Of a stretch of 64,000 nt of DNA, positions 1 to 64,000 are shown in pieces (the stretch's first letter is position 1; each line of letters starts with the position of its first letter). The notes under the pieces were generated by a model. That model was given only the letters and a program-made list of their open reading frames with translations. It was not told where the DNA came from and ran no database searches. This DNA is from Clostridioides difficile ATCC 9689 = DSM 1296 (GTDB lineage: Bacteria; Bacillota; Clostridia; Peptostreptococcales; Peptostreptococcaceae): assembly GCF_001077535.1 (NCBI RefSeq), contig NZ_CP011968.1:1798001-1862000 (forward strand). The letters run 5' to 3'. Made by a program: the position numbers and the translations under genes.

Positions 1-1
1 A

Positions 2-712
2 ATGATTCAAACTATAATAGTATTCATATTTGGTTCAAGCAGTAGTCTGATTATAAATGAAAATTATAATTTTATTATTAATGTAGCTATGATGATTGGA
101 GCTTCATTGTTATTATATAAGATGTTATTTGAAAAAAATAAAAATAATATTTTCTTTTTAATCCTAGTAGGAATGATATTTGGAACCTTATTTAAAAGTG
201 CAACAACATTTATTCAGGTAATGATAGACCCGAATGAATTTTTAGCTTTACAAACTAGTATAATGGCAAGTTTAAACAATATAAACACTAATGTATTGTT
301 AATAGCATTTATAATAATTATTGCCATAATACCTTTTATATATGATGAAATAAAGTATTTAGATGTATTGTCGTTAGGTAAAGAACAAGCAATTAATTTA
401 GGTGTAGATTTTGATAAAGCAGTTAAAAAAATGATAATATTAATAGCAATTTTAGTCTCAATATCAACAGCACTTATTGGACCTATGACATTTTTAGGAC
501 TTTTACTTGCTAATATAACAAGAGAAATTTTTAAAACATATAAGCATACATACTTGATTTCGGGTTCTATGTTGATAGGGATGATTACATTGATAATAGG
601 TCAATTTTTTATACAACATGTATTTAAGTTTGATACAACTTTAAGTGTAGTAATAAATTTTATAGGAGGAATTTACTTTATTCAATTACTATTAAAGGGG
701 GCAAATAGATGA
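2..712 (+). CDS. yclO: Iron-siderophore ABC importer permease (FecCD family), 5' end cut by window
   Basis: Inner-membrane permease of a FecCD-type importer that moves ferric siderophore across the cytoplasmic membrane. About 236 residues are visible; family members run to about 315-330, so the N-terminal helices lie outside the window and the ATG at position 2 is probably internal. The C-terminal half is all hydrophobic helices. The cytoplasmic loop around LGKEQAINLGVDFDK is the segment that contacts the ATPase, and GPMTFLGLLLANITR is the conserved late-helix motif. It overlaps the ATPase gene by 4 bases, so translation is coupled. The order permease, ATPase, binding protein is that of yclNOPQ. 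Substrate is inferred from family only. Confidence 0.9.
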   Translation: MIQTIIVFIFGSSSSLIINENYNFIINVAMMIGASLLLYKMLFEKNKNNIFFLILVGMIFGTLFKSATTFIQVMIDPNEFLALQTSIMASLNNINTNVLLIAFIIIIAIIPFIYDEIKYLDVLSLGKEQAINLGVDFDKAVKKMIILIAILVSISTALIGPMTFLGLLLANITREIFKTYKHTYLISGSMLIGMITLIIGQFFIQHVFKFDTTLSVVINFIGGIYFIQLLLKGANR

Positions 713-1464
713 TAGAGATAAAAAATATATTTAAAAGATATAAGAATAAAAATGTTGTAGATGATGTCTCTTTTAGTATAGAAAAGGGAAAGATAACATC
801 TTTTATAGGACCAAATGGAGCTGGAAAAAGTACAGTACTATCAATAGTTACAAGACTTATAGGAGGTGATGGTGGAGAAGTAATAATAGAAGGAAAAAGC
901 TTGACTAATTATAGCAATAAAGAATTAGCAAAAAAAATAGCTATTCTTAAACAATCTAACAATATAACTTTAAAGCTTACAATAAGAGAATTAGTTGGAT
1001 TTGGAAGATTTCCATATAGTGAAGGTAATCTAACTAAAGAGGATGAAAATTATATTGATGAAGCAATAGAATATATGAAGTTGACTGATATACAACATAA
1101 GTATTTAGATGAATTGAGTGGAGGTCAAAGACAAAGAGCTTATATAGCAATGGTAATAGCTCAAGATACAGAGTACATATTACTTGATGAACCACTGAAC
1201 AATTTGGATATGAACCATTCCGTACAGATGATGAAGGTACTTAGAAGTCTTTGTGATGAGTTAGATAAGACTATAGTATTAGTAATGCATGATATAAATT
1301 TTGCATCATGTTATTCAGATAATATAGTTGCATTAAAAAATGGAAAAGTTGAAAAAGTAGGTCGTACAGATGAGATAGTAAATGAAAAAGTTTTAGAAGA
1401 TATTTATGAGATGAATTTTAACATTAAGAATATAAATGGAAATCGAATCTGTATTTATTTTTAA
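709..1464 (+). CDS. yclP: Iron-siderophore ABC importer ATP-binding protein
   Basis: ATPase subunit that energises siderophore uptake at the cytoplasmic face. Its 251 residues show all nucleotide-binding motifs: Walker A GPNGAGKST at about 34-42, a Q-loop near LKQSNNITLK, the signature LSGGQRQRA at about 137, Walker B YILLDEPLNNLD and the switch histidine in VMHDINFAS. The sequence is closest in style to FecE/YclP iron transporters. Its start overlaps the end of the permease gene, and the binding-protein gene follows after a 91-base gap with its own ribosome site. No Fur box is visible because the operon's promoter lies upstream of the window. Confidence 0.94.
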   Translation: MIEIKNIFKRYKNKNVVDDVSFSIEKGKITSFIGPNGAGKSTVLSIVTRLIGGDGGEVIIEGKSLTNYSNKELAKKIAILKQSNNITLKLTIRELVGFGRFPYSEGNLTKEDENYIDEAIEYMKLTDIQHKYLDELSGGQRQRAYIAMVIAQDTEYILLDEPLNNLDMNHSVQMMKVLRSLCDELDKTIVLVMHDINFASCYSDNIVALKNGKVEKVGRTDEIVNEKVLEDIYEMNFNIKNINGNRICIYF

Positions 1465-1555
1465 AATATTGTATATGAAAATAAACTTGCTATATAATTT
1501 TTTATAAAGTTTTTAAATTAAAATAAAGATTAATAGGAGAGAGGAAAATATTGAT

Positions 1556-2521
1556 ATGAATAAAAAAGCAGCAATAGTAGCAGCAGTAGCTATTATAGGA
1601 TTAGTGACAGTGTTTGCATTAGGTGGAAGTAAAAAGAATGAATCAAAAACATCAGAAAATTCAAATAATACCATAAAGATAACTCATAACTTGGGAGAAA
1701 CAGATGTAAAATTAAATCCTAAAAAAGTAGTAGTATTTGATTATTCGGCTTTAGATACAATGGATGCATTAGGTGTAGCTGAGAATTTAGTAGGACTTCC
1801 AAAAGCGAGTTTACCAGCATCTTTAGAAAAATATAAGGATGACAAGTATGCAGATTTAGGAGGATTAAAAGAACCAGATTTAGAAGGTATAAAGTCGGCA
1901 AATCCAGATTTAATTATAATAAATGGAAGACAAGAAGATTTTTATGAGCAATTGTCAAAAATAGCACCAACAATAAGTACAAGTAAAGATGATAAGAAGT
2001 ACTTAGAATCTGTTAAAAATAATATAGACAAAATAGCAAAAATATTTGGAGTAGAAGAAAAAGCAAATCAAGAATTTAGTAAAATTGAAAAGAAAATAGA
2101 AACTTTGAATAAAAAAGTAACAGATAAAAATTTAAATGCTTTAACTATAATGGTAAATGAAGGTAATTTAAGTGTATTTGGTGAAGAATCAAGATTTAGT
2201 ATATTATACAATAGTTTTGGATTTGAAAATAAAGATAAAAATATAAAAGAATCAAGTCATGGACAAAATATTACTTTTGAATATATAGCTAAACAAAATC
2301 CAGAAGTTATGTTCGTTATAGATAGAGGAATAGCTACTGGCAGTGATGTAAAAGAAAGCTCAACTGCAAAATCTGTTTTGAACAATGATATAATAAAATC
2401 TATGGATGCATATAAGAATGATAATATAATATATTTAGATTCACCAACATGGTATGTAAATGATGGTGGTCTAACATCTTTAAATAAAATGATAGATGAT
2501 GCTTCAAAAGCGGTAAATTAA
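1556..2521 (+). CDS. yclQ: Siderophore-binding protein (FatB/YclQ family) without lipobox cysteine
   Basis: Extracellular substrate-binding component of the ferric siderophore importer (TroA/FepB fold). It has 321 residues: a positively charged, hydrophobic N-terminus (about 1-22), then a Ser/Asn/Lys-rich linker, then two lobes joined by a helix, with SANPDLIIINGRQEDF and NITFEYIAKQNPEVMFVIDRG as typical family segments. Such proteins in Gram-positives are normally lipoproteins, but where the lipobox should end the sequence reads ALGGS, with Ser25 (codon AGT, 1628-1630) instead of Cys. A single A-to-T change would restore LGGC. It may be held by an uncleaved signal anchor or be released. A strong terminator follows, ending the operon. 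Confidence 0.9.
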   Translation: MNKKAAIVAAVAIIGLVTVFALGGSKKNESKTSENSNNTIKITHNLGETDVKLNPKKVVVFDYSALDTMDALGVAENLVGLPKASLPASLEKYKDDKYADLGGLKEPDLEGIKSANPDLIIINGRQEDFYEQLSKIAPTISTSKDDKKYLESVKNNIDKIAKIFGVEEKANQEFSKIEKKIETLNKKVTDKNLNALTIMVNEGNLSVFGEESRFSILYNSFGFENKDKNIKESSHGQNITFEYIAKQNPEVMFVIDRGIATGSDVKESSTAKSVLNNDIIKSMDAYKNDNIIYLDSPTWYVNDGGLTSLNKMIDDASKAVN

Positions 2522-2568
2522 TAATCCGATATAACCAAAATGTATTTTTTATAAAATGATTATCAAAT

Positions 2569-2605
2569 AAACTAGGAGTTTTTAAGAACTCCTAGTTTAT
2601 TTTTT
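2569..2605 (+). terminator. Rho-independent terminator of the yclOPQ operon
   Basis: Perfect 11-bp stem AACTAGGAGTT (2570-2580) / AACTCCTAGTT (2587-2597) with a 6-base loop, followed by TATTTTTT. Confidence 0.9.
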
Positions 2606-2998
2606 GCATAAAAAAGATATAGTTTAAACAATAATATTATCTATAATAAGATAAATCTATTCAAAATCTAATAAAATATGAAGTTATACTAGACAAAAAG
2701 AATAACTCTTAAATATAATTAAGTTATATAATAATATATAATTATAATGATATAATTTTAATAGGTGGTTTGTAATTAAAAAGTTTATAAATTACATTAA
2801 GAGTAATAATCTATAAGAACTTATATATTAGAAAAAATTTTGTATATATAGAGGACTCTAAAGATGAACTATGTAAAACAAGGTTTATATATTCTAATTG
2901 TATAGAAAATTTATTGTAAACGCATGTATATTATTAGAAAAAATAGTTTGAAGGTATTCAATAAACATAAAAAACAATATAGGGGATAAAGGTGTTTT
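2606..2998. other. AT-rich intergenic stretch
   Basis: About 390 bases of very AT-rich sequence between the yclQ terminator and the c-di-GMP gene. I looked for a c-di-GMP-I or -II riboswitch before the phosphodiesterase gene and saw none. TTGTAAACGCATGTA near 2914 resembles a CcpA cre site but misses one invariant base. No open frame of note. The ribosome site TAGGGGATAAAGG lies just before the ATG at 2999. Confidence 0.5.
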
Positions 2999-4858
2999 AT
3001 GAAGAGATTTTTGAGGAGAATTATCTTAGTTTTATTTATTTTGTTGATTTTTATAAGTTTTATTTCTATTAAATTAATTCATAATGTTGGAGATTATGGA
3101 AAATTGATTAATTATGTTGGGATTGTTCGTGGAGCTAGCCAACGTCTAACTAAACTAGAGATGAATCATCAACCAAATGATGAATTAATAGAATATATTG
3201 ATGAAATCCTACAGGAGTTGATTACAGGGCATGGAGATTATGGTTTAGTAATCACTGATTGTAATGAATACAATGAGGACTTACTTTTATTAGAAAAAAA
3301 GTGGGAAGATTTAAATATTGAAATTAAAAAAGTAAGAATGAAAGAACAGAATAACCAGTTATTAAGTATAAGTGAAGAGTTTTTTTCTCTTGCAAATGAT
3401 ACAGTGTTTAAAATAGAAAACTTTTCTAAAGAAAAAAGTAATTACTTAATGACTTTAATAATAATTATATCTATTATAGGTATATTAGCATGTATCATAT
3501 TGATTTTACAATATAGTAAAAAAATGGTTAGACTGGAAAAATTAAATGTAGATTTAAAAAATATTGCATATAAAGATGAACTAACAGGAGTAAATACTAT
3601 AGAAAAATTTAAATTGGATGCAAATCAAAATATTTGTATACATAAGGATAAGAAATTTGCTGTATTCTATATTGATTTTGAAAACTTTAAATACATTAAT
3701 GATATATTTGGATATGATTATGGTGACATGATACTGAAAAGATATGCTAATCTTATGATGAATGACATAGGGAAATATGAAATATTTGCAAGAGAAATTG
3801 CAGATAGATTTGTTGCGTTAAGATGCTATGTAGATAAGGAAGATTTAGTGGTAAGACAACGAGATGTAGACAATGAACTAATTAATATAACAAATGAAAT
3901 TAAAAATAAACATAGTATTACTGTTGTTAGTGGAATTTGTTGTATTGAAGATGTAAATGAAAAATTAAGTATAGATGGTTTAATAAATAGAGCAAATTTT
4001 GCACAAAAAACTGTTAAGAATAAACCAGGTACTAATTATGCTTTTTATAATGACAGTATTCGTAAAAAAATGATTGAAGAAAATACTATCAAGAGTAGAA
4101 TACATGAAGCTATTGAAAAAAGAGAATTTATAGTTTATTTACAGCCTAAAGTTAATTTACATAGTCAAAAAATAAATTGTGCAGAAGCTTTAGTTCGTTG
4201 GCTTACTCCGGATAAAGGTATTATATCTCCAGCAATATTTATTCCAGTACTTGAGAAGAATTTTTTTATTGCCTTAGTAGATAAGTATGTTTTTGAGGAG
4301 GTTTGTAAATGGATTAGAAAGAGGTTAGATGAAAATAAACCTTTTGTTCAGATATCAGTTAATGTTTCAAGAATACAATTTTATAACACTAAATTTGTAG
4401 AAACTTATTCCAATATACAAAATAAATACAGGATACCTAAAAATACTATAGAAATTGAATTTACAGAGAGTGTTGCTTTTGAGAATCAAAAACATCTTTT
4501 GGAAATTATACATGATTTGCATGAAAATGGATTTACTTGTTCTTTAGATGATTTTGGAAAAGGTTATTCGTCTTTAAGTGTTTTAAAAGATTTACCATTT
4601 GATGTTTTAAAGCTTGATTCTATGTTTTTCAAGGCTAGTTTAGATAAAGATAAAGAGAAAATAGTAATAAAAAATATTGTACATATGTTAAAAGAACTTA
4701 ATATCACAACTGTTGCTGAGGGCATTGAATGCAAGGAACAAGTTGAATTTCTTAGGGATATTGGGTGTGATTTAGTTCAGGGATTTGTATTTTATAAACC
4801 AATGCCAATATTAGAATTTGAAAAAATATTGGATAAAGAGTTTGTTTATAATAGCTAA
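2999..4858 (+). CDS. Membrane c-di-GMP phosphodiesterase, degenerate GGDEF plus intact EAL
   Basis: Hydrolyses cyclic di-GMP; membrane-anchored signalling protein of 619 residues. Helices at about 8-26 and 154-174 bracket an extracytoplasmic helical domain that probably senses an unknown signal. A GGDEF-fold domain (about 185-350) has lost its signature: the site reads REIADRF near residue 264, so diguanylate cyclase activity is unlikely and the domain may be regulatory. The EAL domain (about 365-610) keeps the catalytic set: EALVRW near 395, SVNVSRIQF, EIEFTES, DDFGKGYSSL near 516, LKLD, VAEGIE and QGFVFYKP. It is monocistronic, with no riboswitch seen. Activity is inferred from conserved residues. 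Confidence 0.92.
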   Translation: MKRFLRRIILVLFILLIFISFISIKLIHNVGDYGKLINYVGIVRGASQRLTKLEMNHQPNDELIEYIDEILQELITGHGDYGLVITDCNEYNEDLLLLEKKWEDLNIEIKKVRMKEQNNQLLSISEEFFSLANDTVFKIENFSKEKSNYLMTLIIIISIIGILACIILILQYSKKMVRLEKLNVDLKNIAYKDELTGVNTIEKFKLDANQNICIHKDKKFAVFYIDFENFKYINDIFGYDYGDMILKRYANLMMNDIGKYEIFAREIADRFVALRCYVDKEDLVVRQRDVDNELINITNEIKNKHSITVVSGICCIEDVNEKLSIDGLINRANFAQKTVKNKPGTNYAFYNDSIRKKMIEENTIKSRIHEAIEKREFIVYLQPKVNLHSQKINCAEALVRWLTPDKGIISPAIFIPVLEKNFFIALVDKYVFEEVCKWIRKRLDENKPFVQISVNVSRIQFYNTKFVETYSNIQNKYRIPKNTIEIEFTESVAFENQKHLLEIIHDLHENGFTCSLDDFGKGYSSLSVLKDLPFDVLKLDSMFFKASLDKDKEKIVIKNIVHMLKELNITTVAEGIECKEQVEFLRDIGCDLVQGFVFYKPMPILEFEKILDKEFVYNS

Positions 4859-4939
4859 AATGTACTTTATAAAATATGAACTAATTAAGTAAAATTATTT
4901 TGTACTGAATAAATTTTTACTTTATTTACAGAATAATGA

Positions 4940-5035
4940 TTATTTACAGAAAAGCGCGAAAAGTGTATTCCTTTAAGTGTGGGATGGATAGCACAAATAG
5001 AGGAGAAAAAATATTGGCCATATAAGAATGCATAA
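4940..5035 (+). pseudogene. Possible short coding remnant in intergenic DNA
   Basis: This stretch is richer in GC and in ordinary codons than its surroundings. One frame reads CIPLSVGWIAQIEEKKYWPY and then NA before a stop at 5033, but it is blocked upstream by TAA TGA and has no start. It looks like the tail of a decayed gene. The family is not recognised, and it could be chance. Confidence 0.25.
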
Positions 5036-5101
5036 TAATATAAATATTTGAAAGGTCAGCATTATATAAAAATTAAAAAGAAAATAAATAATTTTTCTAT
5101 A

Positions 5102-5137
5102 AAAAAGAGACTATGAGAAAATTTACTCATAGTCTCC
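5102..5137 (-). terminator. Terminator of the TerD-family gene
   Basis: Stem GAGACTATGAG / CTCATAGTCTC with an 8-base loop and, read on the minus strand, a trailing run of T. It lies 13 bases past the stop codon of the TerD-family gene. Confidence 0.88.
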
Positions 5138-5149
5138 TAAATAATGTAT

Positions 5150-5749
5150 TTATTTTCTTCCTGCAACCCATTTTAATCCCCAATGAAATTCAGTATCCAT
5201 TTCTCTATGACCTTTGAAGTATTTAACTACTTTTTCAACACTGAATGTCTCATCATTTACATTTTCTATCAATGCTATTGAACACATATTATAGCCATTT
5301 TTATGTTCATCAAGTTTGACAACTAAGTCTGAATCTTGTTTTTGTTTGATTGTTACAATTCCATCAGCTTCAGACCAGTTAGCTACACCTTCGTATATAA
5401 AAGCATAAATAAGTATTCTTTTTATATCTTTTATTTTATTACCATTTATTCTTAAATTTTCTCCTTGTGTATTACTTCCTGTTCTGTCATCTCCATCTAA
5501 TTGAGCAAAAGGTGGATTGTCTAAACTACCAAAGGCATTTCCTAATGCTTGAACAGCACCTTTTACACCATTTTTCATCTCAAATAGGCAACCCAAATCT
5601 AAATCTATATTACTGCTTCTTAAAGAGCCAAAAAAACCCTTTTTTTGTACTTTTTGATTCCAATTTAAATTAACTAAGATTTCACCTAAATTGCTATTTT
5701 CCTTTTTTGTAAGGTTTATTTTTTGTCCCTTTTTTAATTCTATAGCCAT
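5150..5749 (-). CDS. TerD-family stress/tellurium-resistance protein
   Basis: Cytoplasmic protein of the TerD fold, a calcium-binding beta-sandwich family linked to tellurite and general envelope stress. About 199 residues. MAIELKKGQKINLTK is the characteristic TerD start, followed by LNWN, the acidic DLDLGCLFEMKNG segment and the LDGDDRTG Asp cluster that would bind calcium. I chose the ATG at 5749, since GGAGGA lies 8 bases upstream; a TTG six codons earlier overlaps that ribosome site. It stands alone here, whereas TerD proteins often occur in multi-gene ter clusters. The exact biochemical role of the family is not settled. Confidence 0.88.
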   Translation of the reverse strand: MAIELKKGQKINLTKKENSNLGEILVNLNWNQKVQKKGFFGSLRSSNIDLDLGCLFEMKNGVKGAVQALGNAFGSLDNPPFAQLDGDDRTGSNTQGENLRINGNKIKDIKRILIYAFIYEGVANWSEADGIVTIKQKQDSDLVVKLDEHKNGYNMCSIALIENVNDETFSVEKVVKYFKGHREMDTEFHWGLKWVAGRK

Positions 5750-5851
5750 AGTAATCTTCCTCCACAAACATAGATTTATTTAAATGGTAGCACTTAATAA
5801 GTCAATATTCAACAAGATTAGAATAATAATATTAAAATTATACTAAATATA

Positions 5852-6649
5852 CTAAAAAGTAGGAATCACAATACCTTTGTATTTTTCTTCAATTAAGCTT
5901 CTTGCTTTATCTGATGTAAGAACATCTTGTAGAACTTTAATCTTTTCACTGTCTTTATCTTCAGTTCTAAATGCTAAAAGATTTGCATACTCGTCATTTA
6001 TAGGAGCTGTATAAATTCCGTTTTTCTTGGCATCAAGACCAGCAGGTACAGCATAAGTAGTATCTATAAATGCAGCAGTCACATCTGGAAGAGAAGATGG
6101 AATTTGAGCAATATCTAACTCTTTGAATTGTATTCCCTTTGGATTTTCTATTATGTCCTTAGGACTAACTAATCCATCCCCTTTAGGTAACGTTAAAAGT
6201 CCAATACTTTCAAGGTATCTAAGGTTCTTAGAACAAGAAGATGGGTTATTGCTTATTGCAATTGTATCTCCTTTTTTAAATTCATCAACAGATTTTATCT
6301 TATAAGAGTAAAGTATTGCTGGGCATACATATAGTTTTTTACCAGCCATTATTTTGTAACCTTTGGCCTTAACAGCTTCTTTTAGATAAGGTTCATGTTG
6401 AAATAGATTTGCATCAATTTCACCATTATTTAAAGCTTCGTTTGGAAGTATGTAATCATCAAAGTTTTTAACTTCTAAAGTATATCCTTTTTCTTTAATA
6501 AGTGGTTTTAATTCTTCTAATAACTCTCCTCCTGGAACTAAAGTAGCACCAACAACAATTTTTTTATCATCTTTAGCTTTAGAACATCCAACCACAGCTA
6601 AAGTTAGTACTAGACATAATAACAAACATAATAATTTTTTGAATTTCAT
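5852..6649 (-). CDS. metQ: Methionine-binding lipoprotein of an ABC importer (NlpA/MetQ)
   Basis: Surface lipoprotein expected to bind methionine for a MetNI transporter. It has 265 residues: signal peptide with lipobox AVVGC (Cys22), then the NlpA domain with KIVVGATLVPGGELLEE, NEALNNGEIDANLFQHEPYL and the ligand-site region AISNNPSSCSKNLRYLE. The SAM-I riboswitch directly upstream on the same strand supports methionine as the ligand and means it is made when S-adenosylmethionine is low. No metN or metI is adjacent, so it must work with a transporter encoded elsewhere. The ribosome site GGAGGG sits before the ATG at 6649. Confidence 0.92.
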   Translation of the reverse strand: MKFKKLLCLLLCLVLTLAVVGCSKAKDDKKIVVGATLVPGGELLEELKPLIKEKGYTLEVKNFDDYILPNEALNNGEIDANLFQHEPYLKEAVKAKGYKIMAGKKLYVCPAILYSYKIKSVDEFKKGDTIAISNNPSSCSKNLRYLESIGLLTLPKGDGLVSPKDIIENPKGIQFKELDIAQIPSSLPDVTAAFIDTTYAVPAGLDAKKNGIYTAPINDEYANLLAFRTEDKDSEKIKVLQDVLTSDKARSLIEEKYKGIVIPTF

Positions 6650-6712
6650 ATAAATTCCCTCCTGAATATAATTGATTAGTTAAAAATAAAATACCATTCT
6701 TTATCACACTGC

Positions 6713-6748
6713 AAAATAAAAATAAGCCTGAGTTTAAACTCAGGCTTT
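6713..6748 (-). terminator. Expression-platform terminator of the SAM riboswitch
   Basis: Perfect palindromic stem AAGCCTGAGTTT / AAACTCAGGCTT (6724-6747), followed on the minus strand by TATTTTTATTTTG. It lies between the SAM-I aptamer and metQ, so it is the regulated terminator. Confidence 0.85.
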
Positions 6749-6751
6749 AAA

Positions 6752-6873
6752 AGCTAATTTAGACTCATCTTTCAGTATAATACTGCAGGATTTAGCACCA
6801 ATGTATATAAAAATATACTGGTTGCTGGGTTTCATAGGGCCAGTCCCTTCACCACTCTGGATAAGAAGTATCA
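6752..6873 (-). promoter_or_regulatory. SAM-I (S-box) riboswitch
   Basis: Read on the minus strand it carries the S-box core: CTTATCCAGAGTGGTGAAGG, GGACTGGCCCTATGAAACCC, AGCAACC and a later GGTGCTAA followed by a TCC. The order and spacing fit the four-way junction of SAM-I. Binding of S-adenosylmethionine should favour the downstream terminator and switch metQ off. Confidence 0.95.
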
Positions 6874-6958
6874 ATTTTTAATTATGTTATAAATATTATC
6901 ATGATTTTTTACGTCTGTAAACATAATTTTATAAATATTTTAAAATCTTTAATGTATT

Positions 6959-7945
6959 TTATTTAACACCTAAAATTCCAGAAACTAGAATATCAGTATC
7001 AGCACCTAAGAAATAGTCATTTATTTCAATAGAATCCAGAGTATTTCTCAAAGCATTTTCTTCATGCCTTATACCAATAAGTTTATTTTCTACAAATGCA
7101 ACATCACATTTTCCAAAAAAATCTCCAAAAAATTTTATACTAGTTATTATGCCTTTATCAACATTTAAATTAAACTCAACATTTCCACCAGAATATTTTA
7201 ATTCATTTGAAAGAGTATATTTTGGTGAATTACCAAAATTCCAATCCCAAGTTTCGTATTTTGATTTAGTAAGCTTTTCTATTTGTTTTATATCATGCTC
7301 ACTCAAACAATAATTAGTATTATCAGTATTTGTTTTAGAAAGATAATCCATTATAGCATCTTTAAATTCTAATATGTCCATTTTTGAATGTAAATGTTCA
7401 CTTATATTGGTTACACGAGATTTTACAGATTTTATTCCTTTTCCTTCAAATTTTATAGGTTTAACCTTTAATGCTTTTGAGAGGTCATTTATTTCAGATG
7501 AAAATAAAAGAGTCCCATGATGCATTACTTTGTTTTTGTAGTTGTATTGAGCATTTCCAGAAAATTTCTTGCCATCTATAAGAAGGTCATTTCTTCCAGA
7601 AAATTCGGCATTGACATCTAGTGTTTTAAGTAAATCTATTATGGGCTGAGTGAATCTTCTAAAATCACTAAAATTATTATTGTTACAAGCTATAAATGTA
7701 AAATTTATATTTCCCAAATCATGAAATACAGCTCCACCACCAGACTGTCTCCTAACGACAGGTATAGAATATTCTTTTATATATTCTAAATTTATTTCAG
7801 AAAGTGTGTTTTGGTTTTTTCCAACAATTATAGAAGGTTCATTCCTCCATAAAATAAATAAGTCTTCATCAAAATTTTTTAGAAGATATTCTTCCATTGC
7901 TAAATTAAAATAAGGGTTTGTTTTTTCATTATAAATTAATAACAT
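6959..7945 (-). CDS. lplA: Lipoate-protein ligase A
   Basis: Activates free lipoate with ATP and attaches it to a lysine of lipoyl-domain proteins; cytoplasmic. It has 328 residues, standard for the two-domain bacterial form. The ligase core shows NPYFNLAMEEYLL, the RRQSGGGAVFHDLGNINF motif around 75-92 that holds the lipoyl-AMP, and GRNDLLIDGKKFSGNAQY with the lysine expected to contact lipoate. A C-terminal accessory domain follows (about 245-328). An anaerobe with few lipoylated enzymes would need it mainly for GcvH; the glycine cleavage genes lie 4 kb away on the opposite strand. It is preceded by GGAGGA and appears monocistronic. Confidence 0.94.
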   Translation of the reverse strand: MLLIYNEKTNPYFNLAMEEYLLKNFDEDLFILWRNEPSIIVGKNQNTLSEINLEYIKEYSIPVVRRQSGGGAVFHDLGNINFTFIACNNNNFSDFRRFTQPIIDLLKTLDVNAEFSGRNDLLIDGKKFSGNAQYNYKNKVMHHGTLLFSSEINDLSKALKVKPIKFEGKGIKSVKSRVTNISEHLHSKMDILEFKDAIMDYLSKTNTDNTNYCLSEHDIKQIEKLTKSKYETWDWNFGNSPKYTLSNELKYSGGNVEFNLNVDKGIITSIKFFGDFFGKCDVAFVENKLIGIRHEENALRNTLDSIEINDYFLGADTDILVSGILGVK

Positions 7946-8103
7946 TAAAGTAGTTCCTCCATAGAATTGATAAAATTTTTATTATGAATACAATTAATTT
8001 TATAATTCGACAATAATATAAAAACTCCTTTAAATTAGAAATTTTAAAAACTACCTTGCAAAGTTTAAATAAATAATATATACTCAAAATATGTTTAATA
8101 AAA

Positions 8104-8285
8104 GTGAATAGAAGGGTAGAGGCGCAATAATCTATCAGTACTAATAAGGAGTTAAGCACAGAGAGTTATTAGGAAAGGAGATATTGCCGAAGTTTTATAA
8201 TCGATGCTTTAAGATTATATTGCTGGGGGTACATAGAAAATATGTACAACTGTCACAGGTTTATTTGTGGTGAGCTATCATTTAA
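8104..8285 (+). promoter_or_regulatory. Lysine riboswitch (L-box)
   Basis: It contains the L-box signature in order: GGGTAGAGGCGC, GGAAAGGAGATATTGCCGA, TGCTGGGGGT, AACTGTCACAGGTTTATTTG and GGTGAGCTATCA. These are the conserved segments of the five-helix lysine aptamer. It lies upstream of the NhaC-family transporter with a terminator between them, so lysine should turn that gene off. Confidence 0.96.
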
Positions 8286-8334
8286 GGAATTATATTATAT
8301 TTATTTTTACTATTGTTGATATATTGTAATGTTT

Positions 8335-8368
8335 AAGCCTTGAGTGTTTACCACTCAAGGCTTTTTTA
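8335..8368 (+). terminator. Expression-platform terminator of the lysine riboswitch
   Basis: Stem AAGCCTTGAGTG / CACTCAAGGCTT followed by TTTTTT, between the L-box aptamer and the transporter gene. Confidence 0.9.
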
Positions 8369-8428
8369 GTTTTATTGTAACATAATACCCCGTACAGTTC
8401 ACAAAATTAAAAGGAGAGGGAGATTTAT

Positions 8429-10159
8429 ATGAGGAACAAAAAAATTAATATTATTTTTCTGACGACAATCATGTTCATAATGTCAACAGTAATGGTTTTT
8501 GCAGAAGAAGATATAGACACTATTGCACTAGCCAATGCAGAAAAATTTGGGATTTTAACTTTAATACCACCATTAGTTGCTATAATACTCGCATTTATAA
8601 CTAAAAACGTAATAATTTCTTTACTTATAGGTATTCTTTCTGGTAGTTTTATAATTAAAGCTAGTGGTATTAATGTTTTTGCGACATTTATACAGGCATT
8701 TTTAGATTTAGTAGACAGAGCTTTAGTATCTTTAGCAGACCCTTGGAATGCGGGGATAATATTACAGGTTTTGGCAATTGGAGGAGTAATAAATCTTGTT
8801 GCTAAAATGGGAGGAGCTAAAGCTATAGCTGAAGCACTTGCTAAAAGAGCAAAGTCAGCAAAAGGGACACAGCTTATAACATGGTTTTTGGGGCTTTTAG
8901 TATTCTTTGATGATTATGCCAATTCACTAATAGTAGGTCCTATGATGAGACCTGTTGCAGATAAAATGAAAATATCGAGAGAAAAGCTAGCATTTATAAT
9001 AGATGCCACAGCAGCACCAGTTGCTGGTTTAGCTATAATATCTACATGGATAGGTCTTGAGGTTGGTTTAATACATGATGCTTTTGAAAGTATAAGTATA
9101 GATGTAGATGCATTTGGTATATTTTTAAATACAATACCATTTAGATTTTACAATATATTAATATTAGCTTTCATTGTAATATCAGCATTATTATTAAAAG
9201 AATTTGGTCCAATGAGAAAAGCTGAGATAAAATCTAGAAGTAGAAAAATTAGTATAGACCTTGATGAAGGCGTAGAAGAGTTGGATGATTTAGCTCCAAA
9301 AAATGGAGTAAAATTGAGTGTATGGAATGCTATAATCCCAATAGGAACATTGATAATAGTTGCATTAGCATCATTTTATTATAGTGGATATACATCTATA
9401 ATGGGAGGAGACGATAAGGCTCTGATACAACTATTTACAAATTCTCCATATTCTTTTGAAGCAATAAAAGAAGCATTTAGTGCATCTGATGCATCTAGAG
9501 CATTATTCCAGTCTGCACTTGTTGCAAGTTTAGTTGCTATTATAATGGCTGTAGTAAAAAAGATTTTTACAATATCAGAAGCAATTGATGTTTGGATAGA
9601 TGGAATGAAAAGTTTAGTAATCACTGGTGTAATATTAATACTTGCATGGTCATTAAGTTCAGTAATAAAAGAGTTAGGTACAGCTAAATTTTTAATACAC
9701 CTATTATCAGGTTCACTACCACCATTCTTATTACCAAGTTTAATATTTGGTTTAGGAGCAATAATATCTTTTGCTACTGGAACAGCTTATGGAACAATGG
9801 GTATACTTATGCCACTTGCAATTCCATTAGCATACTCATTAAATCCTGATATGTCTTATGTAATAGTAAGTACTAGTGCAGTTTTAACAGGTGCAATATT
9901 TGGAGACCATTGTTCTCCAATTTCAGATACAACAATACTTTCTTCAATGGGAGCTGGCTGTAATCATATAGACCATGTTAACACTCAAATGCCATATGCT
10001 ATATTTACAGCAGTAATCACTATTGTATTTGGATATATACCAGCTGGACTTGGATTGCCAATATATATAGTATTACCAGTGGCAATAGCTGCTATATTTG
10101 TAGGTATTCAAATAATTGGTAAGAAAGTTGATGAAGCGGAAATAGAACTTGTAGAATAA
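8429..10159 (+). CDS. NhaC-family transporter under lysine riboswitch control (probable lysine uptake)
   Basis: Multi-spanning membrane protein of 576 residues of the NhaC Na+/H+ antiporter superfamily, with about 12 hydrophobic segments. Characteristic parts are FFDDYANSLIVGPMMRPV, with conserved acidic residues in a membrane helix, and GDHCSPISDTTILSSMGAG near the C-terminus. The first 25 residues form a signal-peptide-like helix ending VFAEE. Annotation by family would say Na+/H+ antiporter, but the lysine riboswitch upstream argues that lysine is the physiological substrate, as with other L-box-controlled NhaC-like proteins. A proton- or sodium-coupled lysine carrier is the best inference; direct evidence is lacking. 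A clear GGAGAGGGAG precedes the ATG. Confidence 0.88.
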   Translation: MRNKKINIIFLTTIMFIMSTVMVFAEEDIDTIALANAEKFGILTLIPPLVAIILAFITKNVIISLLIGILSGSFIIKASGINVFATFIQAFLDLVDRALVSLADPWNAGIILQVLAIGGVINLVAKMGGAKAIAEALAKRAKSAKGTQLITWFLGLLVFFDDYANSLIVGPMMRPVADKMKISREKLAFIIDATAAPVAGLAIISTWIGLEVGLIHDAFESISIDVDAFGIFLNTIPFRFYNILILAFIVISALLLKEFGPMRKAEIKSRSRKISIDLDEGVEELDDLAPKNGVKLSVWNAIIPIGTLIIVALASFYYSGYTSIMGGDDKALIQLFTNSPYSFEAIKEAFSASDASRALFQSALVASLVAIIMAVVKKIFTISEAIDVWIDGMKSLVITGVILILAWSLSSVIKELGTAKFLIHLLSGSLPPFLLPSLIFGLGAIISFATGTAYGTMGILMPLAIPLAYSLNPDMSYVIVSTSAVLTGAIFGDHCSPISDTTILSSMGAGCNHIDHVNTQMPYAIFTAVITIVFGYIPAGLGLPIYIVLPVAIAAIFVGIQIIGKKVDEAEIELVE

Positions 10160-10268
10160 AGATATAAATAAGTTTCACCTTTTATTATCATTATTTTGTT
10201 AGTTTTTAGATAATTTTAAAAAGTTATTGAAAATAATGGCGAAATATAGTAAAATAAAAGAGTGATAA

Positions 10269-10349
10269 GCGGATGTGGCGGAATTGGCAGACGCACTAGA
10301 CTTAGGATCTAGCGCCATTGGCGTGGGGGTTCGACTCCCTTCATCCGCA
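10269..10349 (+). tRNA. tRNA-Leu (UAG)
   Basis: Acceptor stem GCGGATG / CATCCGC closes an 81-base gene with the long variable arm of a class II tRNA. The anticodon stem CTAGA / TCTAG encloses the loop CTTAGGA, giving anticodon UAG for CUA/CUN leucine codons. The T-arm reads GGGGGTTCGACTCCC. The 3' CCA is not encoded. Confidence 0.96.
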
Positions 10350-10375
10350 CTTTACAGTACTTAATTGTACTGAAA

Positions 10376-10424
10376 AAAACTGGGGTTGCTGGCTTTCGGA
10401 GTGGGCTATCCCGTTTTTATTTTT
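10376..10424. other. GC-rich element of unknown nature next to tRNA-Leu
   Basis: After a small hairpin CAGTAC / GTACTG (10355-10372) comes a sharply GC-richer block with GGGGTTGCTGGC and GTGGGCTATCCCG, followed by a T run. It stands out from roughly 25 percent GC surroundings. I could not draw a stable stem by eye. It may be part of a processed small RNA or a decayed structured element. Confidence 0.3.
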
Positions 10425-10442
10425 TTGTATATATAATAGATT

Positions 10443-10470
10443 GGCACTTTAGTACAAAGTGCTTTTTTTA
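10443..10470 (+). terminator. Terminator downstream of tRNA-Leu
   Basis: Stem GCACTTT / AAAGTGC with a 5-base loop and seven trailing T. It ends the tRNA-Leu transcript, including the GC-rich block. Confidence 0.88.
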
Positions 10471-10683
10471 TAGGCAAAAACAGTACATTTATTTCTGTTT
10501 TATTATCATTCATCTATTAGAATATACTTTAGTTAAGAATGTGTTAATAAGCAGTGTTCACATTCTTGATAAAATGTGGAATAATATGTATTTTTACTAA
10601 GACGGAAATGAAATAATTAAACCATTAAATAATATTATAAGATGATGAATAAGTAGATAAATCAAATTTTGTAGGAGGATATT

Positions 10684-11199
10684 ATGGAAAAATATATATG
10701 GTTGTTTCCATTACTTTTTATTTTTCATGATATGGAAGAGATAATAGGTTTTGGAATATGGCTTAAAAAAAATAAATCAATGCTTGATAAGAAGTATCCA
10801 TTTATCAGTAAAGTTTATAAAAATTATAGTACTGAAGGCATGGCATTTGCTGTGTTTGAAGAATTTATTTTATGCATTATTTTCTGTATACTTACAGTTA
10901 TAACAGAGAATCAGTATGTATATCTACTATGGTTAGGTAGTTTTATAGCATATACCTTACATTTGGTAATTCATATAGGGCAGTCAATCATAATAAGAAA
11001 ATATATACCTTCACTTATTACCAGTATCATATGCTTACCAATAAGCATTTGGTGTATAAGTAAGAGTATTTATATAGTTGATTGTGAAATGAGTACAACA
11101 ATTCTGTACAGTATAATTGGCATTATAATTGTAGCATTGAATTTAAAGTTTGCACAGTCGCTGATTGGAAAATTTACAAAGTGGATGTCAAACATATAA
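10684..11199 (+). CDS. HXXEE-domain integral membrane protein
   Basis: Small integral membrane protein of 171 residues with about five hydrophobic helices. The first helix carries HDMEEIIGFGIWL, which is the HXXEE motif that names the family, and a later helix carries a conserved HLVIH. The invariant His and Glu residues in the membrane suggest a metal- or proton-binding active site, but no function is established for the family. It has a good ribosome site (GTAGGAGG) and sits alone between the tRNA terminator and a long non-coding stretch. Confidence 0.82.
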   Translation: MEKYIWLFPLLFIFHDMEEIIGFGIWLKKNKSMLDKKYPFISKVYKNYSTEGMAFAVFEEFILCIIFCILTVITENQYVYLLWLGSFIAYTLHLVIHIGQSIIIRKYIPSLITSIICLPISIWCISKSIYIVDCEMSTTILYSIIGIIIVALNLKFAQSLIGKFTKWMSNI

Positions 11200-11689
11200 A
11201 TTTTAGTTTATTGGACAGTTCAAGGAATCAGAAATTGGAATTTTATAGTATTAATATTTTATAGTATTAATATAATGTATAAAATTTTATAGCAATGTAT
11301 TTCATAAGTATAAAGTGACTAGAATTTTAAGAAATATACAAATTCTATAAAAACTAAATAATTTCAAGTATATTTTAAAAATCTTATTTTTCACAAGTTT
11401 AAAATTGTAAACGATTTCATCAAGTCTATGAATATACTTTTAACATGTTATAGTAAATCTCAATATAAATTTACATTTGGTTCTTTGTGTGTTATTTTAA
11501 TAATAAATTAAGTGAAAATGTTATTTTACATTAATATATAATATCTTTGCATAAGAGTGAATAATATAAAAGAGAAATAATTGATAATAAAAACTTAACA
11601 AAAAAATTAATACATAAAAAAAAATAAATATAATGTGTTGACATTTAATTGAAATATTCATACAATAAAATTGAAAATAAATATTTCCA
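11200..11689. other. AT-rich leader region before the glycine riboswitch
   Basis: About 490 non-coding bases. It holds a short tandem direct repeat (ATTTTATAGTATTAAT twice, about 11242-11273) and a cre-like site at 11405-11419. The promoter for the glycine leader probably lies in its last part (TTGACATTTAATTG near 11638, then AATAAAATTG). No open frame. Confidence 0.5.
11405..11419 (+). promoter_or_regulatory. Candidate CcpA cre site upstream of the glycine cleavage operon
   Basis: TTGTAAACGATTTCA matches the Gram-positive cre consensus WTGNAANCGNWNNCW at every fixed position. It lies about 230 bases before the probable promoter of the glycine leader. Position fits an activating or distal site. 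Function is inferred. Confidence 0.45.
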
Positions 11690-11915
11690 AATGAGATTAG
11701 CGAGAGAGTCCTTTATACGAAAAGGCGCCGAAGAAGAAATTTAAGAAATGCCAATTTTTAGAGAAGCTTTCAGGCAAAAATATCGCTAATTGATGGGACT
11801 CTGGAGAGACTTAAGTTAAGATACTATAAGTCACCGAAGAAGCAAAATAATATTAAATTATTAAATCTTTCAGGTATACAAACAGGGATATATAGGCTAG
11901 GATTATTTTCCATGC
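11690..11915 (+). promoter_or_regulatory. Tandem glycine riboswitch
   Basis: Two glycine aptamers in series. The first runs from GCGAGAGAGTCC through GGCGCCGAAGAAG and CTTTCAGGCAAAA to GGGACTCTGGAGAGA; the second repeats CACCGAAGAAGC and CTTTCAGGTATACA and ends near GGGATATATAGGC. The core segments CCGAAGAAG and TTTCAGG recur in both. A possible terminator arm GATATATC followed by nine T lies at 11928-11938. Glycine binding should switch on gcvTPA-gcvPB. Confidence 0.96.
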
Positions 11916-12004
11916 TGATATATCTTTTTTTTATGAAAAAGTACAGGAAATAATATCAAAGTTACTTAAATACAGTAGGTCTAATTTTCTAGGGAGGGTT
12001 ATAT

Positions 12005-14479
12005 ATGAATGAATTGAAAAGAGTATCTTTGTACAATATACACAAAGAGCTTGGAGCAAAACTTGTTGAATTTGCTGGTTGGGAAATGCCTTTAGAATAT
12101 GAGGGTATAAATAAAGAGCATGAGAAGGTCAGAAAAAGTGCAGGTATATTTGATGTATCTCATATGGGAGAGGTACAGATAAAGGGAGCAGAGTCAGAAA
12201 AATTTATACAAAACCTAGTTACAAATGATATAAGCACATTAAAGATAAATGACATTATATATACACCTATGTGTTATGAAAATGGTGGAGTAGTTGATGA
12301 TTTATTAATATATAAATTTGGTGAAGAAGATTATTTATTAGTAATAAATGCAGGTAATATAGATAAAGATGTAGCATGGATAATAAAACAAAGTGAAGGA
12401 TACAATGTAGATATAAAAAATATATCTAGTGAAGTGAGTCAATTAGCAATTCAAGGACCTAAAGCAGAAGAAATTCTTCAAAAAATCACAGATATAGACT
12501 TAAACTCAATAAAATTTTATAAGTCAATTCCATCAACAAAAGTATGTGGTTGTCCTTGTTTAGTTTCAAGAACAGGATATACTGGGGAAGATGGGTTTGA
12601 GATATACTGTAAAAATAAATATGTAGAAATAATTTGGAATGAAGTTCTAAAGGTTGGAGGAGAAGATATATGTCCAGCTGGTCTAGGTTGTAGGGATACT
12701 TTGAGATTTGAAGCAGCTCTACCTCTATATGGACATGAAATAAATGAACACATATCTCCAATTGAAGGTGGTTTATCTATCTTTGTGAAAACAAATAAAG
12801 AATCATTTATTGGCAAATCAATTTTATCAAAAGAAAAAGAAAGTGGAGCTAAAAGAAAGTTAGTAGGATTTGAAATGCAAGGTAAAGGAATGCCTAGAAA
12901 TGGATATGATATAAGGATTGGTGATAAAACAGTTGGATTTGTAACAACAGGATGTGCATCTCCAACGACAGGAAAAATTTTAGGTATGGGAATTATAGAT
13001 TCTGAATATGCAAAAGTAGGAAATGAAATAGGTATAGCAATCAGAAAAAAAGTTGTTCCTGCTGTGATAGTTAAGAAACCTTTTTATAAAAAACAATATA
13101 AAAAAGATAATATTATATTAAACAAAGAAAATAAATTTTCATATATACCTGCTACAAGTGAAGATAAATCAAAAATGTTAAAAGTAGTTGGATTAAATTC
13201 AGTTGATGAATTATTTTCAGATATACCAGAAGAAGTAAAATTAAAAAGAGATTTAAATTTGGAAATTGGAAAATCTGAATTAGAGGTAAGCAAAATAGTA
13301 AAAAGATTGTCAGAAGAAAATTTAAGTTTAGAAGACTTGACTTGTTTTCTTGGTGCTGGTGCATATGACCATTATATACCATCAATTATAAAACATATAA
13401 CTTCAAGATCTGAATTTTATACAGCATATACTCCATATCAAGCTGAAATAAGTCAGGGAACTTTACAAGTAGTTTTTGAATTTCAATCTATGATTGCAGA
13501 AATTACAGGTATGGAAATTGCAAATGCATCAATGTATGATGGAGCAACTGCTGCAATAGAAGCATGTATAATGGCAATGAATCAGACTAGAAAAAGTAAA
13601 ATAGTAGTGTCAAAAACTATTCATCCTGAAACTCTGTCAGTATTAAGAACTTACTTACAATATAAAGATTGTGAGATAGTAGAAATTGACTTTTGTAATG
13701 AATATGGGACTACAGATATAGAAAAATTAAAAGCTTCTGTAGACAAAGATACAGCATGTGTTCTTATACAAACTCCTAATTTCTTTGGAATTATTGAAGA
13801 AATGGAAGAAATAGAAAAGATAACTCATGAAAATAAGGCTATGTTAATTATGAGTGTAGACCCAATATCATTAGGAGTTTTAAAAACACCAGGTGAGATA
13901 GGTGCAGATATTGTTGTTGGAGAAGCTCAATCACTTGGAAACCCTCTTAATTTTGGAGGTCCTTATGTAGGATTTTTAGCTAGCAAATCTAAATATACTA
14001 GAAAAATGCCAGGAAGAATAGTTGGGCAAAGTTTAGATGTAGAAGGTAAAATTGCATATGTATTAACTTTACAAACTAGAGAACAGCATGTAAGAAGAGA
14101 AAAAGCAACTTCTAATATATGTTCAAATCAAGCTTTAAATGCTCTTGTAGCTTCAATATATATGGCTACTATGGGTAAAGAAGGATTTAAAGAGGTTGGT
14201 ATGCAGTCTATGAAAAAAGCACATTATACCTACAATAAACTTGTACAAACTGGAAAATATAAGCCAATATTTAAAGGTAAGTTTTTCAAAGAATTTGCTG
14301 TACAAGGAAATCTTAATATAGAAACTATAAATGATAAACTCTTAGAAGAAAATATATTAGGAGGTTATAATTTAGAATACAATTATCCAGAATTAAAAAA
14401 TTCAACTTTGCTTTGTGTGACTGAGAAAAGAAGCAAAGAGGAAATAGATAAGTTAGTTGGAATAATGGAGGGATTATAA
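12005..14479 (+). CDS. gcvTPA: Bifunctional glycine cleavage protein: aminomethyltransferase (GcvT) fused to glycine dehydrogenase subunit 1 (GcvPA)
   Basis: A single 824-residue chain combines two subunits of the glycine cleavage system. Residues 1 to about 365 are GcvT, which transfers the aminomethyl carbon from lipoyl-GcvH to tetrahydrofolate, with [20 protein letters not shown] and [17 protein letters not shown] near 228. A lysine-rich linker (about 357-378) leads to GcvPA from [12 protein letters not shown], the N-terminal half of the PLP decarboxylase, with [13 protein letters not shown] and GGPYVGFLA. Both domains look complete. It sits behind the tandem glycine riboswitch and its stop codon overlaps the start of gcvPB by one base. 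GcvH and the dihydrolipoyl dehydrogenase are not in the window. The fusion is a known trait of C. difficile. Confidence 0.96.
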
Positions 14480-15936
14480 TGAAAGAATACAATAGTTTGT
14501 TGATAGATATATCTAAAAAAGGTAGGAAAGCATACTCACTTCCAAAGTTAGATATAGATGATATAAAAATAGAAGATATGATTGACCCAGATATGGCAAG
14601 ACAAAGTGAGTTGAATTTGCCAGAAGTTGGTGAATTAGAATTAGTTAGACATTATACATTATTATCAAATAAAAACTTTGGAGTTGATACAGGTTTTTAT
14701 CCTTTGGGTTCTTGTACTATGAAATATAATCCTAAAATAAATGAAGATATGGCAGCACTTCCAAACTTTACTGGAATGCATCCATACCAATCTTCGGATA
14801 CAGCTCAAGGTTCTCTTTCTTTGATGTATGATTTATCAAGAAGACTTGCAGAAATTACAGGTATGGATGAAGTTACACTACAACCTTCAGCAGGTTCTCA
14901 TGGTGAGTTTACAGGGCTTATGATTATAAAAGCATATCATGAAAATAGAGGTGACCATAAGAGAACCAAAGTGATAATTCCAGATTCTGCACATGGAACA
15001 AATCCAGCAAGTGCAGCTATGGCAAACTTTGATGTGATTCAAATAGCATCTGATAAAAATGGAGCTGTAGACATAAATGCATTAAAAGAGGTTTTGAATG
15101 ATGAAGTAGCAGCTCTTATGCTTACTAATCCAAGTACTCTTGGTTTATTTGAAAAAAATATAAAAGAAATAGCTACTCTTGTACATGAAGCAGGAGGACT
15201 TTTGTACTATGATGGTGCAAACATGAACGCTATTATGGGGATAACAAGACCTGGAGATATGGGGTTTGATGTGGTTCATCTTAATCTTCATAAGACTTTT
15301 TCAACTCCTCATGGAGGTGGAGGTCCAGGAGCTGGTCCTGTTGGAGTTAAAAAAGAATTAGTACCTTTTTTACCAATACCAGTAATTGAAAGAAAAGAAG
15401 ATAAGTATGTACTAAATTATGATAGAGAAAAATCTATTGGGAAAATTAAAAATTTCTATGGTAATTTTGGAGTTCTTGTAAGAGCTTACACATATATACT
15501 AACTATGGGAAGGGATGGACTTAAAGAGGCTAGTGAAATGGCAGTTTTAAATGCTAATTATATAAAGGAAAGTATAAAAGATGATTATATTTTGCCAATA
15601 GATACCTTGTGTAAGCATGAGTTTGTATTAGGTGGATTGCCAAGAGGAGAGGCCAATATAAAAACTATCGATATTGCAAAAAGACTACTAGATTATGGAT
15701 ACCATCCTCCAACAATGTACTTTCCTCTTATTATAAATGAGGCACTTATGATAGAACCTACAGAAAGTGAGAGTATAGAGACATTAGATAGTTTTATAGA
15801 AGCTATGAAAAGTGTTGCTAAAGAGGCAAAGGAAGAACCAGAACTATTGAAAACTGCTCCACATAATACTTTGGTCAAAAGAGTAGATGATGCAAGGGCA
15901 GTAAAGAAACCTATACTAACATGGTCACAAAGATAA
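14479..15936 (+). CDS. gcvPB: Glycine dehydrogenase (decarboxylating) subunit 2
   Basis: PLP-containing half of the split P-protein; with the GcvPA domain it decarboxylates glycine and loads aminomethyl onto lipoyl-GcvH. It has 485 residues, the usual subunit 2 length. [13 protein letters not shown] at the N-terminus is diagnostic, and [20 protein letters not shown] contains the PLP lysine near residue 272. Translation is coupled to gcvTPA by the TAATG overlap, which enforces equal amounts of the two P-protein halves. A terminator follows 50 bases downstream. Confidence 0.96.
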
Positions 15937-15985
15937 ATAGTTAAAAAGTAGAGATTTAAAGTATAAAGAGAATTAAATTTGTAAG

Positions 15986-16026
15986 AAAAAGCTATCTAAC
16001 TTAATCTAGTTTAGATAGCTTTTTTG
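15986..16026 (+). terminator. Terminator of the gcv operon
   Basis: Stem AGCTATCTAA (15990-15999) / TTAGATAGCT (16011-16020) followed by TTTTTT. The following 330 bases to the ATPase gene are AT-rich and show nothing else. Confidence 0.88.
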
Positions 16027-16358
16027 TATATTAGTATGTATGGTATTTTCTATATAAAGTTTTAAATTGTATTAGTGCTTATATAGAATATTGATATGAT
16101 GATTATGTATAGATATTAATAAGAATTGTTGAATTTATCTTGCCTTAACTTTATTTACTCTTTTATATTAAGAAAAACTTAACTAAAATATAGCGAAATT
16201 CATAAAAATTTAGGAAATCTTAAGAATTATAATATTTAAATCTTTAGATTTATATTTTATTATATAAACTATAGAATAATAAAATATAAAAATTGAGAAT
16301 TTTATAATATATTTGTAGATTTGAGTATAAAAAAGTGCTAAGTTGAAAGGAGTAAAAT

Positions 16359-18716
16359 ATGGATAAGGTTAATTTAGAAAGGTATAGTTGTGATATAAAT
16401 GTTGGTTTAAATAAAAATCAACTTCAAAGTAGAATAGATGATAATTTAATTAATGCATTTGATAATGGAAAAACCAAAACATATAAACAAATTTTTAAAG
16501 ACAATATATTTACACTTTTTAATCTCATAAATATTGTTTTAGTCTGTTTATTAGTTTCAGTTGGTTCTTTTAAAAATACCTTATTTATATTTATTGCTGT
16601 AATTAATACTATTATAGGAGTAATACAAGAGATAAGAGCTAAAAGATTATTGGACAATCTATCTGTTATAGTTTCAAATAAGGTATCTGTCATAAGAGAA
16701 AAAGAGAAAAAAGAGATTGATGTACAAGAATTAGTATTAGATGATATTATGATTTTAAAAACAGGTAATCAAATTTGTGCAGATTCAAAAGTTTTAAATG
16801 GAAAATTAGAGGTAAATGAGTCCTTGGTTACAGGTGAATCTGATATTATTATAAAAAATAAAGGCGATTTTTTATATTCTGGAAGTTTTGTAGTTTCTGG
16901 AGAAGCTTTTGTAAGAGTTGAAAATATAGGAAAAGATAACTATGCAAATAAGATAGCTAATGATGCAAAGATTTCTAAAAAACATAATTCTCAACTTAGA
17001 AATTCATTAAATGCAATATTAAAAATTGTAGGTATAATAATAATTCCTCTAGGAATTATATTGTTTGCAAAACAACATTTTGGAAATGGAGATTCTATAG
17101 CTACATCTGTAGTAGGTACAGTGGCAGCTGTAAATGGTATGATACCAGAGGGATTAACATTACTTACGAGCATTGCTCTAGCTGTAGGAACTATAAAACT
17201 TGCTAGTCATAAAACTTTAGTGCAAGAACTGTACTGTGTAGAGACTCTTGCTAGAGTTGATACACTATGTCTTGATAAGACAGGTACAATTACAGAAGGT
17301 AAAATGCAAGTTGATGATATAGTAATGTTGGAAGAAGTGGATATTAATGAAATAATGGGGAATATATGTAATTCTCTCAAAGATGATAATGCAACACTAA
17401 ATGCAATAAGAGATAAGTATAATGTTTTAGATACGTATAAAGCTAAGAATTTAATACCATTTTCTTCAGAAAGAAAATACAGTGGGGTTACCTTTGAAAA
17501 TAAAGGTACATATTTATTAGGTGCATTTGAGTTTATATTTAAGGAAAAAAATAAAAAACTTAGGATAGAAGTTGAAAGATATTCTAAAAAAGGAAACAGA
17601 GTAATAGTTTTAGCTCATAGTGATTCTTATATGGAAGATAATAATATTCCTGAAGATATAAAGCCACTAGCTTTTATATTGATATTGGATAAAATTAGAG
17701 ATGAAGCTAAGGAAACTTTAGAATTTTTTTACAATGAAGGTGTAGATATAAAAATTATATCTGGTGACAATCCTATAACAGTAAGTGAGGTAGCTAGAAA
17801 AGCAGGTCTTAAAACAGCTAGTAATTTTATTGATGCAACAACACTTAAAAATGATAGTGATATATACAAAGCAGTTGATAAATACAGTGTTTTTGGAAGG
17901 GTAAGCCCACAACAGAAAAAACAAATGATTTTAGCATTAAAAAAACAAAATCATACAGTAGCTATGACTGGAGATGGTGTAAATGATGTGCTAGCACTTA
18001 AAGAAGCGGATTGTAGCATTGCCATGGCATCTGGGAGTGATGTTACTAAGAATGTGTCTAATTTAGTCTTATTAGATTCAAACTTTGCATCAATGCCAAA
18101 GGTTGTTATGGAGGGAAGAAAAGTAATTAATAACATTCAAAGAGCATCTTCTTTGTTTTTAGTAAAGACAATTTTTTCATTCTTCTTGTCGTTATTAACA
18201 TTATTCTTCTTCAGTAGACAGTATCCATTTGTTCCTATACAATTATCACTCATTGGGGCTGTAACAGTGGGTATACCATCATTCTTCTTAGCTCTTGAAG
18301 CAAACAAAAGTAGAATTTCAGGAAATTTTTTACTCAATATATTAAAAAATGCTTTACCAGGAGCACTATGTGTGACAGTAAATGTAATTATTGTTTACAA
18401 TATAGTTGAATATTTAGGTTATAGTTCAAGTGTATTTTCCACAATGTGTGCTATATTAACTGGTGTATGTGGTCTTTTAATATTAAGACAACAATGTTTG
18501 CCATTTAATAAAGAAAGATTATTTTTAATAGTAAGTATGACTATTGCATTTGTTATTGGGATTCTATTTTTAGGTGGATTATTCTCATTTGTAGCATTGA
18601 GTAGAGAATTAATTCTCATAACTATGGTATTAGCAATATTAATGCCAATTATGATAAAAGTTATGTTATTTGTCTTAGATGAGATATTAGAGACAATTGT
18701 TCCAGATTTAAATTAA
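16359..18716 (+). CDS. Cation-translocating P-type ATPase
   Basis: Membrane pump of 785 residues that moves a cation at the cost of ATP. The actuator domain has the phosphatase motif VTGES; the phosphorylation site is CLDKTGTITEG with Asp near 306; the hinge motif is TGDGVNDVLALKEAD. The fourth membrane helix carries NGMIPEGLTLL, the PEGL form seen in calcium/magnesium-type (P2) pumps rather than the CPx of heavy-metal pumps. There is no N-terminal metal-binding domain. The C-terminal membrane part has about six helices. The ion is not evident; calcium or magnesium is the default family guess. It is monocistronic, with a terminator behind it. Confidence 0.9.
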   Translation: MDKVNLERYSCDINVGLNKNQLQSRIDDNLINAFDNGKTKTYKQIFKDNIFTLFNLINIVLVCLLVSVGSFKNTLFIFIAVINTIIGVIQEIRAKRLLDNLSVIVSNKVSVIREKEKKEIDVQELVLDDIMILKTGNQICADSKVLNGKLEVNESLVTGESDIIIKNKGDFLYSGSFVVSGEAFVRVENIGKDNYANKIANDAKISKKHNSQLRNSLNAILKIVGIIIIPLGIILFAKQHFGNGDSIATSVVGTVAAVNGMIPEGLTLLTSIALAVGTIKLASHKTLVQELYCVETLARVDTLCLDKTGTITEGKMQVDDIVMLEEVDINEIMGNICNSLKDDNATLNAIRDKYNVLDTYKAKNLIPFSSERKYSGVTFENKGTYLLGAFEFIFKEKNKKLRIEVERYSKKGNRVIVLAHSDSYMEDNNIPEDIKPLAFILILDKIRDEAKETLEFFYNEGVDIKIISGDNPITVSEVARKAGLKTASNFIDATTLKNDSDIYKAVDKYSVFGRVSPQQKKQMILALKKQNHTVAMTGDGVNDVLALKEADCSIAMASGSDVTKNVSNLVLLDSNFASMPKVVMEGRKVINNIQRASSLFLVKTIFSFFLSLLTLFFFSRQYPFVPIQLSLIGAVTVGIPSFFLALEANKSRISGNFLLNILKNALPGALCVTVNVIIVYNIVEYLGYSSSVFSTMCAILTGVCGLLILRQQCLPFNKERLFLIVSMTIAFVIGILFLGGLFSFVALSRELILITMVLAILMPIMIKVMLFVLDEILETIVPDLN

Positions 18717-18735
18717 TTTTAAAATGATATAAATA

Positions 18736-18765
18736 AGAGCAGTTTTAGTTGAACTGCTCTTTTTA
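18736..18765. terminator. Terminator between the P-type ATPase and ppnP
   Basis: Stem AGAGCAGTT / AACTGCTCT followed by TTTTTA. It lies between two convergent genes; the T run favours the plus strand. Confidence 0.85.
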
Positions 18766-18801
18766 GATGTGTTTAATTTTATGTAAGAATATGTATTTTT
18801 A

Positions 18802-19119
18802 TTAATCAGCTATATATGAGCAACAGTAGTCAACAACTTCATTAACCTTTAAGTCAAAACTTGAATCACTAGGAACATTAAATTTTTGCCCTTCTTTATA
18901 AGTTACAAACTCATTGCTTCCAGGCAGTTTTACATCCATACTTCCAGCAAGCATCTCCATTATTTCTTCTTCTCTAGTAGAAAAAGTGTATTCTCCTGGC
19001 AACATTAATCCTAAAGTTTTTCTTTCTCCATTAGGCAGTATTATTACTCTGCTACTTACCTTACCATCAAAATAAACGTTTGCCTTCTTTACTGCAGTAA
19101 CATTCTTAAATTCACTCAT
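18802..19119 (-). CDS. ppnP: Pyrimidine/purine nucleoside phosphorylase
   Basis: Small cupin-fold enzyme (105 residues, the family's normal size) that phosphorolyses a wide range of nucleosides to base and ribose-1-phosphate; cytoplasmic. The family is recognised from [14 protein letters not shown] near the start, [14 protein letters not shown] in the middle and [20 protein letters not shown], the conserved barrel core. It sits convergent to the P-type ATPase gene and on the same strand as guaD, 580 bases away, so co-transcription is unlikely, though both handle nucleobases. GGAGG precedes the ATG at 19119. Confidence 0.9.
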
Positions 19120-19595
19120 TAGATAAAACCTCCAAAATTATTTGTACATATATATTATATAAAAATAATGTAAAAAATGCTATATATTTACAAAAAAATT
19201 TAGTATTTATTAAAAAAATTAATAAGAATAAAAAAGAGATGAAATTGCTTAAATTGATAAAAAATATAAAATAAATTGCAAAGTAAGCAAGAAAAGAATA
19301 AGTTGAAGAGTTATATATTATAAATATTAAAAATTTTAGTATTAATAAAAGAGATATTACATTAATATGAAAATATAGGAGATTAGAAGTGTTTGATAAT
19401 TACAGTACATGTTAGATATATCATTGTAAATTAACATAGCTTTGAATATAATAATGTTCAAAAGGCAATATTTTTGAGGTCTGAATCCAATAATAATATA
19501 GTCTTATGATTGTAGATATCAAAAAATATAAGTTACTAAGAATACGTTTTGTAGATTTATATATGATTAATAACTAAAGCTATAAATAAACAAAA
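19120..19595. other. Non-coding stretch before ppnP and behind guaD
   Basis: About 480 bases of very AT-rich sequence with no open frame and no structure I could identify. The ppnP promoter must lie at its left end. Confidence 0.5.
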
Positions 19596-19650
19596 TAAAA
19601 AGAGTATGTTTCAACCTATAGCTTTTAGATTTAAAATATACTCTTTTATT
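19596..19650 (-). terminator. Probable terminator of guaD
   Basis: AAAGAGTAT / ATACTCTTT arms enclose about 35 bases. Read on the minus strand the second arm runs into TTTTT. The large loop makes it weaker than the others in the window. Confidence 0.55.
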
Positions 19651-19702
19651 AATTATAGTTGTATAAATTAACCATAATATATAATTAAAATTTTTATTAT
19701 AA

Positions 19703-20974
19703 TTATATATTAGGTTCTTCAATTAGTTTTCCACATACATATCTATGAATGATATTTCTATCATCACCAACATAGATAAATCTTTCAAGTCTTTCAAGTA
19801 TAGAATAATTGTCATGATTTAAATTTGAATCATCAATAATCAATGCATCAAAATCATAACCTTCTTCAAAGCTACCAACTTTTCCAAAGAAACTTCCACC
19901 ACTTTTGGTTGCAATATAAAAAGCCTCAGATAAAGATAAGAAATTATACTTCTTACCAGAATTAACCCAATATAATTTAGATAATTGTATTGCAGATACC
20001 ATTGCTTTAAATATTGACAATGTATGTCCACCGCTTATATCTGATCCAAGTGCTAATCTAATATTATTATCGATTAATTTTCTGATAGGCATAGCACCAC
20101 TACCAACATTAAAGTTAGAAGCTGGACAGTGAACTGCCATAACATTATTTTCTCTCATTAAATCTATTTCATCCTGAGAACAATGAACACAATGAGCCAT
20201 TAAAGTAGGAGTTTGACCAAATAAATTATATCTATTATATGCATCTCCATAGAATTTAGATTCAGGTTCTAGACTTCTAACCCATTCAATCTCATCATAA
20301 TTTTCAGATAAGTGTGATTGAATAGGAATATTATATTTTAAACATAAATCTCCTAAACCTTTTAAAAGTTCACTTGTACAGCTTGGTATAAATCTAGGTG
20401 TTATTATTGGTTTTACAATAGAATCTGTATCACTATACTTATTTATAATTTCTTCTGTATCAGTAATAGAATCCTGAGTGTTTTCTAATAAAGTATCAGG
20501 GCAATTCATATTCATATTTACTTTACCAACGTATGCTCCAAGACCAACTTCTTTGAATATATCCATAAGTTTCATAGAGGCTTCTTTATGTACTGTTGCA
20601 AACACTGCTATTCTTGTAGTTCCAGATTTCCAAAGTTCTTTTACAAATTTTTTATACATTTTTGTTGCATATTCTATATCTTTATAATTTGATTCTTCTG
20701 GAAATGTATAAGTTTCAAGCCATGGCAAAAGCTCTTTATCCATAGCCATTCCAAGATTTTTAAATTGAGAGGCATGGGCATGGAGGTCATTCATACCAGG
20801 TATTATAAGCTTATCAGTGTAATCTACTACTTTTAGGTTTTTGTATTCCTTAGGTATCTCTTTAAATATTCCCTTTACTTTACCTTTTTCCAGTATAATA
20901 TAACTATTTTCAAATACTGTGAAAGTTTCTGAAGTTTTTGTAAAAATTATATTTCCTTTTAATACTTTTAACAT
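19703..20974 (-). CDS. guaD: Guanine deaminase (amidohydrolase family)
   Basis: Zinc amidohydrolase of 423 residues that converts guanine to xanthine and ammonia; cytoplasmic purine salvage. Metal ligands are visible in order: NDLHAHASQF (HxH), SHLSENYDE, MAHCVHCSQDE and the LGSDISGGHTLS aspartate. PGMNDLHAHASQFKNLG is specific to guanine deaminases within the superfamily. The gene has a good AAGGAG and stands alone. Its leader contains a long hairpin (21009-21051), but I see no purine or xanthine aptamer there. Related amidohydrolases are the alternative, less likely because of the guanine-deaminase-type HxH context. Confidence 0.9.
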   Translation of the reverse strand: MLKVLKGNIIFTKTSETFTVFENSYIILEKGKVKGIFKEIPKEYKNLKVVDYTDKLIIPGMNDLHAHASQFKNLGMAMDKELLPWLETYTFPEESNYKDIEYATKMYKKFVKELWKSGTTRIAVFATVHKEASMKLMDIFKEVGLGAYVGKVNMNMNCPDTLLENTQDSITDTEEIINKYSDTDSIVKPIITPRFIPSCTSELLKGLGDLCLKYNIPIQSHLSENYDEIEWVRSLEPESKFYGDAYNRYNLFGQTPTLMAHCVHCSQDEIDLMRENNVMAVHCPASNFNVGSGAMPIRKLIDNNIRLALGSDISGGHTLSIFKAMVSAIQLSKLYWVNSGKKYNFLSLSEAFYIATKSGGSFFGKVGSFEEGYDFDALIIDDSNLNHDNYSILERLERFIYVGDDRNIIHRYVCGKLIEEPNI

Positions 20975-21008
20975 ATAGGTCTCCTTAGTTTTAAATTTGT
21001 TTTAATAT

Positions 21009-21051
21009 ATGTAGGTAAAATTTTGTTTTACAAATCAAAATTTTACCACAT
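21009..21051. promoter_or_regulatory. Long inverted repeat in the guaD leader
   Basis: GGTAAAATTTTG (21014-21025) pairs perfectly with CAAAATTTTACC (21036-21047); ATGT and ACAT extend it to 16 pairs with one bulged A. It lies 35 bases upstream of guaD. Symmetry without a T run suggests an operator or an RNA control hairpin rather than a terminator. Confidence 0.5.
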
Positions 21052-21193
21052 GTATTATATCAAATCTAAACTATAAATACTATTAGATAATAGCAAATAT
21101 TAGTGCAATACAGTTGTTTACTATTATTATATATAACTGACATTTAAGTGACATTTAAGAAAAATATAATGCCTACTTACATAAAATGGAATG

Positions 21194-21373
21194 TTATTTA
21201 AAGAGAACTTTGATTATATTTTCAGAAGCTTTTTTATCCATATCGTTTAAAACAAGAAAATATCTATTCATAGTTATTTTTATATTAGTATGTCCTAATC
21301 TTTCAGAGATGATTTTTATATTAGTTCCAGCTAGAAGAAGAATTATTAGAATAGATAATATAGTAAGTATTTA
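21194..21373 (-). pseudogene. 3' remnant of a tyrosine recombinase (phage/transposon integrase)
   Basis: Read on the minus strand, about 50 codons encode LAGTNIKIISERLGHTNIKI followed by TMNRY and a short charged tail to a stop at 21194. This is the C-terminal box of tyrosine recombinases: the LGH histidine and the catalytic tyrosine (in TMNRY) at the usual spacing. Upstream residues become a hydrophobic run without the Arg-His boxes, so only the last quarter survives and no start codon is usable. It marks an old mobile-element scar directly beside the CRISPR leader. Confidence 0.75.
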
Positions 21374-21429
21374 CAAATATGTAGGTGTTCTTAAATTGAT
21401 AAATTATTCCATTTTAATTTTATAGTTTG

Positions 21430-21620
21430 AATTTTATGATATAATAAAAATATATAAATTTTGCAGTGAGCGATATTTTTGATAAAGTAGGGTTTAACAG
21501 TTGCAATGTAAGGGATTGAGGGTGTGTGATAAATGTTATCAATTGCACTACTCATGGTTCACTGCAAATTTGAGAGAGTTGTATGTGTGTAAGTACTGAA
21601 AATACTTAGTTTATTTTGGG
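21430..21620 (+). promoter_or_regulatory. CRISPR leader with nested inverted repeats
   Basis: AT-rich leader abutting the first repeat. It contains three nested inverted repeats: TTTGCAGTGA (21460-21469) / TCACTGCAAA (21559-21568), TGCAAT (21502) / ATTGCA (21542), and TGATAA / TTATCA around 21527-21541. The array is expected to be transcribed rightwards from here. Confidence 0.7.
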
Positions 21621-22768
21621 GTTTTATATTAACTAAGTGGTATGTAAATCAAAGAAGCTCCACCCCATCTGTTTTTTATTATAGCGTTTTATATTAACTA
21701 AGTGGTATGTAAATTGTTTTCCATGAACATTTCGAGCTGACTTTTATTGTGTTTTATATTAACTAAGTGGTATGTAAATAACTTCTTGTTTTTTCTTTAA
21801 AACATGTACTTGGTCGTTTTATATTAACTAAGTGGTATGTAAATAAATCAATGCCAACTATAGGAACGTCGGGATTAATTGGTTTTATATTAACTAAGTG
21901 GTATGTAAATGGAGTATAAGGTAAATCGTAAGCAACTCCAGAAAGAGGTTTTATATTAACTAAGTGGTATGTAAATGAATTACAATATTATCTCCAGCAT
22001 CAAGACTAGGATGTTTTATATTAACTAAGTGGTATGTAAATCTGATAGAAAAAGAAGATTATTTGAAAGTTGAGACTAGTTTTATATTAACTAAGTGGTA
22101 TGTAAATAAAGATTGCAATAGATTTCCTGTTAAAATAGGTACAGGTTTTATATTAACTAAGTGGTATGTAAATGAAATAATAAATAGCATTGTCGAATGG
22201 TTTGCAAGCCGTTTTATATTAACTAAGTGGTATGTAAATTATAGCTAATTATTAGATTCAATTTTAATTTCGTTAAGTTTTATATTAACTAAGTGGTATG
22301 TAAATATTGCAACACTTCATCAGTTGATAAATATAGTATATTGTTTTATATTAACTAAGTGGTATGTAAATTTATACATATTTGTAGCTCCTTGCTGAAC
22401 TGTTGCAGTTTTATATTAACTAAGTGGTATGTAAATTGGTTAAATCTCCAACAGAACATTTATCTAAATTACAAGTTTTATATTAACTAAGTGGTATGTA
22501 AATCTTGTTAATGCAAATAAACAACATAGCACTATTAATAGTTTTATATTAACTATGCGGTATGTAAATAGGGTTTCTGATAAAATCTTCAAACATGTAA
22601 AATATGTGTTTTATATTAACTATGAGGTATGTAAATCTTATACTTAGTTAGAACTATATATCGACACAAATATGCTTTATATTAACTATATGGTATATAA
22701 ATTGCAATTTTTATTCGTTGTCCAATCTCTTTGAAATTTGTTTTATATTAACTAAGTGGTATGTAAAT
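21621..22768 (+). CRISPR. CRISPR array, 18 repeats of 29 bp and 17 spacers, no cas genes nearby
   Basis: Repeats begin GTTTTATATTAAC and end GTGGTATGTAAAT, the type I-B repeat of C. difficile. They start at 21621, 21686, 21751, 21816, 21882, 21948, 22013, 22079, 22145, 22211, 22277, 22343, 22408, 22475, 22541, 22608, 22674 and 22740. Spacers are 36-38 bp. Repeats 1-14 and 18 are identical. Repeats 15, 16 and 17 differ: all share A16T, plus T18C in 15, T18A in 16, and T2C, G17A and G24A in 17. Degeneration at that end and the leader on the left set the polarity left to right. No cas gene is in the window, so processing and interference must come from a cas operon elsewhere, which is the rule in this species. 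Confidence 0.99.
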
Positions 22769-23167
22769 TTGCAACAAGTATAGGTAAAATACCCCAATAA
22801 TTTATACAGCATTTTCTCCTTTAAAATATAATTATTTTTTAGCATTTGTAGTAAATAATTACCAGATAACATTGACTTTAGTTTTAATGATTAAAATATA
22901 AAAGTAGAATAATTATAAAAAGTATTGAAAAATTTATAAATATATATAATAAAACTTAATGACAAGATATTAGATATAAAAAATAATTACCTTATAAATA
23001 GATTGAAATTTATGAATATTCATACTATAATTTAAATATAAGGAGATGCCCTTTGAAAATAAAAATTAAAAAATATTTAATGCTACTACAATAGGAACTA
23101 GAACTACACTTAATAAATATACAGAAATTAGATTTGGCTCAATATAAAATACAAATATAGAATTTAG
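22769..23167. other. Non-coding stretch after the CRISPR array
   Basis: About 400 AT-rich bases. A ribosome-site-like AAGGAGATG at 23039 precedes only a 13-codon frame beginning TTG; beyond it a different frame reads TTIGTRTTLNKYTEIRFGSI to a stop. These may be scraps of a decayed gene; nothing can be identified. Confidence 0.4.
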
Positions 23168-23176
23168 GTGTTTTTT

Positions 23177-23464
23177 ATGAAAAAAATTTTATATGCTTTA
23201 TATAGTTTCATTGTTATTATAGCTAATTTTAGATTAAAAGAAAAAAATTATAACTTTATTTTATTAGCAATCTTTTTTATATTGCTGTTAATTCAAAATG
23301 GAGTTTTAAAAACAGGTTATCAAAATAGAGCTACATTTTATCAAGATAATTATTTTAATGGAGAGGATAAAAATGATAAGATAAAATTTATGACTATAAA
23401 GATTTTTATATTTTTGTCATTACCATTATGTTTTAATATACTATTCAATTATTTAACCTCTTAA
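23177..23464 (+). CDS. Small membrane protein of unknown function
   Basis: 95 residues, not recognised. Hydrophobic segments at about 3-17, 27-41 and 72-90 suggest three helices, with a polar, Asn/Asp-rich loop (GYQNRATFYQDNYFNGEDKN) between the second and third. The ATG at 23177 has AGG eight bases upstream; a GTG at 23168 overlaps that site and is less likely. It lies between a CRISPR array and a pair of hairpins and seems to be transcribed alone. The overall layout recalls small DUF3899-like membrane proteins, but I would not assign it. Confidence 0.55.
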   Translation: MKKILYALYSFIVIIANFRLKEKNYNFILLAIFFILLLIQNGVLKTGYQNRATFYQDNYFNGEDKNDKIKFMTIKIFIFLSLPLCFNILFNYLTS

Positions 23465-23488
23465 ATTATATTTAGATATAGGAGTCTT

Positions 23489-23587
23489 ATGATAAAAGTA
23501 AGCTTATGTGTTATTTGTAGTAAATATAAAGTGCATATAGTGATAAAACAAAAGTTTCATATAAATGAAGAAAAAAATATAAAATAA
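23489..23587 (+). CDS. Possible 32-codon small protein
   Basis: ATATAGGAG precedes an ATG by five bases, and the frame reads MIKVSLCVICSKYKVHIVIK then a charged tail to a TAA at 23585. It starts 25 bases after the small membrane protein, so they could be co-transcribed. The start is a little hydrophobic with two cysteines in CVIC, and the rest is lysine-rich. No family recognised; it could be spurious. Confidence 0.3.
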   Translation: MIKVSLCVICSKYKVHIVIKQKFHINEEKNIK

Positions 23588-23659
23588 TTTATTTAACTAC
23601 TTAAAAATAAACTAAAAGGGATAATAAAATAGCTTTTAGGTTATGGTAATAAAGGTATT

Positions 23660-23842
23660 TAAAAAGAGTGCATAAGCACTCCAATTGTGAGAAATACATA
23701 CACAAATCATTATTACAACAATGAAAAATGTACATATAAGAGACGTTTTGTATTTGTTTTAAGTGATAATATTTTAATACTAACTAAATAATTATCACAA
23801 TAGTAAAAAAGAAAAAGGAGTATTTTGTACTCCATTTGTCAA
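23660..23842 (-). other. Pair of similar terminator-like hairpin units
   Basis: Two hairpins, GAGTGC/GCACTC (23666-23681) and GGAGTA/TACTCC (23817-23833), each run into T tracts on the minus strand. Their flanks resemble each other (AAAAAG before; CTCCAATTGTGAGAAATA versus CTCCATTTGTCAAAAATA after). Between them GTGATAAT / ATTATCAC (23763-23798) forms another stem. On the minus strand, TATAAT-like boxes precede each hairpin. The unit may encode two related small RNAs; no protein frame is seen in 23588-24002. Confidence 0.4.
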
Positions 23843-24002
23843 AAATATAAAACTTTTATATAAGCTTATTATAACATAATTGATAAAAGTGTAAAGATAT
23901 ATAATGAATTTATAAAGAAAAATAAAATAAAAAATATAAATCCTAATCAAAGGATTTATCTTTTTGTATAGAAAATAATTATTCTATTATTAAATGGCAT
24001 GG

Positions 24003-24554
24003 CTAAACTGGATAATAATTTATTATTACTGCTTTCAATGTTTTTTCTCCTTGATTATGGTATGTATGAATTGATTCAGCTGAAAAACAAATAGAGTCAT
24101 TTTCTCTAAGTTGATAAATAGAGTCATTTACTTCTAATTTTAATTGACCTTCTATAATCATAATATATTCCTGTGATTTTTCAGAATGACCAACAGATGT
24201 ATAACTATGACCTTCTTCTAATTCCATTTGAAATAATTCGAAGTTTCTAGTTGGTGTATTGGGATAATAACAATAAAGACGATAATCTTTATTTTCTGAA
24301 ACTTGTACATCTATATCAGTTTTTGATACAATAAAAGTTTCATTTTGAGGTTGTTCCAGTATTGCAGTATATGGAACATTTAGTCCACTTGCAATTTTCC
24401 AAATTGTGTTTACTGTTGGGTTTGAGTCTCCCTTTTCAATTTGAGAAAGCATTACTTTACTTACGCCAGATAATTCAGCAAGTTGACCTAGACTTAAGTT
24501 ACGTTCATTACGTAATCTATTTAAATTTTTAGCAATAACAGTATTAATACTCAT
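24003..24554 (-). CDS. XRE-family regulator with C-terminal cupin domain
   Basis: 183 residues: a helix-turn-helix of the XRE/Cro type at about 8-62 (LNRLRNERNLSLGQLAELSG, then KVMLSQIEKGDSNPTV) and a cupin domain at about 105-180 with GHSEKSQEYIMIIEGQLKLE, which probably binds a small effector. It is divergent from the cysteine-synthase-like gene, with 190 bases between the starts holding clear repeats, so it very likely controls that gene and itself. Regulators of this build often respond to amino acids or sulfur compounds. AAGGAG precedes the ATG. Confidence 0.9.
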   Translation of the reverse strand: MSINTVIAKNLNRLRNERNLSLGQLAELSGVSKVMLSQIEKGDSNPTVNTIWKIASGLNVPYTAILEQPQNETFIVSKTDIDVQVSENKDYRLYCYYPNTPTRNFELFQMELEEGHSYTSVGHSEKSQEYIMIIEGQLKLEVNDSIYQLRENDSICFSAESIHTYHNQGEKTLKAVIINYYPV

Positions 24555-24570
24555 AGTAACTCCTTAAAAT

Positions 24571-24643
24571 GTAAATTATTGACAAATATAATTTACGAAT
24601 GTATAATTTATTTAACATTATTTATAATTTACAAATGTATAAT
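24571..24643. promoter_or_regulatory. Operator cluster between the XRE regulator and the cysteine-synthase-like gene
   Basis: Two 21-base direct copies differing at one base (TATAATTTACGAATGTATAA at 24587 and TATAATTTACAAATGTATAA at 24623) start 36 bases apart. The first also forms an inverted repeat, GTAAATTAT (24571) / ATAATTTAC. The second copy overlaps a TATAAT box pointing toward the enzyme gene. This is the likely binding site of the XRE/cupin protein. Confidence 0.65.
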
Positions 24644-24744
24644 ATAATGAACGTTAAATACACTGTACATCCGTAATATAAATTATACTGCATAAAGAGT
24701 TGTTTTTCAACGGATGATAGTTGAGAGATTAAGGGGGAATTGTA

Positions 24745-25707
24745 ATGCGTGTACTTAATAATGTTACAGAGGCTATAGGCAATACTCATATGTTACATTT
24801 ATCCAAAATAGCAGATGAATTTGGAGTTCAAGGTAATATTTATGCAAAGATGGAATACTTAAATCCGGGATTTAGTAAAAAGGACCGTGTAGCATTACAA
24901 ATGATTACCGAAGCAGAAAATGCAGGTTTATTAGTTCCAGGTCAAGCAGTTGTGGAATTAACAAGTGGTAATACTGGAACAGGACTAGCAATAGCTTGTG
25001 CATGTAAAGGATATAAATTTATAGCGTGTATGTCAAAAGGAAATTCTATGGAAAGAGCAAGAATGATGAAAGCTTTAGGTGCTGAAGTAGTTCTTGTAGA
25101 CCAAATGCCTAATTCAGTTCATGGACAGGTATCTGGTGAAGATTTGGCACTTGTAGAAATTGAGGCTCAAAAAATAGCAAAAGAAAGAAATGCATTTAGA
25201 GCAGACCAATTTAATTTAGAAGCTTGTAATCATGCACATGAAAAGTATACAGCAGAAGAAATGTGGGAACAATTGGATGGAAATATTGATGTATTTGTAG
25301 ATTTTCTTGGAAGTGGTAGTACTTTTGCAGGATGTTCAAAAACACTTAAAAAACATAATTCTTCTATCAAATGTTATGTTGTTGAACCTGAAACAGCAGC
25401 AATTTATTCAGGTAAAGAAATAACTGACCAAGGGCATAAAATACAAGGTGGAGGATATTCTATGGATTTGCCATTAGTAGACAAGAAACTTATTGATGGT
25501 TATATTCAAGTTACAGACGAGGAGGCAACTGATGTAGCAAGAAAATTAGCTAAATTAGAAGGTGTATTTGCAGGATTTTCTTCAGGGGCAAATGTATGTG
25601 CAGCAATTAAGTTGTTAAAGAGCAGTGAAAAAGGAAAAAATATAATTTTAACTCTTAATGATAGTGGTTTAAAATATTTAAGTACTGATTTATATGAAGA
25701 ATTGTAA
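24745..25707 (+). CDS. PLP-dependent cysteine synthase family enzyme
   Basis: Fold-type II PLP enzyme of 320 residues in the CysK/cystathionine beta-synthase family; cytoplasmic. The PLP lysine is in NPGFSKKDRVAL (about 41-52), the substrate loop is ELTSGNTGTGLAIACA (about 72-87), and FLGSGSTFAGCSKTLK is the phosphate-binding glycine loop. These are all intact. The usual NPGSSVKDR is altered to NPGFSKKDR, and the divergent cupin regulator sets it apart from housekeeping cysK, so it may use a substrate other than O-acetylserine, for instance another beta-substituted amino acid. AAGGGGG precedes the ATG and a terminator follows. Confidence 0.85.
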   Translation: MRVLNNVTEAIGNTHMLHLSKIADEFGVQGNIYAKMEYLNPGFSKKDRVALQMITEAENAGLLVPGQAVVELTSGNTGTGLAIACACKGYKFIACMSKGNSMERARMMKALGAEVVLVDQMPNSVHGQVSGEDLALVEIEAQKIAKERNAFRADQFNLEACNHAHEKYTAEEMWEQLDGNIDVFVDFLGSGSTFAGCSKTLKKHNSSIKCYVVEPETAAIYSGKEITDQGHKIQGGGYSMDLPLVDKKLIDGYIQVTDEEATDVARKLAKLEGVFAGFSSGANVCAAIKLLKSSEKGKNIILTLNDSGLKYLSTDLYEEL

Positions 25708-25763
25708 TAATAGCACAATAGTTATGCAATGTTTTTTAAATTAAGTATATAGATTTAAATTAT

Positions 25764-25815
25764 AAAAAGTATCTCAATGTAATTTTTGAAAGTTATAAAG
25801 GAGATACTTTTTTAT
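25764..25815 (+). terminator. Terminator of the cysteine-synthase-like gene
   Basis: AAAAAGTATCTC / GAGATACTTTTTT arms with a loop of about 25 bases. Confidence 0.7.
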
Positions 25816-26001
25816 TTTGTAAATATGGAGTATCCTACTTATAAGTATTAAGCTATATAGATATTGATGATTAGCTATGCAATAAAAAAGAGTATGTGTT
25901 TTTGCATTTATACATCATAACTTGGAATAATACATATTAATGTTCTAAATGTATTTAAAATATATGATAAAATTAGAACAAATAGATACAAGGAGATAAA
26001 A

Positions 26002-27846
26002 ATGCAAAAGAGAATTTTAAGAAATTTTATATTTACGGGTAAAAATATTTTAAATAAACTTGTTTTTATAATAAAATATAATTTTAGTACATTAATTTTA
26101 TTTGAATTATTTCATAAAGGATTAGCCTTATTTTTTATATGGCCATCTATTAGATATATATTTGATATTTTAATAAAAAGTTTACATATAGTCTACCTAA
26201 ATATGGATAATTTTATAAAAGTTTTGACCAATCCCATGTCAATAGTTCTGATAATACTATCAGTTATAATACTAGCTTTTTATGCATTTTTTGAATTTAC
26301 CTCTGTAATTATTTGTTTAAATAAATCGATAAAATATGAAAAAATAGGGTTATTTGAACTCTTTAAAATATCATTTGAGAACTCTATAAAATTGTTATAT
26401 CCTAAAAATATACTATTATTTATATTTGTGATATTAATAATTCCATTAGTAAATACAGTTTTAATTTCAGGGTTTATAGGAAAAATACAAATACCAGAGT
26501 ACATACTAGATTATATAAAGTCTGATATAATTTTAAATATAATCTATATGATTTTTCTTTTAATAATATATATTTCGGTTATTAGATGGATTTTTAGCAT
26601 TCATGAGATAACTTTAAATACAGAAAATTTTAAAAGAGCAAGAAAAGAAAGTGTTAATCTTATAAAGGGAAAGATTATAAGAACAATTATTTATTCATTA
26701 ATATTATCTTTAGTAGTAGCTATTATTGGATATGCGATTTATCATAGTGGAATTATATTTATAGGCATATGGACTAAATATTGTACTGATATGGAATTTT
26801 TGAAGAATGTATTTATAAATAGATGTATTGCATTTGAAGAATATTTTAGATTGATTTTATCAATATTCATTTTTATATTGGACATTGGATTTATCTCAGC
26901 AACTTATTATCAATATAAAGGAGTAAGTATTTCTAAAAATAATATTAAAAAAGAGAAAAAATCTATATCAAAAATTGTTTTTAATTTAGTATTAATATTA
27001 TTGATTTCTTATATAGAGTCAGTTGCATTTTCTTCACATATAAATGGTATGTTTAATACGTCATTTTCATTTTATACAACAGCAATTGCTCATAGAGCAG
27101 GAGCTGAAATGGCTCCAGAGAATACTTTGGCAGCAATAAAAGAAGCTTCACATGCTAAAGCTGATTATGCAGAAATAGATGTTCAAGAAGCTAAAGATGG
27201 AGAACTTATTGTACTTCATGATTCAAACTTTAAGAGAACTACAGGAGTAGATAAAAATGTTTGGGATGTAAATTATAATGAAGTAAAGACATATGATGCG
27301 GGAAGCTTTTATTATTATGGAAAAGGTTATTATGATGAAAAGTTTGTTGGGGAAAAGATACCAACACTCAAAGAAATGATAAAATATTCTAAAGGTAAGG
27401 TGAAATTATTAATAGAAATAAAACTTAATGGACATGAAAAGGGAGACGTAGTAAAAAAAGTTGTTCAGTTAATTAAAGAAAATAATTTTGAAAATCAATG
27501 TATAGTTGCATCTATGGATAAAACTATATTACAAAAAGTAAAAAAACTGGATGAGAATTTATTGACATGCTATTTTATGGCAATTGCATATGGTGATTTT
27601 TCAAAGTTAAATTATGTTGATATGTATGGAATTGAATCAACTTTTGTTAATAAAACAGTAGTAGAAAAGATTCATAAAATGAACAAAAAAATCTTCGTTT
27701 GGACTGTTAATAGTGACAGTTTAATTGAGAAAATGCTTGACCTAAATGTAGATAGTATTATTACAGATAATCCATACCTTATAGAGAGTGCAATTTATTG
27801 GAAGAAAAATGGATTTATTAGTCAAGTGTCAGATTATTTATTTTAA
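26002..27846 (+). CDS. Membrane-anchored glycerophosphodiester phosphodiesterase
   Basis: 614 residues in two parts. Residues 1 to about 350 form a membrane domain with roughly eight hydrophobic helices, of the kind found in long Gram-positive GDPDs. From about 361 the catalytic GDPD barrel begins: AIAHRAGAEMAPENTLAAI (His, Arg and Glu of the active site), ADYAEIDVQEAKDGELIVLHD (metal-binding Glu/Asp and catalytic His), LLIEIKL and the closing FVWTVNSDS. The catalytic part would face outward and could hydrolyse glycerophosphodiesters or turn over glycerol-phosphate polymers or lipids. Monocistronic, with AAGGAG before the start and a terminator after. The substrate is inferred. Confidence 0.92.
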   Translation: MQKRILRNFIFTGKNILNKLVFIIKYNFSTLILFELFHKGLALFFIWPSIRYIFDILIKSLHIVYLNMDNFIKVLTNPMSIVLIILSVIILAFYAFFEFTSVIICLNKSIKYEKIGLFELFKISFENSIKLLYPKNILLFIFVILIIPLVNTVLISGFIGKIQIPEYILDYIKSDIILNIIYMIFLLIIYISVIRWIFSIHEITLNTENFKRARKESVNLIKGKIIRTIIYSLILSLVVAIIGYAIYHSGIIFIGIWTKYCTDMEFLKNVFINRCIAFEEYFRLILSIFIFILDIGFISATYYQYKGVSISKNNIKKEKKSISKIVFNLVLILLISYIESVAFSSHINGMFNTSFSFYTTAIAHRAGAEMAPENTLAAIKEASHAKADYAEIDVQEAKDGELIVLHDSNFKRTTGVDKNVWDVNYNEVKTYDAGSFYYYGKGYYDEKFVGEKIPTLKEMIKYSKGKVKLLIEIKLNGHEKGDVVKKVVQLIKENNFENQCIVASMDKTILQKVKKLDENLLTCYFMAIAYGDFSKLNYVDMYGIESTFVNKTVVEKIHKMNKKIFVWTVNSDSLIEKMLDLNVDSIITDNPYLIESAIYWKKNGFISQVSDYLF

Positions 27847-27871
27847 ATATTCTATAATTGTATTATCCAGT

Positions 27872-27908
27872 AAAAGAGATATTATTAAAATCAATAATAT
27901 CTCTTTTT
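27872..27908 (+). terminator. Terminator of the GDPD gene
   Basis: AGAGATATTATT / AATAATATCTCT perfect stem with a 6-base loop followed by TTTTT. Confidence 0.88.
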
Positions 27909-28167
27909 AACATAAATAAGGTTGTTAAATTAAGGTTATTCTTATAAAAATTGTGCTTATCAGCTATAAACAAGGAATAAAAGTGAAAAAATTGCTCTGA
28001 GATTATTACAGTTAAAAGAGTTTTAAGATGACAGAGAGATAGATTGTCAACTGTATATTTAATAAATCTTGTTATTTATTAAATTTTATATAAGTAAAAT
28101 ATATAAATTAATAAATCTTATGCTAGAATATATATGAAAAACAATATAAATTTGGAGGATTAAAAAC

Positions 28168-28752
28168 ATGACAGAGCGAGAAAAAATGTTGGCAGGAGAA
28201 CTTTACGATTGTGGTGATATTGAGTTGTTAACTCAATGGCATAAAGCAAAAGACCTAGTAAGAGATTATAACCAAACAGATTCCTCGGATTTGGAAAAAA
28301 AAGAAAAAATATTAAATGAGTTACTTGGTGGTAAGGGTAAAAACTTATGGATTACTGCACCGTATTATGTAGATTATGGAAATAATATTTATTTTGGAAA
28401 TAATTGTGAAGTCAATATGAATTGTACGTTTTTAGATGATAATAAAATTATCATTGGGGATAATGCACTAATCGCACCAAACGTACAAATATATACTGCA
28501 TTTCATCCAACTAATGCTGGTGATAGATTTGGTAATGCCAAAGAAGATGGTTCATTTGAATTTTGTAAAACTCAAACAGCTCCAGTTACTATTGGAGATA
28601 ATGTTTGGATTGGCGGGGGTGCTATTATCATGCCAGGTGTTACTATTGGAGATAATGTAGTTATAGGTGCAGGAAGTATTGTTACAAAAGATATTCCAAG
28701 TAATATGATTGCATACGGAAATCCATGCCGTATTATTCGAGAAAATAAATAA
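28168..28752 (+). CDS. Maltose/galactoside O-acetyltransferase family protein
   Basis: Acetyl-CoA-dependent sugar O-acetyltransferase of 194 residues (Maa/LacA/NodL family). The N-terminal Mac domain has EREKMLAGELYDCGD; the left-handed beta-helix follows with hexapeptide repeats and the catalytic-histidine segment YTAFHPTNAGDR, then DNVWIGGGAIIMPGVTIGDN and AYGNPCRIIREN at the end. All expected landmarks and length are present. The acceptor sugar cannot be read from sequence. It stands alone, with GGAGGA eight bases before the ATG. Confidence 0.92.
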   Translation: MTEREKMLAGELYDCGDIELLTQWHKAKDLVRDYNQTDSSDLEKKEKILNELLGGKGKNLWITAPYYVDYGNNIYFGNNCEVNMNCTFLDDNKIIIGDNALIAPNVQIYTAFHPTNAGDRFGNAKEDGSFEFCKTQTAPVTIGDNVWIGGGAIIMPGVTIGDNVVIGAGSIVTKDIPSNMIAYGNPCRIIRENK

Positions 28753-28976
28753 AGTTAAATTTTCTTGCAAAATCTCAAAAAACACCTTTCTTACTTTATA
28801 CATAGGGTATTTTCTAATACTTTCACATCCATATTCATTTGTTAAATTTTTGTGGAATGTAGTTTTTATCACTTCTATCTTACATTTCCACCATTTTTTT
28901 ATAAAAGTCATTCCTTTATATATTTATTTATAATAGTATATATTCTATTTGATGTTTGAATAAGCACTTATTTTTA

Positions 28977-29010
28977 AGTAAAATACTAACTTTTAGGTTA
29001 GTATTTTACT
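28977..29010. terminator. Palindromic hairpin downstream of the acetyltransferase
   Basis: Perfect 14-bp stem AGTAAAATACTAAC / GTTAGTATTTTACT with a 6-base loop. No clean T run follows, so it is a weak terminator or an RNA-stabilising hairpin. Confidence 0.5.
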
Positions 29011-29854
29011 ATAGTATGATGATTAAGTAAGAATAAAATACTATAATACATAAAGCTTAATAAATATAATTTTTATTTTACTTAGATATTTTCTTTTGAT
29101 TAGTAATCAAAAGTGGTTATAATTTTTTTAATTAATAAGAGTAACATTTATTTTATGAAAGAGGATTATATTAATATATATTTAAATAGGAAAAATTGTA
29201 AAAAGCATAAAAATAATATAATTAATTAATGAGATAAAAGTGGATAAAAATATTGGGAGTTTAATTTTTGTGAAATTAAAAATATTAAAGATAATCTACA
29301 AATATAGAATATATTCTAAGACGAATTTTTATAATTACTAAATAAAATAAATTAATCAATATAGTTTTTTAATATAAACAAAAAATAAAAAACTTATATA
29401 AATAAAATGCTTGTTTTTCTTGTATTATTTATATAAATATTGAAATTTGTCTAGTTATACGTTTTTATTGACCAGTTATGCAGTTGATATTGAATATTCT
29501 AAATATTGGTGTTATTTTATAGGTGGTTTAAACATATTAGGGGGATTTTATATATGATTTGTATGATTTATAGAGAATGTATAAAATAGTAAAGGTTTAG
29601 AGCCATGTTTAGTGGATTGCAGAATATGCATATAGAATGATTCTTGTAAATTAAGTTAGACATAGGAAATATATAATTTGTATTGGATGATTGATTTTAT
29701 GGTGTATGCTTTTAACTTCTATAATGGGAAAGTAAAGATGTACTCCCAATACATCTTTACTTTAGCAGAAGTTATAGTTACTTATAAAGTACAAAAAATT
29801 ATATATTTATTAGAGTAGATAAATCTAAAAAGGTTTTTCTAGAAAAATTTAGTT
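29011..29854. other. Gene-poor stretch with a long hairpin
   Basis: About 840 bases without a convincing gene. AGGGGG before an ATG near 29554 leads only to an 11-codon frame. Near the right end an imperfect hairpin spans 29713-29774: TAACTTCT / AGAAGTTA outside, and AAGTAAAGATGTA / TACATCTTTACTT inside. It could be an RNA element or a small mobile-element relic. Confidence 0.45.
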
Positions 29855-30031
29855 TTAATTGTATCTACTTACTAATAATAAGACTTGATGTAAGCAGGTT
29901 TCAACTACCGTTTCTCCATATTCTGATATAAAATCATCTAACTGTGTATCTAAAAAATTACAATAATCATATGAACTACTGATGTAAGCAGTTAGTATAT
30001 GTGTACATTTGTCTATTTCTCCAATAAACAT
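29855..30031 (-). CDS. Small conserved-looking protein of unknown function
   Basis: 58 residues, not recognised. From the ATG at 30031 it reads MFIGEIDKCTHILTAYISSS, then a Tyr/Asp-rich middle and SEYGETVVETCLHQVLLLVS. The acidic, helical, codon-normal composition argues for a real protein. TTAGGGGG lies about 8 bases upstream of this ATG; a more upstream ATG at 30040 overlaps the ribosome site. No neighbour suggests a role. Confidence 0.55.
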   Translation of the reverse strand: MFIGEIDKCTHILTAYISSSYDYCNFLDTQLDDFISEYGETVVETCLHQVLLLVSRYN

Positions 30032-30301
30032 ATTATCCATCCCCCTAAAAAATTTAGTAAAAATAAAAAGTCGCATTCTATTAGTCAATTAACATAATTT
30101 ATAAAATTTTTTAGTACTAGTTTCTATAACTTAACTCCTTAAGGTTAAATATTCCCAGTTTTACCAATTTAGTTTTATTCTACAAGTATATAATACTAGA
30201 AGATGCTTCATTATTCAACATGCTTGTTTGAGAATAGAAAATATTCTAAAATTATAATTGTTTTTAAAAATAAGATTCAAGATAAATAAAGTTATATGCA
30301 A

Positions 30302-30493
30302 CTATTTAATAATCTTTCCATAATAAGGACAGTAGGTTCTATTCTTAAAAAACTCCATCTTTAAATTTAAAGAATAACTACAATTTGAACAACAATAAAA
30401 TTTCCAATCAATAAAAATATCAAAAATAATAAAAATAATTGAAAATGTATAATTTCCCAGAAAAATAATAAATGTAACTCCAATAATAAACAC
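30302..30493 (-). CDS. Possible small membrane/zinc-ribbon protein
   Basis: 63 codons beginning with GTG. An N-terminal hydrophobic half (about 2-30) is followed by WKFYCCSNCSYSLNLKMEFF and RTYCPYYGKII. The Cys pairs (CSNC and a single CPYY where CPxC is usual) resemble a decayed zinc ribbon. No convincing ribosome site precedes it. It may be a real small protein or the end of a degraded gene. Confidence 0.35.
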   Translation of the reverse strand: MFIIGVTFIIFLGNYTFSIIFIIFDIFIDWKFYCCSNCSYSLNLKMEFFKNRTYCPYYGKIIK

Positions 30494-30605
30494 ACCTATA
30501 AATTATAAAATAATTTAAGCTTTATTTAAGGTTAGTATTATATTTATATAAGATTTAAGTTTTAATATATATGTGTAATTAAAATGATTTAGGAGGAGAA
30601 ATATA

Positions 30606-31628
30606 TTGGTAAATTGGGAAATAAAAAAATTGGCTAAATCTAAGAGTATGTTTATATCTCTAGGCATATTAGTGTTAATACTAATGATTAGTATCTTTAT
30701 TGCGCCTGTTTTAGAAACAGAAAGTTATTATATAGATAAAGAAAAAGGACGTATAGAAGATACGAGAAGTGGTATCGACATAGGTAATGAGAAATTTCAA
30801 AATAAGATTAATGTTTTAAAGCAGTTTTCAAATCAAACAGATACAGGTGAATTTTCTAAAAAAATTGAATTAATGTCAAAGAAAAAACTTGATAATCTAA
30901 GTGTGAATGAATATAAGGATATTAGTTTTTGGAAAGTATTTAACTATAGAGTTACAAATTCACTTATAAATGTAGGAATGTTAATCATTATATCTATAAT
31001 TATATCCAATATTTACGTAGATGAAGTCGTTACTTCGGTAAAAGATATCATACTATCATCAAAAGAGAAGAAAAAAGCATTAAAGTCTAAAATATTTGTT
31101 GCTTTATTAGTTCCATTAGTAATTTATTCTGTTTATTTAATGGGAATATTTATTATAACTTGTATGCAACAAGGAGTACCTGTTAATGGAGACTTAGAAT
31201 CTTTTAGAATAGTAGACAATGTAGTTGCATTGAAAACTAATTTAAGTATAACAAAGTATGTAATATTAAATATAGGCATAGAGCTTTTGATGTTTGAAGG
31301 ATGGGCCATGATAGCCATATTTGGGTCTTTTATAAGTAAGTCTTCAATATCTTCAATAAGTTTTTTTATATTTATTATATCTATAACTAAGATAATGTCG
31401 GTAATCCATATATTACCTAAAAAATTACTTTCAGTTGTATCAAATGTAAATTATTATGATTTGATATTTGGTTTTAATAAAATAATAGGAAATTATCTAG
31501 GTGATATTATGATATTTAAAGTGAATATAGACATTGTCAATATAGCAATAGGACTTTTGATGGCAATATTGATAGGTACTATGTCATTATGTTTTTTAGT
31601 AATAAAATCAGATTATATAAGTAGATAA
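30606..31628 (+). CDS. ABC-2 type exporter permease, first subunit
   Basis: Membrane subunit of an ABC exporter, 340 residues. One helix at about 15-35, a large extracytoplasmic region (about 36-118) and then five helices: the ABC-2 permease layout. It starts with TTG; AGGAGG lies 9 bases upstream, making this start firm. First gene of a block of ABC permease, ATPase, permease, response regulator, kinase and a TraX-like gene in one direction with short gaps. Such blocks in clostridia typically sense and expel peptide antibiotics, but the substrate is not known. Confidence 0.85.
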   Translation: MVNWEIKKLAKSKSMFISLGILVLILMISIFIAPVLETESYYIDKEKGRIEDTRSGIDIGNEKFQNKINVLKQFSNQTDTGEFSKKIELMSKKKLDNLSVNEYKDISFWKVFNYRVTNSLINVGMLIIISIIISNIYVDEVVTSVKDIILSSKEKKKALKSKIFVALLVPLVIYSVYLMGIFIITCMQQGVPVNGDLESFRIVDNVVALKTNLSITKYVILNIGIELLMFEGWAMIAIFGSFISKSSISSISFFIFIISITKIMSVIHILPKKLLSVVSNVNYYDLIFGFNKIIGNYLGDIMIFKVNIDIVNIAIGLLMAILIGTMSLCFLVIKSDYISR

Positions 31629-31641
31629 AAGGGGAGTTAAG

Positions 31642-32529
31642 ATGAATAAATTAGAAATAGAAAATCTTTCAAAGATATATGGTAAAAAAGTAGCAAACGA
31701 CAAGATTACAGTAACTCTGGAAAATGGAGTTTATGGTCTTCTAGGACCAAATGGAGCAGGAAAATCTACATTAATGAAACAAATAACAACGTTGATAAAA
31801 CCTGATGAAGGTCAGATACTTTATAATGGTGAGGATATATTTAAAATGGATGCTGATTATAGAAATATTTTAGGATATTTGCCACAAGAATTTGGAGTTT
31901 ATAAAAATTTTACAGCAAAAGAATTTTTACAGTATATTGGAGCTTTAAAAGGTTTAAGGGGAAAATATTTAAATAGTAAGATAGGAGAATTATTAGATTT
32001 AGTAGGTCTTTATGATGTGAGAAATAAGTCTATAGGAAAATTCTCAGGAGGTATGAAGAGGAGAGTTGGGATAGCACAAGTTTTACTAAACGACCCTAAG
32101 ATAATAGTCCTTGATGAGCCAACAGCAGGTCTTGACCCACAAGAAAGAGCTAGATTTAGGAATTTAATAGCAAAAATGTCTAGAGATAAGATAATAATAC
32201 TTTCTACTCATATAATTTCCGATATAGAATCAGTTGCAAAGGAAACAATAATGATTAAAGATGGCAAACTCCTAATGAAAGGAACACACAAAGACATATT
32301 AAGTCACATGGAAAATAAAGTATATAATGTTCAAGTTAAAAATGAATGTGAAGTTGATGATATACAATCTAAATATAAGGTTGTAAGTATTCAAAGTGAT
32401 ATTAATTCAATAGTACTTAGAATTGTTTCAGAGGATATTCTAAGCGAGGATAATATACAACCAGTTCAAGCAAAATTCGAAGATGTATACATGTTTTATT
32501 TTGATTTAGAAGATGCAAGGGAGGTGTAG
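31642..32529 (+). CDS. ABC transporter ATP-binding protein
   Basis: ATPase of the exporter, 295 residues. Walker A GPNGAGKSTLM at about 35-45, LGYLPQEFGVY at the Q-loop, signature FSGGMKRRVGIAQ, Walker B IIVLDEPTAGLDP and the switch in LSTHIISD are all present. A C-terminal extension of about 75 residues has the small alpha/beta regulatory domain common in ABC-2 drug and bacteriocin exporters. It lies 13 bases after the first permease and 5 bases before the second, so all three are co-expressed. Confidence 0.93.
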   Translation: MNKLEIENLSKIYGKKVANDKITVTLENGVYGLLGPNGAGKSTLMKQITTLIKPDEGQILYNGEDIFKMDADYRNILGYLPQEFGVYKNFTAKEFLQYIGALKGLRGKYLNSKIGELLDLVGLYDVRNKSIGKFSGGMKRRVGIAQVLLNDPKIIVLDEPTAGLDPQERARFRNLIAKMSRDKIIILSTHIISDIESVAKETIMIKDGKLLMKGTHKDILSHMENKVYNVQVKNECEVDDIQSKYKVVSIQSDINSIVLRIVSEDILSEDNIQPVQAKFEDVYMFYFDLEDAREV

Positions 32530-32534
32530 TAGAA

Positions 32535-33308
32535 ATGATGTATTTAGTTAAAGCTGAAATGATAAAAATATTAAAATCAAAGAGTGTTTGGATAATTTGG
32601 CTGTTTTTAATATTTTTTGGATTTTTTCTGATTAGAAAGTTTGATGTTTTAGATACTTATGCAGATATATTTTACAAGATAGAAGGCTCAATACCTCTAA
32701 TAGGTTTGATAATGTTTATAATAACTTCTGGAAATTACATTAAAGAATATGATTCTAATATGACAGGTTTAATAAATACAACTAAAAAGGGAAAAAAATC
32801 AGTAGTATTATCAAAACTAGTAGCTAATGGATTAATTTTATCTATTATTAATATTTCTTTTATATTGTTAGTAGGAATTAGAGGTTTTAGTTTTTTTGAT
32901 TTTAAAAATTTAAATGAACCGATTCATAACTTATGGTACTTTGGAAATAGTAATTTAAATCTTACAGTAATACAAATGTATATAATTGTTATATTGACTA
33001 CTATTTTTGCTTCTTTTATATTTGCACAAATAGGCTTAACACTTTCATCTATATTTAAATCGGCTGTAATTCCATTTATACTAGGTGGATTGATAATGGC
33101 AATTCCATACTTTAGTGTAGGTTTTATACCAGATAAAGCTATAAAATTTATGTCAGTGACTCCAAATTGGATTATGATGAGCCAACAAATGGTTAAGTAT
33201 AATGTACCAAGTATTTTGATAGTTTTTTCTATAGTAATCTCAATTATATTAATGATAGTGTTAACTAAAATAACATATGAAAATTTTACATCAAGCAAAA
33301 GGTTTTAA
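32535..33308 (+). CDS. ABC-2 type exporter permease, second subunit
   Basis: 257 residues with six hydrophobic helices, starting MMYLVKAEMIKILKSKSVWI, the usual ABC-2 permease opening. It pairs with the first permease to form a heterodimeric channel. Both permeases differ strongly in sequence and in the size of the first outer loop, so they are not a recent duplication. A 111-base gap with a possible promoter (TATGCTAATATATATG) separates it from the regulator gene. Confidence 0.85.
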   Translation: MMYLVKAEMIKILKSKSVWIIWLFLIFFGFFLIRKFDVLDTYADIFYKIEGSIPLIGLIMFIITSGNYIKEYDSNMTGLINTTKKGKKSVVLSKLVANGLILSIINISFILLVGIRGFSFFDFKNLNEPIHNLWYFGNSNLNLTVIQMYIIVILTTIFASFIFAQIGLTLSSIFKSAVIPFILGGLIMAIPYFSVGFIPDKAIKFMSVTPNWIMMSQQMVKYNVPSILIVFSIVISIILMIVLTKITYENFTSSKRF

Positions 33309-33419
33309 CTAAAAATAATAGTAATTTTATTTATATTTTAGTTTAATTAAAAATAAGATAAATGAATTTTAGATAAAATATATGCTAATATATATGTAAA
33401 TTATTACAGGAGGTTGTTT

Positions 33420-34145
33420 ATGGAAAATCGTGTTTTAATAATAGATGATGAAGTAGAAATATTGAAGCTTTTAGAAACTGTCCTAAAAAAAGAAGGCCTT
33501 AATAATATATATACTGCAAAAACTAAAAAAGAAGGATTAGAATTATTTAAAAGTATTAATCCTGATTTGATTGTATTGGATATTATGTTACCAGATGGCG
33601 AAGGTTATGATATTTGTAAAGAAATAAGAAAAACCTCCAATTCTCCAATAATATTTTTATCAGCTAAAACCGAAGAATTAGATAAGTTACTTGGACTAGC
33701 GATTGGAGGAGATGATTATGTTACAAAACCTTTTAGCCCTAAGGAAGTGGCTTTTAGAGTTAAAGCGCATTTGAGAAGATTAAGTTATTTTAGTGATGCT
33801 CAAAACGAAAGTAAAAATCTAAATAATAATGAAGAAAAAATTATATCATTTGGCCCATATATATTAAATGAAAGTAGGGCAGAACTTATAAAAGATGGAA
33901 AATCTATAGGACTGTCTGCAAAGGAACTAAAAATCCTATCTTTATTTGCACATAATCAAAATCAAATTATAAGTAAAGAAAAACTATGGGATAAAGTGTG
34001 GGGAGAAGATTATGTTGGATTTGACAATACTATAATGGTTCATATAAGAAAAATTAGGGAAAAATTAGAGGATAATCCTTCAAAACCTGAATATATTCTG
34101 ACAATAAAAGGTCTTGGATATAAATTAGCAGTAAAGGAAGATTAG
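33420..34145 (+). CDS. OmpR-type response regulator of the ABC exporter block
   Basis: 241 residues: receiver domain (1-115) with phospho-acceptor Asp in DLIVLDIMLPDGEG (about 51), switch Ser in FLSAKTEE and Lys in YVTKPFSP, then a winged-helix DNA-binding domain (about 140-240) ending in the typical HIRKIREKLEDNPSKPEYIL and GLGYKL. The ATG at 33420 is chosen because AGGAGG is six bases upstream; a TTG at 33414 directly abuts it. It is partnered with the kinase gene 3 bases downstream and probably controls the ABC genes. Confidence 0.94.
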   Translation: MENRVLIIDDEVEILKLLETVLKKEGLNNIYTAKTKKEGLELFKSINPDLIVLDIMLPDGEGYDICKEIRKTSNSPIIFLSAKTEELDKLLGLAIGGDDYVTKPFSPKEVAFRVKAHLRRLSYFSDAQNESKNLNNNEEKIISFGPYILNESRAELIKDGKSIGLSAKELKILSLFAHNQNQIISKEKLWDKVWGEDYVGFDNTIMVHIRKIREKLEDNPSKPEYILTIKGLGYKLAVKED

Positions 34146-34148
34146 AAT

Positions 34149-35552
34149 ATGAAGTGGAAGATTACTAGAAATTTTATATTTACAATTGTGTTTGTAGCTA
34201 TATCAGTAGTAATTATAAATATCATATCTATATTGTATGTGATTTCAACTAATAGCTTTTTTAAAGTTGTAGATTCTGGAAATAATCCTGAAGAATTTGC
34301 ACGTTCTTTTGAAAAAGATTTATATGAAAAAGATGGAGAATTTAAACTATCTAAGATTGGAGCTGAAAAATTAGAAAAATCAAATTCCTGGATACAGGTT
34401 TTAAATGATTTAGGAGAGGAAGTTTATGGAGTAAATGTGCCAAAGGATACTCCAAAAAAATATACACCCTTTCAAATGGTGAATAATTACAAGTATATAG
34501 AAACAAAGTATGTTAATTTTGTACTAGAAAAATATTTAAACAAAAAACATCTAAACATAATAGTAGGTATACCTAGTAGAGATATATCAAGAATAATTTT
34601 AACCTATTCTCAAAATAACATTAAAAAAACTTTAAATAAAGTTATCATTATAACACTAGTAATTGATAGCGTGGTAGCTTTAGGCGTAGGATATTTATTT
34701 AGTAGAAAACTTACAAAACCAATTTCAAGCGTACTATGGAGTATTGAGACTATGGCTAATGGAAATTATAGTTTATATCTTAAGGACAGAGGTATATATG
34801 AAGAAGTTTTTAAAAATATAAATATGTTAGCTGATACTTTAAGAGTAAATGAAGTTGAGAGAAAAGAAAATGAAGAGTTGAGAGAGGAATGGCTGGCAAA
34901 TATAACACATGATATAAAGACACCTCTAGCATCTATACAAGGGTATGCAGAGATAATTAATGACAAAGATTATGAGTTTGAAGAAGATGAAATACAAGAG
35001 TATACAGAAATTATATATAATAAGTCTAAGTATATAAAAGATTTAGTTGATGATTTAAATTTATCTACTCGATTAAAAAATAATACTATAGTTCTGGACA
35101 AGAAAAAAATAAATTTAGTCAGTTTAGTCAGAGATATAATAATTGATATTTTAAATGATAATAGATATAAAAATAGGAATATTGAATTTGAAAGTAATGA
35201 AGATTTAATTGAAGTATATGTAGATTCAATCTTATTCAGAAGGGCTATAACCAATCTTATATTTAATTCAATAGTTCATAATAGCGAAGGAACTTTGATA
35301 AGTGTAGAAATTGTAAAAAAAGATAATATAGAAATTATAATAAAAGATAATGGAATTGGAATAAGCAAAAGTGATTTGAAACATATTTTTAAAAAATATT
35401 ATAGAGGTACTAATACAGGTGAGATGCATAAAGGTTCAGGTCTTGGTATGGCTATTTCTAAAGAAATAATAGAGATTCATAAAGGTAAAATTTATGTAAG
35501 TAGTGAAATTGGAATAGGAACAAAAATTATTATAGAGATAAAACAAAATTAG
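34149..35552 (+). CDS. Sensor histidine kinase of the ABC exporter block
   Basis: 467 residues. Helices at about 10-32 and 162-182 flank an outer sensing domain of about 130 residues; then a HAMP-like linker, a dimerisation domain with ANITHDIKTPLASIQGYAEI (phospho-His near 253), and an ATPase domain with NLIFNSIVHNS, DNGIGIS and GSGLGMAISKEI. The large external domain differs from the tiny-loop BceS type of kinases, so it probably senses its ligand directly. The gene starts 3 bases after the response regulator and ends 10 bases before the TraX-like gene. Confidence 0.93.
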   Translation: MKWKITRNFIFTIVFVAISVVIINIISILYVISTNSFFKVVDSGNNPEEFARSFEKDLYEKDGEFKLSKIGAEKLEKSNSWIQVLNDLGEEVYGVNVPKDTPKKYTPFQMVNNYKYIETKYVNFVLEKYLNKKHLNIIVGIPSRDISRIILTYSQNNIKKTLNKVIIITLVIDSVVALGVGYLFSRKLTKPISSVLWSIETMANGNYSLYLKDRGIYEEVFKNINMLADTLRVNEVERKENEELREEWLANITHDIKTPLASIQGYAEIINDKDYEFEEDEIQEYTEIIYNKSKYIKDLVDDLNLSTRLKNNTIVLDKKKINLVSLVRDIIIDILNDNRYKNRNIEFESNEDLIEVYVDSILFRRAITNLIFNSIVHNSEGTLISVEIVKKDNIEIIIKDNGIGISKSDLKHIFKKYYRGTNTGEMHKGSGLGMAISKEIIEIHKGKIYVSSEIGIGTKIIIEIKQN

Positions 35553-35562
35553 GAGATATGAT

Positions 35563-36387
35563 ATGGATTTTTTTAAAAAAGGTATAAGTGGGTTTACTAT
35601 TAAGATTTTAGCATTAATATTTATGACATTTGACCATATAGCAGCATTTATGCCACAAACAATGCAAATACCAATTTGGTTTCATTGGGTAGGCAGAATA
35701 TCAGCACCACTGTTTATATTTATGGCTGTTGAAGGATTTTATCACACTAGTAACAGAAAAAAATATATAAGTAGATTGTATATTTGGTCTGTTATTATGG
35801 CTATAGGAAATCAAATAATTAATAATGTATTTTCACATCCAGAAGGAGCTATAATTATAAATAACATTTTTTCAACATTATTTTTAATAGCGATTTATTT
35901 ACAAGCAATAGAGTTCATAAAGAAATTTAGAAAAGAGAAAGAAATTAAATATTTTATTATAGGATTATTGATGATAATCATTCCTATAATTTTAGGAATA
36001 TTTACAGTAGCTTTACTTTTTAAAGTCACTAACAGAGTTATTGCTTTATTTATGATTTTGGTACCAGTACCATTTTTAGTAGAAGGTGGACCAATTTGGA
36101 TTATACTTGGGATTATTTTTTATTTGTGTAGAGGGAAAAAGTTCAGTTTGAGTATTTGTTATGCTTTAATGTGTATATTTATATTTACAACAATGTCAAA
36201 TGGAGATTATAGTTTAAAAAATTCTATTTTACAAAATTACCAATGGATGATGATTGCTTCTCTACCTTTAATGTTACTTTACAATGGAGAAAAAGGGAAG
36301 AGTATGAAGTATTTATTTTATTTATACTATCCAATCCATGTATATATATTGTATATCTTAGGAATATACTTAATAAATGGTTTTTGA
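35563..36387 (+). CDS. TraX-family membrane protein (putative acyltransferase-like)
   Basis: 274 residues with about eight membrane helices. The family is recognised from IKILALIFMTFDHIAAFMP, then WVGRISAPLFIFMAVEGFYHT near the start and YLFYLYYPIHVYILYILG at the end. In F plasmids TraX acetylates pilin, but in Firmicutes TraX-like genes are chromosomal and their substrates unknown. It is only 10 bases after the kinase gene, so it belongs to the ABC/two-component block and could modify the cell envelope as part of the same defence. That role is inference. Confidence 0.85.
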   Translation: MDFFKKGISGFTIKILALIFMTFDHIAAFMPQTMQIPIWFHWVGRISAPLFIFMAVEGFYHTSNRKKYISRLYIWSVIMAIGNQIINNVFSHPEGAIIINNIFSTLFLIAIYLQAIEFIKKFRKEKEIKYFIIGLLMIIIPIILGIFTVALLFKVTNRVIALFMILVPVPFLVEGGPIWIILGIIFYLCRGKKFSLSICYALMCIFIFTTMSNGDYSLKNSILQNYQWMMIASLPLMLLYNGEKGKSMKYLFYLYYPIHVYILYILGIYLINGF

Positions 36388-36592
36388 TTGTAAGTGATAT
36401 TTTTAATACAAAATGAACAATATGAGGATTGTTTTAGGTCTATTAAAATTGTTATTTAGATGAGATTTGTAGAATATTTAAATTTATGAGCAGAAATTCA
36501 GTTATTGTAATTTCAATAACATTAGAATATAATATTATAATTTATTTAGAAATATATGATGTTATACATGGTTTGGTTATTAATGTAATAAT

Positions 36593-36634
36593 AAAACAGA
36601 GGTTTGATATAAAATTCAATACCTCTGTTTTAGT
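36593..36634 (+). terminator. Terminator downstream of the TraX-like gene
   Basis: AAAACAGAGGT / ACCTCTGTTTT stem with a 17-base loop. It lies 200 bases past the stop; the intervening sequence shows no other feature. Confidence 0.65.
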
Positions 36635-36711
36635 GCTTTTTATCCTACATTTATGCTTATTTTATTTATAAATTAGTGTTTTGTTTTAATTAATATTAGT
36701 ACATTTTTTAT

Positions 36712-37332
36712 TTATTTTATAAAATTAGTCATAATTGTTTCTTCATATTGTGGTTCTTTAATTCCAGCTTTTTTACCTGCTGATATACACTTAAGAAGCC
36801 ATGCCATGTTTTCTCCTAGAGTTCGCATAGTCTGTAATCCTTCTTCATCCTTCATAACATCCTCTGGAGTAAAGCCATGTACCTGGTTCCAATACTGTGA
36901 TGATACAATAGGCATATTGCTGATTGAAAAATATTTATTTAGTTGGTCAAATGTTGCACTTGCACCACCACGTCTACATGACACAACTGAAGCACCTAAT
37001 TTTGTAGCCATGCGACTTCCAGCTATGAAAAATAGACGGTCAAGAAAAGAAGTTAATTGACCAGTTGCACTAGAAAAGTAAACAGGAGAACCAATAATAA
37101 TACCATCAATATTATCCAGATCTTCAATCAATTCATTAACTTTATCATTTCGAATGCATTTTCCAGTTTCAAAACAGGATGCGCAACTAATACATCCTGG
37201 GATTGTTTCTTTACCTAAATACAGTATTTCTGTTTTAATATCGTGTTTACTCAATACTTTAGTAATCTCATTTAGTGCTGTATAAGTACATCCATATTGG
37301 TTTGGGCTACCGTTTATCAATAAAACTTTCAT
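36712..37332 (-). CDS. Iron-sulfur flavoprotein / NADPH-dependent FMN reductase family
   Basis: 206 residues with a flavodoxin-like fold: INGSPNQYGCTYTAL at the start binds the FMN phosphate, and GIIIGSPVYFSSATGQL is the second flavin loop. Between them lies GCISCASCFETGKC with Cys47, 50, 53 and 59, matching the compact CX2CX2CX5C motif of iron-sulfur flavoproteins that hold a 4Fe-4S cluster. It is probably a small electron-transfer or O2/quinone-reducing enzyme. It is divergent from an HxlR regulator, a common pairing in which the regulator senses electrophiles or redox state. Confidence 0.87.
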   Translation of the reverse strand: MKVLLINGSPNQYGCTYTALNEITKVLSKHDIKTEILYLGKETIPGCISCASCFETGKCIRNDKVNELIEDLDNIDGIIIGSPVYFSSATGQLTSFLDRLFFIAGSRMATKLGASVVSCRRGGASATFDQLNKYFSISNMPIVSSQYWNQVHGFTPEDVMKDEEGLQTMRTLGENMAWLLKCISAGKKAGIKEPQYEETIMTNFIK

Positions 37333-37596
37333 TATAAATTTCCTCCAATGAATTTTATTTAATAGATTTTCTAAGAGATATTATTTTTTATAAAATAGGA
37401 TTTTCATGAATATTATCAATTTATATAGAAATGTCTAATCTTAGAATCCTATTTAAAATAACTTTTTTTTAGTAAATACACCTCCTATTATAAAATTGAC
37501 TTTCAATTATTCTTACACTATAATTTTATTATAAATTATTCTAAAAACAAGTACGCACATTTTTGTTCAATACTAACCAAAAGGAGAGTGTAATAT

Positions 37597-37929
37597 ATGA
37601 GTATAGACTGTATATCAAATACAGATTTAAGTGAAACAGGATTTAGTTATACACTTTCACTGATTAGTGGTAAATATAAGATGATAATTCTTTACTGTCT
37701 TGTAGAATTTGAAGTTGTAAGATATAATGCATTAAAACGTTATATAAATACTATCTCCTATAAAACTTTGAGTTTATCATTAAAAGAATTAGAAGCAGAT
37801 AACTTGATTATTCGTACTGAATATCCTCAAATACCTCCTAAGGTAGAATATAGTCTATCAGAAAGGGGAAAATCTCTGATTCCAATTTTAGATGCAATGT
37901 GTGAGTGGGGAGAGAGGAATAGACCTTAA
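37597..37929 (+). CDS. HxlR-family transcriptional regulator
   Basis: Winged-helix regulator of 110 residues. LSLISGKYKMIILYCL is the HxlR signature helix, YNALKRYINTISYKTLSLSLKELEAD the DNA-binding region, and VEYSLSERGKSLIPILDAMCEWG the wing and dimer helix. It has a single Cys near the N-terminus (about residue 5) and others in the body that could sense redox or aldehyde stress. It is divergent from the iron-sulfur flavoprotein gene, which it probably controls. The 264-base intergenic region contains the inverted repeat AAATAGGATT (37393) / AATCCTATTT (37445). Confidence 0.92.
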   Translation: MSIDCISNTDLSETGFSYTLSLISGKYKMIILYCLVEFEVVRYNALKRYINTISYKTLSLSLKELEADNLIIRTEYPQIPPKVEYSLSERGKSLIPILDAMCEWGERNRP

Positions 37930-37950
37930 TTTTGTATCTGTAGATACCAT

Positions 37951-37996
37951 AAAAAGACTGTGAGTAAAATTGTTTGAATAATCTACTCACAGTCTA
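37951..37996. terminator. Bidirectional terminator between HxlR gene and pcp
   Basis: AGACTGTGAGTA (37955-37966) / TACTCACAGTCT (37984-37995) perfect 12-bp stem between converging genes. Confidence 0.7.
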
Positions 37997-38048
37997 TATT
38001 TAAATTAATAGTTAGTATTTTTAATTTATAAAAATACTAAAAAATTTA

Positions 38049-38690
38049 TTATGAAATTTCACCACCAATTTCTTTTACATCTTCTTTATATATAATACAA
38101 GCTTCTATAGCTAATTCTAAGCCTTTTACTATTTCTTCTAAAGACATGAATGGTGTATTTTTTTTATCTATTACTTGTGAAGTTGTATATGGGATGTGTA
38201 TAAATCCACCCCTTATATTAGGATATTTCTTGTCTATCATATAAAGAATTCCATACATCACATGATTGCAAACAAATGTTCCTGCAGTGTTTGAAACACT
38301 AGCTGGAATTTTATTTTCATTCATATGTTTTACCATAGCTTTTACAGGCAATTTTGAAAAATATGCAGGTTCACCATCTTCTTTTATAATAGTATCTATA
38401 ACCTGGTTACCCTCATTATCTTTTATTCTAAAATCATCTATATTTATAGCAACTCTCTCAGGTGTAATGTCAAATCTACCTCCAGCTTGTCCAACTGATA
38501 TTACTATATCTGGATTGTGCTCTTGAATAGCTTTATCTATAGCTTCAACAGATTTTGTCATAACTGTTGGTATAGTTATCTTTATGATTTCTGCACCGTT
38601 TATATTATTATTGACCCTTTCAACTGCTTCTTGAGCTGGGTTTATTGGTTCTCCGCCAAATGGGTCAAATCCTGTTAACAAAATTTTCAT
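38049..38690 (-). CDS. pcp: Pyrrolidone-carboxylate peptidase
   Basis: Cysteine peptidase (C15 family) that removes N-terminal pyroglutamate from peptides; cytoplasmic. 213 residues, family length. The catalytic triad is visible as Glu78 in [11 protein letters not shown], Cys141 in [11 protein letters not shown] and His165 in [26 protein letters not shown] at the start is the family hallmark. It is the last gene of an operon with DUF979 and DUF969 genes, 20 bases behind the former. Confidence 0.97.
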
Positions 38691-38710
38691 TATTTTACCT
38701 CCTAATTATA

Positions 38711-39643
38711 TTAAAATCCTAAAAAGTACATTACTAATATGTGGGCTATAATTAATACCAAAGCAACTGGAGCTTGATATTTTATAACAATATAATCATT
38801 TTTACATTCTAGCAAGGCTGCTGGAACTATATTAAAATTAGCAGCCATTGGAGTAAGTAGAGTTCCACAATATCCTGCTGTTAATGCTAATGCTCCAATT
38901 ATAGCAGGATTTCCACCTTGAGACAATACAAAAGGAATACCAATTCCTGCCGTTATGACTGAAAATGCGGCAAATGCATTTCCCATTATCATGGTAAATA
39001 TAACCATACCTAATACATAAGCTATAACACCAAATAATCTGCTATCAGCAGGGACTACACCAGATATCATGGTTGAAATAACTTCACCGACTCCGGCTTG
39101 AGTAAATAAAGCTCCCAATGCAACTAAAAGTTGTGGTAACATACTAGCAGGTCCCATTTGTTGAAGTAATCTTGAGCCATCTTGAACTGATGTAGCAGGT
39201 TTTGCCTTAGTTATTATAAGGGCTGATATTAATGCAATTATTGAACCCACACCTATTGCAAATTGAGAAGAATTATCAAAATTAGAAAGGCTCATAGCTA
39301 CTACTACTGCAGCAAATGCTAATATTAATGATGGTATAAATATTTTATTTTTAAGTTTGTCTGCTTGTTCTTTTCCAAAATTTTCATCTGGTTCTTCATA
39401 CTTTGCAAATACAACTTGTTTAGAAAGTGTTAATAAACTAGATAATATTAATATTATTCCTATTATATTGGCTGGAATCAATCTACCAAATATGAATGGC
39501 AATGATATAAGTATCCAAAATAATGATGTACCATATTTCTTATTGTTATTTATGGTAGTAAAAGACTTATATGCTATAACAATCATTAAAAATCCCATTA
39601 GTGCGTAAAAGATTTCTAATGATATGTTTATAAAATTTTGCAT
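38711..39643 (-). CDS. DUF979 integral membrane protein
   Basis: Polytopic membrane protein of 310 residues with about nine helices; recognised as DUF979 from its consistent company with DUF969 and pcp and from segments such as GPASMLPQLLVALGALFTQA and ALTAGYCGTLLTPMAANFNI. The last carries the GYCGTLLTPMAANF signature of transporter-like proteins. With DUF969 (21 bases upstream) it probably forms one permease. Pairing with a pyroglutamyl peptidase suggests the cargo is pyroglutamate, pyroglutamyl peptides or the released amino acid. No activity is established as far as I know. Confidence 0.88.
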   Translation of the reverse strand: MQNFINISLEIFYALMGFLMIVIAYKSFTTINNNKKYGTSLFWILISLPFIFGRLIPANIIGIILILSSLLTLSKQVVFAKYEEPDENFGKEQADKLKNKIFIPSLILAFAAVVVAMSLSNFDNSSQFAIGVGSIIALISALIITKAKPATSVQDGSRLLQQMGPASMLPQLLVALGALFTQAGVGEVISTMISGVVPADSRLFGVIAYVLGMVIFTMIMGNAFAAFSVITAGIGIPFVLSQGGNPAIIGALALTAGYCGTLLTPMAANFNIVPAALLECKNDYIVIKYQAPVALVLIIAHILVMYFLGF

Positions 39644-39664
39644 TTTTATTCCTCCTAAATAAAA

Positions 39665-40330
39665 CTATTTTTTATGACTTTTGTTTAATTTTTTATCATA
39701 TAAGGTAAACTGGATTGTAGCCACTACAAGTGCTATTACTGCCATAATAGTACTAGCCTTTACAATATTAAGTCCAGTTACATTGTATCCAAATTGAGTC
39801 AGAGTAGATGCTATAAGTAATACTCCACTACTACCTGCAAATAAGTTTTGACCATAAAAATTTCCATAGTTTTCTGATGCAGCAGATAATGCCTTTATGG
39901 CTTCTTCATCCGATTCTTTTAGTTCATCACTATTACTTAAACCAGCAGCTTGTGCCATAGGATTAACAAGTGGTCTTACAAATTGAGGATGTCCACTCAT
40001 TCTTATTGATAGAGCACCAGCTATTTGTCTAGCTATCATGTATATAGTAAGTACTTTTCCTGTTGTAAGTCTTTTTAATTTTTCTATTAAAGAAACAGCT
40101 CTTTGTTTTAAACCATATCTTTCTAATACACCGATTACTGGCAATGTTAATATGAATAATGATACACCTCTGTTTGAGACAAAAGAATCTCCTAAAATTG
40201 TAAAAATTTGATTAAAATCTAATCCTGCAACAATTCCTGTTGCCACTCCTGCTAATAATACAGTAAATAGTGTGTCAATTTTAAGTATAAATCCAATTAC
40301 AACTATCAATATACCGATTAGTTTTATCAT
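39665..40330 (-). CDS. DUF969 integral membrane protein
   Basis: Polytopic membrane protein of about 221 residues with five or six helices, first gene of the DUF969-DUF979-pcp operon. RMSGHPQFVRPLVNPMAQAA and ENYGNFYGQNLFAGSSGVLL are conserved-looking core segments. The start at 40330 (MIKLIGIL) is chosen because AAGGAG lies 9 bases upstream; an ATG six codons earlier overlaps that site. It is presumed to form a two-component permease with DUF979. Confidence 0.87.
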   Translation of the reverse strand: MIKLIGILIVVIGFILKIDTLFTVLLAGVATGIVAGLDFNQIFTILGDSFVSNRGVSLFILTLPVIGVLERYGLKQRAVSLIEKLKRLTTGKVLTIYMIARQIAGALSIRMSGHPQFVRPLVNPMAQAAGLSNSDELKESDEEAIKALSAASENYGNFYGQNLFAGSSGVLLIASTLTQFGYNVTGLNIVKASTIMAVIALVVATIQFTLYDKKLNKSHKK

Positions 40331-40348
40331 AAATTGTTCTCCTTCCAT

Positions 40349-40683
40349 TTCTATATGTTTTAATTTAAATTTATTTAATGGATAAAGTTAAACTCTTTTT
40401 ATAGTATTTGCGTTAATAGGACTATTATTATAAAATTTAATAAAAAATAGGGAAGATGTTTTTAAGTATCAAAGTAAATAATGGTTGTGTATAGGAATTT
40501 GAATAACAAAGATTATATTTTAAGCTAATATGAATTGATTTTGTAAGTCTATAGTTTAAGTATATGTCAATATTTGAAATAGGTTTTAAATTAGATATTA
40601 TATTATAAAAAGAGAATGTGCCAAACATAGAGACAAGTGTATTTTTCACTTTTGAAATGATAAAAATATATTTGATTTCATAC
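40349..40683. other. Non-coding stretch before the DUF969 operon
   Basis: It holds the presumed promoter of the DUF969 operon. A 111-codon minus-strand frame (40437-40772) runs through the terminator at 40684-40733, lacks a ribosome site and is rejected as a gene. Confidence 0.5.
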
Positions 40684-40733
40684 AAAAAGAGAGTGTCTAA
40701 TGAATTTTTTAGTTCATTAGACACTCTCTTTTT
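40684..40733. terminator. Strong bidirectional terminator
   Basis: Perfect 16-bp stem GAGAGTGTCTAATGAA / TTCATTAGACACTCTC with flanking A5 and T5 tracts. It ends the TetR/FMN-binding/flavodoxin operon on the minus strand. Confidence 0.85.
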
Positions 40734-40876
40734 GTTATGATTAATAAAGCATATATTAAGTGCTAGTTTCATTAGATTTCACTAAGAAAAATAAAATTTT
40801 GATAAAGTTTAAAGACTATTTTGAGCAATATTACTTATAAATAAAAGAATTTATCATAGAGATAATTAGTTTTATT

Positions 40877-41353
40877 TTAGCTATTAAGATTTATTAAAAA
40901 ATTATCTATATTATCCTGTGATATTCTAAAACTGTCATAATTACCTTTTGAAACAGCCTTCATAATAAGTTTATCTAAAAATTTCATTTTTTCTAATCGA
41001 GCTTCACTACCAAAAATTCCAATAGCATTTGCACTTTCTAATAAGGATGATGGAAAATTTGATTTTAAATATTTATCTGCTTGTTCAGAAAAGCCACAGC
41101 AAAGGAAAATGCCAACTTGTTTTTTGTTTAATAACTCTACATTATCATTACATAGCACTTGTATTTTTTTTGAAACTGAACCAACATATATAGAACTTCC
41201 AATAATAATTTTATCAAATTTTGATAACTCAATTTTATTATTATTATTATTAATATCAACAATAGTGACATTATCTGATAGTTTATTTTTTAGTATATTT
41301 GCACAGTCTTTTGTACAACCATATTTACTTGAATATATAATAATAGTATTCAT
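40877..41353 (-). CDS. Flavodoxin-domain protein
   Basis: 158 residues with the flavodoxin fold: IIIYSSKYGCTKDCANIL at the start is the FMN-phosphate loop and KIIIGSSIYVGSVSKKIQ the second flavin loop. The sequence FLCCGFSEQADKYLKSNFP resembles HemG/menaquinone-dependent protoporphyrinogen oxidase-like flavodoxins. It is probably a small FMN redox carrier. It is last in an operon behind a TetR regulator and a membrane FMN-binding protein, 2 bases from the latter, so the pair may pass electrons to each other across the membrane face. Confidence 0.88.
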   Translation of the reverse strand: MNTIIIYSSKYGCTKDCANILKNKLSDNVTIVDINNNNNKIELSKFDKIIIGSSIYVGSVSKKIQVLCNDNVELLNKKQVGIFLCCGFSEQADKYLKSNFPSSLLESANAIGIFGSEARLEKMKFLDKLIMKAVSKGNYDSFRISQDNIDNFLINLNS

Positions 41354-41355
41354 AA

Positions 41356-41760
41356 TTATTCTCCCTTTCTTAAAGCATTTTCTACAGCTTTTCGTATAGT
41401 ATTACTGCTATAAGTTGCAGAAGTTATAGCATCCACATCTAAAGACTGTTGTTTAATAATACTTGTTGTAATTTTTTCAGCAGGTTTACCTAAAAGATGG
41501 TCGTGTTTTAAGATATTAATATTTTGGATTTTACCATTATTAACTTCAACAGACACAGTAGCTTTTACCAAGTTATTATCAGCACCTCCAGTATAAATGC
41601 CATTTTTAACATTATTAATATCTATATCTTTTACTACCAAGTTTTCCGGCTTTAAGTTGCTTACAATTACAATAATAATGCATATAAATACAAAGAATAG
41701 AGCAATAGATATTCTTACATATTTTTTCTTTTTATTAGTAGCCTTGTTGCGAATTTTCAT
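41356..41760 (-). CDS. Membrane-anchored FMN-binding-domain protein
   Basis: 134 residues: a lysine-rich N-terminus and one membrane helix (about 16-36), then an FMN-binding domain outside the cell with NGIYTGGADNNLVKATVSVE and the site DAITSATYSS, equivalent to the S(G)AT motif where ApbE-type transferases attach FMN to Thr. This is the build of extracytosolic flavin carriers used in electron transfer. The start overlaps the end of the TetR gene by 26 bases, with a good GGGAGG inside it. No apbE is nearby. Confidence 0.88.
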   Translation of the reverse strand: MKIRNKATNKKKKYVRISIALFFVFICIIIVIVSNLKPENLVVKDIDINNVKNGIYTGGADNNLVKATVSVEVNNGKIQNINILKHDHLLGKPAEKITTSIIKQQSLDVDAITSATYSSNTIRKAVENALRKGE

Positions 41761-42364
41761 TGTAAAGTCCTCCCACTAAAATATCTAAGAAATTTTCTAT
41801 AAGTTGAGAAAAATTATGTAAAGAATATAGTTTATTTTCAACAACACATAAAACGAATCCTAACAATGCACTTATAAGCATCCATGAGCTTTTATCTATA
41901 TTTTTTTTGAATATTCCTTGTTCAATTCCAATGGAAAGGAATTTATCAAGCATTTTTATACCATTATTGCTAGGCGTATTGTTTGTATTTTCAGATGCAA
42001 ATATAATATTCATTCTACTATGCATGATAGATTTTGCCATCTCTGGTTCACTAGAAAGAGTTTTTATAAAGCTAGTCATAATTTCTATGATTTGTTTATC
42101 TATTGGTAGTGATGAGCAATTATTCATAATGTCAATGGCATTACTTTCTACTGTGTTATAAAGTTTATTGGTCATATCGCTGATAATTTCTGCTTTGTCT
42201 TTGTAGTAAAGATAAATTGTAGTTGGAGAATATTCTATTTTTGTAGCAATTTTTCTTATTGATAAATTTTCATATCCATGTTGGTTTATAATTTCGATGC
42301 TAGCATCCATAATCTTTTTCTTCATTTCTTCTTTTTCATTTTTACGTCTTTCTTTGATACTCAT
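41735..42364 (-). CDS. TetR-family transcriptional regulator
   Basis: 209 residues: N-terminal TetR helix-turn-helix with IMDASIEIINQHGYENLSIR then KIATKIEYSPTTIYLYYKDK, followed by an all-helical ligand-binding and dimer domain. First gene of the operon with the FMN-binding protein and flavodoxin; the operator-like repeats directly upstream suggest it represses its own operon. Its inducer is unknown. The start at 42364 is preceded by AGAGGTAATTAT. Confidence 0.93.
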   Translation of the reverse strand: MSIKERRKNEKEEMKKKIMDASIEIINQHGYENLSIRKIATKIEYSPTTIYLYYKDKAEIISDMTNKLYNTVESNAIDIMNNCSSLPIDKQIIEIMTSFIKTLSSEPEMAKSIMHSRMNIIFASENTNNTPSNNGIKMLDKFLSIGIEQGIFKKNIDKSSWMLISALLGFVLCVVENKLYSLHNFSQLIENFLDILVGGLYNENSQQGY

Positions 42365-42379
42365 ATAATTACCTCTTTG

Positions 42380-42409
42380 CTTAACGGTGTTAAGTTAATT
42401 TACACTGTT
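42380..42409. promoter_or_regulatory. Candidate TetR operator
   Basis: Two overlapping symmetric elements 16-45 bases before the TetR gene: CTTAAC-GGT-GTTAAG (42380-42394, perfect) and AACGGTGT (42383-42390) / ACACTGTT (42402-42409, one mismatch). Size and position fit autoregulation by the TetR protein. Confidence 0.6.
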
Positions 42410-42732
42410 ATTGTATAATTTAATTTTAATACTGTCAATAAATTATTAAATAATATAAGTTAATATATTTTTATGGATAATAAATTAATGTTATTAATTG
42501 TAATATTTAAGATATTATTGTATAATAATAATCGGTTTAAATGCGCCACATCTTATTAAAGTTGGTTCATAATTCTAAATAAACTTTAATAAGATACACT
42601 AAAATATAATAAATTCTTTTATGCTATAAAATTTATTTTATAGCTATTAAATCAGATGTTTAAAAATTTTTTAACGGTCTATAGTTTTTAAGAGTCTATA
42701 GTAAGTAGACTAAAAATATGATTTTACATCTG
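42410..42732. other. Intergenic stretch upstream of the preQ1 riboswitch
   Basis: About 320 bases without a gene. It holds a perfect 14-bp inverted repeat ATCTTATTAAAGTT (42550) / AACTTTAATAAGAT (42582) with an 18-base spacer, and a doubled GTCTATAGT (42677 and 42694), the second inside AGTCTA / TAGACT. The promoter of the queuine operon must lie here. Confidence 0.5.
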
Positions 42733-42771
42733 TACTTGTTCGAGAACTCCAAGTATAAAAAACTAAGGAAT
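42733..42771 (+). promoter_or_regulatory. PreQ1-I riboswitch
   Basis: A short stem ACTTG / CAAGT (42734-42738, 42750-42754) encloses the loop TTCGAGAACTC and is followed by the diagnostic A-rich tail ATAAAAAACTAAGGA. This is the compact H-type pseudoknot of the class I preQ1 aptamer. It precedes the queKTL-type operon. Downstream, ACACACCTTTTT / AAAAAAGATGTGT (about 42803-42835) may be the switching hairpin, and AGTTCTC (about 42837) can pair with GAGAACT of the aptamer loop. Confidence 0.9.
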
Positions 42772-42872
42772 TATATAGTGGCAGTATATAATTAATACCC
42801 TTAGACACACCTTTTTGAAAGTGGAAAAAAGATGTGTAGTTCTCCTCGACCACAAATCAAGGAGGATAAAAA

Positions 42873-43841
42873 ATGGAAAAGAGAAAAGTAATAATTGATT
42901 GTGACCCAGGAATTGATGATTCTTTGGCAATTCTTCTGGCTTTAAACTCACCAGAGCTAGAAGTGATTGGAATTACCACATGTTGTGGAAATGTTCCAGC
43001 AAATATAGGTGCAGAAAATGCACTAAAAACACTTCAAATGTGTTCTTCACTAAATATTCCAGTATATATAGGAGAAGAAGCACCACTAAAAAGAAAACTT
43101 GTAACAGCTCAAGATACACATGGAGAAGATGGTATTGGAGAAAACTTTTATCAAAAGGTTGTGGGAGCTAAAGCAAAAAATGGAGCAGTGGATTTTATAA
43201 TAAATACTTTACATAATCATGAAAAAGTATCAATAATAGCACTTGCACCACTTACAAACATAGCTAAAGCACTTATTAAAGATAAGAAAGCATTTGAAAA
43301 TCTCGATGAGTTTATATCTATGGGAGGAGCATTTAGGATTCATGGAAATTGCTCTCCAGTAGCAGAGTTTAATTATTGGGTAGACCCACATGGAGCAGAT
43401 TATGTTTACAAGAATTTATCTAAAAAAATCCACATGGTAGGTTTAGATGTAACTAGAAAAATTGTACTTACTCCTAATATTATTGAGTTTATAAATAGAC
43501 TTGATAAGAAGATGGCAAAGTATATAACTGAAATAACTAGATTTTATATTGATTTCCATTGGGAACAGGAGGGAATAATTGGCTGTGTGATAAATGACCC
43601 TCTAGCAGTAGCATACTTTATAGATAGAAGTATATGTAAAGGATTTGAATCATATGTAGAAGTTGTAGAAGATGGAATAGCTATGGGTCAGTCTATAGTG
43701 GATTCTTTCAATTTCTATAAAAAAAATCCTAATGCAATTGTTCTAAATGAAGTTGATGAGAAGAAATTTATGTACATGTTTTTAAAGAGGCTTTTTAAAG
43801 GTTATGAAGACATTATAGACTCTGTGGAAGGAGTGATATAG
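42873..43841 (+). CDS. queK: Nucleoside hydrolase, queuosine-type (queuine salvage)
   Basis: Inosine-uridine-type nucleoside hydrolase of 322 residues. KVIIDCDPGIDDSLAILLAL at the N-terminus has the calcium-binding DxDxxxDD cluster, and ALAPLTNIAKAL and EFNYWVDPHGADYVYKNLSK are family segments. Placed under a preQ1 riboswitch with an ECF S component and the radical-SAM queuine lyase, it fits QueK, which cleaves queuosine to queuine for salvage. This assignment follows the pathway described for C. difficile and depends on context, since the sequence alone would say only nucleoside hydrolase. CAAGGAGG lies before the ATG. Confidence 0.88.
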   Translation: MEKRKVIIDCDPGIDDSLAILLALNSPELEVIGITTCCGNVPANIGAENALKTLQMCSSLNIPVYIGEEAPLKRKLVTAQDTHGEDGIGENFYQKVVGAKAKNGAVDFIINTLHNHEKVSIIALAPLTNIAKALIKDKKAFENLDEFISMGGAFRIHGNCSPVAEFNYWVDPHGADYVYKNLSKKIHMVGLDVTRKIVLTPNIIEFINRLDKKMAKYITEITRFYIDFHWEQEGIIGCVINDPLAVAYFIDRSICKGFESYVEVVEDGIAMGQSIVDSFNFYKKNPNAIVLNEVDEKKFMYMFLKRLFKGYEDIIDSVEGVI

Positions 43842-43842
43842 T

Positions 43843-44406
43843 GTGAAAAGAAAAATATGTGTAAAAACTATTACACTTATAGCTTTTGGTATTTCTATAA
43901 ATATAATAGGCGCTTTTATAGCTATGGGATTAAGATTACCTGTATACTTAGATTCAATAGGAACTATAATGATAGCTTCACTTTTAGGACCTAAATACGC
44001 TGTTGTTACAGGTGTGTTTGGAAGTTTAATAAGTGGAATTACGTTTGATGTGTATTCTCTCTATTTTGCACCAGTTCAAATATCAACCGGATTACTTGCT
44101 GGAATAGCATTTAAAAAGAATTTTTTAAGAGGTTTAAAAACTCCAATAGGAGTACTTTTATTTGCCATTCCAACATCTATAATAAGTTCAATAATTTCAG
44201 CATTTTTATTTGGAGGTATGACCTCTTCTGGTTCATCATATATAGTGCAAATCTTGAAAGTGTTAGGACTGGGAGATGTTTTTAGTGTGTTTGTAACCCA
44301 AGTATTTACTGATTATGGAGATAAGCTGTTAGCAGTTGTTTTAGTGAATTTAGGATTAAATGCAGTTCCAAAAACTTTAAAGGTATCATTGACTGGAGGA
44401 AAATAG
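43843..44406 (+). CDS. queT: ECF transporter S component for queuosine/queuine
   Basis: Membrane substrate-binding (S) subunit of an energy-coupling-factor importer, 187 residues with about six helices. AMGLRLPVYLDSIGTIMIAS and GPKYAVVTGVFGSLISG are typical S-component segments. It has no ATPase of its own and would use the shared EcfAAT module encoded elsewhere. It starts with GTG, 1 base after the queK stop, with AAGGAG upstream. The position between queK and queL under a preQ1 riboswitch indicates uptake of queuosine, queuine or a related deazapurine. Confidence 0.88.
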   Translation: MKRKICVKTITLIAFGISINIIGAFIAMGLRLPVYLDSIGTIMIASLLGPKYAVVTGVFGSLISGITFDVYSLYFAPVQISTGLLAGIAFKKNFLRGLKTPIGVLLFAIPTSIISSIISAFLFGGMTSSGSSYIVQILKVLGLGDVFSVFVTQVFTDYGDKLLAVVLVNLGLNAVPKTLKVSLTGGK

Positions 44407-44413
44407 ATAGAAA

Positions 44414-45103
44414 ATGGATAGATATAGTGAGATAACAAATAAAAATCAAAGAGAAATTGTTCTGCTTAAAGGATTTCCTTGTATATGGGGAAAGTGTTCT
44501 TTTTGTGATTATATAGATGATAATTCTAATTTAGAAGAAGAGATGAATAAATTAAATCTAAAGGTTTTAAAAAACGTAACTGGGAAATATGGAGTTCTTG
44601 AAGTCATAAATTCTGGAAGCTGTTTTGAATTACCTAAGGATACTTTAGAAAAAATAAAGTGTATTATAAAAGAGAAAAATATAAAAAAATTATTTTTAGA
44701 AAGTCATTGGTCTTACAAAAATAGGCTTAAGGAAATGAGAGAGTATTTTGAAATTCCTGTGGTATTTAAAATTGGAGTTGAAACCTTTGACAATGATTTT
44801 AGAAATAATATTTTAAATAAAAATGCAAATTTTAAGACTCCACAAGATGTAAAAGAATATTTTGATTCACCTTGTATTATGGTTGGAATAAAAGGACAAA
44901 CAAAAGAGATGATAGATAAAGATATAGAGATTATCCTAAATACTTTTGAAAAAGCGACAGTGAATGTTTTTATAAATAATTCTTCTAGTATAAAAAGAGA
45001 TGAAGAGTTAGTGAAATGGTTTGTTAGTAAGTATAAATTCTTGGATGAAAATCCAAATATAGAAGTTTTATACAATAATACAGACTTTGGTGTAGGAGAT
45101 TAG
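44414..45103 (+). CDS. queL: Radical SAM queuine lyase
   Basis: Radical S-adenosylmethionine enzyme of 229 residues. The cluster motif is GFPCIWGKCSFCDY with Cys23, 28 and 31 (CX4CX2C, not the usual CX3CX2C), which is distinctive for this group. NSGSCFELPKDT and the short length suggest a partial TIM barrel. In C. difficile the third gene of this operon releases the queuine precursor base preQ1 from queuine, supplying preQ1 for tRNA modification; the match in order and motif supports that. The gene starts 7 bases after queT and a strong terminator follows. Confidence 0.87.
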   Translation: MDRYSEITNKNQREIVLLKGFPCIWGKCSFCDYIDDNSNLEEEMNKLNLKVLKNVTGKYGVLEVINSGSCFELPKDTLEKIKCIIKEKNIKKLFLESHWSYKNRLKEMREYFEIPVVFKIGVETFDNDFRNNILNKNANFKTPQDVKEYFDSPCIMVGIKGQTKEMIDKDIEIILNTFEKATVNVFINNSSSIKRDEELVKWFVSKYKFLDENPNIEVLYNNTDFGVGD

Positions 45104-45149
45104 CATTAATTTAGTTTAAATTTAAAATTGAAAAGTTTCTTATGTTTTT

Positions 45150-45182
45150 GAAAAAGCTTCTAATAGTTAGAAGCTTTTTTTG
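45150..45182 (+). terminator. Terminator of the queuine salvage operon
   Basis: AAGCTTCTAA (45154-45163) / TTAGAAGCTT (45167-45176), 3-base loop, followed by TTTTTT. Confidence 0.92.
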
Positions 45183-45229
45183 TAGAGTTTTATGTTACAA
45201 TAAGAAAAAAGGAATTAAGGAGCAATTAA

Positions 45230-45958
45230 ATGATGTTTGATAGGGGAAAATGGAATAAATTGGATTATAATGAACTTTTAGAATATATGATGTCTATACA
45301 AGATATAAAATATAGAGATTTTAATAAAAAGCTTATACCTGGAACAGAAAATATAATAGGTATTAGAGTTCCTAATTTAAGAAAGTTATCAAAAGAAATA
45401 AGCCAAGGAAATTGGAAGAAATTTTTAGAAGTAGCAGAGGATACATACTATGAAGAAGTTAGGCTACAAGGTATGGTAATTGGCAATATAAATAGTAATT
45501 TTGAAGAAACTTTATACTATGTAAAAAGATTTATACCTAAAATCGATAATTGGTCAGTTTGCGATGGATTTTGTTCTGATTTAAAGTCTATGAAAAAATA
45601 TAAAGAAAATATGTATGATATACTTAAAAAATATGTTTATTCAAAGAATCCATGGGAAATTAGATTTGCATTAGTTATGTTTTTAATATATTATGTTGAT
45701 GATAAACATATTAAAGAAATATTTGAATACTGTAATAATATACAAAGTGAAGAATATTATGTTAAAATGGGTATGGCATGGTTGCTATCAATTTGTTTTA
45801 TTAAATGTGAAGAGGAAACTTTTCTCTATATAAAAAATAATAATTTAGATGATTTCACTTATAATAAAATGCTACAAAAAATAATTGAATCAAATAGAGT
45901 AGATTTAGAAAAGAAGAATATAATAAGAAGTATGAAAAGAAAGACAAGAAGATGTTGA
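45230..45958 (+). CDS. DNA alkylation repair (AlkD-like HEAT-repeat) protein
   Basis: 242 residues of tandem helices in the AlkD/DNA alkylation repair family, which recognises alkylated bases in DNA and excises them. IGIRVPNLRKLSKEISQGNW near the start is the family signature, and DNWSVCDGFCSDLK contains the Trp-x-x-Cys-Asp helix that lines the DNA groove (Asp is the key catalytic residue in AlkD). All positions look intact. AAGGAG lies before the start; the next gene follows after 13 bases, so the two may share a transcript. Confidence 0.9.
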   Translation: MMFDRGKWNKLDYNELLEYMMSIQDIKYRDFNKKLIPGTENIIGIRVPNLRKLSKEISQGNWKKFLEVAEDTYYEEVRLQGMVIGNINSNFEETLYYVKRFIPKIDNWSVCDGFCSDLKSMKKYKENMYDILKKYVYSKNPWEIRFALVMFLIYYVDDKHIKEIFEYCNNIQSEEYYVKMGMAWLLSICFIKCEEETFLYIKNNNLDDFTYNKMLQKIIESNRVDLEKKNIIRSMKRKTRRC

Positions 45959-45971
45959 CGGAGGAATATTA

Positions 45972-46646
45972 ATGAATAACAATGAAGACAGAATTGACAA
46001 ATTTTTAGAACTTCAAAGCAAAGGATTTAAATTTGCAGAGATAGCTCAAAATCTAAAGATTAGTCAAAGTACTTTAAGAACTTTTTTAAATAAAAAAGGA
46101 TATAAGTCAGAAAAAGGTAAATACATATTAAAAGACGAATTAAATTATAATAAAAGTTTGGATAATAGAAACTTGGAAGAAGAGAAAGCTAAGGAGTATG
46201 AAAAAAGTAAAAAGAATACTATAAGTAATAGAAAAAAAGTAAGCACCAAAAAAAAGATTTCTAATGAAAAGGCTTTAAGTAAAAGTGTTGAACAAATTGA
46301 GTTTAATGATACAGGCTTAAAAAATGCAAAGCCAAAACAAAATATTAAGCCTAAGAAAGATAGAAAAATAAATATAACTCAAGAAGATTTAGATAAGCTT
46401 TGTGAAGTATATGATTGGTATTTAGAAGTAAAAGATTACAATATAAAGCCTAAAAAAGTATCTAATAAAAAAGATGTACATATAGATGATGAACACATAG
46501 ATGAATTAAAAACAACAAGAATACGTATAGATAAAGAAATATGGAATGATTTTGAAAGATTATGTAGTAATTCGAATTTTGAAAAACATCAAATACTTAC
46601 ACAGGCATTGAAAGAATTTATGAAAAAGTATAAAAATCTACTATAA
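45972..46646 (+). CDS. Probable DNA-binding protein with HTH and ribbon-helix-helix ends
   Basis: 224 residues, family not recognised. N-terminus (about 8-45) has a helix-turn-helix (GFKFAEIAQNLKISQSTLRT). A long lysine/serine-rich, low-complexity middle (about 60-135) follows. The C-terminus (about 175-224) reads TTRIRIDKEIWNDFERLCSN and ends in LTQALKEFMKKY, the pattern of a ribbon-helix-helix or Arc/CopG-like domain. Two DNA-binding ends joined by a flexible, basic linker suggest a DNA-bridging or nucleoid role, which is inference. It lies between the alkylation repair gene and a lipoprotein gene, with GGAGG upstream. Confidence 0.7.
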   Translation: MNNNEDRIDKFLELQSKGFKFAEIAQNLKISQSTLRTFLNKKGYKSEKGKYILKDELNYNKSLDNRNLEEEKAKEYEKSKKNTISNRKKVSTKKKISNEKALSKSVEQIEFNDTGLKNAKPKQNIKPKKDRKINITQEDLDKLCEVYDWYLEVKDYNIKPKKVSNKKDVHIDDEHIDELKTTRIRIDKEIWNDFERLCSNSNFEKHQILTQALKEFMKKYKNLL

Positions 46647-46671
46647 AATACTACTATATGAGGTGCTTAAT

Positions 46672-47508
46672 ATGAATAAAATAGTAAAAAAATCAATTTC
46701 TCTAATGATTATATTAACAATATTTATTTTTATGTTGACAGCATGTGAAAAAGATGAACAGCCTGATTCAGTTGATATTCAAACAGAAGATAAAAATGAG
46801 ATAAAAATAGATGAGGGAAATGCAAAAGTATTGAATATAGGAAAATCAGAAATTATAAATATAGATGAAGGTGATAAAGTAGATACATCAACAAAGGTAG
46901 AAAATAATTCAACATTTAATATATCCAATGTTGAATTGATATATAATGAATATGATGAGAATAAAAAAATTATATCTTCGGATAGTAAGGCTTTGTTGGA
47001 CATGACTTTAATGCCTGGGAAAGTTGCTTACATAGAATGTGGGCATAAAACTTTTGTAAAGGGTGTAGAAGTTTATGCATATGAATATGAGGCAGAGGGT
47101 AAGATTGTGTATGTTAATTTAAAAGAAAATACTATTAATATAAGAAATAATAATATTAAGCTAGAAAATAGTAGTCAGTATGAGGTGCTATCTACATCAG
47201 AACTTAAAAAAGTAAATGAATCAAATGAGGGAATTACGTATCAAGTAAAAGTAAAAAATTCATCATCAAAAGATTTAGGAAATATTATTCTTAAGACAGC
47301 AGAAGTTAATGAAAATGGAGAATATTTAACAGTAAATCGTGTGCCATCATATAAGATTTTAAAGCCTTCAGAAGAGACAGATATAGATATATTGTGTTCA
47401 ACAAAGGCAAAAAGTGTTGAAATAGTGGGATATACGTATGATGATATAAAAGAAAAAGCCAATGTGGATATTGACTTAAAATCTCATAAAGTTAAGATAG
47501 ACAAATAA
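46672..47508 (+). CDS. Lipoprotein of unknown function
   Basis: 278 residues. A signal peptide ends in the lipobox FMLTAC (Cys near residue 26), so the protein is anchored to the outer face of the membrane. The rest looks like two immunoglobulin-like beta domains (about 60-150 and 165-275), both carrying KVENNS or KVKNSS-type strands typical of FxLYD-like modules. No enzyme motif is seen. The ATG at 46672 has GAGGTG upstream; a GTG three codons earlier overlaps it. It is 15 bases before a two-component system and may be its sensor partner or target. Confidence 0.75.
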   Translation: MNKIVKKSISLMIILTIFIFMLTACEKDEQPDSVDIQTEDKNEIKIDEGNAKVLNIGKSEIINIDEGDKVDTSTKVENNSTFNISNVELIYNEYDENKKIISSDSKALLDMTLMPGKVAYIECGHKTFVKGVEVYAYEYEAEGKIVYVNLKENTINIRNNNIKLENSSQYEVLSTSELKKVNESNEGITYQVKVKNSSSKDLGNIILKTAEVNENGEYLTVNRVPSYKILKPSEETDIDILCSTKAKSVEIVGYTYDDIKEKANVDIDLKSHKVKIDK

Positions 47509-47523
47509 AGGTAGGGGATACTT

Positions 47524-48195
47524 ATGAAGGTTTTAATAGTTGAAGATAATAAGATACTTTTAGAAAGTGTAGTAGAAGAACTTAGCAAGCATTTTGAAAC
47601 TGAAAAGTGTGAAGATGGAGAAGAAGCTTTATACTTAGTAAATCAAAATATATATGATTTAGTCATTTTAGACTTAATGCTTCCTAATATAAATGGATTT
47701 GATATCCTAAAGAAAATGAGAGTTAATAATATAGATACACCTGTACTTATATTGACAGCAAAAGAAACATTAGATGACAAAGTAGAAGCATTTACTATAG
47801 GAGCTAATGATTATTTGACAAAACCTTTTTATATGGAAGAGTTAGTAGCTAGGGTATACGCTATATTAAGGACTAATGGAAAAATAAAAGAAAGAAACGG
47901 ATTAGAATTTAAATCTTTATATTTAGATACACTAGAAAAAAGAGTGTATATTGAAAAAGAAGAAATAAAACTTCAAAACAAACAGTTTAACTTGCTTGAG
48001 TATTTTGTATTAAATAAAGGTTCAATTTTATTAAAAGAGCAGATTTATGATAGAATATGGGGAATTGATTCAGATGCGACTATTGAAATAGTGGAAGTAT
48101 ATGTAAGTAATCTAAGAAAAAAACTAAGTAAATATGGATATGATAAATATATTAAAACTAAACGTAAGGTAGGATATATATTCGATGATAAATAA
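47524..48195 (+). CDS. OmpR-type response regulator
   Basis: 223 residues. The receiver domain has ILIVEDNK-like acidic residues (VLIVEDNKIL), phospho-acceptor Asp in YDLVILDLMLPNINGF (about 51), LTAKETLDDK and YLTKPFYMEE, then a winged helix ending VYVSNLRKKLSKYGYDKYIK and KVGYIF. The end overlaps the start of the kinase gene by 11 bases. It follows the lipoprotein gene by 15 bases and may regulate it. Confidence 0.95.
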   Translation: MKVLIVEDNKILLESVVEELSKHFETEKCEDGEEALYLVNQNIYDLVILDLMLPNINGFDILKKMRVNNIDTPVLILTAKETLDDKVEAFTIGANDYLTKPFYMEELVARVYAILRTNGKIKERNGLEFKSLYLDTLEKRVYIEKEEIKLQNKQFNLLEYFVLNKGSILLKEQIYDRIWGIDSDATIEIVEVYVSNLRKKLSKYGYDKYIKTKRKVGYIFDDK

Positions 48196-49417
48196 GAATG
48201 TATTTACCAGTACTAAAAATCATTTAATAAAAATGTATATTATTGTAGTAGGTAGTTTTTTAATAATCTTTTCTATATTTATATACTCATATTTTAGGGG
48301 ACTTACATATAGTGGAATTGATAGTGAGATAAATGATGAACTTGAATATATAGTCTCTCAATTTAAAAGAACTTCATTTTTGAACCCAATAAGACTGAAA
48401 GATCCTAAAGATATGGTGTATGTATATGAAGATGGAAGGATAAGTTACTATACTCAAAATGAATATTTTGATGAGTTACTTCCAGATAGAAGACTAGATA
48501 AAAAAAATTCGTTTTTTAAATACACAGAAAATGGATATACTTTTAGAGAATTAAATGTAGATGTAGGTAGATACCAAATACAGATAATTAGAAATATAGA
48601 TTCTGAGATGAATTCTTTAAGACAGCTTACATCTGTTCTTATAATTGGAATATTAATTTCTGTAATAATTACTTACTTTGTGGCTGTATATCTCACTAGA
48701 AAAGCTTTAATTCCAATAGAAACAGCATGGAAAAATCAAGCTAAGTTTATACAAGATGCTTCTCATGAATTAAGAACACCAATAACAATAGTTTCATCAA
48801 AATTAGAAAGTATGTTAAAATCCCCAGAAAGTACAGTAAATGATGAAGTTGAAACAATAGCTACTGCAATGAAGGAAACTAGAAGACTTAAAAAAATGAT
48901 AACTGATTTATTGTCTCTTACTAAAGAGGACTCTATTGTTAAAGTTAATTTAGAAGAAATAGATTTAGAAAAGTTATTGGAAGAAATATCAGAAGACTAT
49001 ATTGACATTGCTGAGTTTCAGGAAAAAAGATTCGTGTTTAATTCTAAACTGAAGAATAAAGTTATAATAACAGATAAAAATAAATTAAGACAACTTATAT
49101 TAATTTTCATTGATAATGCCTTTAAGTATACAAAATTGGGTGATGAGATAGCATTAGAATTGAAAGAAGATATAGAGGATGAGGTAACTTTACTTATAAG
49201 TGATACTGGTATAGGCATAAAAAAAGAAGAGATACCTCTTATATTTGATAGATTTTTTAGAAGTGAAAATGTAAGAAATAAAGATTTAGAAGGTTCTGGA
49301 ATAGGACTTTCAATAGCTCGCATGATTAGTTTAAACTTATCTATTGATATAAATGTAACTTCTGATGTAGATATTGGAACTACATTTGAATTGTCAATAC
49401 CAAAAAAGTTAAAATAA
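48185..49417 (+). CDS. Sensor histidine kinase
   Basis: 410 residues. Helices at about 14-36 and 147-168 flank an outer domain of about 110 residues; a phosphotransfer domain follows with FIQDASHELRTPITIVSSKL (His near 194) and an ATPase domain with FIDNAFKYTK, SDTGIGIKKEEIP, FDRFFRSE and GSGIGLSIARMI. All catalytic boxes are present. Its partner is the regulator it overlaps. It probably senses an envelope or extracellular signal, perhaps with the upstream lipoprotein. Confidence 0.94.
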   Translation: MINKNVFTSTKNHLIKMYIIVVGSFLIIFSIFIYSYFRGLTYSGIDSEINDELEYIVSQFKRTSFLNPIRLKDPKDMVYVYEDGRISYYTQNEYFDELLPDRRLDKKNSFFKYTENGYTFRELNVDVGRYQIQIIRNIDSEMNSLRQLTSVLIIGILISVIITYFVAVYLTRKALIPIETAWKNQAKFIQDASHELRTPITIVSSKLESMLKSPESTVNDEVETIATAMKETRRLKKMITDLLSLTKEDSIVKVNLEEIDLEKLLEEISEDYIDIAEFQEKRFVFNSKLKNKVIITDKNKLRQLILIFIDNAFKYTKLGDEIALELKEDIEDEVTLLISDTGIGIKKEEIPLIFDRFFRSENVRNKDLEGSGIGLSIARMISLNLSIDINVTSDVDIGTTFELSIPKKLK

Positions 49418-49566
49418 TAAAAATATAAAAAATTGTTTTTAGAAATGAAGAATGGGTATACTAATTAGTATAAAATATAAAAAGACCTTATAAAAGTAAA
49501 TTTATATTTATAAATTTCATAGTATAATTATATAGGGATAATAAAGTTTAATAGGAGGATTTAAAA

Positions 49567-49884
49567 ATGGCAAAAGTTATAAATACATCTGAATTTAGAA
49601 GTAGTGTTGAAGGTAGTAAGGGAGTAGTTGTAGTTGATTTCTTTGCAACTTGGTGTGGACCTTGTAACATGTTGGGACCTGTATTTGCAGAATTAGGTGA
49701 AGAGATGAAGGATAAAGCTAGATTTGTAAAAGTTGATATAGATGAGAGCTTAGAAATAGCTCAACAATTCAATGTATCTACAGTACCAACTATGATTATA
49801 TTTAAAGATGGAAAACCAGTAGAAACTTTAATTGGATTCATGCCAAAGAACAAAATTGAAATGCAAGTAAAATCATATTTATAA
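49567..49884 (+). CDS. trxA: Thioredoxin
   Basis: Cytoplasmic disulfide reductase of 105 residues, typical length. The active site is FFATWCGPCNML with Cys30 and Cys33, and the cis-proline loop VSTVPTMIIFKDG is intact. It is followed after 16 bases by a thioredoxin-reductase-like gene, forming a complete thiol-reducing pair. GGAGGA precedes the ATG. Confidence 0.97.
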   Translation: MAKVINTSEFRSSVEGSKGVVVVDFFATWCGPCNMLGPVFAELGEEMKDKARFVKVDIDESLEIAQQFNVSTVPTMIIFKDGKPVETLIGFMPKNKIEMQVKSYL

Positions 49885-49900
49885 AAAATGGGTGAGTATT

Positions 49901-50779
49901 ATGAGATATGATATAGCTATAATCGGCAGTGGTCCAGCTGGATTGTCTGCTGCTATAAATGCAAAAATAAGAAATAAAACAATTATCATGTTTGGTAATG
50001 ATAATTTAAGTAATAAGCTTGTTAAAGCTCCTTCAATAGATAATTATTTAGGTTTTTATGATATAAGTGGTGATGAATTAAAAGACAAGTTTAAATCACA
50101 TATAGATAGTATGGATATTTCAATTGAAAATAAAAGAATAAATAATATTTATGCTATGGGAGAATACTTTACAATGATGTCTGGAAATGATATGTATGAA
50201 GCTACTACTGTAATCCTTGCAACTGGGGTAGAGTATACTAGACCAATCAAGGGTGAAGAAGAATTTCTAGGAAGAGGTGTGGGCTACTGTGCTACATGTG
50301 ATGCACCACTTTATAGAAATAAAAAGGTAGCAGTTATAGGATATAATGAAGAATCTAAAGAAGAAGCAAATTTTTTAAGTGAACTCACTTCAAAGACTTA
50401 TTTTATACCTATGTACAAAAAAGATAATCTTATGAGAAGTTCAGATAACCTAGATGATTCTATTGAAGTTATACATGACAGACCAGTACAGATAGATGGA
50501 GATAAACTTGTAAACAAAGTATCTTTTAAAGAAAACCACATTGAAGTTGATGGAGTATTCGTTATAAAAGATAGTACGGCTCCAAGTGCATTGGTTCCTG
50601 GAATAGAGATTGATGGCATTCATATTAAAGTTGACAATAATATGAAGACTAGTATAGATGGATGCTTTGCTGCTGGAGATTGTGTTGGAAAACCATATTC
50701 TTATATAAAAGCAGCTGGTCAAGGGCAAATAGCAGCTTTAAATGCTGTTTACTATTTAGATAAATTAAAGAGGGCTTAA
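49901..50779 (+). CDS. trxB: Thioredoxin reductase lacking NADPH-binding motifs (ferredoxin-dependent type suspected)
   Basis: Flavoenzyme of 292 residues that should reduce TrxA. The FAD site (IIGSGPAGLSAAINAK, 7-22; FAAGDCVGKPYSYIKAAGQG) and redox CATCD (Cys130, Cys133) are intact. The NADPH domain is changed: instead of GGGxSAxE the stretch at 145-160 reads IGYNEESKEEANFLSE, and the HRRxxxRA phosphate-binding motif is replaced by YKKDNLMRS. Clostridial ferredoxin-dependent thioredoxin reductases lack exactly these motifs, so electrons probably come from reduced ferredoxin. The start at 49901 follows GGTGAG; an upstream GTG overlaps it. It is paired with trxA, with a strong terminator after. 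Confidence 0.9.
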   Translation: MRYDIAIIGSGPAGLSAAINAKIRNKTIIMFGNDNLSNKLVKAPSIDNYLGFYDISGDELKDKFKSHIDSMDISIENKRINNIYAMGEYFTMMSGNDMYEATTVILATGVEYTRPIKGEEEFLGRGVGYCATCDAPLYRNKKVAVIGYNEESKEEANFLSELTSKTYFIPMYKKDNLMRSSDNLDDSIEVIHDRPVQIDGDKLVNKVSFKENHIEVDGVFVIKDSTAPSALVPGIEIDGIHIKVDNNMKTSIDGCFAAGDCVGKPYSYIKAAGQGQIAALNAVYYLDKLKRA

Positions 50780-50814
50780 TATTTATATTGATTAACTTTT
50801 TAAAGATATTTATA

Positions 50815-50860
50815 AAAAACTGTCTTGAAATAATTTTATTATTTCAAGACAGTTTTTTAT
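50815..50860 (+). terminator. Terminator of the trxAB operon
   Basis: CTGTCTTGAAATAA (50820-50833) / TTATTTCAAGACAG (50839-50852), then TTTTTT. Confidence 0.92.
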
Positions 50861-51015
50861 TTTTAAGTTATTAATAAAAGTATTTTAAAATCTATATGTA
50901 ATTACTTTTATTAATAAAACTCAAAGTTATATTAGTAAAAATTGGAATTATTTATAATATACTCCAAAATTTAAAAATAATGGTTGAAAAATCTAATTAA
51001 GAGTACTATAATTTA

Positions 51016-51033
51016 ATTAAGTAATTACTTAAT
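51016..51033. promoter_or_regulatory. Candidate ArsR operator
   Basis: Perfect 18-bp palindrome ATTAAGTAATTACTTAAT, 15 bases before the ArsR gene start. Size and position fit an ArsR-family operator and autoregulation. Confidence 0.65.
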
Positions 51034-51048
51034 CAAAACGAGGTACTT

Positions 51049-51417
51049 ATGGAAAACTTGGTTAAAATATTTAAAGCATTGAGTGATGAAACTAGACTTA
51101 ACATACTTATATTAGTATCCAAGAGAAATATATGTCAAAAGGGGATTTCTAAATATCTAGGGATTTCAGATTCTGCTGTTTCACAACATATAAAAATATT
51201 AAAAGATGTTGGGATAATAACAGGATATAAAGAAGGATACTATGTTTTATATCATATTAATAAAGAATCATTTAATATATGTGTAGATTTTATAAATTCT
51301 ATGTTAAGTAATTCTAGTGAAAGCTTTATAGATGTATTTGATGTAAATACAATACATCTAGGATGCAGTAAAGAATGTAAATCTATAAAAAAATGTTGTA
51401 AGAGAAGGGAGAAATAA
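51049..51417 (+). CDS. ArsR-family regulator with cysteine-rich tail
   Basis: 122-residue winged-helix repressor. LVKIFKALSDETRLNILILV is the family signature and YLGISDSAVSQHIKIL the recognition helix. Cys residues appear at NICQKG and in an unusual tail, LGCSKECKSIKKCCKRREK, with four Cys that could bind a metal or an iron-sulfur cluster; the usual ELCVCDL site of ArsR is absent. It overlaps the downstream NifX-like gene by one base. A perfect palindrome sits just upstream. Confidence 0.9.
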   Translation: MENLVKIFKALSDETRLNILILVSKRNICQKGISKYLGISDSAVSQHIKILKDVGIITGYKEGYYVLYHINKESFNICVDFINSMLSNSSESFIDVFDVNTIHLGCSKECKSIKKCCKRREK

Positions 51418-51791
51418 TGATGAAAGTATGTATACCAGTAGAGGAGAATAAAGGATTGGATAGTAAACCATATGGACATTTTGGTTCTGCTCCAATTTTT
51501 GTTGTGTGTGATTTAGAAAGTGGAGAAGTTAAATCTTTAGATAATGGAGATTTAGATCATGAACATGGAAAATGTCAACCATTAAAAGCATTGTCAGGGA
51601 CAGCTGTAGATGCAGTAGTTGTTGGAGGAATAGGACAAGGAGCTATAATTAAATTAAATGGAATGGGAATAAAAGTTTACAGAGCAGAAGGTGATACTAT
51701 AAGTGCTAATTTAGACTTACTTAAAAATGGAAAATTAGTAGAATTTCCATCAGACCATACTTGCTCACATGACGGATGTGGGCATCATTAA
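51417..51791 (+). CDS. NifX/NafY-family dinitrogenase cofactor-like protein with Cys/His tail
   Basis: 124 residues of the NifB-C/NifX/NafY fold (Fe-Mo cofactor-binding-like). KVCIPVEENKGLDSKPYGHF and VDAVVVGGIGQGAIIKLNGM are typical, and the C-terminus HTCSHDGCGHH is a metal-binding-like cluster. No nitrogenase genes are nearby; orphan members of this family are thought to bind metal clusters in non-diazotrophs. It is translationally coupled to the Cys-rich ArsR protein by a one-base overlap, suggesting a common metal-related task. Function is not established. Confidence 0.88.
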   Translation: MMKVCIPVEENKGLDSKPYGHFGSAPIFVVCDLESGEVKSLDNGDLDHEHGKCQPLKALSGTAVDAVVVGGIGQGAIIKLNGMGIKVYRAEGDTISANLDLLKNGKLVEFPSDHTCSHDGCGHH

Positions 51792-51796
51792 AAAAA

Positions 51797-51835
51797 ACAG
51801 CTGATGAAATATATACTTCATCAGCTATTTTTTCT
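51797..51835 (+). terminator. Terminator of the ArsR/NifX-like operon
   Basis: AGCTGATGAA / TTCATCAGCT stem with an 8-base loop, then ATTTTTTC. Confidence 0.9.
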
Positions 51836-51934
51836 TTTAATAAATACGATTTTATTCTTTTAAAACCAAAATTTAGATTTTTATGTTTTTTGTAGTATCC
51901 TTAATAATATTTCAAGTTTACAAGTTTACTACTT

Positions 51935-52390
51935 TTAGATTTTTTTGGTATGTTTTTCTATATAGTCAATATCATTTAATATGTCATTGAGTTCTTTATT
52001 AAGTGTTTTTAAATCATCACCATCTACATTGTAGTTTAAAAATAGTTCCTCTACATTATCAATGATAGAATTGACCTTTCTAGTAACTTCAACAAATGTC
52101 TTAAAGTTACTACTATTTTTAGCATTTAGAAATTTTTTTAAATCCTTTGATATAAATGATACTATTTCATATTCATCATTAAATAGACCTCTACCAATAG
52201 GATATGGTTCAATTCTCTGTAAAAAATATTGGTCTTTAGCATTAATATTATAAGTATAAGATATTTCCCAACCGTCTCCTAAATCAAACTTGATAAAATA
52301 TAATGTACTACTTACTTTTGATATTCTTGTGGCACCAAGCTGTCTTAAAAGAACTTCAATCGAATCACCTTGAACAGTATTAATATTCAT
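51935..52390 (-). CDS. Conserved-looking protein of unknown function
   Basis: 151 residues, not recognised. The N-terminal half (1-75) looks alpha/beta, with QLGATRISKVSSTLYFIKFD and DGWEISYTYNINAKDQYFLQ; the C-terminal half is helical and acidic (DLKTLNKELNDILNDIDYIE), likely coiled. No signal peptide or membrane segment. It lies 38 bases downstream of the ArsB/NhaD transporter gene on the same strand and may be co-transcribed, although TATAGTATAAT between them could be its own promoter. GGGG precedes the ATG. Confidence 0.6.
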   Translation of the reverse strand: MNINTVQGDSIEVLLRQLGATRISKVSSTLYFIKFDLGDGWEISYTYNINAKDQYFLQRIEPYPIGRGLFNDEYEIVSFISKDLKKFLNAKNSSNFKTFVEVTRKVNSIIDNVEELFLNYNVDGDDLKTLNKELNDILNDIDYIEKHTKKI

Positions 52391-52428
52391 ATATACACAT
52401 CCCCTTTAGTATTATTATACTATATTTT

Positions 52429-53694
52429 TTAAAATTTTATAATTAAATAAACAGTAGATATAATAATGGATATAATCATAAGTGGAAAACCTATTTTGAA
52501 ATACTCCTTAAAAGAGATAGGATGACCGTGTTTATTACCTATACCTGCTAGTACAACATTAGCAGATGCTCCTATTAGTGTTCCATTTCCTCCAAGACAA
52601 GCTCCAAGAGATGTTGCCCACCATAGTGGCATTACATCAATACCTTCAGCTTGCATAGTCAAAATAAGAGGAATTAGTGTTGCAACAAATGGAATATTAT
52701 CTAAGAAAGAAGAGACTATAGCTGACAACCATAATATCAACAACATTGTAAATACAAGATGTCCTTCTGTAAGTCCAATCAATGCTTGAGCCAATTTGTT
52801 TATTATCCCAACTTCTACTAATCCACCAACTACTACAAATAATCCCATAAAGAATAAAATTGTAGACCATTCAATACCTGCCATAATTTCATCTACATCT
52901 TGTTTTCCTATTAAAAGCATTATAGATGCTCCTGTCAGTGCTACAACAGAAGAATCTATGTGGATTGTACTGTGAAACATAAAACCAAAAAGTATGAATG
53001 CTATTAATATAAGGCTTTTTATAAGTAGAGGTTTATCTTTAACAGATTTTTTTTCATCTAGTTTTAATATTGCATTTTTAGCTCTTTCATTCACAACAAG
53101 TTCTTTTCCATAAATAAATCTAAAGCATATTATAGTTATAGCAAGTATTACTATAACAGCAGGACCTAAATTTATTACAAAATCCATAAAACTAAGATTG
53201 GCAGCACTACCAATCATAATATTTGGAGGGTCTCCTATAAGAGTAGCTGTTCCTCCTATATTTGAAGCTAAAATCTGTGTTATTAAAAATGGAACTGGAT
53301 TAAGTCCTAATATTTGTGTAATAACTATAGTCATTGGTCCAATAAGTAAGACGGTTGTAACATTATCTAATACAGCTGATAAAATAGCTGTTATAATAGC
53401 AAAGCAAATCATTATCTTCCATGGGTCACCTTTGGCTTTCTTTGCAGTCCAGATAGCTATATATTCAAATAACCCCGAGTTTTTGACAACAGCTACAAAT
53501 AGCATCATACCAACTAATACACCAATAGTATTGAAATCTATATGGCTTAATCCTTCATCAAGTGTAAGTATATTGAATATTATCATTAATAGTGCACCAC
53601 CAACAGCTGCTACGGATCTGTTTACCTTTTCTGTAATAATAGCTGCCATAACTATTAAAAATATACATATAGCTATTATTTGTTGAAATTCCAT
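52429..53694 (-). CDS. ArsB/NhaD-type anion or Na+/H+ transporter
   Basis: 421 residues with about eleven membrane helices, of the ArsB/NhaD (ion transporter) superfamily. AVLDNVTTVLLIGPMTIVIT and SSFLDNIPFVATLIPLILTM are the two inverted-repeat motifs, and GACLGGNGTLIGASANVVLAG is the conserved glycine-rich signature. Such proteins may export arsenite, exchange Na+/H+ or move dicarboxylates; no arsenic gene is linked, so the substrate is open. GGAGGT precedes the ATG at 53694. Confidence 0.88.
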   Translation of the reverse strand: MEFQQIIAICIFLIVMAAIITEKVNRSVAAVGGALLMIIFNILTLDEGLSHIDFNTIGVLVGMMLFVAVVKNSGLFEYIAIWTAKKAKGDPWKIMICFAIITAILSAVLDNVTTVLLIGPMTIVITQILGLNPVPFLITQILASNIGGTATLIGDPPNIMIGSAANLSFMDFVINLGPAVIVILAITIICFRFIYGKELVVNERAKNAILKLDEKKSVKDKPLLIKSLILIAFILFGFMFHSTIHIDSSVVALTGASIMLLIGKQDVDEIMAGIEWSTILFFMGLFVVVGGLVEVGIINKLAQALIGLTEGHLVFTMLLILWLSAIVSSFLDNIPFVATLIPLILTMQAEGIDVMPLWWATSLGACLGGNGTLIGASANVVLAGIGNKHGHPISFKEYFKIGFPLMIISIIISTVYLIIKF

Positions 53695-54163
53695 AATATA
53701 AGTACCTCCATTTGTATTATTTTGTGCCTAATGCTAGTACTATATATAGTATTACTTTTTTATTGTTTTTTCAATGGATGTATGAAAGTATATTATTTAA
53801 CAAAGTTTTTGAAAAATTGACAGAATTTAAAGAAAATTTTTGTTATTTAAATAAATTTTAAAATTATTCCATTGATAATAATATTAAACGACAAACGAAA
53901 AAATATACCCTTTAAACTAGAATTTATTGTATCCAATAACAATTATAAAATATTAAATATATCTATATTATAAAAACAATAAAAAAAGGTTTGATTTGAA
54001 TATAAAACTGCAATATATTAAAAAAATTATTCATTTTAAACCTTGTAATTTGATTTTATAAATATTATAATTAAATTAATGAATTTTTAACAAGGAATTA
54101 TTCATTTTTTTGATTTTAAGATTTATTGAGAAAACAAAACTAAATAGGGGGGTAATTAATATA
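53695..54163. other. Non-coding stretch between ArsB/NhaD and AGCS genes
   Basis: About 470 bases of divergent promoter region, extremely AT-rich. No riboswitch core or strong inverted repeat was found by eye. Confidence 0.5.
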
Positions 54164-55615
54164 ATGGATTTTTTCAATGGTATTTTAACGAGTATTAACA
54201 ATGCAGTAGTATATGTAAACAATTACTTATGGTCGTATATCTTAATTATAATGTTAGTTGTAATTGGTATTTACTTTACTATTAAAACAAATTTTGTACA
54301 ATTCAGATATTTTATAGAAATGTTTAGACTTCTGGGTGATGGTACAGCGAATAAAAATGCAAAAAAGGAAGGAAAAATCTCTTCATTTCAAGCATTTTGT
54401 ATAAGTACATCTTCAAGAGTTGGAACTGGAAATATAGCTGGAATAGCAATTGCAGTGGTAGCAGGAGGACCTGGTGCTGTATTTTGGATGTGGCTTATAG
54501 CATTAATTGGTTCTGCATCAAGCTTTGTTGAGAGTACATTAGCTCAGATTTACAAAGTGAAAGATGGTCAAGCTTTTAGAGGTGGACCAGCGTATTATAT
54601 GGAACAAGGTCTAAATAAAAAATGGATGGGTATTTTATTCTCAATACTTATAACTATATGTTATGGTTTTGTATTTAATGCAGTTCAAGCAAATACTGTT
54701 TCACTTGCATTTAATAATGCATTTGGAATAAGTAAAATGGCTATGGGAATAGGTCTTGGAATTTTAACTGCAATAGTTATTTTTGGTGGAGTGCATAGAG
54801 TTGCAAAAGTTTCTGAAATAATAGTTCCTGTATTTGCAGGATTATATATATTAGTTGCTTTGGCTATAGTTGTAATGAATATAACAGAGATACCAAGTGT
54901 TATAGCATTGATAGTTGAAAGTGCATTTGATTTTAAAGGAATGGCGATTGGTACGTTTATGGGAGTTGTAATGACTGGAGTGAAGAGAGGTCTATTTTCT
55001 AATGAAGCAGGTATGGGTAGTGCTCCTAATGCTGCTGCAACAGCACATGTAACTCATCCTGTAAAACAAGGTTTAATTCAATCTTTAGGTGTTTTTACAG
55101 ATACTATAATAATATGTAGTTGTACAGCATTCATGGTATTATTATATTCAGGTTATAGTAGTAGTGGAGCAACTGGAATTGAATTAGCTCAAGAAGCTTT
55201 AACTCATCATATAGGACCAGTTGGAAATATATTTATAGCAGTTTGTATATTCTTGTTTGCATTTAGTTCTATAGTTGGTAATTACTATTATGGTGAATCA
55301 AATATGGAGTTTATGAGTGGAAGTAAGACTAAACTTAATGTATTTAGAGTTTTTGTTGTAGGTATGGTTTTATTTGGTTCACTTACTCAAGTAGATGTAG
55401 TTTGGAATCTTGCAGACTTATTTATGGCATTGATGGCGATAATAAACTTAATAGCAATAGCACTTTTAGGAAAATATGCATTTATTGCTTTAAAAGATTA
55501 TACAAGTCAAAAAAAATCAGGAATAAAAGACCCTGTGTTTATTGCAGATGAAATAGAAGGCCTAGAAAAGGTATCAGAGTGGCATAGGGAATTATCTGAG
55601 GAACATTTAGGATAA
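54164..55615 (+). CDS. Sodium:alanine symporter (AGCS family)
   Basis: Secondary transporter of 483 residues with about eleven helices, coupling sodium to uptake of alanine or glycine. TSSRVGTGNIAGIAIAVVAG and KRGLFSNEAGMGSAPNAAAT are the AGCS signature segments, and AFRGGPAYYMEQGL precedes a conserved loop. The ATG at 54164 is chosen because AGGGGGGT lies 11 bases upstream; an ATG-less extension upstream starts with ATT and lacks a ribosome site. Monocistronic, with a terminator. Confidence 0.93.
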   Translation: MDFFNGILTSINNAVVYVNNYLWSYILIIMLVVIGIYFTIKTNFVQFRYFIEMFRLLGDGTANKNAKKEGKISSFQAFCISTSSRVGTGNIAGIAIAVVAGGPGAVFWMWLIALIGSASSFVESTLAQIYKVKDGQAFRGGPAYYMEQGLNKKWMGILFSILITICYGFVFNAVQANTVSLAFNNAFGISKMAMGIGLGILTAIVIFGGVHRVAKVSEIIVPVFAGLYILVALAIVVMNITEIPSVIALIVESAFDFKGMAIGTFMGVVMTGVKRGLFSNEAGMGSAPNAAATAHVTHPVKQGLIQSLGVFTDTIIICSCTAFMVLLYSGYSSSGATGIELAQEALTHHIGPVGNIFIAVCIFLFAFSSIVGNYYYGESNMEFMSGSKTKLNVFRVFVVGMVLFGSLTQVDVVWNLADLFMALMAIINLIAIALLGKYAFIALKDYTSQKKSGIKDPVFIADEIEGLEKVSEWHRELSEEHLG

Positions 55616-55696
55616 AAAATAGTATAAAATTATAAAACCATTTTGAAAGACTAGAGTATGTATATACTTTATATGAATATAATATTGAATTAATTT

Positions 55697-55733
55697 ATAT
55701 TACTGGAATTTTTAATTCCAGTAATATTTTTTT
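55697..55733 (+). terminator. Terminator of the AGCS gene
   Basis: Perfect 14-bp stem ATATTACTGGAATT / AATTCCAGTAATAT with a 3-base loop and seven T. Confidence 0.92.
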
Positions 55734-55834
55734 ATTATATAATTTAGCTTTATTAAAAGTTTTTATTATTAAAAATAGCTTATTTATCGTAAAGTGAATG
55801 ATATTGGGCTTTTAATTATTATGAATGTTAGTAT

Positions 55835-56296
55835 TTAATTTAAAGACTTAAATAAATTTGCCATTTCTAGCGCATTCATAGCACAATCATAACCTTTATT
55901 TCCAGCTTTTGTACCTGCTCTTTCAATAGCTTGTTCAATATTTTCTGTAGTTACGATTCCAAATATAACAGGTAATTCACTGTCTAAAGATACTTTGGCT
56001 ATCCCTTTAGAGACTTCACTACATACATAATCATAATGAGAAGTAGCCCCTCTTATAACACAGCCTAAACAGATTATAGCATCATACTTACCACTTTTAG
56101 CCATTTTTTGAGCAACAAGAGGAATCTCAAAAGCTCCAGGTACCCAAACTATTTCTATATTTTCTGGAGAAACGTCATGTCTTAAAAGACAGTCTTCAGC
56201 TCCTGATAAAAGTTTTGATGTTATAAATTCATTAAAACGAGAATTTATTATACCTATTTTTAAATCTTTTCCAATAAGTTTTCCTTCATATATCAT
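55835..56296 (-). CDS. ribH: 6,7-dimethyl-8-ribityllumazine synthase
   Basis: Penultimate step of riboflavin synthesis: condenses the pyrimidine from RibD with dihydroxybutanone phosphate. 153 residues, standard. [51 protein letters not shown] (with the active His) and [20 protein letters not shown] are conserved. The start at 56296 has GGAGGA upstream; the TTG five codons earlier overlaps it. Last gene of the FMN-riboswitch operon, 105 bases after ribBA. Confidence 0.96.
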
Positions 56297-56400
56297 TTTT
56301 ATTTCCTCCAATTTTATTTATGTTATAGATTTATATTTATAAATATCTTTAATTTAATTATAAAAAACTACTTAGTAGAAAAATATCATCATATAATCAT

Positions 56401-57594
56401 TTATATAATATCTAAAAGATGTCCCATTTTATCTTTTTTAGTTTTTAAATATAGCTTATTAAAGTCATTAATTTCTTCATTAATAGGGATTCTATTTTCG
56501 ATTTTTATTCCATATTTCTCTAATTGATTTATTTTATCTGGGTTATTACTTAAAAGATTTATACTTTTTATGTTTAAATTTTTTAATATTTGAGCAGCCA
56601 TATAGAAATCTCTCATATCTTCTTCAAATCCAAGCATTAAATTTGCTTCAACAGTATCGTAACCTTCTTCTTGAAGTTTATAAGCCTTAATTTTATTTAA
56701 AAGACCAATACCTCTACCTTCTTGCTTCATATAAATTAAAACTCCACTTCCATTTTCCACAATTTTCTTCATAGAAGATTCTAGCTGTAATCCACAATCA
56801 CATTTTAGAGAGTGGAACACATCTCCTGTTAAACATTCAGAATGAAGTCTAACTAGAGTATTTTCTATATTTATATTTCCATAAGTAAGGGCAATGTGTT
56901 CTTCATTTGAATAAGTATCTCTATATCCTATGATTTCAAAATTTCCATATTTTGTCGGAAGGAAAGCACTAGATACTTTTTCTATAGTAGTTTCATTTAT
57001 TTTGCGGTATTCTATAAGGTCTTTTATAGTGATGATTTTTAAATTATGCTTTTCTTTGAAAATCATTAAATCATCAACTCTTGCCATTGTACCATCATCT
57101 TTCATTATTTCACAGATAAGACCAATCTCTTTAAAACCTGCAAGTCTAGCAAGGTCTACTGAGGCTTCTGTATGTCCATCCCTGACAAGAACTCCACCAG
57201 TTTTTGCTATTAAAGGAAAGATGTGACCAGGCGTTTTGAAATCTTTACTTGTAGAATTTTCATCACAGAATAATTTTACAGTTTCAGCTCTTTCATATGC
57301 AGATATACCAGTTAGAGTATCTGCTCCATCTATAGTAACAGTAAAGGCTGTTTGAAATGTATCTGTATTTTCTCTAACCATAAGAGGTATATTAAGACTT
57401 TTAAATTTTTTTTCAGTGGCAGGTAGACAAATTAGACCTCTACCATATGTAGCCATAAAATTTATTGATTCAGGAGTAGCCATTTCAGCTGCCATCAATA
57501 AATCTCCTTCATTCTCTCTACTTTCATCATCAACTACGATTACCATTTTCCCATTTTTTATATCTTCAATAGCTTCTTCAATAGTATTAAACAT
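56401..57594 (-). CDS. ribBA: Bifunctional 3,4-dihydroxy-2-butanone-4-phosphate synthase / GTP cyclohydrolase II
   Basis: 397 residues catalysing both entry reactions of riboflavin synthesis. The N-terminal RibB domain (about 1-200) has VVDDESRENEGDLLMAAE and PGHIFPLIAKTGGVLVRDGH-TEA; the C-terminal RibA domain has zinc ligands in ECLTGDVFHSLKCDCG and the GTP-site YMKQEGRGIGLLNKIKAY. Both look active. The start at 57594 is supported by AAGGAG; an ATG 11 codons upstream lacks a site and overlaps the ribE end region. Third gene of the operon. Confidence 0.96.
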   Translation of the reverse strand: MFNTIEEAIEDIKNGKMVIVVDDESRENEGDLLMAAEMATPESINFMATYGRGLICLPATEKKFKSLNIPLMVRENTDTFQTAFTVTIDGADTLTGISAYERAETVKLFCDENSTSKDFKTPGHIFPLIAKTGGVLVRDGHTEASVDLARLAGFKEIGLICEIMKDDGTMARVDDLMIFKEKHNLKIITIKDLIEYRKINETTIEKVSSAFLPTKYGNFEIIGYRDTYSNEEHIALTYGNINIENTLVRLHSECLTGDVFHSLKCDCGLQLESSMKKIVENGSGVLIYMKQEGRGIGLLNKIKAYKLQEEGYDTVEANLMLGFEEDMRDFYMAAQILKNLNIKSINLLSNNPDKINQLEKYGIKIENRIPINEEINDFNKLYLKTKKDKMGHLLDII

Positions 57595-57616
57595 GTAATT
57601 CACTCCTTTATTATTT

Positions 57617-58282
57617 TTAAAAACCATTTTTAAATAAAAAATCTTTATCTATATTTGATTTATGGTTACTACTATTAGAATTTAATTCCTTGTAGTTATT
57701 AGCCATAAAATTATTAACATACTTTCCAATTACATCGCTTTCTAAATTAACGAAATCTCCAACATTCTTTGTCAAGAGAATAGTGTTAATTTTAGTATGA
57801 GGTATAATAGAAACCTTAAATATTTCATCATCTAAATATGATATAGTTAAACTTACACCATCAATAGCAACAGAACCTTTGAGTATCATTGAGGATAAAA
57901 GTTTTTTATCAGGTCGTATACTTACTAAAACTGCATTTTCATCTTTTTCAAATTTGCAGATAGTTCCTTTACCATCAACATGACCTGTTACTATATGACC
58001 ACCAAATCTTGAAGAAAGACTCATAGCTCTTTCAAGATTTACCTTGTCATTTGCATTTAATAAACCTAAATTTGTGGAACGAATTGTCTCCATCATAACA
58101 TCGGCTGTAAATTCATTTTTTCCGAGGTTTGAAACAGTTAGACAAACTCCATTTACGGCTATACTATCTCCAAGATTTGTGCCATCTAATATTTTATTTG
58201 ATAGTATGGTTACTTTTCCACTCTTACCATTAGCAGTAATTTTTCTAAGTATTCCAACTTCTTCTACTATGCCAGTAAACAT
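57617..58282 (-). CDS. ribE: Riboflavin synthase alpha subunit
   Basis: Final step: dismutates two lumazines to riboflavin and the pyrimidine precursor. 221 residues with two lumazine-binding repeats, MFTGIVEEVGILRKI (start of first), GDSIAVNGVCLTVS and the second around GGHIVTGHVDGKGTICKF, GSVAIDGVSLTIS. Length slightly exceeds the usual 200-215 because of a C-terminal Asn/Ser/Lys-rich tail. It lies 33 bases after ribD and 22 bases before ribBA. Confidence 0.96.
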   Translation of the reverse strand: MFTGIVEEVGILRKITANGKSGKVTILSNKILDGTNLGDSIAVNGVCLTVSNLGKNEFTADVMMETIRSTNLGLLNANDKVNLERAMSLSSRFGGHIVTGHVDGKGTICKFEKDENAVLVSIRPDKKLLSSMILKGSVAIDGVSLTISYLDDEIFKVSIIPHTKINTILLTKNVGDFVNLESDVIGKYVNNFMANNYKELNSNSSNHKSNIDKDFLFKNGF

Positions 58283-58315
58283 CCTAACCTCCTATATGAA
58301 TGTATTAACAAAAAT

Positions 58316-59428
58316 TTAATTTAAAACATCTGATTCTATAAGAATATCGCCATCTATCAAAGTTACATTATTGATTGTTAACTGTGTTGAATCTGACAAA
58401 TGATTTATTCCTTCTCCAGAAACGAATGTAGGTGCATCTTTACCACCTATAATCTTGGGTGATAGAAATAATTTGACTTTATCAACTAACTTATTTCTAA
58501 AGAGACTGTCATTGAGAGTAGCACCACCTTCAACTAGAACAGAATCAATGTTTAACTCTCCTAATTTATACATTACAAACTCCAAATCTACTAAGTTGTT
58601 TTTTGAAGGAGAAATTATTGTTTCAACATTATTTTCTTTTAACATAGATAATTTTATACTTTCTTTGCAACATGTGAAAACTATAGTTTTACTGGTTTTA
58701 TCTTTAACCAAATTACTATTAAGTGGCAACTTTAGGTGTGTATCTATTACTATTCTTGTAGGATGAGACACTTTTTCTTGATTGAGCCTACAAGTTAGTA
58801 AAGGATTATCGTTCAAAACTGTATTTATGCCAACCATTATACTTTGGTATTTATTTCTGTATTTATGAGTTAGATACCTTGATGATTCATTAGATATCCA
58901 TTTTGATTCTAGTGATTTTGTGGCAATTTTACCATCTAGACTTACTGCTGATTTTACAATACAAAGAGGTCTTTTGTTTTTTATATGATAAAAAAATGCC
59001 TCATTTAAATCTCTTGCTTCATCTTCTAATATTCCCACAGTAACATCAATATTGTTATCTTTTAATTTTTTTACTCCATTACCACAAACAAGTGGATTTG
59101 GGTCTAATGTAGATATTACAACTCTCTTAATCTTATTTTGTATAATTTTATCTACACAAGGAGGCGTTTTCCCATAATGAGAACATGGTTCTAAGTTTAC
59201 ATAAAGAGTAGAGTCTTTTAGACTTTGTTTAGCACTGTTTATAGCATTTACTTCAGCATGATTAGAGCCAAATTTCTCATGATATCCTTTGCCTATTATA
59301 TTACTATCTTTAACAATTACACACCCAACTAATGGATTTGGATTTACAAAGCCTTCTCCATTTTTAGCCAATTCAATAGCTTTTTTCATATAATAAATAT
59401 CTTTTTCTTTTTGATTCACAAAATTCAC
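58316..59428 (-). CDS. ribD: Bifunctional riboflavin deaminase/reductase
   Basis: 370 residues performing steps 2 and 3. The N-terminal deaminase (1-145) has the zinc site NHAEVNA (His57, Glu59) with PCSHYGKTPPC (Cys82, Cys91); the C-terminal reductase (about 146-370) has VKSAVSLDGKIAT and VEGGATLNDSLF. It starts at GTG, with AGGAGG 10 bases upstream. First gene after the FMN riboswitch. Confidence 0.96.
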   Translation of the reverse strand: MNFVNQKEKDIYYMKKAIELAKNGEGFVNPNPLVGCVIVKDSNIIGKGYHEKFGSNHAEVNAINSAKQSLKDSTLYVNLEPCSHYGKTPPCVDKIIQNKIKRVVISTLDPNPLVCGNGVKKLKDNNIDVTVGILEDEARDLNEAFFYHIKNKRPLCIVKSAVSLDGKIATKSLESKWISNESSRYLTHKYRNKYQSIMVGINTVLNDNPLLTCRLNQEKVSHPTRIVIDTHLKLPLNSNLVKDKTSKTIVFTCCKESIKLSMLKENNVETIISPSKNNLVDLEFVMYKLGELNIDSVLVEGGATLNDSLFRNKLVDKVKLFLSPKIIGGKDAPTFVSGEGINHLSDSTQLTINNVTLIDGDILIESDVLN

Positions 59429-59464
59429 AATATGTACACCTCCTGTTTAATTGGATAATTTTTA

Positions 59465-59497
59465 AACAAAAAACCCTGAGAATTAACTCAGGGTTTA
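59465..59497 (-). terminator. Expression-platform terminator of the FMN riboswitch
   Basis: AAACCCTGAG / CTCAGGGTTT perfect 10-bp stem followed, on the minus strand, by TTTTTGTTT, between the aptamer and ribD. Confidence 0.88.
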
Positions 59498-59561
59498 GAA
59501 TAATCTACAATAAATGTTTAATAAATGTAGAACAAAATTGCTCTACAAAAACACTCATTAA

Positions 59562-59679
59562 ATATCTTCTTCCATCCAGACTTTACTGTCGGCTTTGGAA
59601 TTTAACCAAATCAACCAAGTTTTACATTGGCTCGCGGGCTATACCGCCGATTGGGAATTTCACCCTACCCCGAAGATTA
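59562..59679 (-). promoter_or_regulatory. FMN riboswitch (RFN element)
   Basis: On the minus strand it begins CTTCGGGGTAGGGTGAAATT, continues CCCAATCGGCGGTATAGCCC and GCGAGCC, and closes with CCAAAGCCGACAGTAAAGTC then TGGATGGAAGAAGAT. These are the RFN core segments in the right order. FMN binding should prevent transcription of the rib operon. Confidence 0.97.
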
Positions 59680-59869
59680 AGTATTAAATTTATATTTAGA
59701 ATGTATCATAAATTATTTTACTTTGCAAACTATTTTTTTAAAAAATATATGTTAATATATAATATAGAATGTCTATAAACTTTGAAATACCACGATTGTG
59801 AATATAAAAATAAAAATTTGAACATAATCAGGAAAGAAGTCTAATTAATTTAAATTAGGAGAGTAATAT

Positions 59870-62353
59870 ATGAATAAAAAACTTTTAGAAATACTATCAA
59901 AATACTATGGATATACAAGTTTTAGAAAAGGTCAGGAATCTATAATAAATTCTATCTTAAGCGAAAAAGATGTGCTAGCTATTATGCCAACAGGAGGGGG
60001 AAAATCAATATGTTATCAAATTCCAGCTTTGATTTTAGATGGAATGACAATAGTAATTTCTCCACTTATATCACTTATGAAAGACCAAGTAGATGCCTTA
60101 AAGACTATGGGAATTAGTGCTGCTTTTATAAATAGTTCATTAAGCAGCAAAGAATTTAATGAAATATTAAATAATATTAGAAAAAATAATTATAAAATAC
60201 TCTATATTGCTCCAGAGAGATTAGATGCACAAGAGTTTATTGAGCTAATAAATAATAACAATGTAAGTCAAGTTGCGATAGATGAAGCACATTGTGTATC
60301 TCAATGGGGGCATGATTTTAGGTTGAGTTATAGAAGGATTTCTGATTTTATAAAAAATTTGCCTAAAAGACCTATAGTTACAGCATTTACTGCAACAGCT
60401 TCAGAAGAGGTAAGAACTGATATAATAAATTTACTGTGTTTAGAAAATCCAGATTATTATATAACTGGATTTGATAGAGAGAATTTATCAATAAATATAG
60501 TAAAATCATCTAGTAAAAATAAGTATATTTTAGATTATATTCAAAATCATAAAAATGAGTCTGGAATTATATATGTTGCAACTAGAAAGGAAGTTGAAAA
60601 TATATATAATGGTTTATCTAAGAGAAATATATCTGTATCAAAATATCATGCAGGTTTATCTAAAAATGAAAGAAGTAAAAATCAAGAAGATTTTATAAAT
60701 GATAATGTGGATATAATGGTAGCAACAAATGCATTTGGAATGGGTATTGATAAACCTAATATAAGATGGGTTATACATTACAATATGCCTCAAAGTATAG
60801 AAAATTACTATCAAGAAATAGGTAGAGCTGGTAGAGATGGAGAAAAAAGTGAGTGTGTACTTTTATTTTCTCCAGGAGATGTACATATACAAAAATATTT
60901 AATTGATATTGGAGTTGAAAATCCTGAAAGAAAATTATTTCAGCATAAGAAGCTTCAATACATGATTGACTTAGTTTACAGTAATTCATGCTATAGAAAG
61001 ACAATATTGAGTTATTTTGGAGAAAATTATATAGACAATTGCAATAATTGTAGCAATTGTTTAGTAGAGGGTGAAATAGTAGATAAAACTATAGATGCAC
61101 AAAAAGTCATTTCATGTGTAGCTAGAATGAAAAGAAGTTATGGTGTTACTACTATTGTAGATGTGCTTAGAGGTTCTAAGAATAAAAAGATTTTACAGCT
61201 TGGATTAAATACTTTGTCTACATATAACATTATGAGAGATTATTCTAGTGAAGACTTAAAGAATTTTATAAATACATTGGTTTCTCATGGTTTTTTAGAT
61301 TTAGTTGAGACTCTAGGCAATGGAAATAGAGGTAGTTTTCCTACTATAAGATTAAATGAGATGTCTATGAAAGTTTTAAAAGGTGAAGTGAAAGTAGAGT
61401 TTAAAGAAATTGTTATGACAAAATCATTGGAAGTAGAGGATGAGTTATATAATGCTTTAAGAGAACTTAGACATTCAATTGCAAGTGAAGAAAGGATAGC
61501 TCCATATATGGTATTTGGAGATGGTACACTTAGAGCCATGTCTAGTAGTTATCCAATTAATAAAGAAGAAATGCTAGATATCTCTGGAGTAGGAGAAATT
61601 AAATATCAAAAATATGGTAGAGATTTTGAAGCAGCAATTAAAGAATATGTCGAAAAAAATAATATAAATAAAAAAATAGATGAAAAAAATGTCGATTCAA
61701 AGAACGTTAATAGTGATTTCTTAGAGGTTAATACAGATAAAGTTTTATATGAAAAACTGTTAGTCATTAGAGAAGAATATGCAACAAAGGAAAAATTACC
61801 TGCATATATGATTTTAGCCAATAAGGCTCTGAAAGAAATAAGTGGAAGATATCCACTTGATGAAGAACAATTAAAAGATATTTCTGGCATAGGTGGAGTA
61901 AAATTTGAAAAATATGGAGCTAGTATTTTGGCAGAGGTTAATAAATATGTAAAAGAAAATAATATTAATGTTATTTGGGAGAAAAAGGGCAAAAGGAAGT
62001 TAATATTAGATGGAGAAAGTAGAAAAAATAATGAAATAGCATTAGATTTGCTAAATCAAGGAAAAGATATACAAAGTATCAGTCAAGAAATAGAAGTTTC
62101 ACTGTCAACCATTATTGGATATGTGCATGACTATGTAAAGGATGGACATAGTATATCATTTGAATTAGGACTAGAAAATTTTTATAATGAAGATAAAAAG
62201 AAGATGATTTTAGAAGTTTGTGAAAAAGTTGGCTATGATAATTTAAATAACATAAAAAGAAAACTTCCAGATTCAATAAAGTATGAAAATATAAGAGCTG
62301 TGATACTTGACTCTTATCTTGAAAACTTAAAAAATAATATTATAGCAGAGTAA
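59870..62353 (+). CDS. recQ: RecQ-family ATP-dependent DNA helicase with two HRDC domains
   Basis: 827 residues. SF2 helicase core with Walker A MPTGGGKSICYQIP (about 40), DEAHCVSQWGHDFR (about 137), TAFTATASEEVR and YYQEIGRAGRDG; zinc-binding CYRKTILSYFGENY then CNNCSNC (about 373-396); RQC winged helix (about 405-500). Two HRDC domains follow at about 525-585 (ISGVGEIKYQKYG) and 626-684 (ISGIGGVKFEKYG). A C-terminal HTH-like domain (about 700-827) includes LNQGKDIQSISQEIEVSLST. Two HRDC domains plus the HTH end exceed the usual 600-residue RecQ. Monocistronic; AGGAG precedes the ATG. Confidence 0.94.
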   Translation: MNKKLLEILSKYYGYTSFRKGQESIINSILSEKDVLAIMPTGGGKSICYQIPALILDGMTIVISPLISLMKDQVDALKTMGISAAFINSSLSSKEFNEILNNIRKNNYKILYIAPERLDAQEFIELINNNNVSQVAIDEAHCVSQWGHDFRLSYRRISDFIKNLPKRPIVTAFTATASEEVRTDIINLLCLENPDYYITGFDRENLSINIVKSSSKNKYILDYIQNHKNESGIIYVATRKEVENIYNGLSKRNISVSKYHAGLSKNERSKNQEDFINDNVDIMVATNAFGMGIDKPNIRWVIHYNMPQSIENYYQEIGRAGRDGEKSECVLLFSPGDVHIQKYLIDIGVENPERKLFQHKKLQYMIDLVYSNSCYRKTILSYFGENYIDNCNNCSNCLVEGEIVDKTIDAQKVISCVARMKRSYGVTTIVDVLRGSKNKKILQLGLNTLSTYNIMRDYSSEDLKNFINTLVSHGFLDLVETLGNGNRGSFPTIRLNEMSMKVLKGEVKVEFKEIVMTKSLEVEDELYNALRELRHSIASEERIAPYMVFGDGTLRAMSSSYPINKEEMLDISGVGEIKYQKYGRDFEAAIKEYVEKNNINKKIDEKNVDSKNVNSDFLEVNTDKVLYEKLLVIREEYATKEKLPAYMILANKALKEISGRYPLDEEQLKDISGIGGVKFEKYGASILAEVNKYVKENNINVIWEKKGKRKLILDGESRKNNEIALDLLNQGKDIQSISQEIEVSLSTIIGYVHDYVKDGHSISFELGLENFYNEDKKKMILEVCEKVGYDNLNNIKRKLPDSIKYENIRAVILDSYLENLKNNIIAE

Positions 62354-62443
62354 TTTTTAACTTAATAAAAAATAAAATTTGTATTATTGTGTTGAACTAA
62401 TAATTTTGCTGTGTTATACTGAATTTGTAAAAATAATGAAAAA

Positions 62444-62541
62444 TTAGAGCTAGGGGCGCTAGAATTGGCTAGCTGAGAGATAAAGCCGTAACTTACAAAC
62501 CCTAATAACCTGATCAAGATAATGCTTGCGAAGGGAAGCTT
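62444..62541 (+). promoter_or_regulatory. TPP riboswitch (THI-box)
   Basis: TAGGGGCGCTAGAATTGGCT begins the aptamer, followed by GCTGAGAGATAA, ACCTGATCAAGATAATGC and GCGAAGGGAAGC, the conserved THI-box segments. It lies upstream of thiC with a terminator in between, so thiamine pyrophosphate should shut thiC off. Confidence 0.97.
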
Positions 62542-62619
62542 TTTAATATAATTTTATTATATAAATAGGCAAATTATTCAATGTTAGGAGAAATTTGTCT
62601 AAGTGTATATACGATTATA

Positions 62620-62657
62620 AGAGTGCTTTCCAAACGAGGAAAAGCACTTTTTTTATT
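62620..62657 (+). terminator. Expression-platform terminator of the TPP riboswitch
   Basis: AGTGCTTTCC / GGAAAAGCACT stem followed by TTTTTTT. It overlaps the upstream extension of the thiC reading frame, which confirms that the true thiC start lies downstream. Confidence 0.88.
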
Positions 62658-62694
62658 TTCAAAAACTATAACTTTAATCTTGGAGGATTGTAAT

Positions 62695-63996
62695 ATGAAC
62701 TATACAACACAAATGGATGCTGCTAGAAAAGGCATAATAACTAAAGAAATGGAAATCGTTTCTCAAAAAGAACAGGTAGATGTAAATGAATTAAGAGAAT
62801 TAATAGCAAATGGACAAGTTGTTATACCAGCTAATAAAAATCATAAATCTTTAAGTGCAGAAGGTGTAGGTAAAAATTTAAGAACAAAAATAAATGTAAA
62901 TCTAGGAATTTCAAGAGATTGTAAGGATATAGAAAAAGAACTTGAAAAAGTTAGAGTAGCAATAGACATGAAAGCTGAAGCTATAATGGATTTAAGTAAT
63001 TATGGCAAAACTAGAGAATTTAGAGAAAAGGTTGTTGAAATGTCACCTGCAATGATAGGTTCAGTACCTATGTATGATGCAGTAGGATATTTGGAAAAAG
63101 AATTAAAAGATATAACAGAAGAAGAGTTTTTAAATGTAATAAGACAACATGCTATTGATGGAGTAGACTTTATTACTATACATGCAGGTCTTACAAGAAG
63201 TGTTTGCCAAAAAATAAAAAATCATGAGAGATTGACTCATATAGTATCTCGTGGAGGTTCTTTATTGTTTGCATGGATGGAATTAAATAATAAGGAAAAT
63301 CCTATTTATACTAATTTTGATAAAATATTGGATATATGTGAAGAATATGATGTTACATTGAGTTTAGGAGATGCTTGTAGACCAGGTTGTATAAAAGATT
63401 CTACTGATGGTGTTCAAATTCAAGAACTTGTAGTATTAGGTGAACTTACTAAAAGAGCATGGGAAAGAAATGTACAAGTAATGATAGAAGGTCCTGGACA
63501 CATGGCTATTGATGAAATAGAAGCAAATGTAGTATTAGAAAAGAGATTATGCCATGGAGCACCTTTTTATGTTCTTGGACCATTGGTTACAGATATAGCA
63601 CCAGGTTATGACCATATAACAAGTGCAATAGGAGGAGCTTTAGCATGTGCTAAAGGAGTAGATTTTTTATGTTATGTAACTCCAGCAGAACATTTAAGAT
63701 TGCCTAATTTAGATGATATGAAAGAGGGTATAATAGCTGCAAAGATAGCTGCTCATGCAGGAGATATAGCTAAAAATGTTAAAGGTGCTCGTGAATGGGA
63801 TAATAAGATGAGTAAAGCTAGAGCTGATTTAGACTGGTGTGAGATGTTTAGACTTGCAATAGACCCTGAAAAAGCTAAGAGATACAGAGATGAATCAACT
63901 CCTACTCATGAGGATAGTTGTACTATGTGTGGAAAAATGTGCTCAATGAGAACAGTTAAGAAAATATTAAACAATGAGGAACTTAATCTAATATAA
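62695..63996 (+). CDS. thiC: Phosphomethylpyrimidine synthase (thiamine biosynthesis)
   Basis: Radical SAM enzyme that rearranges aminoimidazole ribotide to hydroxymethylpyrimidine phosphate. 433 residues, the shorter form without the N-terminal extension found in plants and proteobacteria. [33 protein letters not shown] and the C-terminal cluster motif [13 protein letters not shown] (CX2CX4C, with Cys residues near 411-420) are conserved. The ATG at 62695 has GGAGG upstream and lies beyond the riboswitch terminator; an earlier ATG at 62581 does not. The gene is complete and ends 4 bases before the window edge. Confidence 0.97.
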
Positions 63997-64000
63997 TTTT

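Follow-up and report, generated by a model that had tools for sequence, protein, structure and literature searches.

The preQ1-I riboswitch already known to precede queK-qrtT-queL in Clostridioides difficile probably acts as a translational OFF switch, in which an anti-Shine-Dalgarno (anti-SD) segment controls the Shine-Dalgarno (SD) sequence of queK. We infer this from a 64,000-nucleotide stretch of the genome, hereafter the window, and from related leaders: the leader holds two mutually exclusive pairings, and their partners vary in a matched manner among relatives. The features of the window used here are as follows.

42729..42772, + strand: preQ1-I aptamer (RF00522, 43.2 bits against a gathering cut-off of 39)
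42733-42738 (UACUUG) and 42750-42755 (CAAGUA), + strand: aptamer P1, placed within the RF00522 match
42739-42749, + strand: aptamer loop
42742..42748, + strand: aptamer loop segment GAGAACU, candidate alternative partner of the anti-SD
42763-42768, + strand: CUAAGG, contained in the aptamer tail
42763..42804, + strand: predicted anti-P2 hairpin, CUAAGG (42763-42768) with CCUUAG (42799-42804) around an AU stem (from the fold; -9.3 kcal/mol alone)
42778..42784, + strand: nearly invariant 7-nt hairpin loop GUGGCAG (exact in 27/30 unique leaders)
42805..42837, + strand: predicted middle hairpin ACACACCUUUUU / AAAAAAGAUGUGU, directly adjoining the anti-SD (from the fold; -7.7 kcal/mol alone)
42838..42846, + strand: anti-SD AGUUCUCCU (from fold and comparison), predicted to pair with the SD (OFF) or, by inference, with the aptamer loop (ON)
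42860..42867, + strand: SD AGGAGGAU of queK (from the sequence; paired to 42839-42846 in the fold)
42873..43841, + strand: queK, queuosine hydrolase of the IU nucleoside hydrolase family (PF01156, 307.8 bits; role from the available text of PMC11477304)
43843..44406, + strand: queT/qrtT, ECF transporter S component (two family models; role from the available text of PMC11477304)
44414..45103, + strand: queL, queuine lyase, radical SAM, CX4CX2C (PDB 6p78 and motif)
45151..45181, + strand: likely operon terminator AGCUUCUAA-UAG-UUAGAAGCU followed by a U-run (read in the sequence)

The class I preQ1 aptamer proposed in the preliminary description was recovered by the RF00522 covariance model above its cut-off, with an E value of 1.9e-5 in the search of the window. 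In the whole 4.15 Mb genome it was the single match at E<=0.001 (E 2.9e-7). The segment GAGAACU is presumably the P2/ligand-site region of the folded aptamer. Other regulatory RNAs occur in the same window, namely SAM (6762-6867), lysine (8109-8285), tandem glycine (11691-11887), FMN (59560-59681) and TPP (62442-62553) riboswitches. A CRISPR array lies at 21621-22768 on the minus strand, with 15 CRISPR-DR14 repeats at gathering score and a gap between 22503 and 22740.

The three genes lie close together, as had been described, with gaps of only 1 and 7 bases. The 32 solved-structure matches listed for QueK carry other names and are nucleoside hydrolases where named. The QueT protein scored below cut-off with both of its family models, reaching 84.8 bits against 180 for the NCBIfam CD3073-family model and 29.4 bits, just under 30.7, for Pfam ECF_trnsprt (PF12822). 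QueL aligned over residues 1-229 with PDB 6p78, annotated 'Queuine lyase' (E 1e-83), and scored 30.6 bits with the radical SAM Pfam model (cut-off 29.5) and 47.6 bits with the NCBIfam RaSEA model TIGR01210, far under its cut-off of 212. It is 88-96% identical to the proteins of the C. difficile loci L032-L035. The atypical radical SAM motif noted earlier is C23-X4-C28-X2-C31, and the same cysteines were found in 139/139 aligned proteins; the alignment started from 140 loci, less L056, whose aligned region contains a stop; it counts the protein of the window itself, and some genomes are represented twice.

According to the available text of PMC11477304, a review from 2024, a preQ1-I riboswitch lies upstream of C. 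difficile queK, qrtT and queL (CD1682-84), a system for which it cites Yuan et al. 2019. QrtT is described there as taking up preQ1, Q and q, QueK as converting Q to q, and QueL as making preQ1. That text states the route proposed in the preliminary description, in which the substrate is taken up, the base released and preQ1 made from it under this riboswitch, and the sequence agrees. Genes, order, riboswitch class and genus are the same, and no difference between the parts was noticed. Because this arrangement, together with the repression expected of it, is in print, the association of riboswitch and queuine-salvage operon is itself already known. No description of the expression platform of this leader was found in the available text of PMC11477304, and an earlier description elsewhere is possible. 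Repression of the route by preQ1 would be expected from the usual logic of this riboswitch class.

The operon had also been called complete. This holds for the recycling of Q and q to preQ1 but does not extend further, as matches to tgt (TGT, 603 bits) and queG (QueG, 247.8 bits) lie elsewhere in the genome. Neither QueF nor QueH had a match in this genome, which was counted in favour of the preferred reading. Three genome matches exceeded the QueC Pfam cut-off of 22 bits (32.3, 30.1 and 24.3), in ORFs of 397, 288 and 632 aa, and two of them cover only about 60 of 210 positions. They were read as other ATP-binding enzymes because the QueC model also matches 12/14 control genomes; as matches to QueC they were nevertheless counted against the preferred reading. 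A second QueT copy, 29% identical, is found at G000:C1:3376103. A preQ1 element at this copy was considered and rejected: there was no second RF00522 match in the genome at E<=0.001, and nearby only three sub-cut-off microRNA-family matches, which were taken as chance. In the available text of PMC11130926, the C. difficile QrtT proteins are reported to differ, one accepting preQ1 alone and the other preQ1 as well as q and Q.

The minimum-free-energy fold of the window leader (z -2.83) consists of P1 and three further hairpins, the last of which closes the SD. The anti-SD segment AGUUCUCC is complementary both to the ribosome site and to the aptamer loop segment GAGAACU, which itself resembles an SD. 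These complementarities suggest the following cycle. In the roles given by the literature, QueT imports Q, q or preQ1, QueK frees q from Q, and QueL turns q into preQ1 for Tgt. When preQ1 is lacking, the loop GAGAACU would capture the anti-SD AGUUCUC, transcribed 96 nt downstream, and the aptamer tail CUAAGG would pair with CCUUAG, which would leave the queK SD free for translation. When preQ1 is present, the aptamer would use this loop and this tail to close its pseudoknot, releasing the anti-SD onto AGGAGGAU and stopping translation of queK.

Nested folding speaks against this cycle, in that it shuts the SD even in the ligand-free RNA, with seven of its eight bases unpaired at a probability of 0.03 or less. 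It was therefore discarded as proof of the ON state, for which the fold gave the opposite, a closed SD. Forcing the loop/anti-SD helix in the window leader cost 5.9 kcal/mol (-28.9 vs -34.8) because P1 is lost, and when loop and anti-SD were kept from any other pairing as a proxy of the open state, the SD bases were unpaired at only 0.11-0.66. The folds computed here are nested ones, and reaching the ON state would take a pseudoknot or folding during transcription. The gap to the closed SD should shrink if P1 stays and the loop/anti-SD helix forms as a pseudoknot, and this helix may be favoured by the order of transcription, in which the anti-SD precedes the SD.

Support for the proposed switch comes from relatives. 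Leaders were found in 38/40 fetched loci (none was recognisable in L135, and L148 is cut by a contig end), and 30 unique leaders with a recognised start were aligned. Pair counts were made by script because MAFFT put the gap of the short loops off register. Loop type equalled anti-SD type in 37/38 leaders, as counted by a script that searched for the four expected anti-SD strings only. The short type GAGAACU/AGUUCUC occurs in 15 leaders. A type with an extra C occurs in 16, as GAGAACCU/AGGUUCUC in 15 and as GGGAACCU/AGGUUCUC, with G for A, in one; four more are of the AUCCU type, GAGAUCCU/AGGAUCUC. In L141 and L142 loop and anti-SD match over only 6 bases, and the sole mismatch, L151, comes from another family and is without an anti-SD type. 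SD pairing cannot explain this variation, because the extra or changed bases fall outside it. A Watson-Crick helix of at least 7 pairs between the loop and the downstream leader was present in 27/30 unique leaders, compared with a mean of 0.43 and a maximum of 3 for shuffles. Two leaders that differ in type but are each internally matched, L138 and L202, occur in genome G171; L202 (1956-2090) lies before queK-queT and L138 (1762-1905) before queT-queL.

The QueL tree requires the loop type to change 6 times and the anti-SD type 5 times; one change (L125/L129) falls within a single genus, on a branch with good support. Between short and long loops, the supported branches provide two independent contrasts, which point the same way; all branches together provide five, which must all agree because both labels agree in every row. 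Of the two contrasts for the AUCCU type, one agreed and one did not. With so few independent contrasts a sign test cannot reach 0.05, and the tree counts are rough because leaders may have moved between genomes as blocks. Several observations run against the switch or are less tidy: the loop/anti-SD pairing is invariant within Clostridioides, the predicted hairpin of L141 and L142 leaves the SD outside, an equal 6-base loop pairing is found elsewhere in the L142 leader, and the loop of L145, when G-U pairs are allowed, finds its longest pairing at the SD itself.

The competition of CUAAGG with CCUUAG could also serve transcription attenuation as in B. subtilis queC, with preQ1 favouring a leader terminator and the SD hairpin being incidental. 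The queC system resembles the present leader in its aptamer class and in having an alternative helix that draws on part of the aptamer; it acts by transcription termination (available text of PMC11625349), whereas no terminator-like hairpin was found in the C. difficile leader. A scan for perfect stems of 5-12 pairs gave hits in 27/38 leaders, many of them weak or misplaced; the 11 leaders with no hit include all 8 Clostridioides leaders (4 unique). The simple pattern rule applied to the window, which missed the likely operon terminator at 45151..45181, likewise gave none between aptamer and queK. In L124, L125, L128, L138 and L151 the same competition stands beside plausible terminators, and a crude scan found a hairpin under -8 kcal/mol with a U-run in 23/47 leaders of other lineages. 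Attenuation would, however, leave the matched anti-SD without a role, and for the C. difficile leader we consider it unlikely. These 23 leaders suggest a turnover of the expression platform during which the link between aptamer and operon persisted.

Dual control, in which residual attenuation or pausing is combined with the anti-SD switch and the GUGGCAG hairpin provides a further input through a protein, an RNA or a pause site, is an equally doubtful account. Plausible terminator and anti-SD do occur together in some relatives, and GUGGCAG itself is retained in spite of drift in its AU stem, which in our reading of the alignment has U-U mismatches in L140, L143 and L147. A 16-base pattern around it fell just behind preQ1 matches in 31/33 cases among the matches listed, and GUGGCAG appeared in 1/47 other-lineage leaders (L079). 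Against this, no conserved partner of GUGGCAG was found in the leader and there is no known ligand for the hairpin. Pairing with CCAC in the loop of the SD hairpin was rejected, as CCAC is present in only 7/30 unique leaders. The motif could be a protein, RNA or pause site.

That the aptamer pseudoknot itself masks or destabilises initiation with no distal anti-SD, as in short translational preQ1-I switches, is very improbable. In its favour, the translational preQ1-I switches studied are described as having the SD within or beside the aptamer (available text of PMC11625349). Against it, the aptamer here ends 100 nt before the queK ATG and the SD lies outside it.

The translational anti-SD switch preferred here can be set beside known systems. 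T. tengcongensis, C. antarcticum, E. coli and Listeria queT likewise use preQ1-I translational control with the SD in or close to the aptamer (available text of PMC11625349 and PMC12519234), whereas the queK SD begins 88 nt past the aptamer and has its own separate anti-SD. In sequestrator/antisequestrator riboswitches the ligand likewise decides whether the ribosome site is masked (available text of PMC11477304); unlike in those general platforms, the alternative partner of the anti-SD would here be the aptamer's own binding loop. The preQ1-I loop of Peptostreptococcaceae may be an SD decoy that holds a distant anti-SD when empty and frees it when preQ1 binds, perhaps with the GUGGCAG hairpin as a second input, a proposal to which we give about even chances. 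A decoy-loop platform is absent from the modes listed in section 9 of PMC11625349, as far as that text was available, and a description elsewhere is possible.

Within the family of the window, taken to be Peptostreptococcaceae, 38/41 genomes with QueL (E<=1e-10) had a preQ1-I match (E<=0.001), as did 1/30 genomes lacking QueL, counted by genome and not by locus. A covariance model built from 16 aptamers matched 51/96 loci at E<=2.5e-5, all upstream of QueL on the same strand, although nine of the 51 either belong to the model alignment or duplicate one of its rows; at the same threshold it matched 0/20 of loci L152-L171. Among other QueL carriers, for which a sample of 50/76 loci was submitted, RF00522 matched in 48 of the 49 genomes searched at E<=0.1, and 40 were over the cut-off. 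The 47 other-lineage leaders considered above are these 51 loci minus Romboutsia, Terrisporobacter and Peptacetobacter. The distance from aptamer start to the first gene recognised is 58-406 bases in 46/47 and 1009 bases in L089, and only 3/47 (L080, L094, L097) have a Watson-Crick loop helix of at least 7 pairs.

Some further leaders differ in layout. In L049 and L063 the aptamer tail ACCAAG is followed by AUCUC before a GGAGAU-type SD, apparently another platform. The Peptoniphilus genomes of L081, L082 and L086 contain a very short preQ1-I-like leader (L210, L211, L212; 26.4-26.9 bits, below cut-off), which precedes an apparent nucleoside hydrolase and has GUUCUCC and an SD hairpin right after the aptamer. 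Decoy pairing in Peptoniphilus and its kin (L210-L212 and L110) was not upheld, because strict Watson-Crick runs reached only 4 in 4/4 leaders, which does not exceed shuffles; the anti-SD adjoins the SD in these leaders and the loop pairings are longer with G-U allowed, so such pairing is suggestive only.

In sum, the link between riboswitch and operon is not new, and what this study adds is a proposal for how the sensor may hide the start signal of the first gene. If true, the decoy-loop platform would account for the control of a ribosome site 88 nt away by a very small aptamer. Gut bacteria and host share Q precursors as a micronutrient. Since C. difficile is reported to depend on salvage of Q precursors (available text of PMC11477304), the switching of this operon bears on competition in the gut.
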